From NCBI GenBank assembly GCA_029262005.1, contig JAJDAG010000086.1, positions 94,344 to 158,343 on the forward strand: a stretch of DNA of 64,000 nt. Reading direction: 5' to 3'. Of the stretch, positions 1 to 64,000 are shown one piece after another; within the stretch, counting starts at the first letter, position 1, and each line of letters opens with the position of its first letter. The stretch comes from Candidatus Zhuqueibacterota bacterium (GTDB lineage Bacteria; Zhuqueibacterota; Zhuqueibacteria; Oceanimicrobiales; Oceanimicrobiaceae). A program made the translations under genes and the position numbers. Under the pieces are notes generated by a model, which ran no database searches, was not told the DNA's origin, and saw only the letters and a program-made list of their open reading frames with translations.

Positions 1-132
1 AAGCTCTTCAGGAGTGCAAATTCCTTTACGAATCAGGATATTCACAACAGACTCAAGCGAAACCAAGTCGGCAATGGGAAAGCTCTGGCTTGAACCCTGG
101 TTATCATTATCAGTGGGAAATAGGGAATCCAT
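1..132 (-). CDS. Partial hypothetical protein (N-terminus only, MDSLFPTDNDNQGSSQSFPIADLVSLESVVNILIRKGICTPEEL...)
   Basis: Open minus-strand frame from ATG at 132 running off the window edge; not in the supplied ORF track. Confidence 0.55.
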   Translation of the reverse strand, partial: MDSLFPTDNDNQGSSQSFPIADLVSLESVVNILIRKGICTPEEL

Positions 133-576
133 GAATTAACTTACCTCACTCATTTGTGACTTTTCGTATCGCAGCAAAGCTCCGACCTAGCTCACTTAAT
201 TCAATGGCTAAGTCAAAGAATAAAATATAGAGGCGATATGCACCAAGTATTGGCTAAAATTAAAAATACTACCATCAAAATTATGTGTCGGATTTTCTCG
301 CGTAAATTGAGGCGAGCAGCAGTGTAAAATCTTACAAAAATCACACTCCTGATAGGCTATCGGGGTAGATTTTTTCCGTTCCCCCAACAATGTCCAGAAT
401 GCTTTTCTTAATTCTTTATATAATCGCTGTCCCCTGTTTGCTGGAAAAAATTGCTTTGAATTTAGACTATGAAAGAATGAAAGTCAAGAAGATTGATCCC
501 TGAATTTAATGACGCGGAACGAACAACATCCGGTCTGAAATTTATCCACTAAGTCAGGCAAATAAGCAGGCTGAAC

Positions 577-1713
577 TTACCGCGAAATTTGCCGAACTCT
601 GAAAACAATTTTGTCATTAAGAACACGTATTTTGCTTACTTCAAGTTTGCCCTGTCGGGTATGAATGAGCTGGTGATCGGCGGTTTCATCAAGTCTGCGC
701 AGCAGTTTGAGCCGAACACCTTTCTTTTGCCAAATCAACAAACCCTGGTCGAGATAAACGTTATCGAAAGCATTGTCATTATGCCTGTGAAAAGAGAAGT
801 AAATATGTTCTCGTTGATTCGGCAAATCGACACGAGCTAATACATGTCCAGTCAGGCTGCGTAGCTGCTTCAGCACGACTTGTTTATCCATCGAATCAAC
901 TGAAAAAGCCAGGACGCGCGATGAATCATCTTCATTTAGCCAGCCAAGTGTCATAATATGAAAGGGATCAAGTGGCGCCGGACCAAATTGCGGCGTTCCT
1001 TTAACTGCTTGGCGACGAAGCGTCATCAAAGAGTAAATACCGAGGTTGTTGGAGCGATGCCCAAGACCGAGCCAATGCCCATATTCATGCGCCATTGTCC
1101 AGTGAATGTCGGCCAATTTCAGCAAAATATCATCATCCGGGTTGGATGTGCCCACATCCGACCCCATTTCAAATGTGAGCCCGCCTTGCCTCTGGCCCCG
1201 CTTGAACAATTTACCTCCCCCTGCAAAATCGCACCCGAGCATACCAAATCCGGTCGCATTAGCCCGGCGAACATACCAGTCCGGGCCGGCATCAGTACCA
1301 ACCACAATTACAATGTCCACACTCTGAAAAACCGCATCGCCATGTCGTGCTTTTACTTTGTTGAGAATCTCTTCGTTAAACATACCAAAGCCGCGTACGT
1401 GACGCTTCCTGTCGTAATGATTTCTGTAATAGTCGGCAGGGTGGTCTGAAACAAAGTACCGACCATTATCGTGCACTTCTTCAAAACTCAGAATATGCTT
1501 GCCATAAGACATGGTTTTGTAGAAAGAGGAAATGCGGGAATACAATGAATCCCGCATGCCCTGCTGCGGAAAACGGTAATGATCATCGGCGTCGCAGGCG
1601 TAAACAACGAGGGCGTGGACGCTGTCTGGTACCGTTTGGGAAAAGGCTTCTGTTACAAAAAACGCCAGACAGGCAGTGAAAATACTCATTGTGCTGAGAA
1701 TAAGATTAAACAT
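577..1713 (-). CDS. Secreted metzincin-like zinc metallopeptidase
   Basis: Signal-peptide-like N-terminus; zinc motif HEYGHWLGLGH (HExxHxxGxxH) followed by a SLMT Met-turn-like segment. Confidence 0.75.
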   Translation of the reverse strand: MFNLILSTMSIFTACLAFFVTEAFSQTVPDSVHALVVYACDADDHYRFPQQGMRDSLYSRISSFYKTMSYGKHILSFEEVHDNGRYFVSDHPADYYRNHYDRKRHVRGFGMFNEEILNKVKARHGDAVFQSVDIVIVVGTDAGPDWYVRRANATGFGMLGCDFAGGGKLFKRGQRQGGLTFEMGSDVGTSNPDDDILLKLADIHWTMAHEYGHWLGLGHRSNNLGIYSLMTLRRQAVKGTPQFGPAPLDPFHIMTLGWLNEDDSSRVLAFSVDSMDKQVVLKQLRSLTGHVLARVDLPNQREHIYFSFHRHNDNAFDNVYLDQGLLIWQKKGVRLKLLRRLDETADHQLIHTRQGKLEVSKIRVLNDKIVFRVRQISR

Positions 1714-1787
1714 TGTACCAACTCTGACAATTTGCCATTAAACTTGCCGGCATTGTCAAAACCAAAAATATTTTTGCTTACAGCGTT

Positions 1788-2309
1788 TCATAACGCCCTG
1801 ATTTCTGAAGCCACCTTGATAAGACCGGCTCTTTCAAAATACAGTTCCAATGCAATCTCATCACCGGCTACAAGGGATTGAGTCAACTCAATTAGCATGA
1901 CATGATAATCGCGCGGCTTAAGAACAACGGTTCCGCCGGCTGGAATTTCCAAACTGCTTTCAATTTTTTTCATCATCATGGTTTCATCTTCCATGGTGGT
2001 GCGATGAATTTCTGCAACTTCACAAACATCGGTAAGCACAGAGAGCAAACGGTCTGCCTCACTACCCTTGTTGCGAATTGTCAGATAAACAACACCGTTA
2101 CTGCTGCCATGGTGGCCGCCGTGGCCCTCGTGGGCGCCCATGGCGCGCGCCATTTCACCATCCATTTTGTGAATCTGTACGGGCAAGGACCAGACATCCT
2201 CAACCGTAATGCCTGAAGAGGAATTGCCACAGGCGGGCAACAAACAAATGGCGCTCAAAAACAAACCACACCAACATCTAACCAAGCTATTCATCTTAAC
2301 TTCTCCCAA
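1788..2309 (-). CDS. Copper chaperone PCu(A)C family lipoprotein-like protein
   Basis: H...M...HxM arrangement (EIHRTTMEDETMMM ... DYHVM), GVVYLTIRNKG motif, His-rich HEGHGGHH insert. Confidence 0.85.
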   Translation of the reverse strand: MGEVKMNSLVRCWCGLFLSAICLLPACGNSSSGITVEDVWSLPVQIHKMDGEMARAMGAHEGHGGHHGSSNGVVYLTIRNKGSEADRLLSVLTDVCEVAEIHRTTMEDETMMMKKIESSLEIPAGGTVVLKPRDYHVMLIELTQSLVAGDEIALELYFERAGLIKVASEIRAL

Positions 2310-2397
2310 AAATTAGACTCTTCATCAGTGTCAAACGACTCCGGCAGCGCTTATTTTTTCTCTGCACAAACAAAATTGTATGCTGTACAAAAAAAAC

Positions 2398-3045
2398 CTA
2401 GGGAATGTCAGGCAACCGGGATTGCAACAACAATTTGATATCATGCACAATATCTTCGGGCAAAGCATCATTCGAATGCTTCAGCCGCCAGACGCCTGTT
2501 TTATCCAGCAAGAACATACTCGCTGTGTGGTTCATTAAATAGCCGGCAGCGCTTTCAGCGATTTCCACCCTCTCCCTGTAAACACCAAAACCAGAATAGA
2601 CAGATCGCAAATTTTCCTCGGTGCCACTGAGCCCAATGATTTTATCGCTAAAATTGGCAAGGTGACTCTTTAGTTGTTCCGGGGTGTCACGTTCCGGATC
2701 CACAGTGATGTAGAGGAAATTAACATTTTCTGCTTTTTCTCCAAGAGAAGACGCCACCTTTTTCCAGGTCGAAAGTGTCAAGGGGCAAACATCGGGGCAA
2801 TACGTGAAGCCAAAAAACATAAGCGTTACATCGTCTTTATGCTCGCTGAGCGTAAAGCCATTTCCATTTTGATCAGTCAGCTTAATATCCACAAATGGTA
2901 GTTCAGGAAGTTCCGTACCGCGAAAAGTCTCATCTGCTTGACAACCGAAGTGGCTCAAATTCGCAACCAACATGAACAATATAAAAACCCGCGTAAAACG
3001 GTAAAACATAATCATCTTCCTTTCTGATTTACGGAAAAATTGCAC
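2398..3045 (-). CDS. SCO1/SenC family protein
   Basis: FFGFTYCPDVCPLTLSTW CxxxC motif, YITVDPERDTPEQL, thioredoxin-like fold signature. Confidence 0.92.
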   Translation of the reverse strand: MQFFRKSERKMIMFYRFTRVFILFMLVANLSHFGCQADETFRGTELPELPFVDIKLTDQNGNGFTLSEHKDDVTLMFFGFTYCPDVCPLTLSTWKKVASSLGEKAENVNFLYITVDPERDTPEQLKSHLANFSDKIIGLSGTEENLRSVYSGFGVYRERVEIAESAAGYLMNHTASMFLLDKTGVWRLKHSNDALPEDIVHDIKLLLQSRLPDIP

Positions 3046-3059
3046 TGCGAGAATACAGG

Positions 3060-3524
3060 TCAGCGCTCTTTCTTTAGAGATTTAATGTAGTGATACAACG
3101 CTAAAATATCACTTTCAGGCAACACTTTCATCCACCCCACCATTGCTGTGCCTGGCACACCATTTTCAATAATGTAAACACGTGCCATTTCCGATAGATA
3201 GCTTGCCTCAATTGGGTCGGTAAAATTCGAAGGTCGGCCCAAAATTGCATCAGCATTATGGCCGGCGCCATCGCCGCGACCACCGTGGCAGGGAGCACAT
3301 AGTTGAGGGTATAATTTCCCCCCACGTTTTATCTGCTCAGCCGTTGCTGCCGGGACAGGTTCTTCATAAAGAGGGCCTAGTGCCTGTTTCACTCGTTCGC
3401 GGAGCTGTTCCCTGTGCTGAAGATGTTCCAGGCTCATCGGCTTTGAATCGTGCTCACACCTCAAAAACAAAAGAGCTATCGTATAAACAAGAAACGTGAC
3501 GGTGTACTTCGCTCGTGATCTCAA
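3060..3524 (-). CDS. c-type cytochrome (mono-heme)
   Basis: GGKLYPQLCAPCHGGRGDGAGHNADAILGRPSNFTD heme motif CxxCH; distal Met candidates (GVPGTAMVGW). Confidence 0.9.
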   Translation of the reverse strand: MRSRAKYTVTFLVYTIALLFLRCEHDSKPMSLEHLQHREQLRERVKQALGPLYEEPVPAATAEQIKRGGKLYPQLCAPCHGGRGDGAGHNADAILGRPSNFTDPIEASYLSEMARVYIIENGVPGTAMVGWMKVLPESDILALYHYIKSLKKER

Positions 3525-3584
3525 AAGAAAACTGGGTTAAATAGTTGCCAAAACGGACTTACCCAAAATACAACCCTCTCTCAC

Positions 3585-3869
3585 CTAAAAACCACGCTTC
3601 GTGTGTTTATGAATGTGACGACATTCATAACAGTACTTTTGGTAGAAAAAGTCAGGCTTTCCGACCAGGCATTCGTTAAACGATTTTACAAAACAGGAGC
3701 GCAATATAGAGAAGATTTTACAAAATTGCAAGTAACGATCCGTGGCACTGAACAACCTCAAAGTAACATCTTGTTTTGCGGCAACGGGCCGGACTTCGGC
3801 GAAAGCCAAAAGGCTGAGCAGCCATCTATCCGCAGACCCTAAAAACGCATAACGGCATCTTAGCTTCAT
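3585..3869 (-). CDS. Small hypothetical protein with C-terminal CYECRHIHKH; possible degenerate heme-protein gene
   Basis: 94-aa ORF preceded by a good SD-like AGGAAGG (minus strand); FFYQKYCYECRH resembles a cytochrome c CxxCH site but is not canonical. Confidence 0.35.
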   Translation of the reverse strand: MKLRCRYAFLGSADRWLLSLLAFAEVRPVAAKQDVTLRLFSATDRYLQFCKIFSILRSCFVKSFNECLVGKPDFFYQKYCYECRHIHKHTKRGF

Positions 3870-3989
3870 CGTCCTTCCTGGAGAGTCAAACAGTCCGACA
3901 ATGTTGTTTTTGTAAGAAACTGCACACCAATCAATGCAAGCCGATTCTTACTATGTTTACACATAAAACGAATCATAGCATTATTTTGC

Positions 3990-4017
3990 TTGACTTTATT
4001 AAGTGAATTAATATATT
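3990..4017 (+). promoter_or_regulatory. Putative sigma70-like promoter of glnA
   Basis: TTGACT-N16-TATATT, ~55 bp upstream of the glnA ATG. Confidence 0.5.
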
Positions 4018-4071
4018 TGCTTATCTTTTTAAGTTAAAAAACTAAATAAACCTAAGTTTGGAGAAAACTTC

Positions 4072-5490
4072 ATGTCCAAAAAGATTTCAGCTGTATTTGA
4101 ACTTGCAAAAAAAAGTGGTGCAAAAATACTTGATGTCAAATTTATGGACTTCCCGGGGCTTTGGCAACACTTTACAACTCCTATTTCACTTCTGACCGAA
4201 GATCTTTTCGAAGAAGGATTCGGTTTCGACGGTTCCAGCATTCGTGGCTGGCAAGCCATCAACGAGAGCGACATGATTGTCATTCCCGATCCGAGCACAG
4301 CCCTGGTCGATCCTTTCATGCAACCAACGACCTTAAGTCTGATTGGTGATGTGCATAGCCCTCTTACAAAGGAAAGATACTCTCGCTGCCCCCGTCACAT
4401 TGCGCAGAAAGCGGAGGCATACCTCAAGGCCAGTGGCATTGCTGATACCGCTTATTTTGGCCCAGAAGCTGAATTTTTTATTTTTGATGATATTCGTTAT
4501 GATCAGAATGAACACTCAGGATATTATTATGTTGATTCTGTGGAAGGCACCTGGAACTCAGGCCGGGATGAAGGGCCAAACCTTGGCTATAAGCCGCGGT
4601 ACAAAGAAGGATATTTTCCGGTGCCGCCAACAGATGCTTTTCATGATATGCGCAGTGAAATGATCTTGACTATGATAGATTGCGGTCTCGACGTGGAATG
4701 CCATCACCATGAAGTTGCAACCGGTGGGCAGGCAGAAATCGACCTCAAATATGGGCCATTGGTGGCCACCGCGGACAATATGCTGCTCTATAAATATATC
4801 GTCAAAAACACGGCACGAAAGTATGGCAAAACCGTCACTTTCATGCCCAAGCCTTTGTTCAACGACAACGGCTCCGGCATGCACGTGCATCAGAGTCTGT
4901 GGCAAGAGGGCAAACCGATGTTTGCCGGCTCCGGCTATGCCGGCTTGAGCGAGATGGCGCTGCACTACATCGGTGGCATTCTCAAACATGCGCCTGCACT
5001 CATTGCCCTGACCAATCCAACCACAAACTCATTTAAACGCCTGGTACCAGGTTATGAAGCGCCGGTGAACCTGGCTTACTCAAGGAGTAATCGTAGTGCA
5101 GCCTGTCGCATTCCGGTTTATTCAGATAGCCCGAATTCGAAGCGTATCGAGTTCCGATGTCCAGATCCGAGCTGCAATCCGTATCTCGCTTTCAGCGCCA
5201 TGCTCATGGCAGGCCTTGATGGCATCACCAACAAAATTGACCCGGGCGAGCCGCTTGAAAAGGACATCTATGATTTATCGCCAGAAGAGCTTGCCGATGT
5301 GCCATCTACTCCGGGCACACTTTCGGACGCACTCGATGCCCTGGAAAATGATCACGAATTCCTGCTCAGGGGTGATGTTTTCACAGATGATGTCATCGAA
5401 ACCTGGATTCAGTACAAACGCGAAAACGAGGTGGATGCTATGCGCCTGCGACCACATCCGTACGAATTTACCCTTTATTACGACATATAA
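4072..5490 (+). CDS. glnA: Glutamine synthetase type I
   Basis: [44 protein letters not shown]; adenylylation-site motif [10 protein letters not shown]. Confidence 0.97.
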
Positions 5491-5512
5491 ATCCGCCTGA
5501 CTAAAACCCAAT

Positions 5513-5552
5513 AAACGCCCGGCGAATAACGACCAACGCCGGGCGTTTTATT
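5513..5552 (+). terminator. Intrinsic terminator downstream of glnA
   Basis: Perfect 12-bp stem AAACGCCCGGCG/CGCCGGGCGTTT followed by TTATTT. Confidence 0.75.
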
Positions 5553-5690
5553 TAGCACCTGAAGCGGCCAATTTGCGGAGAGCAACATTTTGCATTAAAA
5601 TCAACATTACAACTCGACTTTGTCTGGTGGTATTCGCATTATGACAATTGCAAATGACTCTCACTTTTCGTAGATTTCCCGCACTTACTC

Positions 5691-8600
5691 ATGCTATTGC
5701 TTGAATCTGAAAAAATCAAATCTCTGCTCCTCACCGACAGAAAAATCGACGCGGCCGAAATTGAGCCGCTTCTTTTCCCTTTCGGATTTGAGGATTGGCG
5801 CACGGCATACAAAAGTCTTTGCCGGCTTATGGCCACCGTTCGGGCGCAAACAGCACTAGCAGACATTTTACCAGCTATTCTTTCTGCGATAGCCGACTCA
5901 GCCAACCCGGATCGAGCGCTGCTCAACCTGGAGCGCTTTGCTGATAGCGTTCCCGACAAGGCTGCGCTGTTCAGTTTTCTCCAGGACAACCCCCGCACCA
6001 TTGAAATGCTGGTTATCTTGTTCGCAGGCAGTCAATTCCTCACCGATATTCTGCTGCGCAATCCAGACCACTTTGAGCAAATAAAGGAACACAAGCGCCT
6101 CACACATGTAAAAAATCGCCTCCAACTCACCACTGAAGGCCGCGATGCAGCAATGGCCTTTGCAACACCTGAACAAAAATTGGAAGCGCTGCGGCGCTTT
6201 CAACGCTGGGAATTTTTGCGTATCGGCACCGGCGATTTGTTCGGCTCTATCGATTTGCAGGCCGTTACTTCCCAATTATCAAACCTGGCCAGAGCAATCA
6301 TTCAAATCTCTCTGGATATTGCCGCAACTGAACTTGAAATCCCAACCGAGGGATTTACGGTTTTAGCCCTGGGAAAACTGGGTGGACGAGAACTAAACTA
6401 CAGCTCAGATATCGACCTGATCTTTCTGTGCCGAAGTCAAAGTGCGCAAACCCAAAAACTGGGAAGGCACCTCATTGCCGCCCTGGCGCAAGCCACACCA
6501 GAGGGATTTCTCTACCGCGTAGACATGCGATTGCGCCCATGGGGTGGCGTCGGCACGCTCGTTCCTACGATTTCAGAGCATGTTTCGTACATCGAAAACA
6601 AGGCGCAACTTTGGGAGAAACAGGCCTTGTATAAAGCGCGGGTCGTAGCTGGCGATGGTGTGCTTGGCATCGATTTTCTCCAACAAATACGCCCGCACAT
6701 TTTGAACCTGCCAAAGGCGGAACTGAGTGAGGAAATCCGGGGGATGAAGAAAAAAATCGAAGACAGGTTAAAGCGGCGCGGCAAAAGCTGGGGTGAAGTA
6801 AAATCAGGCTCAGGTTCAATTAGAGACATAGAATTTGTAACGCAATTTCTGCAGTTGGTGAACGGTGTCACCTTCCCAGAAGTGCATAGCCGCAACACCG
6901 TTGACGGTCTTGCCAGACTGACTGCCTGCAAAATATTGTCGGCACATGACTATCGTGTTGCTGCAGATGGCTACGTCTTTCTCCGATCCGTGGAACACCA
7001 TTTGCAAATCATGCATAATCGCCAGACTCACCAACTACCAAATGAGCCAAGAGAATTAGCTTACCTTGCACGCAGGCTTGGGTTTCAAGGACAGGGAGTT
7101 GGAAGTCAATTTGTGCAGCGATACGAGCAGCACAGCGCCGCTTTGCGTTACTTGTATGAACGCCACCTCGGTGCCGACCAGAAGCAAACCACGCTAAATC
7201 TGGAACCTCAGCAGAGCATTGCAGCATCAGCTTCTGAAATCACAAAACATGTTTCCCGCATGGACAAAGCCTATGCTGTGACCTTCACCCGAAAGGAAAT
7301 CGAACTGCATGCAATGTTAGCCGGAAGCCTGAGCATTGAGAAGCCAGTGGCTTTTGAAGCAAGAAAAATTAACGAAACTGATTGGCAGGTCACCATCGTT
7401 GGCTATGACTACCTTGGCGAATTAGCATTGATTTGCGGACTTTTTTGCGATTACAAGCTCAACATTCTTCAGGGCGCTGTTTTCACTTACGGGCCGAAAG
7501 AAGAACAACAAGCCAAGGTTAACAATTCTCGTTCTTTTAGAAGTTCAAAACGGCGGCCTAAACAAAACCCAACAGAAAATGGGAAAAGAAAAATCGTTGA
7601 CGTCTTTCGGGTACAGCCGGTCGGCAGAAAAGTAAGTGCCGAAACCTGGCTACAGTATTCTGAGGAACTCACCAAGTTTCTGACGGACTTAAGCAAAAAG
7701 AAACAGAATGAAGTTCAGGGAGAAATCGCCCGGAGAGTAGCACTAAAAGTGCACGAAGCGAAAAAAGCAACCGAGACCCTGCTCCCGGTCGAGATTGCCA
7801 TTGACAACACATTGTCGCGGCAGTACACTGTTCTCAGAATTGACGGCGCCGATACAATGGGTTTTTTGTACGAACTTACAAATGCATTGTCGCTAAACAG
7901 CATTCACCTCGTGCGCGTGATGGTAACATCCATAAGAAGCCGCGTTCACGACACACTATTTCTTACGGACGTGCATGGCAACAAGATAATCGATCCGGAA
8001 AGACTCTACAAACTGAGGGTGGCAACAGTTCTGGTTAAGCATTTTACACACATCTTACCCCAGTCTCCAAACCCGCAATCGGCCATGTTGCACTTCAGGG
8101 AATTCGTGTCACACCTTTTTAAGCAACAGGACTGGTCAAATGCGATAGCTTCACTTGAACGGCCGGATGTTCTCGACGCCCTGGCAAAATTGCTTGGAGG
8201 CAGCGATTTTTTGTGGAATGACTTTTTACGCATGCAACATGAAAATCTTTTCCCTGTGGTGGAAAACTTACAAGCACTCGGGCATGCCAAAAGCAAAAAA
8301 ATGTTGCAGGTAGAGTTGGATGCATTCTTGTTGAAAGAGAAAAACTTTTCTGATAAAAAAAAGCGGTTGAATGCATTCAAAGATCGTGAAATGTTTCGTA
8401 TTGATATGCGCTACATTCAGGGTGCATTGCCTGACTTTAAACAATTCTCACGTGAACTCTCAGAACTGGCTGAATCCGTGGTAGAGTCAGCAATTCACCT
8501 TGCGTTCGAAAACCTGGTTTCACAATTTGGAAAACCGACTCTTGAGGATAATACGGACTGTCCATGGACGATGTGTGCTCTGGGTAAGTTTGGTGGCCAG

Positions 8601-9410
8601 GGACTCGGGTTTGCATCAGATATCGAATTAATGTTCATTTACAAAGGAGCCGGCACAACCACAGGAAAAACAGAAATGCCAAACAGCCTGTTCTTTGAAA
8701 AACTCGTTCATTTAATTTGTAATACCATTATTTCGAAGCATGAAGGCATATTCGAAGTTGATTTGAGATTACGGCCTTACGGCAAAGCAGGGAGCTTTGC
8801 AGTTTCCCAGAACTCTTTCCAGAAGTACTATGCAGCGGGCGGACCCGCCTGGGATTATGAACGCCAGGCACTGGTTCGGTTGCGCCCCATTGCAGGAAAC
8901 GCACATTTCTCAGCCCGGGTGGTTGTCTTACGGGACACCTGCGTGTACACAGGCATGACACCGGATGTCCAAACCATGCGCGCCATGCGCGAACGCCAGT
9001 TACGGCAATTGGTGGCCGGCGGTGCTGTCAATGCCAAATTCAGCCCGGGCGCCCTCGTGGATCTGGAATATTTGGTGCAACATCTGCAAATAAAATATGG
9101 TTGCGACAACCCTGATTTACGTTTAACCAATACCAACGATGCCATAAACGCGCTAAGTCTGGCAGGTATCATCGGCGAATCTGACTTCAAACAACTTCAA
9201 GAGGCGCATAATTTTATCAGAAAGCTCATTGAGGCTTTACGTATGGTTCGCGGAAATGCTAAAGATTTGAACGTGCCGCCGGAGGACAGCAAAGAATTTT
9301 CTTTTCTTGCAAGACGTTTGGGCTACGGCAAAACGCCATCAGAGCTAAAGGAAGACTTGATTCAACATACTTCGCAGGTACTAATAATTAGCGAAAGGTT
9401 ACTAGGCTAA
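5691..9410 (+). CDS. glnE: Glutamine-synthetase adenylyltransferase/deadenylylase with central ACT-like domains
   Basis: Two nucleotidyltransferase cores (VLALGKLGGRELNYSSDIDLIFL; CALGKFGGQGLGFASDIELMFIY); ~250-aa central region with ACT-like segments (GYDYLGELALICGLFCDYKLNILQGAVFTYG; RIDGADTMGFLYELTNALSLNSIHLVRVMVTSIRSRVHDTLFLTD). Confidence 0.88.
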   Translation: MLLLESEKIKSLLLTDRKIDAAEIEPLLFPFGFEDWRTAYKSLCRLMATVRAQTALADILPAILSAIADSANPDRALLNLERFADSVPDKAALFSFLQDNPRTIEMLVILFAGSQFLTDILLRNPDHFEQIKEHKRLTHVKNRLQLTTEGRDAAMAFATPEQKLEALRRFQRWEFLRIGTGDLFGSIDLQAVTSQLSNLARAIIQISLDIAATELEIPTEGFTVLALGKLGGRELNYSSDIDLIFLCRSQSAQTQKLGRHLIAALAQATPEGFLYRVDMRLRPWGGVGTLVPTISEHVSYIENKAQLWEKQALYKARVVAGDGVLGIDFLQQIRPHILNLPKAELSEEIRGMKKKIEDRLKRRGKSWGEVKSGSGSIRDIEFVTQFLQLVNGVTFPEVHSRNTVDGLARLTACKILSAHDYRVAADGYVFLRSVEHHLQIMHNRQTHQLPNEPRELAYLARRLGFQGQGVGSQFVQRYEQHSAALRYLYERHLGADQKQTTLNLEPQQSIAASASEITKHVSRMDKAYAVTFTRKEIELHAMLAGSLSIEKPVAFEARKINETDWQVTIVGYDYLGELALICGLFCDYKLNILQGAVFTYGPKEEQQAKVNNSRSFRSSKRRPKQNPTENGKRKIVDVFRVQPVGRKVSAETWLQYSEELTKFLTDLSKKKQNEVQGEIARRVALKVHEAKKATETLLPVEIAIDNTLSRQYTVLRIDGADTMGFLYELTNALSLNSIHLVRVMVTSIRSRVHDTLFLTDVHGNKIIDPERLYKLRVATVLVKHFTHILPQSPNPQSAMLHFREFVSHLFKQQDWSNAIASLERPDVLDALAKLLGGSDFLWNDFLRMQHENLFPVVENLQALGHAKSKKMLQVELDAFLLKEKNFSDKKKRLNAFKDREMFRIDMRYIQGALPDFKQFSRELSELAESVVESAIHLAFENLVSQFGKPTLEDNTDCPWTMCALGKFGGQGLGFASDIELMFIYKGAGTTTGKTEMPNSLFFEKLVHLICNTIISKHEGIFEVDLRLRPYGKAGSFAVSQNSFQKYYAAGGPAWDYERQALVRLRPIAGNAHFSARVVVLRDTCVYTGMTPDVQTMRAMRERQLRQLVAGGAVNAKFSPGALVDLEYLVQHLQIKYGCDNPDLRLTNTNDAINALSLAGIIGESDFKQLQEAHNFIRKLIEALRMVRGNAKDLNVPPEDSKEFSFLARRLGYGKTPSELKEDLIQHTSQVLIISERLLG

Positions 9411-9512
9411 GACTCTCACCGGTATCGGCACTTACATGTCTGTAAACAATTCAGGCAAAAGTCGTGATTCTTTTCGCGAATTCTTTGCAAAACGTCTTTG
9501 CATTTCACTTAG

Positions 9513-9983
9513 TTACTTATGATATTTCTCGCCGTGAATAATCGACATGGAACGATAAATCTGTTCCATGAGAAACACTTTTGCCAATTCGTGGGGTAGC
9601 GTCATTTTTGATAACGACAACACACTATTGGCTTGAGTGATAAAATCGTCTTCCAGGCCCAGCGGACCACCTATAACAAAACAAAATCTGCTTTTTCCAT
9701 GCAATGTCTTCCTGCGAAAAAAATCTGCAAATTCAACAGAAGAAAACTGCTTTCCACGCGAATCCATCGCGACAACGAACTCACCGGTTGTAATGCGCTT
9801 TCTGATTTCCCCGGCCTCAGCTCGCTTAACAAGTTCAGTGTTTCGCAACGAATTTTGCGGGGCATCCTTGACCTCCACCAGCGCTATCTCTGCATATCTT
9901 TTAATCCGCCTGGCGTAATCTTCTTGCGCCTGTTGCAGATAGCCAGTACGGATTTTACCAACTGTCAGCAGCTTAATTTTCAA
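9513..9983 (-). CDS. rlmH: 23S rRNA (pseudouridine1915-N3)-methyltransferase RlmH
   Basis: MKIKLLTVGK start, FVIGGPLGLEDD, LSLSKMTLPHELAKVFLMEQIYRSMSIIHGEKYHK. Confidence 0.95.
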   Translation of the reverse strand: MKIKLLTVGKIRTGYLQQAQEDYARRIKRYAEIALVEVKDAPQNSLRNTELVKRAEAGEIRKRITTGEFVVAMDSRGKQFSSVEFADFFRRKTLHGKSRFCFVIGGPLGLEDDFITQANSVLSLSKMTLPHELAKVFLMEQIYRSMSIIHGEKYHK

Positions 9984-10158
9984 AACTCAGTCTCAATAAA
10001 ATTCTGTGGGAGTGTCATTGGGATGGGCAAAAAATTACACAAAAAACCTGCCCAAAATCACTAAAAAACAATCGTCGGTGTGATTCTACGTTTGGAATAA
10101 AACAACCATCAAAGTGGAAACAATGAAGAATTGGAAATGGGAATATTTTATAACCGAT

Positions 10159-10629
10159 TCAATTCCTGTGACTTAATCGCTCAAAAAACGTCTTATTCTT
10201 TTTAAGAACATGAACTTCTTTTTCATCCTCGCCGGAATAGCCACCCAATAATCCCAGAATACCACCAACGCCATCCGAGACAATCACCTCCACCTGGCCG
10301 GCCGTAGCACAATATATTTGACTGATGTCAGGAACATGCTTCAAGGCTTTCATTGCGGGTACGGGACTCGACTCACCCAGGAACAAAACAAATGTATCTT
10401 GTGCGCCAATGTTATCAGCATTTTTTCTGGCAAGATCAATCAATGAATTGTCCGTGCCAGCAGATCGAACCGTTACCGGTTGTGAAGTTTCATTAAAAGC
10501 TAAGCCAAACTTAATCCCTGGCACTGATTCGACCAACACGTGGTGGATTTCATCAATCGTCTTGATATACGGAAACTGACCCACAACCATATTAAACGAA
10601 TTCGGATTATCGACCTTAATTGTGTGCAT
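10159..10629 (-). CDS. DUF355 / adenosine-specific kinase family protein
   Basis: PGIKFGLAFNETSQPVTVRSAGTD, SGE/DGVGGILGLLGGYSGEDEKEV resemble the DUF355 family. Confidence 0.8.
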   Translation of the reverse strand: MHTIKVDNPNSFNMVVGQFPYIKTIDEIHHVLVESVPGIKFGLAFNETSQPVTVRSAGTDNSLIDLARKNADNIGAQDTFVLFLGESSPVPAMKALKHVPDISQIYCATAGQVEVIVSDGVGGILGLLGGYSGEDEKEVHVLKKNKTFFERLSHRN

Positions 10630-10841
10630 TTTCAGCGTTGGCCTCCGAAAGGAAAGGTGTTTAAAATAGTATAAGGACTGACTGGAATGTCATACTATAT
10701 TTACAAAAACTTCACTGAAATGTCAACAGAATATTTGAAAGAAAAGCAGCTTGGAAAGACGAATTAAAGATCTGGTACCTTTATCGCAGCGAACACAAAT
10801 ATATAAAATGAGAGAATCGGAGACGGTGGGAGAAGATGCAG

Positions 10842-10881
10842 AAAAAATAAGGAGAAACGAAAATTACTCTCCGTTTCTCCT
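10842..10881 (-). terminator. Intrinsic terminator of the ffh-rplS operon
   Basis: 10-bp stem AGGAGAAACG/CGTTTCTCCT followed on the minus strand by a TTATTTTTTC tract. Confidence 0.65.
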
Positions 10882-10971
10882 AATTCTCAATTTCTTGCAC
10901 TTTGGGCAAAACTTCAACGCCCCCACAATCGAAGGACAGTTCTTCTGGCTTGCAGGAAAGCCCAACAGAGA

Positions 10972-11313
10972 TTATCTTTTTTCAGCGATACGAGCAGCCT
11001 TGCCTCTAAGCTCACGCAGATAATAGATCTTCGAACGACGAACCTTGCCTGAACGCAACTTTACGATCTTGTCAATGTTGGGCGAATGAAGTGGAAATAT
11101 TCTCTCCACACCGATACCATTCGATATCTTACGAATAGTAAACGTTGCATTGATGCCCGCCCCTTTTCTTTTAATAACCACGCCCTCAAAAACCTGAATT
11201 CTTTCTTTGTTACCTTCTCTGACTTTCGCATGAACCGAAAGCGTGTCGCCCGCTCCAAAATCAGGCATATCATCTTTCAGTTGATCTGCAACCAACGCAT
11301 CTACTTTGCTCAT
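10972..11313 (-). CDS. rplS: 50S ribosomal protein L19
   Basis: [50 protein letters not shown]-type L19 core; start chosen at MSKVDAL inside the ORF 10972-11334. Confidence 0.95.
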
Positions 11314-11347
11314 TGTTATTAACCTCCAAACCAATCCATAAATGACA

Positions 11348-12034
11348 CTATTCGTTATTTAAAAGGTCTGCCCGCACAGCCTTGGTTTTTTCAAGCGCTT
11401 TGTTCAGGCGCCATTCTTCAATTCTCGCATGATGGCCTGACAGAAGCACTTCCGGCACTTTCATGCCCCGATATTCTTCAGGCCGGGTGTAATGCGGACA
11501 ATCCAATCGGTTATTTTCAAATGAATCGGACAACGCCGAATCCACATCTCCAATCGCCCCCGGCAATAATCTTACCACTGCATCAATAATAACTGCTGCT
11601 GCCAATTCACCCCCGGTTAACACATAGTCGCCAATAGACAACTCGTCTGTCACCAGATGTTCCAGCACTCTTTCATCCACACCTTTATAATGACCACAGA
11701 GAAAAATCAGGTTATCTAAACGCGAAAATTCCTTTGCAAGCCCCTGATTGAATCGTTTTCCCTGAGGCGTCATTTGCAGTACCCTCGGGTTAACAAGCTT
11801 GCCTTTTTTCTCTATCGCCTCTACTGCTCTAAAAAACGGCTCCGGTTTCAATATCATTCCCGGACCGCCGCCATACGGATAATCGTCAACTTGTCTGTGC
11901 TTGTCAGTAGTAAAATCCCGCAAGTCAACCAGCTCTATCTGAACAATCCCACTTTCCTGAGCAAGCCTGATGATGCTTTCAGCAAGTGGTCCTGATAGCA
12001 AACCCGGGAAAGCAGTAACGACGAAAATCTTCAT
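11348..12034 (-). CDS. trmD: tRNA (guanine37-N1)-methyltransferase
   Basis: [59 protein letters not shown]. Confidence 0.97.
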
Positions 12035-12036
12035 GC

Positions 12037-12567
12037 TTAATCCAGCAACCCATCAATCGGATTAACAACCACTCTGCCGCTTTCTCTATTAACCTGCTCA
12101 ATTACATCAGGAATGACGGGTATTAAATGTTCTTTGTCTTGCGTTGTCACCCGCAGTACTGCATTTGCAGGCATGTCCAAAACTTCTTCTATCAAACCCA
12201 AGCTGCGCCCGGCATTGGTAACAACTTCAAACCCAACAACCTCAAAAAAATAAAACTCTCCTTCATCAAGCGGGAGAATCTCGGCTCTTGGAATATTCAG
12301 ATACGCACCTCTTAAAGATTCCGCCGCATCTCGCGAGTCTAATCCTTGTAATTTCAGGTAAACACTATTCCCCTGCAACGAAACCTGCTCTATTTGATAC
12401 TCGGATATCTGACCCGTGCGCCGCTCAACCTGCAAAGAAGTCAATTCTTTGAAGCGCGGCGGATAGTCCGTCAACGGTCTCACCTTAAGGCCACCCTGAA
12501 CGCCATGAACTTTTTCGACATGACCAATGGTGATAAACTCTGGTAATTCGTTGCGCAAAAATTCCAT
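12037..12567 (-). CDS. rimM: Ribosome maturation factor RimM
   Basis: IGHVEKVHGVQGGLKVRPLTDYP, EFYFFEVVGFEV, LIPVIPDVIEQVN; operon context. Confidence 0.94.
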   Translation of the reverse strand: MEFLRNELPEFITIGHVEKVHGVQGGLKVRPLTDYPPRFKELTSLQVERRTGQISEYQIEQVSLQGNSVYLKLQGLDSRDAAESLRGAYLNIPRAEILPLDEGEFYFFEVVGFEVVTNAGRSLGLIEEVLDMPANAVLRVTTQDKEHLIPVIPDVIEQVNRESGRVVVNPIDGLLD

Positions 12568-12573
12568 TACACC

Positions 12574-12804
12574 TTAATCCAGAAATTCCAGAACTGCGCG
12601 TTTTCCATTTTTTGCCGATGCAGCAGCCAAAATTGTACGAAGCGATCTTGCCGTTTTCCCTCGCCGTCCGATCACTTTCCCCATATCTCCATCACCAACT
12701 CGAAGTTCGAATACCATAGTCCGCTCACCGTCGATCACATTTACACTGACCTCCTCCGGCTTGTCGACTAAATGCTGCACGAGAAAAACAAAAAACTCCT
12801 TCAT
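12574..12804 (-). CDS. khpA: KH-domain RNA-binding protein (KhpA-like)
   Basis: GDMGKVIGRRGKTARSLRTIL KH motif; near-perfect SD AAGGAGGTGACC just upstream (12811-12822). Confidence 0.9.
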   Translation of the reverse strand: MKEFFVFLVQHLVDKPEEVSVNVIDGERTMVFELRVGDGDMGKVIGRRGKTARSLRTILAAASAKNGKRAVLEFLD

Positions 12805-13025
12805 TTAAGCGGTCACCTCCTTTTGAATAGCATCTTCGCTCACAGAAGCAAAAAAGGTTGTACTTTCAATGCGCTAATATACCATTCGCATCGGCAGCAC
12901 ACAGCAGGTGGGGAGCGGTAGACAACCCTATCCTGATTTTTTCGTCCTCTTCTGTATCTGTGTCTCCTTGACTATCCCCGGTGGCAGGAGCACAATATGT
13001 TACAGATTCCGCTTCTTACTATCGC

Positions 13026-13661
13026 CTATTCGGTTGCTGCACGAGAACCATCTGCCGCTTTTTCAGCTTTCACTTCCTCAACAGCTTCAGTTTCGGCGGC
13101 CTTGGGCTCCTCTGCTGGTTTGGCTTCAGCCTCAGCAGTTGCCTTAGCTTCCCCTGCTGCTTTGGCTTCAGCCTCAGCAGTTGCCTTAGCTTCCTCTGCT
13201 GCTTTGGATTCAGCGTCAGCAGTTGCTTTGGCGTCAGCGGCTACTTTGGATTCAGTGGCTGCTTTGGCTTCAGCATCTTTAGTCTTTTTTTCTTCTCGCT
13301 GCTCTTGCTGAGATAAAGCCTCAGCCTTCTTCACACGCTCTTCTTGCTGGGTTGCCCATTTTTGCATCCCTTCCTCGATAGCAGCATCATCTGCTCCATT
13401 TCTGATCAGATGCCACTTGTGCAGAATACCTTTTCTCCGGAAAAAACTTTTGACAGTGTCGGAAGGTATCGCACCCTGACCCAGCCAATACAGGACCCGC
13501 TCCTCCTTGACATCGACTTCAACTGGAGAGACAAGTGGATTATAAGTACCCAGCGACTCGATGAAACGTCCATCGCGTGCTTTCCTGGAATCTATCGCAA
13601 CAATTCGATAGAATGGCCTTTTTTTTCTACCTATACGCGTTAAACGCAGACTTACTGACAA
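13026..13661 (-). CDS. rpsP: 30S ribosomal protein S16 with long Ala/Lys/Glu-rich C-terminal extension
   Basis: MSVSLRLTRIGRKKRPFYRIVAIDSRKARDGRFIESLGTYNP; normal S16 core then ~120-aa low-complexity tail. Confidence 0.95.
   Translation of the reverse strand: MSVSLRLTRIGRKKRPFYRIVAIDSRKARDGRFIESLGTYNPLVSPVEVDVKEERVLYWLGQGAIPSDTVKSFFRRKGILHKWHLIRNGADDAAIEEGMQKWATQQEERVKKAEALSQQEQREEKKTKDAEAKAATESKVAADAKATADAESKAAEEAKATAEAEAKAAGEAKATAEAEAKPAEEPKAAETEAVEEVKAEKAADGSRAATE
13114..13281. repeat. 42-bp in-frame tandem repeat in the rpsP 3' region
   Basis: Unit GCTGSTTTGGCTTCAGCCTCAGCAGTTGCCTTAGCTTCCYCT; two near-identical copies (13114-13155, 13156-13197) then diverged copies. Confidence 0.75.
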
Positions 13662-13767
13662 AATAACCTCCTTCGTAAATTAATAAACACTAAACTCTAT
13701 CATAACAATGGTTTATCATTTCGAACAGATACCGGATTAATCGGTTACCATTTCAAAAATGATTATT

Positions 13768-15087
13768 CTAAAATTTGAGTCCCTGCATACCGCGCAAACC
13801 ACCTTTACCAAGGCGCTTTGCCATTTTTTGCATCGCTTGAAATTGCTTCAAAAGTTTGTTCACATCCTGCACGGAAGTGCCGCTACCCAGAGCAATTCGC
13901 TTTCTCCGGCTGCCGTTCAGTATATTGGGACGTCGGCGCTCTTCTTTTGTCATGGAATTGATTACAGCCTCTACTACAACCAACGCCCGATCATCAACCT
14001 TTAAACCTCTGGTTGCTTTGCCACTCATGCCGGGCATCATCTTAAGCAACTCATCGAGAGGCCCCATATTTTTTATTTGTTGTAACTGGTCGTAAAAATC
14101 TTCAAGTGTAAATTCTTGTCGCCGGAGTTTCTTCTCAAGCGTTCGTGCTTTTTCATCGTCAAAATTTTGCTGAGCACGCTCAACCAATGTCACAACATCA
14201 CCCATTCCTAGAATCCTCGAGGCCATCCGGTCAGGGTGAAATTTTTCAAAAGCGCCAAACCGCTCACCGACGCTAATAAACTTTATGGGTTTACCGGTGA
14301 CCGCCCTGATTGAAAGAGCAGCTCCGCCCCTTGCATCTCCGTCAAGCTTGGTGAGCACGATCCCCGTAAAATCCAGACGCTCCTGGAATTCCTTAGCAGT
14401 ATTAACGGCATCCTGCCCGGTCATACCATCGGCCACAAACAAAATCTCATGCGGTTTTGTATTCTTTTTGATTTCTGCCAATTCTTGCATCAATGCGTCA
14501 TCAAGATGGAGGCGACCTGCAGTATCCAAAATAACAACATCTTTATAAGACTTACGAGCGTGGGAAATGGAGCGTTTACAAATCTCAACCGGTGTGCTAT
14601 CCAAATCTGCCAGCACATCTGCACCGACTTGACCGGCAACAACCTCCAATTGTTTTACCGCTGCCGGACGTTGCAAATCCGCAGCTACCAGAAGTGAACT
14701 CTTTCCCTGTGCTTTTAAATGTTTTGCCAACTTTCCGGCCAAAGTCGTTTTGCCGCAACCTTGCAATCCGCAAAGCATAATGACCAATGGAGGGATACCG
14801 GTTTGTTTGAGGCCGGTTTCAGAACCACCCATCAAGTGGGCAAGCTGATCTTGAATAATCTTTATTAGTTGCTGAGCCGGCGTAATGCTTGCCAAAACGG
14901 TGTGGCCGAGTGCTTTTTCCTGAACCTTCCCAGTAAAGTCCTTCGCTACTTTAAAATTAACATCTGCCTCAAGCAAAACCCGACGCAACTCACGCATTGT
15001 CTCAGCAACATTTTTCTCTGTCAGCTTGCCGTGGCCGCGAAGTTTCTTAAAAACGCCTTCGAATCTGTCTGTAAGATCTTGAAACAT
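13768..15087 (-). CDS. ffh: Signal recognition particle protein Ffh
   Basis: GLQGCGKTTLAGKLAKHL, DTAGRLHLDDALMQEL, TKLDGDARGGAALS, M-domain MPGM. Confidence 0.97.
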   Translation of the reverse strand: MFQDLTDRFEGVFKKLRGHGKLTEKNVAETMRELRRVLLEADVNFKVAKDFTGKVQEKALGHTVLASITPAQQLIKIIQDQLAHLMGGSETGLKQTGIPPLVIMLCGLQGCGKTTLAGKLAKHLKAQGKSSLLVAADLQRPAAVKQLEVVAGQVGADVLADLDSTPVEICKRSISHARKSYKDVVILDTAGRLHLDDALMQELAEIKKNTKPHEILFVADGMTGQDAVNTAKEFQERLDFTGIVLTKLDGDARGGAALSIRAVTGKPIKFISVGERFGAFEKFHPDRMASRILGMGDVVTLVERAQQNFDDEKARTLEKKLRRQEFTLEDFYDQLQQIKNMGPLDELLKMMPGMSGKATRGLKVDDRALVVVEAVINSMTKEERRRPNILNGSRRKRIALGSGTSVQDVNKLLKQFQAMQKMAKRLGKGGLRGMQGLKF

Positions 15088-15096
15088 AATCGGGTA

Positions 15097-15129
15097 TAAA
15101 AAAAGAATTCACAGGCAATCCTGTGAATT
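15097..15129 (-). terminator. Terminator/attenuator-like hairpin in the ffh leader
   Basis: 10-bp stem AATTCACAGG/CCTGTGAATT with CAAT loop, followed on the minus strand by CTTTTTTTATA, ~10-20 nt before the ffh ATG. Confidence 0.5.
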
Positions 15130-15426
15130 TCCTCAAAATGACTAAAATCAACGGTTTCGTATAAAGCACGAAAATGTAAATAAATACAAGACCAAATGCA
15201 AGATGTTTTTGGTCTTGATCATCTAGCGGCGAGCAATTTAAATTTAACCAATGGCCCGACCCAAATACACGCGATTGCAGTGCAAAGTACCGAGCCATCC
15301 AAAGAGACAACCTTAGCAAGACACAACAGCGAATGACACATCTGGCTCACAGCGCCTCAACTTGAAAGGAGCCAGGCAAGGCACAACTGGTCACGAAAGT
15401 GATTTGTCACAAATTTCTGTCACGTC

Positions 15427-16353
15427 TTATTTTAACATTTCCAGCAGTCGTTTATTCATTTTTTGAGATAAGATCCGGCTACCGATCTCATCCGGAGTCA
15501 GCACGCCTTCTTCGGTGATAACACCGGTAAAAAGCTCTGCTGAAATCTCATCAAAATAGTAATTCTCAACTGTCACTTCCTCTGGCGGGGCAGCCCAAAC
15601 TTCATCAGGATCACGCGGCTTTTCTTTTCTCTGTCCAAGGGCCTTGGGCAAAAATTTGCTTGACTCACAGGCAGCGTAACAAGGCACAACCAACTCACGG
15701 GCCAAAAGACAAATCGCCTTGGAGCCAGCTTTATTGACCAATAAAACCTCGGACAATGAATCAGCGCCCAGCAGAACGACATCGGCACGCTCCATGCCTT
15801 TAGCAGCCGTAGCATCGACAAAATAAGAGCAGGCAACGCCCATTTTTGACAACTCAATTGCGAATGCCTGTCCTTCACGACCAGGGCGAGATTCGGTGAG
15901 AATAACTTGAAACGTTTTTCCAGCATGACAGGCATTGGCGATTATTTCCAAAATTGTGCTGCTGTTGCTGTGAACAAAAACCTGACTATCCTCATCAATA
16001 AGCTCCGCGCCGAACTCGGCAACCCGCGCAACAGCCCCGGTACATTGTTCATAAAACCGGCGCACTTCTCCGGACAACTTTCTGCGAAGCACGACAGCCC
16101 CGCCTGACTCAGAACTCTCCGCCGTATCTAAAACCGTATTAAAAAAATTTGTGAGTTGAGCCATTCCAGGCTGCGCCTTCAAAATTTCCTGGGCTGTTTT
16201 GTCAATCCCCTGCTTAAGCTCTTCAACAGAACTCCCGCCCGTTTCCTTGATAAGAGCTTCCATGCACTTGATGGCTTTTCGGGCAACAACCCAGGCACCG
16301 GAGAAACGGTCACCCTTAATGTCATTTAAAATATTTTGATAATTCTCTGCCAT
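15427..16353 (-). CDS. IF-2B/eIF-2B alpha-like family protein (ribose-1,5-bisphosphate isomerase / MtnA fold)
   Basis: VFVHSNSSTILEIIANA, VILTESRPGREGQAFAIELSKMGVACSYFVDATA, DVVLLGADSL, NKAGSKAICLLARELVVPCYAACESSKF. Confidence 0.85.
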   Translation of the reverse strand: MAENYQNILNDIKGDRFSGAWVVARKAIKCMEALIKETGGSSVEELKQGIDKTAQEILKAQPGMAQLTNFFNTVLDTAESSESGGAVVLRRKLSGEVRRFYEQCTGAVARVAEFGAELIDEDSQVFVHSNSSTILEIIANACHAGKTFQVILTESRPGREGQAFAIELSKMGVACSYFVDATAAKGMERADVVLLGADSLSEVLLVNKAGSKAICLLARELVVPCYAACESSKFLPKALGQRKEKPRDPDEVWAAPPEEVTVENYYFDEISAELFTGVITEEGVLTPDEIGSRILSQKMNKRLLEMLK

Positions 16354-16367
16354 GGGTCAATAGAATG

Positions 16368-17816
16368 TTAGAGGAGGTGCACAGCAAAATGCTCAATTGT
16401 ATCCATCAAATAGGACGGAAACAGGCCTAAAGCACAAGAAGCAAGCACCGCTACCAGCAGGGCGCATGCAATTAAAGGAACAGTCGGCGGGATGCTTAGC
16501 GTCCTTAAAGTTTTTCGCATAAACATCATAACGACCACACCCAAATAATAGTAAAGCGAAATTACAGAATTAACAACTGCAAATACGACAAGAGGCGTAT
16601 GCCCTGCTTTGACTGCGGCTGAAAAAAGATAAAACTTCCCAACGAAGCCGGCAGTTGGAGGCAGGCCGGCCAGAGAGAACATGAAAACAGCCATGGCCAA
16701 AGCCACCGCCGGTTTGCGGAAAGCCAAACCTCTAAAGTCGTCTAACATCACAAACTCGCTCTGTCGGGAACTCAAAAACGACAATACTGCAAATGCGCCA
16801 ACAGTCATAAACATGTACACGAGCAGATAAAAAAGCACGCCGGCGGTTCCGGCGTCACTCCAGGCGATGAGGCCAATCAAAACGTAGCCTGCATGTGCTA
16901 CTGAAGAATAGGCAAGCATTCGCTTGACGTTTGCTTGCGCAATGGCCGCCAGGTTGCCAACAAACATTGTGAGCACTGCCAAAACCGATAAAATGACCAT
17001 CCAGTCAGTAGAAGCACCGTCAAACAATGAATGCAAAACGCGCAGCAAAGCTGCAAATGCAGCAGCCTTGGAACCTGTCGCCATAAAGGCAGTAACCGGG
17101 GTTGCCGCCCCTTCATAAACATCAGGCGCCCACATGTGAAACGGAAACATAACTACCTTGAACCCCAGGCCAGCTACCACAAGCAGACCTCCCAAAAGCA
17201 GCAACGGCTGACTGGCAAGCGGTGCCGATGATATGAAATTGGAAATGTACCGAAGGCTCAAACTGCCGGTAACCCCATAAATAAAAGCGATTCCATACAG
17301 CAGAAAAGCACTTGAAAAAGCACCGAGCAAAAAATATTTAAAGGCCGCTTCCAGGGATTTGGGTTCCGTACGCTTTATTCCCGCGAGAACATAGAGAGAA
17401 ATCGAGAGCGTCTCCAGGCCAAGAAAAAGAACCAGCAAATTACTGCCGGCTGCCATTAGAACCATACCCACAGTCGCAAACAACATCAGGGCGAAATATT
17501 CGGCATTGAGCAGATGGCCCTGCTCATGCTCGCCCTGAGACAACAACATACTCAAGGCTGCGCTAATTAGAAAGATAAAATTAAAAAAAAGCGCATAATT
17601 GTCAGCAACCACCATCCCACCAAACGCAATTGTATTGCTGTTCCAAAGCGATGTTGTAAACCAGAAGCTCAGACCAAGGCCGAGCAAAGAAAGCAACAAG
17701 AACACGTGGCGCGACACCTTAGACCAAATCAGGCTAACCCCAACAATCACAAAGCCCGTAAGACTCAACGTGATGACCGGTGCTACAACGGGTAAATTTA
17801 GTGATGACAAAGACAA
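16368..17816 (-). CDS. nuoN: NADH-quinone oxidoreductase subunit N
   Basis: Multi-TM protein with MFPFHMWAPDVYEGAATPVTAFMATGSKAAAFA and YSSVAHAGYVLIGL. Confidence 0.94.
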   Translation of the reverse strand: MSLSSLNLPVVAPVITLSLTGFVIVGVSLIWSKVSRHVFLLLSLLGLGLSFWFTTSLWNSNTIAFGGMVVADNYALFFNFIFLISAALSMLLSQGEHEQGHLLNAEYFALMLFATVGMVLMAAGSNLLVLFLGLETLSISLYVLAGIKRTEPKSLEAAFKYFLLGAFSSAFLLYGIAFIYGVTGSLSLRYISNFISSAPLASQPLLLLGGLLVVAGLGFKVVMFPFHMWAPDVYEGAATPVTAFMATGSKAAAFAALLRVLHSLFDGASTDWMVILSVLAVLTMFVGNLAAIAQANVKRMLAYSSVAHAGYVLIGLIAWSDAGTAGVLFYLLVYMFMTVGAFAVLSFLSSRQSEFVMLDDFRGLAFRKPAVALAMAVFMFSLAGLPPTAGFVGKFYLFSAAVKAGHTPLVVFAVVNSVISLYYYLGVVVMMFMRKTLRTLSIPPTVPLIACALLVAVLASCALGLFPSYLMDTIEHFAVHLL

Positions 17817-17957
17817 ATTAATTTTGCTCTAATGTGAAAAATATTTTGCTTGACAAATAATTGTTTTCCCTTATCAAACTCTGCTAAACGCCACCCTTCA
17901 ACAAATAACAATGATATTCATCCTAAAAAAATGAGCCAAATTCATACAGAAAAATTT

Positions 17958-19493
17958 CTAGCGTTCATCCAGATGTGACACACCTGCTACGGCCTCTACC
18001 AGAGCCATATTTTCCCTCTGGATCTGAACCTTCTCGATGAGAGAATTGACCGTGGGTTCCATTTTACTTAAAATGAAATTTGGATAAACGCCAATAACAA
18101 TAATGAGCGCGACAATCGGCAACAACAGACTAATTTCCCTAGCGGACAAATCCTTCAACCGGGCATTTTCCTTATTTTCAAGTTTGCCGAACATCACCCG
18201 CTGAAACATCAGAAGCATATAAACCGCCGCTAAGATAACACCTAAAGCAGCGAAAACGGCAAAAGTTTTCTGACTCAAAAACGCACCAAGGAGAATAAGA
18301 TATTCGCCAACAAAACCGTTGAGTCCGGGCAATCCAATTGAAGACAACGTTACAATCATAAAAAAGACGGTAAAGACAGGGAGCTGTTTCGCCAGTCCAC
18401 CAAAATCAGCTATCAAGCGTGTTTGCCGTCTTTCGTAAATCATGCCAACAATCAAGAACAAAGCACCCGTAGAGAGTCCGTGATTCACCATTTGAATGAG
18501 TCCTCCCTGAATGCCCTCGGTATTGAGCGCGAATATTCCTACCACCACAAATCCAAGATGGCTCACGCTGGAATAGGCAACCAGTTTTTTCATGTCCGGT
18601 TGCACCATGGCCACCAGCGCTCCATATATAATACCAACAACTCCAAGCGTAAGCATGAGCGGCACAAATTGCACAACCGCATGTGGAAAAAACGGCAGGC
18701 AGAAACGCAAAAAACCGTATGTGCCCATTTTTAATAAGACCCCGGCCAGAATCACACTGCCGCCGGTTGGCGCCTCCACATGTGCGTCCGGCAGCCATGT
18801 GTGAAAAGGAAACATCGGGATCTTGATCGCAAAGCTCAAACCAAATGCGAGAAAAAGCCAGGTCTGATAACCAAGAGGAATATAAATCTGTTGCAGTCTC
18901 AAAATATCGAACGTATAATTTCCGGTCAGGCCACCGTGATAGAAATAAATAAACAGAATGGCCACCAACATGAGCAGGCTTCCAAAAATTGTATAGATAA
19001 TAAACTTAATGGCTGCATATATTCGGCGCTCGCCACCCCAAATTCCAATGATAAAATACATTGGAATCAGCACAACTTCCCAAAACACATAGAACAAAAA
19101 CAAGTCGAGAGCCGCAAAAACGCCGAGGATGCCGGTCTCAAGAATCAGCATCGAAATCATGTAGCCCTTTATATTTCGCGACACTGAGTTCCAGGAAGAT
19201 AAAACAACAATTGGCGTCAAAAATGTCGTGAGCAAAATCATGAACAGACTGATACCATCAATGCCGAGTTGATAATTAGCGCCAATGGCAGGAATCCAGA
19301 TGGTGTGCTCAACGAATTGCATCGAAGATACAGGCTCAAACAAAAAATAAAGTGGCAGAGACAAGAAAAATACCAGCAGCGAGCCTATGAGCCCGACAAG
19401 CTTGATTCCCTGCTCATTTTTTACAAACAACAAGACACCTGAAAAAACAAGCGGTAGCATAATGATTGTTGTCAGCACGGGAAAATTCATCAT
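17958..19493 (-). CDS. nuoM: NADH-quinone oxidoreductase subunit M
   Basis: MFPFHTWLPDAHVEAPTGGSVILAGVLLKMGTYGFLRF, AYSSVSHLGFVVVG. Confidence 0.96.
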   Translation of the reverse strand: MMNFPVLTTIIMLPLVFSGVLLFVKNEQGIKLVGLIGSLLVFFLSLPLYFLFEPVSSMQFVEHTIWIPAIGANYQLGIDGISLFMILLTTFLTPIVVLSSWNSVSRNIKGYMISMLILETGILGVFAALDLFLFYVFWEVVLIPMYFIIGIWGGERRIYAAIKFIIYTIFGSLLMLVAILFIYFYHGGLTGNYTFDILRLQQIYIPLGYQTWLFLAFGLSFAIKIPMFPFHTWLPDAHVEAPTGGSVILAGVLLKMGTYGFLRFCLPFFPHAVVQFVPLMLTLGVVGIIYGALVAMVQPDMKKLVAYSSVSHLGFVVVGIFALNTEGIQGGLIQMVNHGLSTGALFLIVGMIYERRQTRLIADFGGLAKQLPVFTVFFMIVTLSSIGLPGLNGFVGEYLILLGAFLSQKTFAVFAALGVILAAVYMLLMFQRVMFGKLENKENARLKDLSAREISLLLPIVALIIVIGVYPNFILSKMEPTVNSLIEKVQIQRENMALVEAVAGVSHLDER

Positions 19494-21421
19494 TCCATCG
19501 ATTTCAATAAAAAGTAACCAGCCAGAACAACCACACCAACAACAATGGAAAGTGCATAGTTTTGCACAAAACCTGTTTCCATTTTCCGGACACGTCCACC
19601 TAATTTTCCCGTAGCCGTTGCCACTGAGTTAACAAACCCATCAATAAACTTCACATCACACCAGCGCCATAACACGCGATCTGAAAATCGATTCAACGGG
19701 TGAACCAACAGAGCCTGGTAAAGCTCATCCACGTACCATTTGTGAACAAAGAAATTATAGAATCCCTGCGTTCTTGCAACCACATGTGCGGGCAAATCAG
19801 GTTTTGCAACATACAATAGATAGGCGAAACCAATGCCCAGAATAGCAATCAAAGATGAAATGGCCATGAATGTCGTTTCCGGCCCAACCAACTCATGTGT
19901 TTGCTCAAAAAAGCCAATGGTGCCATATTGATTAAACACCGGGCCTAAAAAATGCTCGAATTGGTTGAACAAATGTGGAACACCTAGCCAGCCGCCGGCG
20001 ATGGCCAGAAATGCAAGAATGCCGAGAGGGATTGTCATGACTGAGGGCGATTCGTGAATTTGCGTTTCAATTTCCTTTGGCACGCGTGACTCACCGTAAA
20101 ACACCAAAAATATCATTCTGAAGGTATAAAAAGCGGTTAGACCAGCCACAGCAGCGGCAATAAACCAGAGTTCAAAACCGCCATAAGGACTGTTCAAAAC
20201 CTTCCAGAGAATTTCATCCTTAGAGAAGAAGCCGGAGAGCAACGGAAAGCCGGCAAGCGCCAGGGCGCCAATAAAAAAAACACGAAAAGTCACCGGCAGT
20301 TTACTACGGAGATTCCCCATCCGTGTCATGTCTGTTTCGTTTTGCAAAGCATGCATGACACTGCCTGCGCTCATAAATAATAACGCCTTAAAATAGGCAT
20401 GAGTATTAACATGAAAAACACCGGCGCTAAAAGCCCCGACGCCGCAAGCGAGAAACATATAGCCCAATTGACTGATGGTAGAATAGGCGAGGACTTTTTT
20501 AATATCATTACTAACCAACGCAATGGTTGCCGCCAGAAAAGCAGTTGCAACGCCCACCAGAGCTACAACCGTCATGGCCACCTCCGAATGCAAAAACAAA
20601 ACATGGCAGCGGGCTACCATATAAACACCAGCAGTTACCATGGTTGCAGCATGAATGAGCGCTGAAACCGGTGTTGGGCCGGCCATGGCGTCCGGCAGCC
20701 AGACAAATAATGGAATTTGCGCCGACTTCCCCATCGCACCAACGAACAAGAGCAGGCATATTGACGTTGCAACACCAGCGGTCAAAACATGGGACGCATT
20801 GCCAAACACCGTGACAAAATTCAAAGAATTAAAATGGGTAAAAATTAGAAACATACCAAGCAGAAAACCAAAATCACCGATCCGGTTCACAACAAACGCT
20901 TTTCGACCGGCATAAGCATATTCTTTGTTTTCAAACCAGAAGCCGATGAGCAGATAGGAGCACAAGCCAACACCTTCCCAGCCAACAAAAAGCAAAAGAA
21001 AATTATCCGCCAGAACCAGCAGAAGCATTGAGAATGTAAAGAGATTGAGAAACGCAAAATATCTCGCGAAACCTTTGTCGCCATGCATGTAGCCAATAGA
21101 ATAGACATGAATGAGCAGACCCACGCCGGTCACAATCAGCAGCATCACCATGGAAAGCGGATCGAGCAGGAAGCTGACATTTGCTTCGAAAGAGCCGGCC
21201 CGGATCCATGTGTAGACTTGCTTTGCTATGAAGCGTTCGGATTCAGGCAGGCCAACGAGCTGCAGAAAAAGCCAGACTGTACCAGCAAAAGAAAGTCCAA
21301 CTGCAGCCACGCCAACAGCCCCAATCTGCGGTTCAGTAAATTTATTGCCGAACAGACCGTTTACAACAAATCCGACAAAAGGAAAGAGAGGAATAAGCCA
21401 GAGATATTCGAACATCACCAC
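19490..21421 (-). CDS. nuoL: NADH-quinone oxidoreductase subunit L
   Basis: [63 protein letters not shown]. Confidence 0.97.
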
Positions 21422-21720
21422 TTCAACAAATTAAATTCATCAACATTGACCGTGTTCTTTGTTCTAAAGATGGCGACAACCAGTGCCAGGCCAACAGCAA
21501 CTTCGGCAGCAGCCACAACCATTACAAAAAAAACAAAGACTTGTCCTTCAAGTGAGTTGAGGTGATTCGAAAACGAAACAAGCGTCAAGTTCACTGCATT
21601 GAGCATCAATTCAATAGACATGAAAATAACGATAGCGTTGCGCCGAGTCAGAACTCCTACCACGCCGATAGTAAAAAGAATGCCACCAAGAAACAAATAG
21701 TAGGATGTAGGCACAATCAT
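21415..21720 (-). CDS. nuoK: NADH-quinone oxidoreductase subunit K
   Basis: [46 protein letters not shown]. Confidence 0.96.
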
Positions 21721-22220
21721 GTCTGCAACTTCAATTTGGCCAAAATCACGGAGCCGATAATGGCCGCCAAGAGCAACACCGAAGCAATCTCAAAGGGAAA
21801 CAGATATTCTGTAAAAAGCAATCCGCCAATAGAACTTGTGTCGCCGGCAGACAACCCGACAGGCCCTATCTCTAAGCCAATACCGGACTTTACAAAAATT
21901 GCAAGTTCAACAAACAGCACTCCTGCCAGACATAGAGCAGCAATTTGCGGCCAACCACGGTTTGATTCCTTCAACGCATTGTCCCCGCCATCGAGCAGCA
22001 TGACCACAAAAAGGAAGAGGACCATAATGGCGCCGGCGTATACAATAATATGAATGGCGGCGATAAACGGGGCATTGAGCAAAACATAAAGACCCGCGAT
22101 GGCAAACATTGTCAAAATTAAAAACAAGGCACAATACACTGGATTTCTGTGACTGATCATCATCACTGCCGCAGCCACGGCAATGGCGGCAAATATAAAA
22201 AATAGCACAAATGCCATCAT
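21717..22220 (-). CDS. nuoJ: NADH-quinone oxidoreductase subunit J
   Basis: [53 protein letters not shown]. Confidence 0.96.
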
Positions 22221-23734
22221 TGCAGAAAATAGACCAGCGTTGTGGCAACAAACAATGGAATGAGGATGAGCAAAGAGTAACGCATGTAGCCAAAGAAGCT
22301 GGGCATCTTAATGCCCGACTGCTCGGAAATCGATTTTACCATAAAGTTGGGAGCATTGCCGATATAAGTCATCGCGCCAAAAAAAACCGCGCCACAACTG
22401 ATTGCCTTGAGAAAAATACCACCATCGGCCATAAGCCATTGAACGGTTTCGCCTGCCTGGCCAAGTATGGTGTTAAAAAAAACAAGGTAAGTTGGCGCAT
22501 TGTCAAGGAAGCTGGAGAGGATTCCAGTAATCCAAAAATAATGAACAGGGTTCTTGACTGATTCGACAATAAAAGCCAGAGCGCCGTTTTCACCAGCGCG
22601 CAACATGGTCAGAGCCGGAATGATCGTTATAAAAATACCGGCAAAGAGCTTGGCCACTTCCATAATCGGGAACCAGTTGAACTCGTTACCCTCGCGGTAT
22701 GGCGTTGGGGTTAATTTCAAAGAGAGGAATCCGAGACCAATCAACAAAACATCGCGGACTATGTTTTGCCACTCCATGTGAATGCCAAGCACGGTCACTT
22801 CACCGAGATGCACTTTGCCGCTAAAGAGAACAGCGCCGATAACACCGCCAAGAATAAAAAAGTTAAACATACCTTTGATTGTCATGGTGTAGGTTTTGGT
22901 TTTCATTTTATGCGTGACAGCATCTTCAACTTCTACTTCTTCCTCAATAACAAGATCATCGATCATGTCATCCGGCGCATCAAAATGTGACTCCTTTAAA
23001 TGCATTTTTTCGTGCCAGCCTTCTTTGCGGAACATGTAGGTGTCCCAAATAAAAAATGCCAAGAGCAGCCACGAAACAACAAACAGGAATTGCGGCATCA
23101 ACTGAAAAGTCCAGAAGAACTCAACGCCTTGCAAAAAACCGAGGAACAGGGGTGGATCGCCAAGTGGGGTCAAAGAACCTCCAACGTTGGCAACCAGAAA
23201 AATAAAGAAAACAATCAAATGAATTTTTGACTTGCGGTACTTGTTCATGCGGATAAGTGGACGAATCAGGACCATGGCCGCGCCGGTGGTGCCAATCCAG
23301 GATGCCAGGGCAGTTCCAATTACCAGCAGAAACAAATTATTGACCGGCACACCAACAGGGGCTCCTTGTATTAGAATGCCGCCGGAAATCGTGTAAAGCG
23401 CCCACAATAATATAATGAAAGGAAAATACTCCAGGAAATAGACGTGCAAAATTTCATGGACAGCAGCGCCACCATACCCAAACACAAATGGAACTGCGAA
23501 CAAAAGTGCCCAAAATGCCGACACTTTACCAAAATGGTGATGCCAAAAATCTTCAGCAACCAGTGGAAAAATTGCAATGGAGAGCAAGATACCGACAAAC
23601 GGAATAACACTCCACAGAGGCAACTCTGCACCGAGTTCCCCCTGTGCAGCACCGCCCTCTACAGCACCTGCGAATAGTGATGAAAATGCACCCAGAATCA
23701 GAACAGCGACGCACACAACAATGGTCTTACGCAT
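22217..23734 (-). CDS. Na+/H+ antiporter-like ion transporter (NhaD/CitMHS superfamily)
   Basis: Polytopic protein with LVANVGGSLTPLGDPPLFLGFLQGVEFFWTF, SSFLDNAPTYLVFFNTILGQA, SCGAVFFGAMTYIGNAPNFMVKSI; stop overlaps the nuoJ start. Confidence 0.85.
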   Translation of the reverse strand: MRKTIVVCVAVLILGAFSSLFAGAVEGGAAQGELGAELPLWSVIPFVGILLSIAIFPLVAEDFWHHHFGKVSAFWALLFAVPFVFGYGGAAVHEILHVYFLEYFPFIILLWALYTISGGILIQGAPVGVPVNNLFLLVIGTALASWIGTTGAAMVLIRPLIRMNKYRKSKIHLIVFFIFLVANVGGSLTPLGDPPLFLGFLQGVEFFWTFQLMPQFLFVVSWLLLAFFIWDTYMFRKEGWHEKMHLKESHFDAPDDMIDDLVIEEEVEVEDAVTHKMKTKTYTMTIKGMFNFFILGGVIGAVLFSGKVHLGEVTVLGIHMEWQNIVRDVLLIGLGFLSLKLTPTPYREGNEFNWFPIMEVAKLFAGIFITIIPALTMLRAGENGALAFIVESVKNPVHYFWITGILSSFLDNAPTYLVFFNTILGQAGETVQWLMADGGIFLKAISCGAVFFGAMTYIGNAPNFMVKSISEQSGIKMPSFFGYMRYSLLILIPLFVATTLVYFLQ

Positions 23735-24036
23735 AATTGCCCTTTAGCTTATTCAGAATAATTTGTTAGCAGTTCCCTGGAAATGTCTCCGCCCCGTAGA
23801 ACGTTATGGCTTTGATGGTGACAATTTTGGTGGTAGGTTTGAACCAAGGCTAAGTATAAGAATTCTCCACAAAAAGTCAAAGAAAAATTTGTACAAGCTA
23901 CATGTATGTCATCTGAGAGCAAAAGTGCTTCGACGGTATTTTGTTGTCCACAGCCAATTCACAGAAAAAGCTTACACGATAAAAAGCACGAACCCAAAAC
24001 CCACTGAGAACTGTCCGCGGCAAAAGACCCAAAAGC

Positions 24037-24065
24037 TTGACTTTATCAAAAACAATTCCTAATAT
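24037..24065 (+). promoter_or_regulatory. Putative sigma70-like promoter of the TonB-receptor operon
   Basis: TTGACT-N17-TAATAT ~70 bp upstream of the first ATG. Confidence 0.5.
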
Positions 24066-24133
24066 ACCACGTTCCCCAAACTTTTTAAAAAAAACTACTC
24101 ACCTGGAATAAGTAGAACATCCAAATTGTATGA

Positions 24134-26401
24134 ATGGAGAAACCACCTTCCACCAAAAATCGCGAGAACAATATGCAGCCAAAATCCATAGGGCAGAGAG
24201 GCTTAATCGTCCTTCTGGCATTATTAACAGTTGCTTCACACGGTAATGCCCAGGAAGTCACTATCAATGGCACTGTGCGTGATTTGAACGCACACTATGA
24301 AATTCGCAATGTCAACATCTTCATCAAGGACACCAGTACGGGTGTCAGCAACAGCTCCTCCGGCAGATATTCCCTCACAATTATGCCCGGCGACCTCGAC
24401 AAATCTGTCGTTTTTCGACATGTTGCCTACGAAACAAGGGAAATATCAATTGATACGCTCCGGCATACAAAAGTCGTTTATCTGCAACCACGTGTCATTC
24501 CGCTTCAGGGTGTTGAGATTAGCGGTGAAGGCTTCCCAGGCTCCAAAATCAAGAATGACATTCCACTGGTTCTTTCAGTTATTGACAACGAAGCTTTCGA
24601 AATCCAGGGATTTGTTGACGCCGGCGATCTTTTAAAAACAGATTACAGCATCCAGATTGAGGAAGACCTGAGCGGCCAGAAAACCGCCGCGATACGAGGC
24701 GGCAACCCTGAAGAGGTCGTAGTCCTTTACAATGGTATCAAACTAAACAATTCCTTTGATAAGGTTTTTGATTTCTCGCTTATTAATCTTGAAGATGTAG
24801 ATAGATTCGAAATCATCAAGGGCAGCAATTCCGCGCTGTATGGCGCCGAGGGCTTTTCCGGTGTCATCAACATTGTGCCAAAACTGGAAAAAGACTACAA
24901 AATTCGCTTCCAGCAAAAACTGGGAACCTATCAAGCCGGAAACTGGGGCTTGCATTTGCACAATAATCTCGGCCCGCTTTTTGGCAGCTACAGCATAAAA
25001 CAAGGTGGATACCAAAGGCAATTCGCGAACCAAGACACGATCTCGGGTATTCTTGACAATGCCTCTCTTCACCATGAAGCCAATCTAAGCTATGTCTTTG
25101 GTTCCGATGAAATAAAAAAGAACACACTGTCGACAATGTGGTTTTATACTAAACTGGACCACCAGAATTCCAGAGACAACAGAACTTTGGACAACAGCAA
25201 TCAACTATTTTCAATGAGATATACAGGCGACCTGTTTTTCATAAAAGGGCTGGACTTTTCAATGTCCCACCATGAGCTGGATGAGGCGCTACTAACGGCA
25301 AGCAACAAAGATAAAGTGGTAGATGATCGCTCGACACAAATAAACACAGAAAAACAATTTGGCTTCAAAAATGTCGATTGGGTGATGTCCTATCAGTTTC
25401 AACACACAAATACCGACTACGATAGAACTCGCAACCAGACGTTATTAACAACACATCTGCAACGCGACCATCATGGTCTGGCCACGGTTATCAAATATCA
25501 TGGAAAAACTGCATCCGAGTTTGTTAAGACTATGGACTTCGACTTAAGCCTGCGATATGATCGGATCGATGATGGCGGTACTTTCCCCGGAGAGAACGGC
25601 ATCACCAACCTGGAAAATCAAGACAACGCCTGGCGTGAAACAACCGCCAAATTCGCATTGAACATAAGTGGATATAAAGATGATCTGACGGTTGACGGGT
25701 TCATGAGCATTGGCAGCAACACCATGTTTCCAACCCTTTTGCAAATGTCAAGTGTGGCAAACAATGCAGCCACCCCAACTTCAACACCCAACCTCAATCC
25801 ACAAAAAAATCAGGGGCTTGAAATCGGCTTCGATCTTACCAAAGATATGGCGAGCAACTCTGCGCTTGACGGGCTTCAGTTCAGCGCCACATATTTCAGA
25901 AACAGCTATGAAAACAAACTTAGAACTTTCCATACCATTGGCACCCCCGATCTTTTCTACGACAATGTGAAATTTGCCGACATCACCGGCCTGGAATCCA
26001 AATCATCGGCTTTTCTATTTCATAAAAAACTCACACTGGAACTCGGATACTCTCGATATTTTGTTTCCGAGAAAGCCGCATTTCCATTCAAGTTCGATTT
26101 CAAACGCACAGTTAACATGCTTATTGAACACGTGGGATATTCACTAAGACTACTCTGGTTCAAAGAGGGAGAACAAGTCGGCTGGTTCCGCGACATAAAA
26201 AATGTCAATGAATTTGACCAGGTTACTTTGCCAAGTAACAGCGACATTGATATACACCTGAGCAAAACTCTGTCTTTTGGCAAGCTCAAGATATTCAGCA
26301 ATTTCAGCGGGCGCAACCTGTTTAACAACGGTGCCACCGAGCTGCAAGGCCTGGCAATTCATGACCGCCGTTTCTATATAACGGTTGGAGCACAGTACTG
26401 A
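24134..26401 (+). CDS. TonB-dependent receptor with N-terminal carboxypeptidase-regulatory-like domain
   Basis: Signal peptide; VTINGTVRDLNAHYEIRNVNIFIKDTSTG... domain; plug-like TAAIRGGNPEEVVVLYNGIKLN...IEIIKGSNSALYGAEGFSGVINI; C-terminal beta strand ending RRFYITVGAQY. Confidence 0.88.
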   Translation: MEKPPSTKNRENNMQPKSIGQRGLIVLLALLTVASHGNAQEVTINGTVRDLNAHYEIRNVNIFIKDTSTGVSNSSSGRYSLTIMPGDLDKSVVFRHVAYETREISIDTLRHTKVVYLQPRVIPLQGVEISGEGFPGSKIKNDIPLVLSVIDNEAFEIQGFVDAGDLLKTDYSIQIEEDLSGQKTAAIRGGNPEEVVVLYNGIKLNNSFDKVFDFSLINLEDVDRFEIIKGSNSALYGAEGFSGVINIVPKLEKDYKIRFQQKLGTYQAGNWGLHLHNNLGPLFGSYSIKQGGYQRQFANQDTISGILDNASLHHEANLSYVFGSDEIKKNTLSTMWFYTKLDHQNSRDNRTLDNSNQLFSMRYTGDLFFIKGLDFSMSHHELDEALLTASNKDKVVDDRSTQINTEKQFGFKNVDWVMSYQFQHTNTDYDRTRNQTLLTTHLQRDHHGLATVIKYHGKTASEFVKTMDFDLSLRYDRIDDGGTFPGENGITNLENQDNAWRETTAKFALNISGYKDDLTVDGFMSIGSNTMFPTLLQMSSVANNAATPTSTPNLNPQKNQGLEIGFDLTKDMASNSALDGLQFSATYFRNSYENKLRTFHTIGTPDLFYDNVKFADITGLESKSSAFLFHKKLTLELGYSRYFVSEKAAFPFKFDFKRTVNMLIEHVGYSLRLLWFKEGEQVGWFRDIKNVNEFDQVTLPSNSDIDIHLSKTLSFGKLKIFSNFSGRNLFNNGATELQGLAIHDRRFYITVGAQY

Positions 26402-27366
26402 TGTTATACCAAAACCTAACATTGACACGCTGGGTAATGCCGGCCATCCTGTTTTTATTTTCATTGAGCCTTACCGGCTGCACCAACAGTCCACTCGGCA
26501 GCAACGAAATTTCAGGTGGCAATCGACAAATAACCGGCAAAGTGGTTATAACCGATCACCCGAGCGCTGAGGACGCTTTCGTCTGGCTTGAAGGCTTTAA
26601 CGTTGGCACCCGAACAGACGCAGAAGGAAAGTTCACCCTGGCACTGCCGGCACCGCAGAATCAAAATTCACAAGGAGGAATCAACGGCATTTTTAAGCTT
26701 TATGCTTATGTTGCCAACTATGCTTTAGACATTGCAACCACCGTCATCAAAGAGGGGGAGTTTGTCTACTCAAAAGAAGATATCGGTGCAAAAGGGGAAC
26801 TAAAACGCCACCTGTTTTTAGCCAAAAAGTTTGAAGTTGACATCGTCGTATTCCCACCGACCTTCAACTGCATCCCTGACCCATTGCTCAATCTTCCCAA
26901 CTTCACTCAAGTCACATTATCACTGAAATCTATTTCAGGGGACCCGGTCACAGCTATTCTCAGAAAACCAGGACAGATCTACGCAGAAAAATTTTATCTC
27001 AAAAACATTGAAACGCGGGAAATCTATTTGCAAACGGCTTTCAAAACAGGCTCTGATTTCAGAAATGAGATCCAGGTTTCGGAGATTCCACACTCTGAAA
27101 CCTACAACTTTGAGCTCAGTCGGGTTGAGACCGACAGCACAACCATACTGCCGCCAGGCGATTATGAACTATTTCCATACTTTCTTGTGGTCGATGAAGC
27201 AGTGCCGGTTGAATTAATTGAAAGTATAGGCGACAATGTTGAGAGCCCTGATGGTGAATTTTTCAAAATTCCAGCGAAACGAAGCGGGGCACCGCTTCAC
27301 ATTCTTTGTGAAAATTCAGACAACCAGGCCTCCAAATTCAATCCAGACAGATCAATTCACAATTGA
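26401..27366 (+). CDS. Lipoprotein with carboxypeptidase-regulatory-like domain (paralog A)
   Basis: Lipobox LTGC; QITGKVVITDHPSAEDAFVWLEGFNVGTRTDAEGKFTLALP; ATGA-type overlap with the receptor stop. Confidence 0.75.
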   Translation: MLYQNLTLTRWVMPAILFLFSLSLTGCTNSPLGSNEISGGNRQITGKVVITDHPSAEDAFVWLEGFNVGTRTDAEGKFTLALPAPQNQNSQGGINGIFKLYAYVANYALDIATTVIKEGEFVYSKEDIGAKGELKRHLFLAKKFEVDIVVFPPTFNCIPDPLLNLPNFTQVTLSLKSISGDPVTAILRKPGQIYAEKFYLKNIETREIYLQTAFKTGSDFRNEIQVSEIPHSETYNFELSRVETDSTTILPPGDYELFPYFLVVDEAVPVELIESIGDNVESPDGEFFKIPAKRSGAPLHILCENSDNQASKFNPDRSIHN

Positions 27367-27446
27367 AAGGGATCGGGCGCAAGTCCCAGTTTCTCTGCAA
27401 AAAAAGCATGCAAGGCATGACAAAAAAAACAAACCAAGATCACACC

Positions 27447-28346
27447 ATGAAAAACTACAGCAATAAACCAACATCAGTAGTCCGGTCTCTTTTTACAACC
27501 ACACTATCCTTCATCGCCATTTGTCTTTTGGGCTGCACCAGCAGTCCTGTGGAAAACAATGCGGTTTCCGAGGCAAACCGGGAAATCAGCGGCCTGGTAC
27601 TTTTCCCCGGAGGCGCACCGGCTGAAGATGTGTTTCTCTGGCTTGAGGTATTGGACATCAACACCCGAACAAACGCGAGTGGCGCCTTCACAATCACCAT
27701 CCCCAAACCATCGGAGCAAGGCTTGCCCGATGGCTTGAGCGGCGTGTTCAAGCTTTATGCCTACGTTGCCAACTATTCCGTGCAAACAATCAATGTCATC
27801 ATTAGAAATGGCAGCATTTTATATTCAAATGCAGATGTTGGAAAAAACGGTGTGTTGCTGCAGACAGTTGTTTTGCAAAAAAAACTCGCCATCAATATTT
27901 CCACTCTCCCGGCTGAAGTGAATCGTTTTTCACAAACCACCATCCAGGCCCAGGTGACTTTGCAGGCAACCACAGAAGAACCGATTACTGTTATTTACAG
28001 AAAATCAGGGCAAGCTTACTCCACCCGGATATTTCTGAAAAACATTCAGACAAAACAAATCTATTCACGGCAAACGTTCACCAATGGCCTTAATATAGTT
28101 GAACAAATAACGGTTGAGCAAACACCACAAACTCACACCATCTTATTCAGGGCCGCTGCCCAAGATGACGATGACGCCAGTGCGCTGCCTTTGGGTGAAT
28201 ACGAGCTCATCCCCTACATGCTCATTGAAAATAATGACATACCCACAGAACTGTTTGAAAGCATGGGCGAAGAAGTCCTAAACGCGACGGGCGAATTCTT
28301 CAAAGTGCCGTACCAACGTACCGGCGCATCATTCAAAATTCTCTAG
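27447..28346 (+). CDS. Lipoprotein with carboxypeptidase-regulatory-like domain (paralog B)
   Basis: Start chosen at MKNYSNK; lipobox LLGC; EISGLVLFPGGAPAEDVFLWLEVLDINTRTNASGAFTITIP; collinear with paralog A. Confidence 0.75.
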   Translation: MKNYSNKPTSVVRSLFTTTLSFIAICLLGCTSSPVENNAVSEANREISGLVLFPGGAPAEDVFLWLEVLDINTRTNASGAFTITIPKPSEQGLPDGLSGVFKLYAYVANYSVQTINVIIRNGSILYSNADVGKNGVLLQTVVLQKKLAINISTLPAEVNRFSQTTIQAQVTLQATTEEPITVIYRKSGQAYSTRIFLKNIQTKQIYSRQTFTNGLNIVEQITVEQTPQTHTILFRAAAQDDDDASALPLGEYELIPYMLIENNDIPTELFESMGEEVLNATGEFFKVPYQRTGASFKIL

Positions 28347-28356
28347 CAAAAAAGAA

Positions 28357-28387
28357 AAGCCGTTTCTGAAATTCTCAGAAACGGCTT
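28357..28387. terminator. Terminator-like hairpin after the lipoprotein pair
   Basis: Perfect 13-bp stem AAGCCGTTTCTGA/TCAGAAACGGCTT with 5-nt loop; T-rich only on the minus-strand side. Confidence 0.55.
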
Positions 28388-28520
28388 CCAGCCTAGGGGA
28401 GGGAATAAAAGAGGAGGTAATATTGCTTCATTAATATAGACACTTGAAACGGTCAAAAACTCTCAAAATTATTAAAAAAAATTTTCGGCAATGGTTTCCT
28501 CCCGTGGCAAGCTGCAAACA

Positions 28521-28554
28521 AAAAAGGCCGACATTGAAAAATCGGCCTTTTTTT
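28521..28554. terminator. Bidirectional intrinsic terminator between convergent genes
   Basis: AAAAAGGCCGA/TCGGCCTTTTT stem with T-tracts on both strands. Confidence 0.7.
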
Positions 28555-28576
28555 AACTTAAAAAACAGACTTAAAC

Positions 28577-31500
28577 CTACTTCAGCAAAGTCATCATTTT
28601 CGAGTCCTTCCACTTTCCTGCTCTGATGCGGTAAACATAAACGCCGGATGCCACTCGCGAACCGCGTGTGTTACGGCCATCCCAGGCGATCTTATGCCGC
28701 CCCGGCTTCATTTCTTTATTAAGAAGGGTTGTCACCAACTCCCCTTTCAAGTTGTAAACATGAATCGACACTTTTGATTTTGCCGGCAGGTGATAATTGA
28801 TCTGCGTTTTGGGATTAAATGGATTCGGGTAGTTTTGCAACAAAGCAAATTCAGATGGAATCGCTGCATCAAGCGCCTCATTTTTCACATCGGAAGTAGC
28901 GATGGACAAACGGTTCCTGGAGACAAACAGAACATCGGTAATTTGCACATCAGCATAACCATCAAAACCGGCCGGCACATGGCCATCCAGCTCAACGAGT
29001 GTGCCGTTGATCGCCTTTGCACTATTCTGCTTTTCCAAATAGCCAATAACAGTGATGCTGTTGGCATCTTTGTGTGCTTCAAGTCGCATGCCGAACATAT
29101 TCTCATACGGCACGATTTTGCTTAAATCGATCATGCTGCTGTCATAACGAATGGTAAACTGAAATCCACGAATAAGCTGATCTCCTGAAATCTCCACAGG
29201 GATGCGAACCCGGCTGCCGGCTGTAGCCTGTACAGGCGGCAAAGTTACAGTGAGTTGCCCGGCTGCCTCAGCATCAATGCCAGTTTGCACGGTTGATTTC
29301 AATCTTTCCAGATCCGCGTTGCCCAGATCAAGTAAGTTGACATAATCAATAAGATTAACAACGCCATCGCCATTCAGGTCGCTGCGCAGCATATTTTCCC
29401 GGGTCGTGGTTTCGGTTGCAAAGAGCGCATCTCTCAATTCAAACACATTAGGAATAGCCGGCAGCGTTTGAACTTTCTGAACAAAAGCTTCACCCTCATT
29501 CACACTGTGTGTGCTTTGCTTGTCAGCGTCAGAAATTCTAAACCGGTAACGACCTGTTTTTTGGGAGGGAGCGCGCCACACAAACCGGCCTTTATTTGGC
29601 GTGCGTTCGCTCAGTACGGCCCAGGTAGCGCCGTCGTCGACAGAGCACTCTAGTTTGACATGTTCAATTTCACCCAGTGTTTTCCACTGCAAGCTGTGCG
29701 TACTCCCCGCTTCCCAGGATGGCGCCTTCCGTAAATTCGAGAATTCGAGAGCAGCCACAGTTGACGACAAAACCGTAAAGTCGTTCGCGCTCTGAGCGCT
29801 GCCGTAATTGTTGCTCACCATAATTTTACCGGAAGTAGCCCCAGACGGCACATTGGTCCGCAGTTGCGTGTTTGAGTCTACTGTAACACGGGTGGCTTGC
29901 ACACCATCAAAGGCCACCGTTGTGGCACCGCCGCTCAGAATGCTCTGGATGACATCGAACCAAACACCGGCCATAACGCCGTAACCTGTATCATTGGGAT
30001 GAATGTTATCGGTTGACGGAAAGTAATCATTCTGCCAATTTGAATGGTCCTTAAACGTTTCGTTTATGGGTGCGTAATAAACCCGCTCACCCGCCTGCTG
30101 CCGCTGCGTTACCAGGTTCTTGATTGAATTGACCAAATTGGTGGTCGTGCTGTTCTTTGAGTCTTTCCTCGGAATAATACCTGCCAAAATTGTGATGATA
30201 TTTGAATCGAAATTTCGAATATGATCCAGGTTCTGACCGATCTCATTGATGGTACTCGAATTGGATTGTTGAGAAGAAATATCATTCGTTCCGATGTGGA
30301 AAAGAATCATGTCCGGCGGATTGTCGTTCAGGAAATCGTCTATTTCGGCGAGCGTTTCGTCTGCCCAATAACCGTTGTGACCTTCATGCTCATTGTCAAA
30401 GCCGGAACCATTTTGATCGGAGCCGACAAAGTTGTAGGCAATACCCGCGCCGTCAAGCAGACTGGCCAGGTCATTGCGATAGCCAGCATTGTCAGTTGAA
30501 CCCGTAACACCCTTGGTAATGGAGTTACCCAGCGGCATAATACGAATCGTGCCCTGGCTCGAAGCGCCACCAACTGTGGTCGCGAAATTCTGACCATGAA
30601 CCGTGATTTCGCTCCCAACAAGACCGCTCGCGGGTGTGAACGAACTAATTTGTGGTGTTCCGGCGAAAAAACTGCCACGCAGATAGACCGTCAAATCATC
30701 GTTGCTCGAACTCCAAATCCAGCTTGCAGTGCTCCCGGATGGGAAATTGGTAATATTGCGGTTCCAGGGAGCCACGCCGTACTGACCGTTGTCAGTTGCA
30801 GCATTCCAGGCGGAATCGTTAAAGCCAGGCGTTTGCCAGCCACTTTCATTGTTTAAGGTCATCCGCCAGGAGTCATCAGTTCGCAACGCCAAATCACCAT
30901 TCACGCGAACTTCGAGAATGAGGCCGGCCACACCACCGCCATTAATGCCTTTTGCCGCCACAACATTCTCTCCGGAAACAACCGGGGCGGAAAAACTTTG
31001 GGCAAGGTTCCACTGATTGTCGCTGCCCACGAGGGCGCCATTTACGTAAAGTTCATATTCATCATCGGCGTTTACAACAATGTCCATCGTACCGAGATCC
31101 GCTGCAATTGTAAACGATGCGGCACTAACATCTGAGGGCACGCCATCTGCCGCATCGGAGATACGCACGAAACAGTCACTTGAAGCATTGCTGCCTGCCG
31201 GAACGCTCTGGCTACCATCGTTTGCAGTTGCGTTTTCCAGCACATTCCAATTGCTGCCACCATCTGTGGACAGCTCAACCTTGACAGTGTTTATGGCGCC
31301 GGAGGATGTCCAGGAAACCGTTTGCGAATTACTAACCGTCCAGACTTCACCGCCGTTTGGCGACGTAAGTGTCAGTTGCTCTGGCGGCGGCGTGCCACCA
31401 GCCGTTATCACCAATTCCGGTACTGGATTCGAACCATTCAGCGTAGAAAATTCCGCTTGATTATCGGAACCACTTTTTAGAGCAAAGCTGTAAGTGCCGT

Positions 31501-34500
31501 TACCATTGACAGCGGATGTTACATCCAGATCAACGATTGTGCCCCCTGTAACAATCCCTAAATTACCCAACGCAACACCGTTGATCACGGGCGCGTTTCC
31601 AGCATTTAGTCCTTCATCCAACCAGGGTGTGTTGGTACCAGCATAGTCATTGCCAACCTGATAAACCGAGCCTCCGTCATCACTGGAACCGACCACATAC
31701 AAACGCAAAGTGGCGCTTTGTACAGCACCGGTTAATCCGTTAACATCAAATTTTAGATAAGAACGATATCTACCCACTTCGACTTTCATGGTGCTTTTTG
31801 AGCCATAATTTCTTGCCGGCTCAATGACTTTTATCTGATTATCCTCAACCGATGAAAATGTGTAGGTAGTGGTTTGCCCACCCGCTTCATCAATTGTCAC
31901 CGTAGCAATATTTGAAGTTGCGCCGTCGTTGTCCTTTACACTATAAGTAAAACTGTCTGAACCGGAAAAACCGCTGTCTGGGCTGTAAGTAACAATACCG
32001 GAAAAAGGATTGACGCCGACACTGCCTTGCGCTGGCGCATTAATAATATTGACTGTTGCAGGATTAAGTGTGCCGTCCACGTCCGAATCATTCTGCATAA
32101 CATTCAGAACAACATTTGTCGCGCCATCAGTTTCACCCTGGTCGGCGATGGCCAGCGGTGCATCATTCACTGGATCAACGGCAATTAAAACAAGCGCTGC
32201 ATTCGAAACTGCGCCGCCATCATCCTGAACCGTGTATTTCAAACTGTCCGAGCCGAAAAAATCCTGTTCAGGCGTGAATGTAATTTCACCGGTAGACGCA
32301 TTCACTGCGGCGCTTCCGTGTGTCTGTGGCGTTGTAATGGTAACCGTGCCAATATTTATGGCGCCATCCGGGTCAGAATCATTTGACGTCACATCAATAG
32401 TGATGGCCACATCTTCATCGGTTGTCACAGTGTCATTAACTGCGACGGGTGGGATATTGGTGCCGGCCACCTGAACAGTCACGGTTGCCACATTTGAGAC
32501 CGCGCCCAAATTATCTTCAATCGTGTAAGTAAACGTGTCCGTTCCTTGAAACCCGTTTGTCGGTGAATAGGTGATGGCGCCAGTGGCGTTATTCACGAAC
32601 GTGGTGCCTTGGGCAGGCGGTGTCACAGCCGTCACACTTGAAAGAACAAGTGTACCATCAGAATCGCTGTCATTCTGCGTGACATTAATCACCACGGAAA
32701 TGCCATCGCTGGTGGCTGCGCTATCATTCTGCGCAACCGGAGGCACATTCTGACCGCCAGCTCCACCGGTAACAACAACGAGTTCCGGCGGCGTTGAGCC
32801 TTCTTTTGTGTAATATTTAATCTGATTTCCGGAGTTCGGCTGAATGCTAAAGCTAAACGTTCCATCTGCAGTAACGGCAGACGTAACATCAAATTCAACC
32901 GTTTCTCCAGGAGAAATAGCGCCCAGTGTGCTCAATGCTGAGCCCGAGAGATCGGGCGCATTACCGGCAGTCAGAGTTGACTCAACCCAGGGTGTGTTGC
33001 TACCGGAGAAATCATTTGAGGTCACAAAAATGGAACCGCCGTTGTCACCGCCATCGCTACTGCCGTCGGCAACTAGCAAACGAACAACTGCGCTTTGCAC
33101 AGTGCCGCTCAGACCGGTCACCAGAAACTTCAAGTAGCTGGCAAATTTGCCAGCCTCGACTTTCATTGAACTTTTACTACCATAATTCGAACTGCCATCT
33201 GTTATTTTTACCTGGCCGTCATGAATCGGCTGAAAACTCAGCGATTGACCACCGCCACTACCGGCAACTGTGACTGTCACTGTTGCAATGTTGGAACTTG
33301 CCCCGGCATTATCTTTGACGGTGTATGTAAAAATATCTGTTCCTGAAAAACCTGTATTGGGCGTGTATGTAACGACGCCGGAAAACGGATTCACGCCCAC
33401 TGCGCCATTTGCCGGGTTGGCTGCAATGGCAACCGTAGTCGGGTCGATGCTGCCATCCGCATCCGTGTCGTTGGTCAAAACATCGATCGGAATGGCTGCG
33501 CCTGTCGATGTGCCGGCATTGTCATCAACAGCAACGGGGGGTAGATTCCCAGCCGAGACCGTTACCGTCACAGTGGCTGTGTTGGACACCGCGCCCTGAT
33601 CATCTTTGACAGTATAAGTAAATGTGTCAACCCCGGAATACCCACTGTTGGGTGCATACGTAATCACACCACTGACAGCATTAACCGTTGTCACGCCGTT
33701 TGCCGGTGCGGAAACAACGCTGACCGTTGTTATATCAATGCTGCCATCTGAATCGGTGTCATTGGCAGTCACGGTAATTGGTAGAGAAATACCCTGGCCC
33801 GTTGTGCCACTGTCATCATTTGCAACCGGCGGAACATTGCTGCCCCCACCGGAACCAAATGTAACCAGCAGTTCAGGAGGTGTAGAACCCTCCTTTGTAT
33901 AATACTTCACTTGATTTCCAGAGCTTGGCGTCAGCCGAAAACTGATTGTGCCATTACCCGTAACCGCGCTTGTAACATCAAAGTCAACGATTTCTCCAGA
34001 GGTAACAGCGCCAAGATTGCTCAAAGCAGAACCGGTGCTCGGCGGTGCATTGCCGGAAGTCAGCGTGCTCTCAACCCAGGGCGTACTTGTTCCATCAAAA
34101 TCGTTGGACACCAAATAAATTGAACCGCCGCTGTCGCCGCCATCACTGCTGCCTGTACCAACCCGCAGCCGCACGATGGCATTTTGCACTGGTCCAGTCA
34201 GGCCACTGACTGCAAACTTGATATAAGAGGCGAATTTACCGGACTCCAACTTCATCGTTGACTTGCTGCCGTAATTGCTTCCAGGCTCGGTCAGTTTGAC
34301 CTGTGCGTCTTGTGTGGAGCTAAACCCTAAAGTCTGGCCGCCACCACCGGAACCTGTAATCGTAATCGTCACTGTGGCAACATTGGAAGCAGCGCCCAAA
34401 TTGTCCTTAACTGTATAAGTGAAGGAATCACTGCCGGAAAATCCACTGTTGGGAGTGTAAGTCACAACACCGTTGTTAACGTTCACGCTCGCTGTGCCAT

Positions 34501-37500
34501 TCGCAGGGCCGCTGGCAATGGCCACAGAGGTTGGGTCAATGGTTCCATCCGGATCACTATCATTAGAAGTGACCGTAATGACAACAGAATTTCCCGGTAC
34601 AGTTGTGGCATTATCATCAACTGCCAAAGGCGATTGGTTGCCCGAGCCAGAGCCTGTTACCACAATCAACTCAGGTACAGTCGAACCTTCCTTAGTATAG
34701 TACTTCACTGTATTTCCACTGACGCCGAGAATGCAAAAACTATAGGTCGCATCGCCGTTAACAGCCGCTGTAACATCAAAATCCACAATTGCATTCGGCG
34801 CAACAGAGCCGATTGTCTGCAGCGGCGATCCGCTCGCGAGGGGCGAATTTCCCGAAGTCAGTGTAGATTCAACCCATGGGATGGCTGTTGCGGCAAAATT
34901 GTTGGAGACCAGGTAAATCGCACCACCACTATCGCCCCCATCGCTGGCGCCATCGGATACTTTGAGGCGCAGGGTGGCGCTTTGAACCGAGCCTGCCAAA
35001 CCGGTGACAGAAAATTTATAATAGGTTGAAAACTTATTCTGCTCAACCTTGGTCGTGCTTTTTGAACCGTAATTAGCCCCATTATCCGTCAGCTTAACCT
35101 GACCATCCTCGATGGGGTTAAATGAAAAACTGCTGGTAGGAATTATGACATCAAAATCAGAGGCGGTTATACCGGTACCAAAACTGTTTACCACGCTTAT
35201 TTTGCCGCTGGTTGCGCCTGCCGGCACATTAACACGAATCTGCGTGTTCGAGTCAATCGTGAAACTCGGTGCTGTTAAGCCATTAAATATAACCGAGGTT
35301 GCATTATTAAAATTGTATCCTGCAATAGTGACTTCAATTCCCACTTCACCACTCAAAGGAGAAAACGACAAGATCCCAGGTAAGTCCGAAACAACAAAAT
35401 CGTTAACGCTTGAGCCGATACCGAGATTGTTTGTCACTGAAATCGAACCGGTGGCAGCGCCGACCGGCACATCCGCGGTTAGCAATTGATCGGTAATGAC
35501 CGTAAATGCCGTTGCCTGCACACCATTAAATTTAACGGCCGTGGAGCCGGTAAAACCGACGCCTGAAATACTGACACTCGTGCCGGCGCCACCGCCCGCA
35601 GGGGTAAAGGAATTAACCAGCGGTTGCCCGGTTATAGCGAAAAAAGTTGAACTTGTGCCCGAACCTTTATTTGTTGCAACTCGAACAGGACCAGATGTAA
35701 CACCCACAGGTGCTTGTACTTGAATTTCAGAATCGGAAATCACAGTAAAGCTTGGGACAGACAAACCATTAAAAGCAACATCAATGGCGTTGGTGAAGTT
35801 TGTGCCGGAAACAGTGACGAGGGTCCCGGCAAGCCCCGAGCCTGGCGTAAACGAGTTCACGATGGGTGTCAAAGGCTGCAATCCGGAAGCATCTATTGTG
35901 ATGGTCTGATTTACCGGTACACCGGTTTGAGTTACTTTTCTACCATCAAGAAAAATAACTTCAACATCAACAGATGTATTTCCGCCGAGCCCGACATGCA
36001 TAACCGGTTCGTTTTGCCCCAGGTAACCATTATTTGAGCGTGCCTCTCTAAAGGCCAACAATTGACCGCCAAGCTGGCCGAAAGGATAAACTTTGAGCTT
36101 TGCGCCAAATGCACCAGCTTGTCCAAAAGGCGAAATCAGCTTAATTTTCAACCAGTTACCGCTGCCACTAAGATCATTCCTGATTAGATAGTTACGCGAG
36201 CGTTTAGCACCAATGGCAAAATCCAGATCACCGTCATTGTCAATATCAGCCAGACCGATGCCGCGCGGGTCATCAATGCCGGTAACCGGCACGGCTGGTC
36301 CTACGGAAAAATTTCCGCTGCCGTCATTTATATAAACAATTTGATCGCCCGAAAAGACAATGTCGAGATCACCGTCATTATCGAAGTCGCCAAATGCCCC
36401 CATGTAACCATCGGTTTGGGAAAAAGTCGAATGGAAAGTAAAGGTGCCGTTGCCATTGTTTACATAAAGATGCTCCATGGCGAAGTTGGCCGTGTCATTA
36501 TAATCCGACAGCAACACATCGAGGTGACCGTCATTGTTGACATCGCCAAAAGTAGCGCCTTCACGGCCTTGATGCGTGATGCCAATTGATGCAGGTGAAA
36601 TAAGGGTAAAATTGCCCAGGCCATCATTCTGTATAATGTTCAGATCACCGGTTCGATTGCCGGCAAAAATATCAATATCACCATCACCGTCATAGTCGAT
36701 GTCGGTTGCGCCCTGGCCGGCCGGAGCCGTGTAAAGCGGCCCAGATTCAATTGCGGTAAATTTTAAGCCGCCATCGTTGCGGTAAAACTCGTTTCGTTCT
36801 CCCGGAGGATCGTTTGTCCCCAGATAGTTGGTGATTGCCAACAGATCGAGATCGCCATCGCGATCCATGTCAAAAGCCAGAACTCCACGTGTTGGTTCCT
36901 GCCGCCCTAATAGTCCTGCCTGGCTGGTGACATCCGTAAAGAATCCGGTGCCATCATTGCGATACACATTGTTTGACTCGGGCAGTGTATCACTGCCGGT
37001 TGTACCATTAAAAAGATCAAAATCGCCATCATTATCGAGGTCAGAAAATGTCGAACCGTGCGACCCCCCATCAAAATCATTAATGCCGCGGGCAACGCCT
37101 TCATCGGCGAAAACATTGTTACCGGTATTATGAAAAAACAAATCACTCATGTCTGATTTAAAGAGCATGGTGTGGTAAAGGTCAGTAAGACCGTCACCAT
37201 CAACATCTGAGAATATGGCAGCGTGGCCGCCCGTCTGCCCGGAAGCAGTCGGACCACCGGTGCCCGCAGACAGGGTGATATCGAAAAAATTCAAGCCCGG
37301 CGGAGGCGGTACAATAATTGAAAATGCCGCATCGCTGACATCAGCGAGACTGCTGTTTGCGGCATCTGTTACCCGCACAAGCACATCGGTACTTGTAACA
37401 ACCGGCACGACCCAACTATGCAGGCCGTCATTCAATGTGGACGCGAGGACGCTATTCCAGTTAGAACCGCCATTGATGGAATATTCAATATTCACAAGCG

Positions 37501-38389
37501 AACCAGCGCCACCAGACGTCCAAACGATTGTGTGTGTGGAACCTTGTTTAAGACTCTCACCACCATTTGGAGACGTCACGGTGATAAAGGCACCGCTGTT
37601 CAACGGCGCTGTGGACACAGTCCAACCCGCACCCTGAGCCGCACTTTGTTCAAATTGACCATCAAGACCATTTCCGGAAAGATCGTGAATGGTTGTGCCG
37701 GAGCCCTCATCAAAATTGTAGTAGGCAATTAGTCCCAGTTCAGTGCCGGCAAGCGCCAGATTCATCGATGCCTGCAACTCACTGGCGGTTTTTGCATAAT
37801 TCCAAATTCGAACTTCGTCCAGCTCCCCCATATAGTGCCGGGTCGTCACATACTGATGGCGGCCGATCAGTACCGGGGCATTTGTATCAGGCATGCCGTC
37901 AACCGCAACTGCACCCGTTCCGTATTCAACGCCATTAATAAAAATTCGTACGGTTTTGCTGACCCAATCATAAGTCATGGCAATGTGGTACCATTGGCCC
38001 GCTTGAATGACATTTCCGCCCGCAACATACTCAAAATTGTTGCCATTATACTCAATGGCCACCTCGACTGCATTTTGATTATCGCCATCAATCAGAAGAC
38101 TCCATTCTTTCCATGACTTGTCCAACCATTTCTGAATAACCGGGCGGTCTACGCTTAGAGTATCAATATTTACCCAAGCCTCAACGGTAATGCTCTTGCC
38201 GGTGCCACCACTTAAGAGCGGCGAATCACTTATGATAATGCTGTCATCCTGACCATCGAAATCGAGGGCAAATCCCGCATTTTGCGCAGACAAGTGCTGC
38301 GGATAAAACGCTAAAATTGCTGTCACCAATAAAGCAAAGTGTCTCATCTTCGAAAAAGTGTCCGCTGTTGATATCACAATCATCCCCAC
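28577..38389 (-). CDS. Giant modular secreted protein (LamG, FG-GAP/VCBS, ASPIC/UnbV, TIG, DNRLRE, cadherin-like, SGNH hydrolase, dockerin-like, cohesin-like, FlgD/T9SS tail)
   Basis: 3270-aa ORF with recognisable modules throughout; C-terminal FALLQNYPNPFNPKTQINYHLPAKSKVSIHVYNLKGELV...GVYVYRIRAGKWKDSKMMTLLK. Confidence 0.9.
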   Translation of the reverse strand: MGMIVISTADTFSKMRHFALLVTAILAFYPQHLSAQNAGFALDFDGQDDSIIISDSPLLSGGTGKSITVEAWVNIDTLSVDRPVIQKWLDKSWKEWSLLIDGDNQNAVEVAIEYNGNNFEYVAGGNVIQAGQWYHIAMTYDWVSKTVRIFINGVEYGTGAVAVDGMPDTNAPVLIGRHQYVTTRHYMGELDEVRIWNYAKTASELQASMNLALAGTELGLIAYYNFDEGSGTTIHDLSGNGLDGQFEQSAAQGAGWTVSTAPLNSGAFITVTSPNGGESLKQGSTHTIVWTSGGAGSLVNIEYSINGGSNWNSVLASTLNDGLHSWVVPVVTSTDVLVRVTDAANSSLADVSDAAFSIIVPPPPGLNFFDITLSAGTGGPTASGQTGGHAAIFSDVDGDGLTDLYHTMLFKSDMSDLFFHNTGNNVFADEGVARGINDFDGGSHGSTFSDLDNDGDFDLFNGTTGSDTLPESNNVYRNDGTGFFTDVTSQAGLLGRQEPTRGVLAFDMDRDGDLDLLAITNYLGTNDPPGERNEFYRNDGGLKFTAIESGPLYTAPAGQGATDIDYDGDGDIDIFAGNRTGDLNIIQNDGLGNFTLISPASIGITHQGREGATFGDVNNDGHLDVLLSDYNDTANFAMEHLYVNNGNGTFTFHSTFSQTDGYMGAFGDFDNDGDLDIVFSGDQIVYINDGSGNFSVGPAVPVTGIDDPRGIGLADIDNDGDLDFAIGAKRSRNYLIRNDLSGSGNWLKIKLISPFGQAGAFGAKLKVYPFGQLGGQLLAFREARSNNGYLGQNEPVMHVGLGGNTSVDVEVIFLDGRKVTQTGVPVNQTITIDASGLQPLTPIVNSFTPGSGLAGTLVTVSGTNFTNAIDVAFNGLSVPSFTVISDSEIQVQAPVGVTSGPVRVATNKGSGTSSTFFAITGQPLVNSFTPAGGGAGTSVSISGVGFTGSTAVKFNGVQATAFTVITDQLLTADVPVGAATGSISVTNNLGIGSSVNDFVVSDLPGILSFSPLSGEVGIEVTIAGYNFNNATSVIFNGLTAPSFTIDSNTQIRVNVPAGATSGKISVVNSFGTGITASDFDVIIPTSSFSFNPIEDGQVKLTDNGANYGSKSTTKVEQNKFSTYYKFSVTGLAGSVQSATLRLKVSDGASDGGDSGGAIYLVSNNFAATAIPWVESTLTSGNSPLASGSPLQTIGSVAPNAIVDFDVTAAVNGDATYSFCILGVSGNTVKYYTKEGSTVPELIVVTGSGSGNQSPLAVDDNATTVPGNSVVITVTSNDSDPDGTIDPTSVAIASGPANGTASVNVNNGVVTYTPNSGFSGSDSFTYTVKDNLGAASNVATVTITITGSGGGGQTLGFSSTQDAQVKLTEPGSNYGSKSTMKLESGKFASYIKFAVSGLTGPVQNAIVRLRVGTGSSDGGDSGGSIYLVSNDFDGTSTPWVESTLTSGNAPPSTGSALSNLGAVTSGEIVDFDVTSAVTGNGTISFRLTPSSGNQVKYYTKEGSTPPELLVTFGSGGGSNVPPVANDDSGTTGQGISLPITVTANDTDSDGSIDITTVSVVSAPANGVTTVNAVSGVITYAPNSGYSGVDTFTYTVKDDQGAVSNTATVTVTVSAGNLPPVAVDDNAGTSTGAAIPIDVLTNDTDADGSIDPTTVAIAANPANGAVGVNPFSGVVTYTPNTGFSGTDIFTYTVKDNAGASSNIATVTVTVAGSGGGQSLSFQPIHDGQVKITDGSSNYGSKSSMKVEAGKFASYLKFLVTGLSGTVQSAVVRLLVADGSSDGGDNGGSIFVTSNDFSGSNTPWVESTLTAGNAPDLSGSALSTLGAISPGETVEFDVTSAVTADGTFSFSIQPNSGNQIKYYTKEGSTPPELVVVTGGAGGQNVPPVAQNDSAATSDGISVVINVTQNDSDSDGTLVLSSVTAVTPPAQGTTFVNNATGAITYSPTNGFQGTDTFTYTIEDNLGAVSNVATVTVQVAGTNIPPVAVNDTVTTDEDVAITIDVTSNDSDPDGAINIGTVTITTPQTHGSAAVNASTGEITFTPEQDFFGSDSLKYTVQDDGGAVSNAALVLIAVDPVNDAPLAIADQGETDGATNVVLNVMQNDSDVDGTLNPATVNIINAPAQGSVGVNPFSGIVTYSPDSGFSGSDSFTYSVKDNDGATSNIATVTIDEAGGQTTTYTFSSVEDNQIKVIEPARNYGSKSTMKVEVGRYRSYLKFDVNGLTGAVQSATLRLYVVGSSDDGGSVYQVGNDYAGTNTPWLDEGLNAGNAPVINGVALGNLGIVTGGTIVDLDVTSAVNGNGTYSFALKSGSDNQAEFSTLNGSNPVPELVITAGGTPPPEQLTLTSPNGGEVWTVSNSQTVSWTSSGAINTVKVELSTDGGSNWNVLENATANDGSQSVPAGSNASSDCFVRISDAADGVPSDVSAASFTIAADLGTMDIVVNADDEYELYVNGALVGSDNQWNLAQSFSAPVVSGENVVAAKGINGGGVAGLILEVRVNGDLALRTDDSWRMTLNNESGWQTPGFNDSAWNAATDNGQYGVAPWNRNITNFPSGSTASWIWSSSNDDLTVYLRGSFFAGTPQISSFTPASGLVGSEITVHGQNFATTVGGASSQGTIRIMPLGNSITKGVTGSTDNAGYRNDLASLLDGAGIAYNFVGSDQNGSGFDNEHEGHNGYWADETLAEIDDFLNDNPPDMILFHIGTNDISSQQSNSSTINEIGQNLDHIRNFDSNIITILAGIIPRKDSKNSTTTNLVNSIKNLVTQRQQAGERVYYAPINETFKDHSNWQNDYFPSTDNIHPNDTGYGVMAGVWFDVIQSILSGGATTVAFDGVQATRVTVDSNTQLRTNVPSGATSGKIMVSNNYGSAQSANDFTVLSSTVAALEFSNLRKAPSWEAGSTHSLQWKTLGEIEHVKLECSVDDGATWAVLSERTPNKGRFVWRAPSQKTGRYRFRISDADKQSTHSVNEGEAFVQKVQTLPAIPNVFELRDALFATETTTRENMLRSDLNGDGVVNLIDYVNLLDLGNADLERLKSTVQTGIDAEAAGQLTVTLPPVQATAGSRVRIPVEISGDQLIRGFQFTIRYDSSMIDLSKIVPYENMFGMRLEAHKDANSITVIGYLEKQNSAKAINGTLVELDGHVPAGFDGYADVQITDVLFVSRNRLSIATSDVKNEALDAAIPSEFALLQNYPNPFNPKTQINYHLPAKSKVSIHVYNLKGELVTTLLNKEMKPGRHKIAWDGRNTRGSRVASGVYVYRIRAGKWKDSKMMTLLK
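29750..30660 (-). other. TIG/IPT domain split by a nested SGNH (GDSL-type) hydrolase domain
   Basis: TIG N-part QISSFTPASGLVGSEITVHGQNFATTVGGA; SGNH blocks PLGNSITKG, GTND, DNIHPNDTGY; TIG C-part GGATTVAFDGVQATRVTVDSNTQLRTNVPSGATSGKIMVSNNYG. Confidence 0.8.
31380..35140 (-). repeat. Protein-coding repeat tract: four DNRLRE-like modules and six cadherin-like 'NDSDxDG' Ig modules
   Basis: Recurring NYGSKST...KYYTKEGSxPPELxV and PPVAxDDxxxT...NDxDxDGxxxxxTVxI...TFTYTVKDNxGAxSNxATVTV. Confidence 0.85.
35880..37295 (-). other. FG-GAP/VCBS propeller repeats followed by ASPIC/UnbV domain
   Basis: Repeated DxDxDGDxD motifs (DVDGDGLTDLY, DLDNDGDFDLF, DMDRDGDLDLL, DYDGDGDIDIF, DVNNDGHLDVL, DFDNDGDLDIV, DIDNDGDLDFA) then NWLKIKLISPFGQAGAFGAKLKVY. 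Confidence 0.85.
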
Positions 38390-38914
38390 TATTTTAAATC
38401 ACATTCACTTATTAACAAACTTGGATTGAAACAAGGCAGTCACTAGCATGAATTAATGCGTTTAATTTCAACCATTTAGCACAACCCCCAACAAAGATAA
38501 AATATACAGAACTTCGCAGGAAACTAAAACTTCCCACCAGTGAGTCGGAAAAGCCGTTAAGAGAAGCAATTTCTTTGCCATAAATAAACCGGGTGAATCA
38601 GGCTAATGGCGCGCGTGCAATATCATGATATGATGCATTTGCATTGCATCCAAGTCAACACATTTTCAAATTCGGTATCTGGTATTTCGCGAGAGACAGC
38701 CAGGCCAAACTCAGGATGAATATATTGACTTTGTTATTTCTCTGTTTTATATTAGCAACGCATTTTCCTACCTGAATTGCCTGCTGTTATCGCATGCAGG
38801 TGAGGTTTCTACACCGCGGCAAGTTAAGACGCAAGTGAGTATTTTCATTTAGCGAAAAAACGACAGCCTTTTTCAGGTTTCGAATGACTGCAAATGAATT
38901 ATACACAATATTAA

Positions 38915-40003
38915 ATGTTTGAAGGAGAATTCATGGATTCGTTTATGGAAATCATTAACTCAACCTATTTCAGCAACACACTTTATGACTACCTGCTTTT
39001 TTTTGGTTGTATTCTAATCGGTGTCATTTTAGGAAAGTCGTTTTATTTTCTCTGTAAAACCAGGCTAAGAAAACTGGCTGAACAATCCACCACCAACATT
39101 GATGACTACTTAATTGACATCATCGAGGAACCCCTGGTTCTGGTTATTATGACGGCCGGCTTTTGGGTTGGCACTTTTTTCCTGACGCTCAATGCATCAG
39201 CAGAAAAACTCTTTAATAATATCACCTTGATTCTTCTGGCAATTTCACTGACCTGGTTTTTGCTCCGATTTATTGATGTCCTCGTCAAAGTTTATGCCGC
39301 CCCTCTGGCGAAACAATCAGAAAGTAAATTGGATGACCAGCTTCTGCCACTCATCCGAAAATTCCTGAAAGCCGTGATTGCAATTTTAGCAACCATGATT
39401 GTGCTTTCAAACCTAGGGTATGATATTCTCTCACTGATCGCCGGCCTTGGCATCGGTGGCCTCGCGCTTGCGCTTGCGTCACAGGACGCGGTGAAAAATA
39501 TCATCGGTGGCATCACCATTTTCTGGGATAAACCATTTCAAATTGATGACTATATTGAAATCAACGGCAGTGCAGGTACCGTGTCAGAAGTTGGCTTGAG
39601 AAGCACACGACTAAAATCTGTCGGCGGAACCACTTACGTTCTCCCCAACAGCCAGGTGGCAGACACCATGCTGCAAAACTACTCAACACGCAAAGCCAGA
39701 AGAGTTGTTATCAACATCGGTTTGACTTATGAAACCAAAGCCGCCCAAATGGATGAAGCCATAAAAATCATCGAAGCGTCCATCAACAGCATTGATGGTA
39801 CACGCAACAACGATGTGATGATCAGATTTATCAATTTTGGCGCCTTTTCTCTTGACCTCGAAGTTGTTTACTGGATCACTAAAATGTCCGATTGGAAAAT
39901 GATCATCCACAATGTCAACATGTCGATAAAACGCGATCTTGATGAGGCGGGCATTGACATGGCTTTTCCAACTGAAACTCATTATGTGATCAATCAATCA
40001 TAA
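38915..40003 (+). CDS. MscS-family mechanosensitive ion channel
   Basis: GLGIGGLALALASQDAVKNIIGGITIFWDKPFQIDDYIEINGSAGTVSEVGLRSTRL. Confidence 0.93.
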   Translation: MFEGEFMDSFMEIINSTYFSNTLYDYLLFFGCILIGVILGKSFYFLCKTRLRKLAEQSTTNIDDYLIDIIEEPLVLVIMTAGFWVGTFFLTLNASAEKLFNNITLILLAISLTWFLLRFIDVLVKVYAAPLAKQSESKLDDQLLPLIRKFLKAVIAILATMIVLSNLGYDILSLIAGLGIGGLALALASQDAVKNIIGGITIFWDKPFQIDDYIEINGSAGTVSEVGLRSTRLKSVGGTTYVLPNSQVADTMLQNYSTRKARRVVINIGLTYETKAAQMDEAIKIIEASINSIDGTRNNDVMIRFINFGAFSLDLEVVYWITKMSDWKMIIHNVNMSIKRDLDEAGIDMAFPTETHYVINQS

Positions 40004-40054
40004 GCACGAAGAAAAGATACAGGGCAAATACGCACCCACTCCAAGGAATATGCT

Positions 40055-41125
40055 GTGAAAAAAGAATCATTAAAATTTCTCAAAAGCCTGATGACCGCGC
40101 CATCGCCCTCAGGCTATGAAGATAAAGTCCGAAAGCTGTGGCACGATGAAGTGAAATCGTTTGCTGAAAATATACGAACCGATGTGCACGGCAATGTAAT
40201 TGCTTCTGTGGGTGGAACTAATTCCACCCGGATAATGCTCGCAGGCCACATGGATGAACTTGGGTTTCAGGTTAAATACATCGATGAAAAAGGCTTCATC
40301 TATTTCAACACGCTGGGCGGATTTGACATCTCGATTCTCCCCGGCCGCAAAGTGCGTATCAACACCAGGGACGGCGAAGTACTGGGCGTTCTCGGTAAAA
40401 AAGCCATTCACCTCATGTCGGAAGCTGATAGGGAAAAAGCACCCAAACTTCACCAGCTTTATATTGACATTGGCGCGAAAGACAAAGAAGAGGCTGAAAA
40501 ACTGGTGGCAATCGGCGATGCTGCTACCTACGAGCCTAATTTCGATTGCCTGCAAAATGACCTGTGTGTGTCCCGGGCCTTTGACAACAAAGTCGGCGCT
40601 TTTGTTGTTGCGGAAGTTTTAAAAAATGTCTCTCTGAAAAAAAGTAAACTCAAGGCCTGTGTTTTCGGAGTTGCGACTGTGCAGGAGGAAGTTGGCCTGC
40701 GTGGCGCCGCCACGGCCGCGTATGGCATCGATCCGCAAGTGGGCATTGCCATTGATGTGACGCACGCGACAGATACACCGGATGTCGATATTAAGAAAGA
40801 AGGCGAAGTAAAAGCAGGATTTGGAGTGGCTATTTCCAGAGGACCAAACACCAACCCGAAAGTCTTTGATTTACTGCAAAGCCTGGCACAGGAGAATAAA
40901 GTATTACACCAAATTGAGGCTGACCCGCGACCAACGGGAACCGATGCCAATGTTATCCAGGTCAGTAGAGAAGGTACGGCAACAGGTCTTCTTTCCGTGC
41001 CATGTCGTTACATGCACACCAACACGGAAGTGATTTCTCTGACAGATGTAAAAAGCACCATCGCGCTTCTAACTGCATTTTGCCTGGCGATAAACGATGA
41101 AATAGAACTAACGCCGTCCATGTAA
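40055..41125 (+). CDS. M42 family metallopeptidase
   Basis: GTG start; MLAGHMDELGFQVKYIDEKGF, TVQEEVGLRGA, IAIDVTHATDTP, RPTGTDAN. Confidence 0.94.
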   Translation: MKKESLKFLKSLMTAPSPSGYEDKVRKLWHDEVKSFAENIRTDVHGNVIASVGGTNSTRIMLAGHMDELGFQVKYIDEKGFIYFNTLGGFDISILPGRKVRINTRDGEVLGVLGKKAIHLMSEADREKAPKLHQLYIDIGAKDKEEAEKLVAIGDAATYEPNFDCLQNDLCVSRAFDNKVGAFVVAEVLKNVSLKKSKLKACVFGVATVQEEVGLRGAATAAYGIDPQVGIAIDVTHATDTPDVDIKKEGEVKAGFGVAISRGPNTNPKVFDLLQSLAQENKVLHQIEADPRPTGTDANVIQVSREGTATGLLSVPCRYMHTNTEVISLTDVKSTIALLTAFCLAINDEIELTPSM

Positions 41126-41145
41126 GCGACGGTATTCGAAGTACA

Positions 41146-41188
41146 AAAAAAGCTGAACCTGAGTTGCACCACCGGGTTCAGCTTTTTT
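41146..41188. terminator. Bidirectional intrinsic terminator between convergent genes
   Basis: AAAAAAGCTGAACC/GGTTCAGCTTTTTT stem. Confidence 0.75.
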
Positions 41189-41247
41189 CTTGTCGCCATC
41201 CTGAACAAACTTTGTTTGGAAAAAACAAATGGTTCCCACTTGTCCCG

Positions 41248-42393
41248 TCAAAGTGAGTCCCTGCCTGTTTCCGCCTCGCTATTGCTCTGAAGCGCTTTCA
41301 ATTTCTTGCTGGTGCGCGCCAACTCAATCAGTAGTTTTTCAAGCTGTTTGGCATAATCTGACCTGGGAAGCTGTTGCTTCATCGCCTTCAGTTCATTTAT
41401 TTCCTGTTCAAGCTTGAGCTTCCGGAGCGACAGCTTGTCGTATTCAGATGCGTTAATTGCCTGCGCCCGCTGCATGGCAGCCTCCAACTCTCTTGAGACC
41501 ACACCCAGGTAAATCCGGCTCGCAAGCAAACCATCTTCGGCATCTTCCAAATGCTGACTGCCCGTGCCATCGCCGTTGTCATCAATGAGCGGGTGTTCCG
41601 CCCGCACCCGCCGTTGTTCTTCAAACCACTTGTCCTGGCTCGTGCGCGCATGCTGAAACACTTCCTGCACGCTCACTTTGTTGTCTTTGTTAAAATCAGA
41701 TTCACCTGTGGCCAGAGCATCGATAAAAAAATCAGCAAAATTTGTTTCATAAAATTGCCCGCCGCTTTTAGTGGCCGTGATAACAACACGTGCCTCAGCG
41801 CTCAAATTCGCAATGAACGCACCGCTGGCGCTGGCCGTGTTGACAAAAACAATTTTTTTCGTGGGCAGTCCGGATAGGAGTTCGGCGTAGTCAAGGTCTG
41901 TCAGGTCCGGGCCAACCAGATTGAATTTTCCCCAGTCGCCATCAAATGAGCCGTGGCCAAGCATGAAAATGAAAAGTTGATCTCTGAAAGTCATTTTCTG
42001 TTGCAGGGCTGCAAATGCCCGCCGCACAATTGCAGCCGTGGCAAGGCCAAATACGTCGAGAGAATCCGGCGCAGGCGCGCCAAACAAGCAAATGACTTGC
42101 TCACGGTTGTACCCAAGACGTTCAATGAGCAAATCGTCCAGTCGGCGTGTTTGCGCGAGATACTTTTCAGTAAAGACCGCTTCGCCACCCGGACCAGCGA
42201 TAATCATGGCGAAATGCCGCCCCCCTGCTGCAGTTGAATTTTGCTTTCCAGAAGCAAATTCGGTTTGAACCAGAAGTGAAACAATTAGCACCAGGGGAAA
42301 CCAGGCCCGCGTTGCATTTTTCATAGGCATTATCTTAAATCTCGATTTATAAGCACCTGTCGCATTGTGAAGAACCGGCTTTAAATGCGCCAA
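41248..42393 (-). CDS. Caspase/legumain-fold (C13-like) protein with Ser at the predicted catalytic Cys position; C-terminal coiled coil
   Basis: FIFMLGHGSFDG His motif; KKIVFVNTASASGAF where clan CD proteases typically have xACxSGxF; signal peptide; C-terminal coiled-coil segment. Confidence 0.7.
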   Translation of the reverse strand: MAHLKPVLHNATGAYKSRFKIMPMKNATRAWFPLVLIVSLLVQTEFASGKQNSTAAGGRHFAMIIAGPGGEAVFTEKYLAQTRRLDDLLIERLGYNREQVICLFGAPAPDSLDVFGLATAAIVRRAFAALQQKMTFRDQLFIFMLGHGSFDGDWGKFNLVGPDLTDLDYAELLSGLPTKKIVFVNTASASGAFIANLSAEARVVITATKSGGQFYETNFADFFIDALATGESDFNKDNKVSVQEVFQHARTSQDKWFEEQRRVRAEHPLIDDNGDGTGSQHLEDAEDGLLASRIYLGVVSRELEAAMQRAQAINASEYDKLSLRKLKLEQEINELKAMKQQLPRSDYAKQLEKLLIELARTSKKLKALQSNSEAETGRDSL

Positions 42394-42434
42394 AAGATCT
42401 CCGCAGGAGCACGAACGCTGATTTATTTTTCAGG

Positions 42435-44717
42435 TTATGAGAGCCCATAATGCCGTCTCACATACCATTCGACGCAAAGAATGACGAGTACGAGCGCAAA
42501 CCAGAACGGCATGTCCCACAAATCATGATCCATGAGCTTGGAGTAACTGCTTTTCCTGACTGAAATTTCCGCAGGCAGACTCAACGCTTCGTCCTGATGA
42601 TAATACTTGCCGCCGCTCACTTCCGCAATCCGCTTTAAAAATGATGACTGTAGCTGTGCATTATTAAACTCAGCTTTTGACTCTTCAACCAAAAACGCTG
42701 TTTCTGTTCGGCCGAGCAACTCATTTTCCCTGGTACGGGCCTCAACTTCAACAACATACACGCCTTCGTTATCTGGAGAAAATTTGCTTTCATAACTCAG
42801 CTTGCCGCCGGCAGCCCATTTAAAATTAAGCTCGGCGCTATCTCCCCCCGGCTTTTTGATGCGCGCCGTCACTTTAGCATCGCGAACAGGTTGAAAAGTA
42901 CTGTCCCGTACATCCGTGTGCAGTGTCACCATTTGACCCGGAACATAAGTTTCCCGATCGGCTTTTGCTTCTACCGGTTCAGGTGTGGGCAATGCCAGCC
43001 AACGTAACATCTGCCGCCAGAAACGCTCATGACTCATATCTGTGTGCGGCATGCTCATTTGCCAGAACCAGGAGCTTGATGTGGCAAAAACCATGGAACG
43101 GCCGCGGCCAAAACGCTGCTGGGCCAAAATAACGCGCGGGTTATCCGATTCACTAAACGGATGTACCGCGAGAATTGTCGCGCCCGGCTTAGCCCTGCCC
43201 AGAGCATTATATCCTTCCAGGTTGGGCAAACGATCCCAGAGCGCCCGGTTCTCGCCCGGCTCAGACGCCAATCGCATAACTGCACTGCGGTAACCATCCG
43301 GGGTCAAAAGCAGCCTGTAAGTATCACGAAATTGACTTGCAGAATTATGCGATGTTTCATCGCTTGAAAGGAGTTGCACGGGCAGAATCTTGTCAATTGG
43401 AGAACCTGCATAGCCACCGCGGCTAAATGCCTGAGCCCCGCCCAGCATTAAAAAACCACCGCCACGCCGGGCAACAAACTCCGCCGTAAGTTCCAACTGC
43501 GCCTCGGTGAAAAAACGACGCTCAATGCTTCCAAACAGAATTGCATCATACTCAAACAATGCCTCTCTGCTTGCAGGATACCCGTCTTTCAATTCATCCT
43601 GACTCGAGATGCCCTGCCGGTAAAACTTGTCCTCGCCTGTTCTCAGAAGTGAAACCAGTTCAATACCGGCATCCCCATCAAGTGCACGCCGCAAAAATTT
43701 GAATTCAGCACGCGGATGCCCCTCCACGTAAAGAACCCGTGTTTTTTTCTTGCGATTATCAATCAAAAAACTTCGGGTATTGTTATCCGGAATCGTCTCG
43801 TTCTCACCGGCAATTACCTTCATTGAGTATTGTACAAAACCTTTTTTTCGAGGAGAAAACTTCAACGTTGAGCGCGTAGCTGAGCCTTTCATCCGAACCG
43901 TTTGTTTTCTCAAAATAGCGCCGTCCTCGCGCAATTCCAATTCAACGGCTCGTTCTCCAACACCATGGCTTTTCAACAATGAAGCGACTTCCACAACAGA
44001 ATTTTCAATCACAGAACGGTTTGCCGTTACTTTAGACAGCTCCACATCTTTGCTGTCTTCACTGCCAATGCCAATTGTGAAAACCGGCAGCTTGTTATTT
44101 TTCATCAGCGCAGCAACTTCAAGCGGGTCAGCTCCGCCATTATTGACGCCATCGGTGAGGACAACCACACCAGAGACGGCCCCGGCTTTTCCAATATCCG
44201 CAGCAAAGCTTAACCCTTCCGCCAAATCGGTTGCACTGCCATCGGTGGACAAATCACTGGTTTGTTCCAGATGGTCAACCCCGGCAGAAAATTTGTACAC
44301 CTGCATCTTAAAGTTCCGGCTAAACTCATGCAACAGGCCCGGAGACTCAGCGTTGCCAAGCAATGCCTGAGCATAATCGCTGCGTTTTTTCCCAGCGCGA
44401 CTGTCCTGAATGGACATACTTCCGGAGTCATCGACCAGAACAATCAGCGAGCTTTTGCGCGGCACCACCGATGAAATTGTCACGTAAGGCTCGAGCAATA
44501 AAAACAAAAGCACTGCAAGTGCCAGGAACTTCAGACTGATGAGCGTCACCCTGAGAGGATTGCTTATTTCAATGGTTGTCTTGCTGTAAATCACCCACAA
44601 ACTTAGAACAAAAACAAACATAACCGCCAGAAGCATGAAAACAGACAACCGGTAGTTTGACGCCAATGTGCCTTGAGAAAATACGACCGGGCTGTATTTG
44701 AAAAAAAACTCAAACAT
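42435..44717 (-). CDS. Membrane protein with VWA domain and glutamine-amidotransferase-like fold
   Basis: LIVLVDDSGSMSIQD MIDAS motif; N-terminal TMs; VARRGGGFLMLGGAQAFSRGGYAGSPIDKILPVQL; C-terminal TM. Confidence 0.85.
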   Translation of the reverse strand: MFEFFFKYSPVVFSQGTLASNYRLSVFMLLAVMFVFVLSLWVIYSKTTIEISNPLRVTLISLKFLALAVLLFLLLEPYVTISSVVPRKSSLIVLVDDSGSMSIQDSRAGKKRSDYAQALLGNAESPGLLHEFSRNFKMQVYKFSAGVDHLEQTSDLSTDGSATDLAEGLSFAADIGKAGAVSGVVVLTDGVNNGGADPLEVAALMKNNKLPVFTIGIGSEDSKDVELSKVTANRSVIENSVVEVASLLKSHGVGERAVELELREDGAILRKQTVRMKGSATRSTLKFSPRKKGFVQYSMKVIAGENETIPDNNTRSFLIDNRKKKTRVLYVEGHPRAEFKFLRRALDGDAGIELVSLLRTGEDKFYRQGISSQDELKDGYPASREALFEYDAILFGSIERRFFTEAQLELTAEFVARRGGGFLMLGGAQAFSRGGYAGSPIDKILPVQLLSSDETSHNSASQFRDTYRLLLTPDGYRSAVMRLASEPGENRALWDRLPNLEGYNALGRAKPGATILAVHPFSESDNPRVILAQQRFGRGRSMVFATSSSWFWQMSMPHTDMSHERFWRQMLRWLALPTPEPVEAKADRETYVPGQMVTLHTDVRDSTFQPVRDAKVTARIKKPGGDSAELNFKWAAGGKLSYESKFSPDNEGVYVVEVEARTRENELLGRTETAFLVEESKAEFNNAQLQSSFLKRIAEVSGGKYYHQDEALSLPAEISVRKSSYSKLMDHDLWDMPFWFALVLVILCVEWYVRRHYGLS

Positions 44718-44719
44718 GG

Positions 44720-47700
44720 CTACTTTTCATTTTTTGAAAGCGCTTCGTAATATTTTTCAACCAGTTCTTCATAACCTTGTGGTACCTTTTCTTCACGCGC
44801 TATAAAAAATTTCTCCTTGCTGCGAAGCAATTCCAGTTTTTGTGCCAGCTCTGCTTCAAGCCCTTTTAGAGGAAACAGTATTCGTTGCTCGAGAAACTGC
44901 ATACGGCCGGGTGCACCGCCCCCAAACGATTTAAGCAATCCACGCATGCTCTGATTCAGCCCGCCGGCAGTTTTCGCCAAACTGGAATCGGCTTGCAGTG
45001 ATTGTTCAATTTGCTTGATCTCCTTCAGGCTTCGGGCCAGGTCCTCATTTATTCTGTTTTGCTGACCAGCCCGGTTTGACGGTGATTCTCCAAGAGCATC
45101 TTTGTTTCCCGCTTCACTCAGCTTCTTTGTTTGTTGCTGCAACGATTCAAGCTGTTCGCGCAAGCGTCGCGTTTGCTCAAGCGCAAGACCCAGTTTCTCC
45201 TCTTCAGTACCGGACAGAGCGCCCCGTATTTTGGTAAGCTGTTCGCTGGACCGCTCCAGTTTAGACAAAATATCTTTTTCCGCCTGGAATGCTGAGTTGA
45301 ACCTTTTCTTTTTAAGCAATTCTTGAGCGACCTGCATCTTGTCGCCAATGCCGTCTTTCTCAAATTTTTGTCCCAGTTTCCGGATGTGATTGGAGAGTTC
45401 ACTGCTTTCATGTTGCGCTTGAGTTTGCAGCGACTTAACCTGTTCGCCGGCCCTTTTCAGCCCCTCACGCAAATTTTCTTGTTGGCGCTCGGCCGCAGTC
45501 AACGCATCGGCATTTTGCCCTTTTGCAGCAGAGAGTGTTTCAACATCCCGGGTCAGCCCGCGTTGCTTGCGGGTCAACTCCTGAAACTGTTCTTCGAGCT
45601 CGTTTACCTGGCGGCGCGAAGACGCCTTCTGATTGCGCTGCAGCAAATCTTCGAGACGGTTCAAGCGGTTTAAGGCGCGAGTGCCCTTGGTGGCTGCCAA
45701 TTCCGTGTTATCATTTTGTAAATTATGAGAGGCGTTGCTCATCTCAGAAGTCGCCCGCCTGAGATCATCCTGAACTTGCCGCGGTAGTGGCTTGTTCTCC
45801 CCACCAGCCTGTTGTATTTTTCGGGATAACGCCTGGGTCTCACTTTGAATTTGTTCCTGCTCGCGCCGCAGCTCTTTAATTTTCCGTTTTTTTTCTTCTT
45901 CCTTTAAGTCATTTTTTGCAAAATTCTGCATCTGCCGGTTGAATTTTTGTTGACGATCGGCAAGCTCTTTTACTTTATTCAGCGCTTCGTTAACCGCTTC
46001 TTCACCCGGAGTCTGGCGGGCTTGATTCAAGGTCTCGTACTTGTTTTTAAGCTTGTCCATTTCCTTCTCAAACAACTGAGAAAGTTCATCCAACGCTGAG
46101 TTGCTGCCGCCTGCCTGGCCACGTGACTGTTGAACCTGCACCTGACGGATTTGCGCTTCTGCCTGCAGTAGCCTTTGTAATGCGTCCCTTTGCGGTCCCT
46201 GTGCTTCCCCGAGCTTGCCACTGCTCAATTCCGTAAGCGCTTTGTCCATGGCCTTCACCGCCTCTGCGTAGTGGCTTGTCATACTTTTGTTGGTATCCCG
46301 GGTAAATGTTGAACGCTGTTCAATTTGCATCAAAGTGCTTTGCGTAACATCCTGTAAATTTTTTTGGCTCTCAACCAGTACAGCAACATTTTCTTTCAGT
46401 TTGCCGGCATCGAGTTTCGATTTTTTTTGCTGCGTTTTCCAGGTGGCGACAATGATTTCTTTTTGTGTTTGTGACAAACGTCCGCCCGGGCTACTGCCAC
46501 CGGCTTGTCCTTGAGATAGCGGACGAGTAAATTCTGCTTCAAACGGACGTATTTCAATGAAAAATATATCTGAACGAATGGACTCGCTTTTGGTGTTGAC
46601 ATCACCGGTCTCCACGTAGTAGCCAAGAAAGTCCCCGGGTTTTAACTGCAAATCTTCAAGATAAAACAAGTGCCGGGCAGAAAAATTTCTGCTGCTGCCG
46701 GAAAGACCCGAGCCACCCGGGCTGGTGGCCCTCAGCGAAAGTTTTACTTCCTTTTCATCTGAACTATTTATCACATATTTAAGTCTGGCAACCGGCACGC
46801 CATAATCATCCTGAATGGAAACTCGAATGGGCAACTCCTCTAACATGGTCGCACGGACATCTCGTGCGGGTCGCTCAATCGTTAAAGAAGGCGGTTGATC
46901 AGGCAGTGCGTGCACGTAATACTCCGGGGGCGAAGCATTCTCCAACCCGTCGATGCCGGTGATGTGAATTTTGTAGAAAGTGTCGCGGTTGACTTTCAAC
47001 CTGGCTGTTACAACGGAATCGGCGACCACACTGGTTTTCAGCGTATGGGTTTCAGCCACAACAATTCCGGCCGATTTTAGCGCTTTATCTGCATAGGCTT
47101 TAATGGTTACGGTTGTCCCTTCCGGCGCCCAAATGTCACCTGAATCTATTTCCTTTCTGGATGAAAGTCCGGTATAGCCCGGGAAATTGTAGCTCAAATC
47201 AACTCGGGTTATCCGCGGTGCTGCAAAAACATTGAACTCAAAAATATCGGATATTTCGTTTCCGGCTTTCACATAATAGCGCGTGTCCGTCTGCAAATCG
47301 AACAGATTAAAAACAAATATGTTCGCCCTGTTTGTCAAATCCATCTCAACTTTGTTCCAGGTCGAATCATCCGGAGAGTAGTAAAGAACCACTGATTGAG
47401 CATCGAGGCCAGTCAATTCAGCGCTGATCTGCTGCGGCAAACCTGTCTGCACCCGTGCATTACCGGGCTTCACCAACAACGATGGTTTGGCCGTCACTTT
47501 TGGATAATCCCACGGCTGAATCAAACGATTGGTTCGCAAGCGAAAAGCAGGCATATTTGCAAAAAAAACACCTGCCGCCACCAAAAACAAAAGCACGGCG
47601 ATGTTGCCCCAAACCAGCGAACTCCTGGACTTAATAGAACGGGTCAGATTAAGCGGGTCAATATGAAATCGCGTGTCTTCAATAAGCTTATCAAAAAGTG

Positions 47701-48064
47701 ACTTCGAAGCACTTTCTTGTGAACCTTCAGAAAGTGGCATTTCAATGGCGGTGACGAGGCGATCTTGCAGATGCGGGTGTTGCTCCTCGAGAAAACGTGC
47801 CATCTGATCTCGAGTTGGCATTTTGCGAAGAGGCCGCACCAGTTCGCCATAAAACAACAAAACAGCCAGCACGGCAACAAGACCAAGCAAACTCTGGCGC
47901 ACAGCCGGCGCAAAATTCAGAAAAGCATCCAGAGCAAAAGCAGCCAGCAAACCCAACAGGGTAAATACAAATAGCTTGGCAAGCCCCTTGAGCAGGAGAA
48001 GCCGTTTCCACTGACTGCAAGCCCGGTCTACCCGGCCTCTGATTATTTCATGCTCATGACTCAT
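44720..48064 (-). CDS. DUF4175-like large membrane-anchored coiled-coil protein
   Basis: Two N-terminal TM segments, beta-rich middle, long Gln/Glu/Lys-rich helical C-terminal half; position in MoxR/VWA locus. Confidence 0.75.
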   Translation of the reverse strand: MSHEHEIIRGRVDRACSQWKRLLLLKGLAKLFVFTLLGLLAAFALDAFLNFAPAVRQSLLGLVAVLAVLLFYGELVRPLRKMPTRDQMARFLEEQHPHLQDRLVTAIEMPLSEGSQESASKSLFDKLIEDTRFHIDPLNLTRSIKSRSSLVWGNIAVLLFLVAAGVFFANMPAFRLRTNRLIQPWDYPKVTAKPSLLVKPGNARVQTGLPQQISAELTGLDAQSVVLYYSPDDSTWNKVEMDLTNRANIFVFNLFDLQTDTRYYVKAGNEISDIFEFNVFAAPRITRVDLSYNFPGYTGLSSRKEIDSGDIWAPEGTTVTIKAYADKALKSAGIVVAETHTLKTSVVADSVVTARLKVNRDTFYKIHITGIDGLENASPPEYYVHALPDQPPSLTIERPARDVRATMLEELPIRVSIQDDYGVPVARLKYVINSSDEKEVKLSLRATSPGGSGLSGSSRNFSARHLFYLEDLQLKPGDFLGYYVETGDVNTKSESIRSDIFFIEIRPFEAEFTRPLSQGQAGGSSPGGRLSQTQKEIIVATWKTQQKKSKLDAGKLKENVAVLVESQKNLQDVTQSTLMQIEQRSTFTRDTNKSMTSHYAEAVKAMDKALTELSSGKLGEAQGPQRDALQRLLQAEAQIRQVQVQQSRGQAGGSNSALDELSQLFEKEMDKLKNKYETLNQARQTPGEEAVNEALNKVKELADRQQKFNRQMQNFAKNDLKEEEKKRKIKELRREQEQIQSETQALSRKIQQAGGENKPLPRQVQDDLRRATSEMSNASHNLQNDNTELAATKGTRALNRLNRLEDLLQRNQKASSRRQVNELEEQFQELTRKQRGLTRDVETLSAAKGQNADALTAAERQQENLREGLKRAGEQVKSLQTQAQHESSELSNHIRKLGQKFEKDGIGDKMQVAQELLKKKRFNSAFQAEKDILSKLERSSEQLTKIRGALSGTEEEKLGLALEQTRRLREQLESLQQQTKKLSEAGNKDALGESPSNRAGQQNRINEDLARSLKEIKQIEQSLQADSSLAKTAGGLNQSMRGLLKSFGGGAPGRMQFLEQRILFPLKGLEAELAQKLELLRSKEKFFIAREEKVPQGYEELVEKYYEALSKNEK

Positions 48065-48075
48065 TGTTTTATCCT

Positions 48076-50151
48076 TCAGCGATAAGTCCGGTTGGCAAGC
48101 CAGGTCTCACCCACGAGCAGCAAAATCCCCAGCAAAATCCCCAAACGCCACAATTTCTGAGCACGTTCCTGCTGCTCGCCCAGTTGGCCGGTTACCAGAG
48201 AGGCCTCTTGCACCGGGCCTTTGGTAACATCCGCCACTCTTGCCTCTAATTTATCGGGTGTCTCTGCATGTAAGTCAGATTCATCCGGATTGAGATTAAC
48301 TGCAAAATAGGCAACCGGCTTCTTGCGAGCGTTAGAAAATACTTCATAAATACCGGGCGCGTCTGTGCGCTGAAAATAATCGTTTTCTACCGAAATCCGC
48401 TCACCTGACGGTGTTTGAATGACTATGGCACGCTCTTTCTCAGGCCTTTTGAAATAGCTGCGCAGCGCAACCGGATGCCCGACTAAAAAGGCGTCCTGAC
48501 CTTTTGTTTCAGCGGCTACATAATTCAATGTTTGGTAAAGCAGAGGCAAATACATTGCTTTGACGGGCAAGTTATTCCACTCACTATCAATGGAAGAAGT
48601 AAGCAGAATCACTTTGCCCGCGCCAATTTTTCTCTCCAAAATTGCCGGGCTGCCATCGTCAAATGAAGCAAGAACCGCCTCAGGGCCCCCCGGTGTTACG
48701 TGAAAATACTGATAAAATTCAGCGATGCCGGGATCTCCCTGACCAGGTTCAGCAAACGGTTTGAAAATGGGGTGCAGAAAGTCAACTTCAGCGAGAATAA
48801 CGCTGTTGTCTCGGTCAACGGAATTAAAGGCGCGATTGTTTAATCGTGCCGGAGAGATGTTAGAAAACAAGCTGTTAAAAATGTTCGGGGCGACCTGGTC
48901 GCCAAGCGCGATGATCAAACCACCACCGCCGCGAACATAATAAGACAAACGTTCAACCTGACTGCGACTGAGCTCCTTTACATTGGCCAGGACCACTGCG
49001 CGATAGGCACGCAGATCCATTTTCGGCAAATTAGAAGCGCGTCCTTCAACCAGCGTAAACCGTGCGACTTTCGGCAAATTAATAGCCTGTGCGAAAAAAA
49101 ATAGTTCATCGCGGGGCTGGTCGCGATGCGGCTCACCATTGATGGCGAGTATTTCAGATTTTGACGTATTACGCAGCACAAAGAAGTAGCGATTGTCCGG
49201 GAGCATGGCATCATCCGCTAGTTCTAGCGCAACCGAGCCTCTCACGTACTTTCTCGGCAGCGAAACCTGAAGAAAGGTCACCACCATTTCATCGCCGGAA
49301 TTAATTTTCACCTGGCGCTGTGATTTTTTCTTGCCGTTTACTGTTAGAACGACTTTTGTTTGCTTGGCTTTATCTGAGAAATTTTCGACCCGGATAAGAA
49401 AATCACCTTTTCTAGCCGTCTGCCCGGCCCTGACAATACGAACATCCTGCACCGCCACATTGGGCTGCTCATTTTTTCCTACGCTAATGAAATCCACATC
49501 AATGCCCGTGCGGAGGTCCCAGTGCGGATTCAGGCTTTGCCAACCATTGGTTTGAAAATCGGAAATGAGATAGATCTGCTTCCTGGTCAAAGGCGATTCC
49601 ATCAAAATGGATTCGGCCAATTGCAAAGCCTGCATATAGTCTGTTGCCTCATAACTTGAGAGAATTCGCTCCGGTAGATGCCTGGCCAGTGTTGCAAAAT
49701 CCACCTCTGCTTCAGCCACCACTTTTGCTGTTTCAGCAAATTGCACAATCGTGGCGTGGTCATATTTGCGGCATGCCTGCAGCAAATCACTGGCTTTGTT
49801 CAGGGCTGCCGGCAAATTGTTGCCAACTTGCATGCTCAGTGAGTTGTCAATCAAAATCACTTTTGCTGTCGGTTCATCCCCCCAAAAAGCAGCGGTTTCC
49901 TGGTTTTCAAGAAAAGGACGGGCAAAAGCGAGCGCAAGCACTGCCAGAGCAACAATCCGCATGAGCAGCAAGAGAAACTGCTTCAGATTTTGTATTTTAA
50001 CTTTCTTATTGGGATCAACCTGAAGAAACCGCATGGCGGCAAACGGCAGTTTCACCGCCCGATTTCTTTTGATCAGGTGAATGATAACCGGCACCAATCC
50101 GGCAATCAAGCCCCAAAGAAACAAAGAATTTAAAAACGTAAGTCCGAACAT
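48076..50151 (-). CDS. BatA-like N-terminal domain / VWA membrane protein
   Basis: MFGLTFLNSLFLWGLIAGLVPVIIHLIKRNR BatA-type start; VILIDNSLSMQ MIDAS motif; GGGLIIALGDQVAPNIFN. Confidence 0.87.
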   Translation of the reverse strand: MFGLTFLNSLFLWGLIAGLVPVIIHLIKRNRAVKLPFAAMRFLQVDPNKKVKIQNLKQFLLLLMRIVALAVLALAFARPFLENQETAAFWGDEPTAKVILIDNSLSMQVGNNLPAALNKASDLLQACRKYDHATIVQFAETAKVVAEAEVDFATLARHLPERILSSYEATDYMQALQLAESILMESPLTRKQIYLISDFQTNGWQSLNPHWDLRTGIDVDFISVGKNEQPNVAVQDVRIVRAGQTARKGDFLIRVENFSDKAKQTKVVLTVNGKKKSQRQVKINSGDEMVVTFLQVSLPRKYVRGSVALELADDAMLPDNRYFFVLRNTSKSEILAINGEPHRDQPRDELFFFAQAINLPKVARFTLVEGRASNLPKMDLRAYRAVVLANVKELSRSQVERLSYYVRGGGGLIIALGDQVAPNIFNSLFSNISPARLNNRAFNSVDRDNSVILAEVDFLHPIFKPFAEPGQGDPGIAEFYQYFHVTPGGPEAVLASFDDGSPAILERKIGAGKVILLTSSIDSEWNNLPVKAMYLPLLYQTLNYVAAETKGQDAFLVGHPVALRSYFKRPEKERAIVIQTPSGERISVENDYFQRTDAPGIYEVFSNARKKPVAYFAVNLNPDESDLHAETPDKLEARVADVTKGPVQEASLVTGQLGEQQERAQKLWRLGILLGILLLVGETWLANRTYR

Positions 50152-50157
50152 CAGCGC

Positions 50158-51051
50158 TTACCCTTTGCCAGCACGATTCGTCAAATAGCTAAACAAGGCG
50201 AAATCCAACGGTTTGGAAGTATTGAGCAAGTGGTAATCAATCTGCAATTGCCCACAGCCCTTTTTAAATGCATCGATATGCGCATTCAGCCGTTTCATGT
50301 AAGTGTCCCGCACCATGGCTGGAATAGCCAGGTACTCCGCGGGACTCTCCATATCCATGAATCGTGTGGCGTTTTGAAACGGAAAATTGAGCTCAGTTTC
50401 ATCCATGACGTGAAAAACAACCAGGTCGTGTCCTTTAAAACGAATGTGCTGCAGGCCGTCAAGAACAGATTCCGGTTCATCCAGCAGATCGGAAATCAAA
50501 ATAATCAGGCCCTTCTTTTTAATGGTCTCTCCGATTTGATGCAGCGGCAGAGAAAGCTCTGTTTGCTCCACGGCTTCAATGGTTTCAAGGTGACGCAGGA
50601 TAGAAAATAAATGTCCGCGGCGGCTGCGAGCCGGGATAAATTCACGGATCTCGTTATCGAAAGTCAAGAGGCCGATGCCATCGCTTTGTCGAACCGCAAG
50701 ATAACTGAGGCTGGCCGCCAAATAGGAGGCATATTCCAGTTTGGAAATGCCCTCGCCGGCATATTTCATTGAAGCACTGGTATCGAGTAGAATGTGGCAA
50801 TTGAGATTGGTTTCCTCCTCAAATTCCTTGAGAAAAAAACGATCCGAGCGTGCGAAAACTTTCCAGTCAATGAAGCGAATATCATCACCCGGCGTGTACT
50901 CGCGATATTCGGCAAACTCCACACTGAATCCGCGATATGGACTGCGATGTAACCCAAAGATAAAGCCCTCCACTACTGTGCGGGCGCGCAGCTCCATTCC
51001 GGATATTTTCGAAAGAATTTTTGGCTCAAGAAATCTTAAGGTATTTGCCAC
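50158..51051 (-). CDS. DUF58 domain protein
   Basis: GLHRSPYRGFSVEFAEYREYTPGDDIRFIDWKVFARSDRFFLKEFEEETNLNCHILLDTSASM. Confidence 0.95.
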   Translation of the reverse strand: MANTLRFLEPKILSKISGMELRARTVVEGFIFGLHRSPYRGFSVEFAEYREYTPGDDIRFIDWKVFARSDRFFLKEFEEETNLNCHILLDTSASMKYAGEGISKLEYASYLAASLSYLAVRQSDGIGLLTFDNEIREFIPARSRRGHLFSILRHLETIEAVEQTELSLPLHQIGETIKKKGLIILISDLLDEPESVLDGLQHIRFKGHDLVVFHVMDETELNFPFQNATRFMDMESPAEYLAIPAMVRDTYMKRLNAHIDAFKKGCGQLQIDYHLLNTSKPLDFALFSYLTNRAGKG

Positions 51052-51124
51052 TGTTTCGCCTTATTTCCCATGTTTGAAAATTTGCTCCCGATTTATCTCT
51101 GTCAATCTATATTTTCAAGTGCAT

Positions 51125-52153
51125 TTATAAACCTGATTTGGGCTCCGGCACCACTTCAAGCAGGCGCCGGACGATATCCTCTGAGGTTACTTTTTCTGAT
51201 TCAGCGTAAAAATTAGTCAAGATTCGATGGCGCAAAACCGGCAACGCCAACGTTTTAATGTCATCAACTGCCACGTTGTACCGGCCTTGCATAATGGCCC
51301 GTGCCTTGGCGCCCAGAATGAGATTTTGTGAGGCCCGCAGACCTGCTCCCCAGCTAACCCAGTTTTTCACAAAGTCGGGGGCGTTGTGCGTTGTCGGTCT
51401 ACTCGCAGCCACAAGCCGAACCGCATATTGTGCCACCTGTTCCGCAAGAGGTACTTTCCGCACAACCTCTTGAAACGCAATGACTTCCGGGCCGGTCACC
51501 ACGCGCCGCAGTTGTGGAGTATAATTCGAAGTAGTTGCTGTCACCACCTGGACTTCATCCTCTTCTTTGAGATAATCAACAACAATATTAAACATGAAAC
51601 GATCCAATTGTGCCTCAGGCAAAGGGTAGGTTCCCTCCAGCTCAATTGGGTTTTGTGTGGCAAGAACAAAAAACGGTTCATCAAGTTCATAGGTTTTACC
51701 GCCTGCCGTAACCTGGTGTTCCTGCATGGCTTCCAGCAGCGCCGCCTGCGTTTTCGGTGGCGTTCGGTTGATTTCATCTGCCAGAACAATGTTAGCGAAG
51801 ACCGGCCCTTTTACAAATTGAAATTGCCGTCGCCCGGTTGTTCTATCCTCTTCAATAACATCCGTGCCAACAATGTCCGAAGGCATCAAGTCCGGTGTAA
51901 ACTGAATCCGCTTAAACTTCAAATCGAGAATCTGGGCAATTGTGCGAATAAGCAATGTCTTTGCCAGACCGGGCACACCCGTTATCAAACAATGGCCGCC
52001 GGTGAACAGCGCCAGCAGCACATGCTCAATGACTTTGTCCTGGCCAACAATTACTTTTCTCAATTCATCACGAATTCGCCGGCTGCCTTCCCTGAGTTTT
52101 TCAGCGTAAATCAGGTCATCTGTTTCTTTATTTTGAGAGATAGTTTCGAACAT
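51125..52153 (-). CDS. MoxR-family AAA+ ATPase
   Basis: GGHCLITGVPGLAKTLLIRTIAQ, FVKGPVFANIVLADEINRTPPKTQAALLEAMQE, TQNPIELEGTYPLPEAQLDRFM. Confidence 0.97.
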   Translation of the reverse strand: MFETISQNKETDDLIYAEKLREGSRRIRDELRKVIVGQDKVIEHVLLALFTGGHCLITGVPGLAKTLLIRTIAQILDLKFKRIQFTPDLMPSDIVGTDVIEEDRTTGRRQFQFVKGPVFANIVLADEINRTPPKTQAALLEAMQEHQVTAGGKTYELDEPFFVLATQNPIELEGTYPLPEAQLDRFMFNIVVDYLKEEDEVQVVTATTSNYTPQLRRVVTGPEVIAFQEVVRKVPLAEQVAQYAVRLVAASRPTTHNAPDFVKNWVSWGAGLRASQNLILGAKARAIMQGRYNVAVDDIKTLALPVLRHRILTNFYAESEKVTSEDIVRRLLEVVPEPKSGL

Positions 52154-52384
52154 TTCAACTCCTTGTCAAGGGTAAAATCTGAATATTATAAAGCAGTGGT
52201 TCGACGAAATAATTAACCTTGGCTATTCATGAACTTTTGTAAAACAGTCACTTTTCAGGTATGGTAAGCTTTGGAGTGCTAAATTTTAGTTTTGCTTTGC
52301 ATAGACAAAAATCGCAACGCGAAAGTGTGGTACTCCAATATTATTGGCTGAAAATAGTTACTACAACATGGGCAATCGCTGCGG

Positions 52385-53158
52385 CTAATGCGTCAGAGCA
52401 TAAATCACAAAATTAATGCCCAGGCGGTAAGCCTCAGCGGAATACTCCGGCGGATAACGCGGATCATAAGTATGTTCCCAGGCATCGCCCATATCCATAT
52501 TCCGAATCACTAAAACCATCAACCGACCAGCATCATCAAACATTCCCATGCAACGTTGATTGATGCCACCTTTTTCATGAGTGCGCCCGTTGAGCCAGGA
52601 GCCCAAGCCTGGAATTTGCGTTAAATTTTCAAAATCATAAAAACAATGAAAAACAGGATGCTCAAGCGGGATATCGACGATGTGGCGTTCCGGAAAAACC
52701 TTGCGCATCTGTTCGATAAAATTTTGCCATTCAAACGGACCGTGGAAATCATCCACCATGAGGAAGCCGCCACGGTTGAGCCACTCCTTCAGACTGTCTG
52801 CTTCAAGCTGTGACAGCTCCATAAAACCGACTTCAACGATGTAGGCAAATGGATAGCGATAAAATTCAAGATCCGTTAAAGACAGCGAAACCGCTTTGTC
52901 CGCAACATTGAGCGTGGTCCAGTTTTCCAGACCACGCATGAAATTTTCTTCGGCAGTGGGATAGTCAACCGTCCAGCTTTCCCAACGTGGGCCAAAGTAA
53001 TTTCGTGTGCGGAAATTGACGCCGCCCGACTTATAGCGAACTCGCAGAAATGTAAATTCATCGCCGCTGTTTCCCAGAGCACTCTCAGGTTCGGCCAAAG
53101 GTAAAGCTCCGAGCAAAATCAGGTTAAAAAAAACAATGAATCCCTTCATTATTACCAC
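52385..53158 (-). CDS. DUF4159 protein (paralog 1)
   Basis: GGFLMVDDFHGPFEWQNF, HPVFHCFYDF, YRLGINFVIYALTH; signal peptide. Confidence 0.85.
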   Translation of the reverse strand: MVIMKGFIVFFNLILLGALPLAEPESALGNSGDEFTFLRVRYKSGGVNFRTRNYFGPRWESWTVDYPTAEENFMRGLENWTTLNVADKAVSLSLTDLEFYRYPFAYIVEVGFMELSQLEADSLKEWLNRGGFLMVDDFHGPFEWQNFIEQMRKVFPERHIVDIPLEHPVFHCFYDFENLTQIPGLGSWLNGRTHEKGGINQRCMGMFDDAGRLMVLVIRNMDMGDAWEHTYDPRYPPEYSAEAYRLGINFVIYALTH

Positions 53159-53914
53159 TTAATGACTGTAGGAATAGATCAAATAGTTAATGCCAAGTTT
53201 GTAGGATCTCGTTGAAAAATTCGGTACTTCTTCCGGCATTTCCCAGCCATCACCGACATCGTTATTAAAATTTACCAGCACCATCATGCGGCCCTGCTCA
53301 TCGAAAATACCGTAATATTGCGGCAACACACCTTCCAGGAAAGGCGTTGGCGCATGCACATCATTCAAGTCGAAAAAGCAATGAAAAATCGGATGACTTT
53401 CGGGCAACCTGCGTATTTTAGCATTGGGTAGTACTTTTCGGATTTCACTCATCCAGGTGCGCCATTCCATGAACCAGCGAAAATCATCAACCATTAGAAA
53501 CCCGCCCCTGAGCAGGTATTTGCGTAAATTCTCAACCTCCGCATCCGCCAGAGTCAGATAGCCAATTTCGCAAGCATAAATAAAAGGATACCTGAAAATT
53601 TTTTCGTCAGCAAAAGAGAGAACTTGGTGTTTTTCAGAAACTTTAATATTCGTGCCGGCCTTCAAAGCAACATACAAATTTTCCTCTGCCACAGGATAGT
53701 CATGCGCCCAAAGTTCAACAGGCGTTGAAAAGTCATAACCGTGACGCTGACCGTTGTCCGTCCAACGAATTCGGATGAACTCAAACTCATCGCCGGGGTA
53801 CTCCTGAGCCTGGCCCAAACCGCTTGTGCCCAGAACTAAAAATAAAATTAATAGTGGATGTCGCTTCGTCAACATAGATTTGCCTGAATAATTTCCCGGG
53901 CCGCTGTCCGCCAT
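53159..53914 (-). CDS. DUF4159 protein (paralog 2)
   Basis: GGFLMVDDFRWFMEWRTW, HPIFHCFFDL, YKLGINYLIYSYSH; collinear with paralog 1. Confidence 0.85.
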   Translation of the reverse strand: MADSGPGNYSGKSMLTKRHPLLILFLVLGTSGLGQAQEYPGDEFEFIRIRWTDNGQRHGYDFSTPVELWAHDYPVAEENLYVALKAGTNIKVSEKHQVLSFADEKIFRYPFIYACEIGYLTLADAEVENLRKYLLRGGFLMVDDFRWFMEWRTWMSEIRKVLPNAKIRRLPESHPIFHCFFDLNDVHAPTPFLEGVLPQYYGIFDEQGRMMVLVNFNNDVGDGWEMPEEVPNFSTRSYKLGINYLIYSYSH

Positions 53915-54149
53915 GCCTCTGCGTGTGCCTTTTGCTTTTGTTCCAGCTATCCGAATTGAGTTATAATGCCTTATTGTGATTTACTTGATGAAAATAATGC
54001 ACAGTCCGAGCATGCAGTTAGAGTATCCTGTCGGTCTGGTTAATCCTGTAAAAAAGAATTTTTCACCCACAGAAAACGATATAGAGCCTGAGTTTTGCTT
54101 CCGATTTCATTCCCCAAAAATGCAATGATTTAGAAAGTCTGCCAACGAC

Positions 54150-56801
54150 CTAGTCGATGGTCGCAAGCAAAATCTCCTGGGCACGCTCAAAACCAGGCGC
54201 GATTTCCAGGGCAGACAAAGCATTCTTTTTCGCTTCTGACTTTTTCCCAGCCAACAAATAAGCAGCAGCCAGGTCGCAGTAGGCACCGGCCATATCCTGC
54301 GGCTTTGTGAAAAGGTTCATTTGCAACTCGCTGATGGCTGCTGCGGTCAGTTTGTTGGCAAGATAGGCTTTGGCCAATTTCTGGTGAACTGCCGATTCAA
54401 ACGGGTTGATGTAAGTTATTTTGCGTAAGGCCGCTATGGCGGTTTTATAGTCTTTGTGCTGCATGCTCAAATCCGCCAGCCTGTGCAGAGTACCGGCATC
54501 TTTGGCGCTCAAAGCAGTCAATTGCCGTAATTCTTGAATTGCCTTGTCCGTGGCCCCTTGCTGCATATAAATCTCAGACAGTGCCTTATACGGATTCTCT
54601 TTATCAACAAAAGCAGGAAACAATGTTTTCGCCTTTTGAAGATAGATGATTGCCTGCTCAAAGTCGCCTTTATTTTTCCAATACATGCCAAATCGAAAAT
54701 TCAGGAATGGATTATTCGGATTGGTTTTGATTTTCCTGGTCAGCTTTTTTGAAACAACTTCAGAATTACCGGTGAAGTCCTGCGGGTCATAAGCATAATC
54801 GACTTGCCCAAGCCGGTATTTTTGCTTGACGAATTTATGAAACTCCCGATCGAATTGTTCGAGGTTTTTGCCAAATACTTGCTTAACGACTTCTGCGGTT
54901 TTTTCTCCATTTTTAAACAGTGGGAACATTTTTACAAGTTTTTCACGCCCATGCTTGCTGACAATAAACTCGACAATGATTGAGGCCTGAAAGTAAGACA
55001 ACGACACTTGCCCCGGACTGGTAGGGCGACTAAATCCTGAATCCAGATCTTTTAACGGCAGCAGACGGTCATGCAAAAAAGCCATGACAAATGGCCAGTC
55101 AAGGTGCATTGCCCAGAACGGCTTCGCCCGTGTGGTTTCAAAAACCGCGATGCCCTCGGCCAGCCAGCGCGGAATGCGATTGCCGGTCAGACGCAAATGC
55201 GTTACATGAACCAGTTCGTGCCAGAGCGTTTCGCCCCAGACAAAACCGCCTTTGGCCCGGGCCCGGGGTGAATCCATGGCAACAACATTGCCAAAGCAGA
55301 TGCCGAGAAAATTCTGGGCCCCGGGGAGACCAAAACACCGCACGGCGAAATCATCGTGTGAGGGAAACACTTCAAGAATGATCTCCTCATCCGTAGAAAT
55401 GGGGTACAGCTTCATCAGTCGAGAAAAACTTTCATCAACCAGAGCAGTGGCATAAGGCGCCAAAATCGGCTCTTCTTCCTTGTGCAATTTAACCGTAATA
55501 TACTTGGTTTTATACGTTTTGTAATCAGGCAGTTCATCAAAAAGCGTCAGCAGATTGCCAACATATTTGTTGTAAGCATCTTTGGCGAAAGCACGTTCAA
55601 GTTGTTTTTTGGCCTCGGCTTCCCTGCCGAGACGGCTCAAACTGGTGCCAAGTCCAGCGTACGCCGGCCAATGCTCGGGATCCAACTTAATAGCTTTGCG
55701 GTAATACCCGGTTGACTCAGCAAACAAATAGTGTTTGCTCAACAGTTCTGCAAGCTGAAAATAGAGCTCTCCGTACTTTGGATTAATCGCCAAAACCCGT
55801 CTTTCTTCATTGTGAAATTTGAGGGTGTCACCAAGGAAGAAAAAAGTCACCGCCCTTAAGCTGAGCGAAGTTAACGAATTCGGATTCACAACCAGCGCTT
55901 TGTCAAGCCTGGTGATGACCTCGCTATAATTCCCGTGCGCCAGGTCAAGTTCGGCCAGATAATCGAGAGCGGGCACAAAATTGGGGTTTACCTTCAACGC
56001 CTTTTCAGCCGATGCCCTTTCGTAAGGGGTATTTCTTGAGGATTTAGCCAGGCCAAGCAGCGCTCCCACTGAATTAGGATTTATCTGTAAAGCATCTTCA
56101 AAAATACCCCTGGCATGCGCCGTATTGTATTTTGCCAACATCAATTCGCCCCACGGCACCAACCCTTGCCAGAACAACGTATCCACCTTGCCGGCCTCGA
56201 AATAAAGATTGTTGGCATCGGTAATACGGTTGAGATGAACACAGGCCTGAGCGATAAAACTCAATTGATTTGCAGAAAAATTGCGGTGAGTTTGATAATA
56301 AGAAATCAGACCCTGGAAGAACTTGCGAGCAGTCACTCTTTTCCCCAACAACCACTCTGTTTCACCCAGACCAAGCAGAGCTTCAAGGTAAAATGGCTGC
56401 ATGGTCAACACTTTTTCATATCGCGCGCGCGCAGCATCATATTGTCCCGTGACCTTGAAAACATTGGCAAGACAAGTTATTGCTTCAAATTGATTTGGTA
56501 ATTTTGTCAAAACCTGTTGGTAAACTACTTTGGCGCGATTGTACTCCCCTTTTTCAAACAACACACGCCCAAGGCCAATACTTGCTTTTACAAAATAGGT
56601 TTTATCCTTCGCAGCCGTTTCAAAAAGTTTAATTGCTTCGTCGTAAGCTCCCTTCCGAAAACGCCCTTGTGCTTGCTCAAAAGCGCTGCTTGCAGAACCT
56701 GCCGCAACGAACGACTCTGTTCCAAAAAATAAAATAAGTAGAACGAGGCACTGCTGCTTTCTCAATTTCGATCTCCGGTTCCAGTTTTTTATATAGAACA
56801 A
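54150..56801 (-). CDS. TPR-repeat protein with embedded MA-like zinc metallopeptidase domain
   Basis: Multiple TPR-like repeats at both ends; LWHELVHVTHLRLTGNRIPRWLAEGIAVFE (HExxH...E) in the middle; signal peptide. Confidence 0.85.
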   Translation of the reverse strand: MFYIKNWNRRSKLRKQQCLVLLILFFGTESFVAAGSASSAFEQAQGRFRKGAYDEAIKLFETAAKDKTYFVKASIGLGRVLFEKGEYNRAKVVYQQVLTKLPNQFEAITCLANVFKVTGQYDAARARYEKVLTMQPFYLEALLGLGETEWLLGKRVTARKFFQGLISYYQTHRNFSANQLSFIAQACVHLNRITDANNLYFEAGKVDTLFWQGLVPWGELMLAKYNTAHARGIFEDALQINPNSVGALLGLAKSSRNTPYERASAEKALKVNPNFVPALDYLAELDLAHGNYSEVITRLDKALVVNPNSLTSLSLRAVTFFFLGDTLKFHNEERRVLAINPKYGELYFQLAELLSKHYLFAESTGYYRKAIKLDPEHWPAYAGLGTSLSRLGREAEAKKQLERAFAKDAYNKYVGNLLTLFDELPDYKTYKTKYITVKLHKEEEPILAPYATALVDESFSRLMKLYPISTDEEIILEVFPSHDDFAVRCFGLPGAQNFLGICFGNVVAMDSPRARAKGGFVWGETLWHELVHVTHLRLTGNRIPRWLAEGIAVFETTRAKPFWAMHLDWPFVMAFLHDRLLPLKDLDSGFSRPTSPGQVSLSYFQASIIVEFIVSKHGREKLVKMFPLFKNGEKTAEVVKQVFGKNLEQFDREFHKFVKQKYRLGQVDYAYDPQDFTGNSEVVSKKLTRKIKTNPNNPFLNFRFGMYWKNKGDFEQAIIYLQKAKTLFPAFVDKENPYKALSEIYMQQGATDKAIQELRQLTALSAKDAGTLHRLADLSMQHKDYKTAIAALRKITYINPFESAVHQKLAKAYLANKLTAAAISELQMNLFTKPQDMAGAYCDLAAAYLLAGKKSEAKKNALSALEIAPGFERAQEILLATID

Positions 56802-57036
56802 GTCAATTTTCCGAATTAATTCCGTCCGTGATAATTGGTAAATATGCTAAAACGACACATCGCTCGGACAGCGAGGGGGAAAAACAGCATGAATTTATTG
56901 AATATACTGTACGCCCGCAAAGGAGGTTCCTGACTATCTCGTAAAATAATTGCAACTTACAAAGACAGTCGGGCGTCAAATCATTTGTACTTGCAAAACA
57001 CCACTCTGAGGAATACCCAAACAAGGAGGGTTTAAA

Positions 57037-57945
57037 ATGAACGGCTTAGCAAACCGCGCGACTTCCATATTGATTCTGGCACTTTTGTTATCGAGTTGTG
57101 GACGCTCAGGGCCACGTGCATACGAACGCGAACGCAACATACGCGAGGAAGGCTGGATTGGTGTTTATGCGCAGGATATTGACCGGGAAATGCAGCGATA
57201 TCTTGAATTAGAATCACGCCGGGGCGTTCTGATCAGCGAGGTCGTTGAAGACAGTCCGGCCAAATATGCCGGACTGCGCGAAGAGGATATCATTGTTGAA
57301 TTTGACAGCAGAGTCATCCGCAACACACGCGATTTGACCAAACTGGTTCAGAGAGCCCGGCCCGGGGAAAAAGTTCGTATAGAAATTTATCGCGATGGCG
57401 ACACTGAAAGTCTAACCGTTCGTGTGGAAGAAAAGCCGTCAAGATTTGGGGATGACCGGGGCAGCTCACCTCGAGTGCCGGAGAGACCCCAACCGCCACG
57501 ACCCGACAATCAACGCACCGGCCATGCCTGGCTCGGGGTGCAGACCGCCAACATGAACGAGGATCTTGCCAGCTATTTTGATGCAGGTCACAACGGTGGC
57601 GTGCTCATTCTGTCTATCGTTGAAGGCAGCCCGGCTGAAGATGCCGGTATCAGAGCCGGCGATGTGATTGTCAAAATTGACAATATCCGCATGCAAAGTG
57701 CTGAAGGGTTGAGTGATCTCCTGCGTGACATGGATGCAGGGGACCAGGTCAGAATCGAGATAATACGAAAACGCCGTACACGCACCGTAACTGCAGAGCT
57801 TGGGGCAGCAAAAAATTACCCCAATTTCCACCTCGATCCTGAAGATGTAGAAAGATGGAAAGAAAAACTCCGCGAGTGGAGAAATGGGCTACGAGAATGG
57901 AAAGATCGCTCTAAAAGCCAACGTGAGAGTGAATCTTTTAACTAA
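57037..57945 (+). CDS. Double-PDZ domain lipoprotein
   Basis: Lipobox LSSC; two PDZ cores (GVLISEVVEDSPAKYAGLREEDIIVEFDSRVI; GVLILSIVEGSPAEDAGIRAGDVIVKIDNIRM). Confidence 0.88.
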   Translation: MNGLANRATSILILALLLSSCGRSGPRAYERERNIREEGWIGVYAQDIDREMQRYLELESRRGVLISEVVEDSPAKYAGLREEDIIVEFDSRVIRNTRDLTKLVQRARPGEKVRIEIYRDGDTESLTVRVEEKPSRFGDDRGSSPRVPERPQPPRPDNQRTGHAWLGVQTANMNEDLASYFDAGHNGGVLILSIVEGSPAEDAGIRAGDVIVKIDNIRMQSAEGLSDLLRDMDAGDQVRIEIIRKRRTRTVTAELGAAKNYPNFHLDPEDVERWKEKLREWRNGLREWKDRSKSQRESESFN

Positions 57946-57980
57946 ATCCCCGCAGCATAGACAGCTCCAGGCTCAAAGCC

Positions 57981-59153
57981 TTATGCTGCATCGGGCAAAA
58001 CTTGCAACAGAACTCTGCGCACATTTCCACCCATAATCAGGACGATTTCTTCGGCTGTAAAACCGTCGCTTAGCAGCGCTTCCGTCAAACTAACCATGCC
58101 GGCAGCATCAAAAGGTGTTTGCACCGCCCCATCAAAATCAGAGCCAAGGGCAACATGCCCGACTCCAACAAGCTCAACAGCGTAACGAATGGCCTTGACA
58201 ATAGCAGCAATGTCACTGCCACAGGTTGCCTGCGAAAAAAACGCGATGCCAACAACACCGCCGGTGGCTGCAATCTCCAGCAGATGTTTATCGCTGAGAT
58301 TGCGTACATTGTCGCAAGTGCCTTTCACACCTGTGTGCGAAACAAACACAGGTCGGGTGGCCATCGCAAGCACATCATCCACAGTCTGAGGCGACGCGTG
58401 CGCCAAATCGACAATCATTCCCAACCGCTCCATTTCCTGCACAACCCGGTGGCCAAAATCAGTCAGGCCGCCTTTAATTACACCATGTGCGGAACCTCCC
58501 ACTTCATTATCAAAAAAATGGGTTGGCGCCATCATCCTGAAACCGGCGTTAAATAAAACGCTGACATTTGTCAAATCACCCTCAAGTACTTGTGCCCCCT
58601 CAATACCCAGAAATGCTGCGGTTAAATTCGGATTGTTACGCCTTCTGGCATTGAATTCCACCAACCCGCTTCTTGTTGTGATAAGCGCTAGCTTTCCACT
58701 TGATTTTTCAACAAACCTGCTGAGTTTTTCTGCCTGGTAAAGGGCCCGCTCCTTCAGGCTGAACCAGGTTCTAACAGGCCACCTCTGCAACACTGCAGCC
58801 AGCGTGATCATGTCGGAAGAGTCATCGTTCTGCTCAAAGTTCAGGCCATACGGTGTTTTGGAAACAATTGTGAATGCTTGTAAAGCAAAATTGCCTTCAA
58901 GCATGCGAGGCAGGTCAACATGGCCATACGAATTCCTTTGCAGCAAATCACGATTCCAGAGCAGAGCATCGCAATGCAGATCTGCGATCCAGAGTTTTTC
59001 GTGCAATTGTCCGGCCGAGTCGGAGACTGTGGTAGCCATTGTCCCCTCAAGAACACGATTTGCACTGCGATCCAGGAGCGACGGCGCAACAACAAATGCA
59101 GCACCTAGCAAAACAAAAAGCACAACTGACAGGTATTTCAGTATTCTTTTCAC
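57981..59153 (-). CDS. Membrane dipeptidase (peptidase M19)
   Basis: LWIADLHCDALLWNRD, LAHASPQTVDDVLAM, RPVFVSHTGVKGTCDNVRNLSD, HVALGSDFDGA. Confidence 0.94.
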   Translation of the reverse strand: MKRILKYLSVVLFVLLGAAFVVAPSLLDRSANRVLEGTMATTVSDSAGQLHEKLWIADLHCDALLWNRDLLQRNSYGHVDLPRMLEGNFALQAFTIVSKTPYGLNFEQNDDSSDMITLAAVLQRWPVRTWFSLKERALYQAEKLSRFVEKSSGKLALITTRSGLVEFNARRRNNPNLTAAFLGIEGAQVLEGDLTNVSVLFNAGFRMMAPTHFFDNEVGGSAHGVIKGGLTDFGHRVVQEMERLGMIVDLAHASPQTVDDVLAMATRPVFVSHTGVKGTCDNVRNLSDKHLLEIAATGGVVGIAFFSQATCGSDIAAIVKAIRYAVELVGVGHVALGSDFDGAVQTPFDAAGMVSLTEALLSDGFTAEEIVLIMGGNVRRVLLQVLPDAA

Positions 59154-59500
59154 AGTAACTCTCCCCGGTATCTCCGTATGTCGGAATATGCTCTGCCATA
59201 GCTAATTTTAATGACTGAACTATTCGCGTTTTCGATCAGACACTAAATAACCCAGGCTACATTCGTGGTGACTAAAAATAGCACAAATTACCACCATTTA
59301 CAACCGAAGTTCCGCGTCAATCCAGCCACCATTGCATAAACCTGTCTGATTAATATAAATGATACCATCCCGGAATATTTATTCCCCTTCCCTTGAAGGG
59401 ATAATTTTTCCTGAAAAATCTGAAAATTCATGTAAAAATCGCACATCATACCGCGGACAAATTATGACAATTCTGTCGATTATCCCATACCTGAAACCAT

Positions 59501-59528
59501 TTGACATTTGCCATTTTTTTTATATATT
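59501..59528 (+). promoter_or_regulatory. Putative sigma70-like promoter upstream of the Mrp/ApbC gene
   Basis: TTGACA-N16-TATATT. Confidence 0.45.
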
Positions 59529-59672
59529 TAGGTCAAATTTTTTGTAACTGTTCAGCTTGCCAAGCAAGGGTAGTTTTCTGCAGAAATTCAAAATGCTTTT
59601 GGTAACATGGCAGTCAAGCCGAACAGTTACATTTTAAAAATAGTTTATCCTGGCCATGGAGCATTTTTATAT

Positions 59673-60806
59673 ATGAGTACGCTTTCAGAAAATGATATTC
59701 TGGCGGTATTAGAAGAGGTGCGGGACCCACAGTCCGGCAAAAGCCTTATCGCCAACAAAATGATAAAAGACATACATTTAAATAATGGTTCAGTCCGTTT
59801 CAGCATTGAATTTCGCGACCCCAATTTCCCGCACAAAGAAACGGTAACCAAGAGCGCTGAAAATGCTGTCCGTGCCCTTGACGGCGTGGCTTCAGTCGAA
59901 GCCCGAATAATTATGAACGACCCACTTAAAGTTATCCAGCCGGCTGTGCCACAAGCACCGCCGCCGGGTATGCAACCGCAGGCGCCGGCACAGCCGCCAA
60001 AACTGACCAAAGCAAAATACACAATCGCGGTAGCCAGTGGCAAAGGCGGGGTCGGCAAAACAACTGTCTCGGTTAACCTGGCAGTCTCCCTGGCAAAAAC
60101 AGGCGCAAAAGTGGGTTTGCTCGATGCCGACATTTACGGGCCCAACGTACCCATTATGATGGGCGTGAACCAGAAACTAGGCACGCGCAACGACAAAATT
60201 GCACCTTTACGCAAGTATGATGTCGATATGGTGTCTGTCGGGTTTATCTCGCAGGGCGATGCAGCCATTATTTGGCGTGGACCATTGGTCGGGCGCATGA
60301 TTCAGCAATTTCTTACCGATGTCGACTGGGGCGATTTGGATTATCTTATTATAGATATGCCTCCGGGAACCGGCGACGCTCAATTGACATTAACCCAGAC
60401 TTTGGCTTTAACCGGTTCAGTGATCGTATGCACACCGCAGGAAGTGGCTCTGGCCGATGCCAGAAAAGGCATTAATATGTTCGAGAAAGTTGAAGTGCCA
60501 ATCCTGGGTGTGGTTGAAAACATGAGTTATTTTATCGCACCGGACACAGGCAATACTTACGACATTTTCGGCCAGGGCGGCGGGAAAAAAATGGCTGACA
60601 GCATGTCTGTTCCTTTTCTGGGCGAAATTCCGCTTGAAACCGCAACCAGACAAGGCGGTGACAATGGCACACCTATTGTTGTATCCAGCCCAGAATCACC
60701 TGTGTCAAAAGCATTCGCAAGTATGACTGAGTCGCTAATCGCACAACTTGAGCAAAAGGACGAAAAAGATCCCGGCCTGCTGAAACGAGTTTTCAAAATC
60801 AAGTAG
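59673..60806 (+). CDS. Mrp/NBP35 (ApbC) iron-sulfur carrier ATPase with N-terminal MIP18-like domain
   Basis: Start chosen at MSTLSENDIL; VASGKGGVGKTTVSVNLAVSLAKTGAKVGLLDADIYGPNVPIMMG; YLIIDMPPGTGDAQLTL. Confidence 0.95.
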   Translation: MSTLSENDILAVLEEVRDPQSGKSLIANKMIKDIHLNNGSVRFSIEFRDPNFPHKETVTKSAENAVRALDGVASVEARIIMNDPLKVIQPAVPQAPPPGMQPQAPAQPPKLTKAKYTIAVASGKGGVGKTTVSVNLAVSLAKTGAKVGLLDADIYGPNVPIMMGVNQKLGTRNDKIAPLRKYDVDMVSVGFISQGDAAIIWRGPLVGRMIQQFLTDVDWGDLDYLIIDMPPGTGDAQLTLTQTLALTGSVIVCTPQEVALADARKGINMFEKVEVPILGVVENMSYFIAPDTGNTYDIFGQGGGKKMADSMSVPFLGEIPLETATRQGGDNGTPIVVSSPESPVSKAFASMTESLIAQLEQKDEKDPGLLKRVFKIK

Positions 60807-60869
60807 TCTGACAAGAACATCGATGAAAACAGCATGCAACCAGGGTAACATCACTAAAGGAAATCATCT

Positions 60870-61778
60870 ATGGCCGGCAAACAACTAAGTGTGAATTTTT
60901 GGGGAGTCAGGGGCAGTTATCCCGTTCCCGGCCAGGGCACAGCGCGTTATGGTGGCAATACTTCCTGCGTGGAAATTCAGGCCGGCGAGCACATTATTAT
61001 TCTTGACGCAGGCACTGGTATTATCGATCTTGGTCATAAACTGGTTCAAGATTTTAAGAGCCAGCCACCAGACAAAACGAAAATTATCAATCTACTTTTT
61101 TCACACACGCATCACGACCACGTTCAGGGGTTACCATATTTTGCGCCAACTTTTCGTGACGACTGCGCACTTAATATTTTCGGGCAAAAATCATTTTCGC
61201 AAGGAATCAACGAGAGTTTGTCACTCTATATGGCAGCGCAATTCAGCCCAATCGAATTTGACGAACTCACTTGCAGTCTGAGTTTCACCAATATAAATGA
61301 AAACAACATACTCGTTTTTCGCGATGATGAAGCGGAACCGGTTATAACCACCCGAAGCCAGGCCGGTGATTTAACTCAGAAAAACGCAGTCGTTTCGCTG
61401 ATGCGAAATTATGCACATCCCAAGATTGGTACGTTTGTTATTAAAGTCGAACTGAATGGAAAAAGTGTTGTTTATGCCACTGACACCGAAGGTTATGTAG
61501 GCGGCGACACACGCCTGGCGCAATTCGCCAAAAATGCCAGCGTGCTCATTCATGACGCGCAATACACTCCTGACGAGTATTTGAAAACACAAGGTTTCGG
61601 ACACAGCACCTACGAAATGGCTGCACAAGTAGCAAAGGCAGCCAATGTTGAAAACCTCGTCCTTTTTCACCATGATCCCAACCACGATGACGAGCAACTG
61701 GCTGCCATGGAGGCCAAAGCAAAAAAGATTTTCCCCAATGCTATCATGGGAGCTGAAGGACTGGGCTTCGACTTCTAA
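60870..61778 (+). CDS. MBL-fold metallohydrolase
   Basis: FWGVRGSYPVPGQGTARYGGNTSCVEI, LLFSHTHHDHVQGLPYF, LFHHDPNHDD. Confidence 0.93.
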   Translation: MAGKQLSVNFWGVRGSYPVPGQGTARYGGNTSCVEIQAGEHIIILDAGTGIIDLGHKLVQDFKSQPPDKTKIINLLFSHTHHDHVQGLPYFAPTFRDDCALNIFGQKSFSQGINESLSLYMAAQFSPIEFDELTCSLSFTNINENNILVFRDDEAEPVITTRSQAGDLTQKNAVVSLMRNYAHPKIGTFVIKVELNGKSVVYATDTEGYVGGDTRLAQFAKNASVLIHDAQYTPDEYLKTQGFGHSTYEMAAQVAKAANVENLVLFHHDPNHDDEQLAAMEAKAKKIFPNAIMGAEGLGFDF

Positions 61779-61847
61779 CCCCAAAAAAACCACAACGCTC
61801 CGGGCAAAGGGCGACCCAGCTTTACAACCAATACTTGAAAGGCTCCC

Positions 61848-62351
61848 ATGGCAGAAAAACCAAGCACACCCGAGATCAAGACGGTGAGTGCCACGTGCAC
61901 GCACATGTCTGAAATTGTCTTACCAAACGATGCCAATACACTTGGCAACATTCTTGGTGGCAAAGTGATGCACATGATCGATATTGCCTGCGCAGTAGCA
62001 GCGCATCGCCACTGCCGCAAACCAGTTGTCACAGCTTCCATGGATTCCCTGGATTTTCGCCACCCCATAAAAGTCGGTGAATTAATCATTATCAAAGCAT
62101 CGGTAAACCGGGCATTTCGAACGTCTATGGAATGTGGCGCCAAAGTATTCTCAGAAAACCTGACCACCGGCGAACAAAAGCACACCAGCACTGCCTATTT
62201 AACCTTTGTCGCTTTGAATGAAAACAAAAAACCAACCGCTGTGGAGTGCATCACTCCAGAAACTGAAGACGAAATCAGACGTTGGAAGGATGCAGAAATC
62301 AGGCGTGACCTCCGCATGCAGCAAAAAACATTGTTGACTAAAAAAAGCTAA
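61848..62351 (+). CDS. Acyl-CoA thioesterase (hotdog fold)
   Basis: LPNDANTLGNILGGKVMHMIDIACAVAAHRHCRKPVVTASMDSLDFRHPIKVGELI. Confidence 0.94.
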   Translation: MAEKPSTPEIKTVSATCTHMSEIVLPNDANTLGNILGGKVMHMIDIACAVAAHRHCRKPVVTASMDSLDFRHPIKVGELIIIKASVNRAFRTSMECGAKVFSENLTTGEQKHTSTAYLTFVALNENKKPTAVECITPETEDEIRRWKDAEIRRDLRMQQKTLLTKKS

Positions 62352-62563
62352 GCAAACCCTTGAAACAAAACCGGCGGCCAGACCAGTCTAAAGTCAATTT
62401 GGCCTTGAACTTTACACGGGCGTTGGCTATATTTATATTCACAAATCAAATAGTGAATCGGCAATTTTTCAGTTAATTTTATTAAGCGCTGCAACGCTTT
62501 CTCAGGGAAATCAAATCGTCTTTGCAGGTAACGAATAGCAGGGTTTCCCGCATAAACGGACCC

Positions 62564-63604
62564 ATGTCACTTACGCAAGCAATTAAACAGCAAGCGCAGA
62601 AACTGGGATTTGAGTTGGTTGGCGTGGCTCCTGTTGGCCCTGTTCCGGAGTTGAATTTCTACAAAAAGTGGATAGAGGACGGTCATGCCGGTGAAATGAC
62701 CTACCTGCAGCGCAACGCAGAAAAAAAACTCGACATTAAACTCGTTGTTCCTGAGGCTAAATCCGTGCTCGTTTGCGGAAAAATATACCACACGGACAAG
62801 CCACTTTCAGTGGCGTGCGGGGATGTCACACGCGGTTGGATTTCCCGATATGGCTGGGGCGATGACTATCACGACATTCTCACTAAAAAGCTCTTTGATT
62901 TAGTCGATTTTTTAAAGTCAGAGACAGGGGAACAAACGCTCGGCCGTGTCTACACCGACACCGGTCCGATCATAGACAGGGTTTATGCCAAATATGCAGG
63001 CATTGGCTGGTATGGAAAAAACACCTGTATCATCAATCAGGAAAAAGGCTCCTGGTTTTTCCTCGGAGAAATTATCACCAACCTCGAACTTGAGTATGAT
63101 GAGCCCGCTCCGGACAGATGCGGCAGTTGTCAGCGATGCATAGATGCTTGCCCCACAGATGCACTTTTGGAGCCCTATCTCCTGGATGCAAGGCGATGCA
63201 TTTCATACCTAACAATCGAGCTAAAAGGCGCCATTCCGGAATCCATGCGCGACGGGATTGGCAACCACATTTATGGTTGCGACATTTGTCAGGATGTCTG
63301 CCCCTGGAACAAGAAAGCCGAACAAACAACAGAGGCGTATTTTATGCCGCGGCAGGGCTTGTTTAATCCGGATTTGACCGAAGTCGGTTCCTGGACAATG
63401 GAAGATTTTCGTCTGTACCTTCGCAGGAACCCCATAAAAAGAACAAAATTCCGTGGCCTGATGAGAAATGTAGCCGTGGCCATGGGCAACTCAGGTAAAC
63501 AGTTGTTTTTACCTGTTTTGCGACAAATGGCCAAAAGCGATGAACCGCTTATCACGGAACATGCTGTATGGGCAATTAACAAAATAGAAATCACAAACAG
63601 GTAA
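62564..63604 (+). CDS. queG: Epoxyqueuosine reductase QueG
   Basis: Start chosen at MSLTQAIK; CGSCQRCIDACPTDALLEPYLLDARRCISYLTIELKG, IYGCDICQDVCPWN two 4Fe-4S sites. Confidence 0.95.
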   Translation: MSLTQAIKQQAQKLGFELVGVAPVGPVPELNFYKKWIEDGHAGEMTYLQRNAEKKLDIKLVVPEAKSVLVCGKIYHTDKPLSVACGDVTRGWISRYGWGDDYHDILTKKLFDLVDFLKSETGEQTLGRVYTDTGPIIDRVYAKYAGIGWYGKNTCIINQEKGSWFFLGEIITNLELEYDEPAPDRCGSCQRCIDACPTDALLEPYLLDARRCISYLTIELKGAIPESMRDGIGNHIYGCDICQDVCPWNKKAEQTTEAYFMPRQGLFNPDLTEVGSWTMEDFRLYLRRNPIKRTKFRGLMRNVAVAMGNSGKQLFLPVLRQMAKSDEPLITEHAVWAINKIEITNR

Positions 63605-63607
63605 ATT

Positions 63608-64000
63608 TTGCAAAAAAACAAAACAGCTATTATCAAGGAAGTTCCTGTTTTTCCTTTACCAAACATGGTTCTCTTTCCGAAGACGTTGTTGCCGTTACAT
63701 ATCTTCGAAAAGCGGTATCGCCGGATGATACAGGATGCCACAGCAGGCAATAATTTAATTTGTGTCGGGCTCTTAAAAGAGGGTTGGGAAAAAACATATT
63801 TTGAACAACCGGAAGTGCACGGAATAGCAGGCATTGGCAAAATTCAACAAACCGAAAAACTCTATGACGGCAAATACAACATTATGCTGTACGGCCTGGC
63901 AAGAGTAAAGATAGAAAAATTCATTCAGGAAAAGCCCTATAGAATAGCAAAAGTCAAATATTTGAAGGACATCAACTTTGATCGCGCCAGCTTTAATGAG
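63608..64000 (+). CDS. Partial LON substrate-binding-domain protein (truncated by window end)
   Basis: TTG-start frame translates AIIKEVPVFPLPNMVLFPKTLLPLHIFEKRYRRMIQDA...YNIMLYGLARVKIEKF; not in the supplied ORF track. Confidence 0.85.
   Translation, partial: MQKNKTAIIKEVPVFPLPNMVLFPKTLLPLHIFEKRYRRMIQDATAGNNLICVGLLKEGWEKTYFEQPEVHGIAGIGKIQQTEKLYDGKYNIMLYGLARVKIEKFIQEKPYRIAKVKYLKDINFDRASFNE

Follow-up and report, generated by a model that had tools for sequence, protein, structure and literature searches.

A GlnD-type tandem ACT module ahead of the adenylyltransferase half of GlnE, a putative amino-acid sensor in cis

The GlnE encoded in the 64,000-nucleotide stretch of DNA analysed here (the window) carries, between its deadenylylating (AR) and adenylylating (AT) halves, about 260 residues that are, by their sequence, homologous to the complete C-terminal regulatory module of GlnD. 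We consider it probable (roughly 0.6) that this GlnD-type ACT pair acts as a built-in amino-acid sensor of GlnE, with glutamine as the likely ligand, and that GlnD and PII are unneeded in the genome of the window. Layered covalent regulation is commonly illustrated in textbooks by the GlnD-PII-GlnE cascade, and ACT domains bind various amino acids. A GlnE with an ACT domain was undescribed in the papers searched, which were open-licence ones, subscription journals being mostly outside the coverage; the ACT-GlnE architecture may be visible in domain databases while having no published description.

The glnE gene (positions 5691-9410, + strand) encodes a 1239-aa protein, which the ORF translation, Pfam and NCBIfam assigned as a bifunctional glutamine synthetase (GS) adenylyl-removase/adenylyltransferase with the order AR-ACT-ACT-AT. 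Two PF03710 and two PF08335 stretches were recognised by Pfam (E 2.6e-98 and 2.4e-36), and each PF03710 half was followed by PF08335, the domain composition that defines GlnE. The AR half covers residues ~20-492 (5748-7166, +; Pfam and tree of halves) and the AT half residues 788-1239 (8052-9407, +; Pfam and tree), the latter belonging to a clade of ACT-linked AT halves. In a tree of 86 halves, the first half of the window GlnE was orthologous to AR and the second to AT, and the AR half clustered with the first halves of standard GlnE. The naming of the halves as AR and AT is itself transferred, through the tree, from what is established for the E. coli enzyme. The homologous AR and AT nucleotidyltransferase (NTase) halves are shared with E. 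coli-type GlnE and their motifs are intact. As seen by motif comparison, the catalytic carboxylates are present in both halves: the AR motif, GKLGGRELNYSSDIDLIF (6372-6425, +), contains D-x-D, and the AT motif, GKFGGQGLGFASDIELMF (8583-8636, +), contains D-x-E, which is diagnostic of the ACT-linked clade, whereas the AT half of standard GlnE has D-x-D. Unlike E. coli-type GlnE, the window protein scored under the NCBIfam equivalog cut-offs (472 vs 625 and 448 vs 487 bits); therefore, it was filed as a divergent GlnE variant and not as a typical bifunctional equivalog.

The neighbouring gene is glnA (4072-5490, +), which encodes a type I GS according to the ORF, NCBIfam and alignment. The adenylylation-site tyrosine is kept as Tyr400 in DIYDLSPEE, which we take to be equivalent to E. 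coli Tyr397; a neighbouring glnA and a conserved target tyrosine are a context in common with E. coli-type GlnE. A terminator-like hairpin, recognised by consensus match only, lies between the two genes (5535-5547, +), so glnA and glnE may not share one transcript. Adenylylation and deadenylylation of GS is the putative activity of the window GlnE. Elsewhere in the window, an S16-like ribosomal protein ORF (13026-13661, - strand) has an Ala/Lys/Glu-rich tail of ~100 aa, for which a tandem repeat with a 42-bp unit (13108-13255) codes.

The preliminary description of this DNA had noted two ACT-like stretches in the 1239-aa GlnE, between window positions 7260 and 8030. Both were found there, at residues ~563-645 and ~709-775, and they proved to be a GlnD-type ACT tandem. 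The whole module, delimited with NCBIfam GlnD models and profile-profile comparison, spans residues ~524-787 (7260-8051, +) and consists of a pre-ACT segment, ACT1, a linker helix and ACT2; E. coli-type GlnE, in contrast, has no such module ahead of AT. ACT1 (7377-7625, +) was placed by alignment to GlnD tails. Between its predicted beta2 and beta3 the alignment revealed a Lys/Arg-rich loop of ~33 residues with 10 K/R (7494-7589, +), which is missing in GlnD and poorly conserved (mean identity 0.19). ACT2 (7815-8015, +; Pfam and alignment) contains the turn D721-x-x-G724-F-L and D754. An HMM check of the ACT assignment, as the preliminary description had proposed, placed Pfam ACT_ACR9 above cut-off at residues 702-775 (E 1.3e-6). 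The general Pfam ACT model was weak for the window GlnE (0.16), yet it matched 8/8 relatives, with a best value of 1.7e-9. The best Pfam match of the window ACT2 is thus the ACR9-like ACT of plant ACR proteins (PF24931), which carry no enzyme domains, unlike the window GlnE; a common GlnD-like ACT ancestor is the probable reason for the similarity.

The relationship to GlnD was evident from several comparisons. Positions 614-842 of TIGR01693 (GlnD), its C-terminal end, aligned to residues 510-776 of the window GlnE, the C-terminal end of PRK05092 (GlnD) aligned to residues 671-778, and NCBIfam GlnD C-terminal ends matched the ACT stretch in 8/8 phylum members with ACT-GlnE. When a profile of the eight phylum ACT-GlnE regions was compared with one of four GlnD tails from the same phylum, the match had a probability of 99.7 and an E of 1.5e-25. 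It spanned 215 columns and began ahead of ACT1, taking in the pre-ACT segment; the GlnE module therefore corresponds to the entire GlnD regulatory tail, beyond an ACT-like fold. The presumed glutamine-sensing tandem of GlnD sits on an NTase-HD protein, whereas the GlnE module sits on an adenylyltransferase half; moreover, the 18 ACT-GlnE modules form a clade of their own against 18 GlnD modules (support 0.994). An ACT fold of the GlnE module is what these alignments predict. Single-sequence AlphaFold2 models of the module and of ACT2 alone were of low confidence (mean pLDDT 37 and 47), and a PDB profile search with the ACT region gave no match.

Among six full-length ACT-GlnE sequences of ~50% identity, ACT2 was the most conserved region tested, with a mean identity of 0.68 vs 0.54 for the NTase regions. 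Since seven more genomes of the phylum share the architecture, and given the strong conservation of ACT2, it is not a chance or frame artefact. Two residues of the ACT2 turn, an Asp and a Leu (window D721 and L726), do not vary across GlnE-ACT and GlnD, and the turn Gly is present in 83%. The form D-x-x-G-(F/L)-L is retained in the clade of the window, and the glycine is absent in some ACT-GlnE lineages (DTPAFL, DTPFFL). The mean ACT2 identity between the GlnE-ACT and GlnD groups was 0.28 vs 0.40 inside each group.

It had also been suggested that this GlnE may shorten the GlnD-PII-GlnE cascade, and that the genome be searched for glnB and glnD. In the genome of the window (98.7% complete, a draft of 205 contigs), no match to PII was obtained by a search that was positive in 13/14 controls, unlike the situation with E. 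coli-type GlnE. Neither was glnD found with the GlnD model, which matched only GlnE and, in the middle of the model, an unrelated-looking ORF. Both results favour a shortened cascade. The same pattern recurs in relatives with GlnE-ACT: searches for PII and GlnD were likewise negative in the three other members of the family of the window with a full ACT-GlnE (G002, G003 and G005) and in G064, from another family of the phylum. G063, of the same family as G064, has a standard GlnE (1001 aa), a GlnD (896 aa) and several PII. In G061-G063, all with standard GlnE, GlnD is present and a gene for a Tyr51-bearing GlnB stands immediately before glnA, as a glnB-glnA operon. In the window, G003 and G064, glnA is followed by glnE-ACT.

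In four genomes of the family of the window (G001, G004, G006 and G007) no GlnE was found, and GS adenylylation control appears to vary inside this family. Four loci of the same class (L008-L011), from genomes without GlnE, encode ~1000-aa proteins with PF08335 and NTase-like stretches, which sometimes match the GlnD model twice. They form a GlnE/GlnD-like family without a clear name and perhaps have a related role in genomes without GlnE.

The wider distribution was surveyed in 385 genomes over the bacterial domain with a profile of the ACT region and PF03710. ACT-linked GlnE was present in 18/385 genomes, and in ten of them, outside the phylum, an ACT module was likewise joined to a GlnE half. 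Three of these (G350, G214 and G307) have the AR-ACT-AT order of the window; three (G252, G381 and G106) have a permuted ACT-AT-AR; two (G173 and G310) have adjacent separate genes, AR then ACT-AT; and in two (G190 and G326) ACT-AT is encoded with AR on a different contig. In all cases and in all three arrangements the ACT module stands immediately before the AT half, on which the Pfam and NCBIfam scans agree. In plasmid records, GlnE and GlnD-like matches occurred only as separate proteins.

In this sample, whose genome counts are phylogenetically non-independent, a GlnD-type match was found in 83/93 genomes with standard GlnE vs 5/18 with ACT-GlnE. The Fisher p, which ignores relatedness, was 2e-7 by genome and 9e-5 when the ACT genomes were collapsed to families. 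Outside the family of the window, GlnD absence was scored with one ACT profile, the first-look candidates being partly scored. Gamma-type GlnD tends to escape this profile, whose local version missed E. coli GlnD, so 83/93 would be too low rather than too high. The five ACT-GlnE genomes with GlnD (G350, G214, G307, G173 and G310) also have canonical PII, their GlnB having Tyr51 and ~60-70% identity to E. coli GlnB. Therefore, replacement of the cascade by the ACT module is not universal. In G350 (L096), one cluster contains an amtB-like ORF, a GlnD-like ORF and two copies of glnB; as this genome also has GlnE-ACT, the two systems occur side by side.

In the other ACT-GlnE genomes, PII was absent or divergent. 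The divergent PII adjoining amtB-like ORFs have mostly lost Tyr51 (G190, G326, G381 and G106), and it is kept in G252; G381 has two further PII adjoining nifH-like ORFs. In G012, and for two of three copies in G024, PII-like genes lie within RND metal-efflux operons, as is the case for PII-NG (PMC7726332). The persistence of PII in family f6 was narrowed on inspection, the usable Tyr51 of these genes being absent or the genes containing stops. In G024 (L065:3119-4900), where GlnE-ACT is present and no GlnD match was obtained, a divergent PII with Tyr51 lies directly upstream of glnA.

To follow the two halves, trees were built with FastTree. In the tree of 86 half-domains, standard AR and AT halves separated with a support of 0.979, the exception being one actinobacterial protein whose two halves grouped together. 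All 18 ACT-linked halves formed one clade on the AT side (support 1.0), and their AR partners were scattered over three or more positions among the AR halves. D-x-E was found in 18/18 ACT-linked AT halves, whereas D-x-D was found in 22/22 readable standard AT halves and in 18/18 AR partners; the change from DxD to DxE is conservative. Because the ACT-linked AT halves stand apart from the AT halves of G060-G063, we rejected the idea that the module had simply been inserted in frame into a GlnE of this phylum. What is conserved is the ACT-AT unit, a single clade spanning several bacterial lineages, with AR attached in various orders or encoded separately; the earlier wording that ACT domains are inserted between the halves fits the present protein but likely not its origin. 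In the simplest history, a GlnD tail would have fused once to an AT half, and the product would later have been joined to AR in varied orders and spread between lineages. Our best reading is an old ACT-AT fusion with putative in-cis sensing of an amino acid, probably glutamine, that would often replace GlnD-PII. We give about even odds to the broader proposal that an ancient ACT-AT lineage with glutamine sensing in cis repeatedly took over GS control, making GlnD and a uridylylatable PII discardable, and that this AT-owned sensor recombined with AR into the three arrangements.

How the sensor might act can be outlined from the GlnD ACT pair, which is regarded as a glutamine sensor (PMC3173338). 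With ample ligand, most likely glutamine, the ACT pair would favour the adjoining AT half and disfavour AR, and GS from the neighbouring glnA would be switched off by adenylylation. Under glutamine shortage, AR would dominate and GS would be reactivated, GlnD and PII being unneeded in the window genome. The ligand, the direction of control and the independence from other proteins are all inferred. The control would be aimed at AT in particular, since the ACT-AT adjacency is invariant. GlnE had been described beforehand as normally controlled by PII; this stands in part, as E. coli GlnE (AT/AR), besides its control by PII and PII-UMP, responds to glutamine at a site of its own (PMC5448240). Direct glutamine sensing would thus not be novel in itself; the novelty would lie in a sensor of GlnD origin placed in cis, together with PII-free control of GlnE.

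The same E. coli site, which exists without ACT domains (PMC5448240), leads to the first alternative, in which the ACT pair is structural, holding AR and AT together, dimerising or docking GS or another protein, and glutamine is sensed at a site of GlnE's own. The loss of the turn glycine from some ACT-AT proteins agrees with such a role. However, the very high conservation of ACT2 and the association of GlnD loss with the ACT module argue against it, and the module persists in split proteins holding only AT, so it is more than an AR-AT linker. We regard a purely structural role as unlikely. Slightly harder to sustain is that the module senses another ligand, such as another amino acid, a nucleotide, or 2-oxoglutarate in place of PII, and thereby a different nitrogen signal. 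ACT domains are known to differ in the amino acids they bind (PMC3173338), the GlnE module differs from GlnD ACTs in its ACT2 and its extra loop, and sensing of 2-oxoglutarate and ATP/ADP would otherwise be lost with PII; nevertheless, the nearest homology is to the GlnD tail, with glutamine as the presumed ligand, and the ACT2 turn is preserved in the window's clade. Finally, an intact cascade whose glnB and glnD lie in the gaps of the draft assembly, the ACT module only fine-tuning it, has in its favour the five genomes possessing both systems but is very improbable, because both genes are independently missing from G000, G002, G003, G005 and G064 (96-99% complete) and the PII search performed well in the controls.

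With a built-in, probably glutamine-reading ACT pair as the preferred reading, a three-protein nitrogen-sensing relay may be shortened to one protein. If this is true, one protein would unite the presumed sensor of GlnD with the chemistry of GlnE, with no PII, and the cascade would have collapsed into a single switch. ACT-GlnE would also offer a small, testable system for asking whether a GlnD-type ACT pair reads glutamine, and how, and the ACT-AT association specifically predicts which activity the sensor would control.
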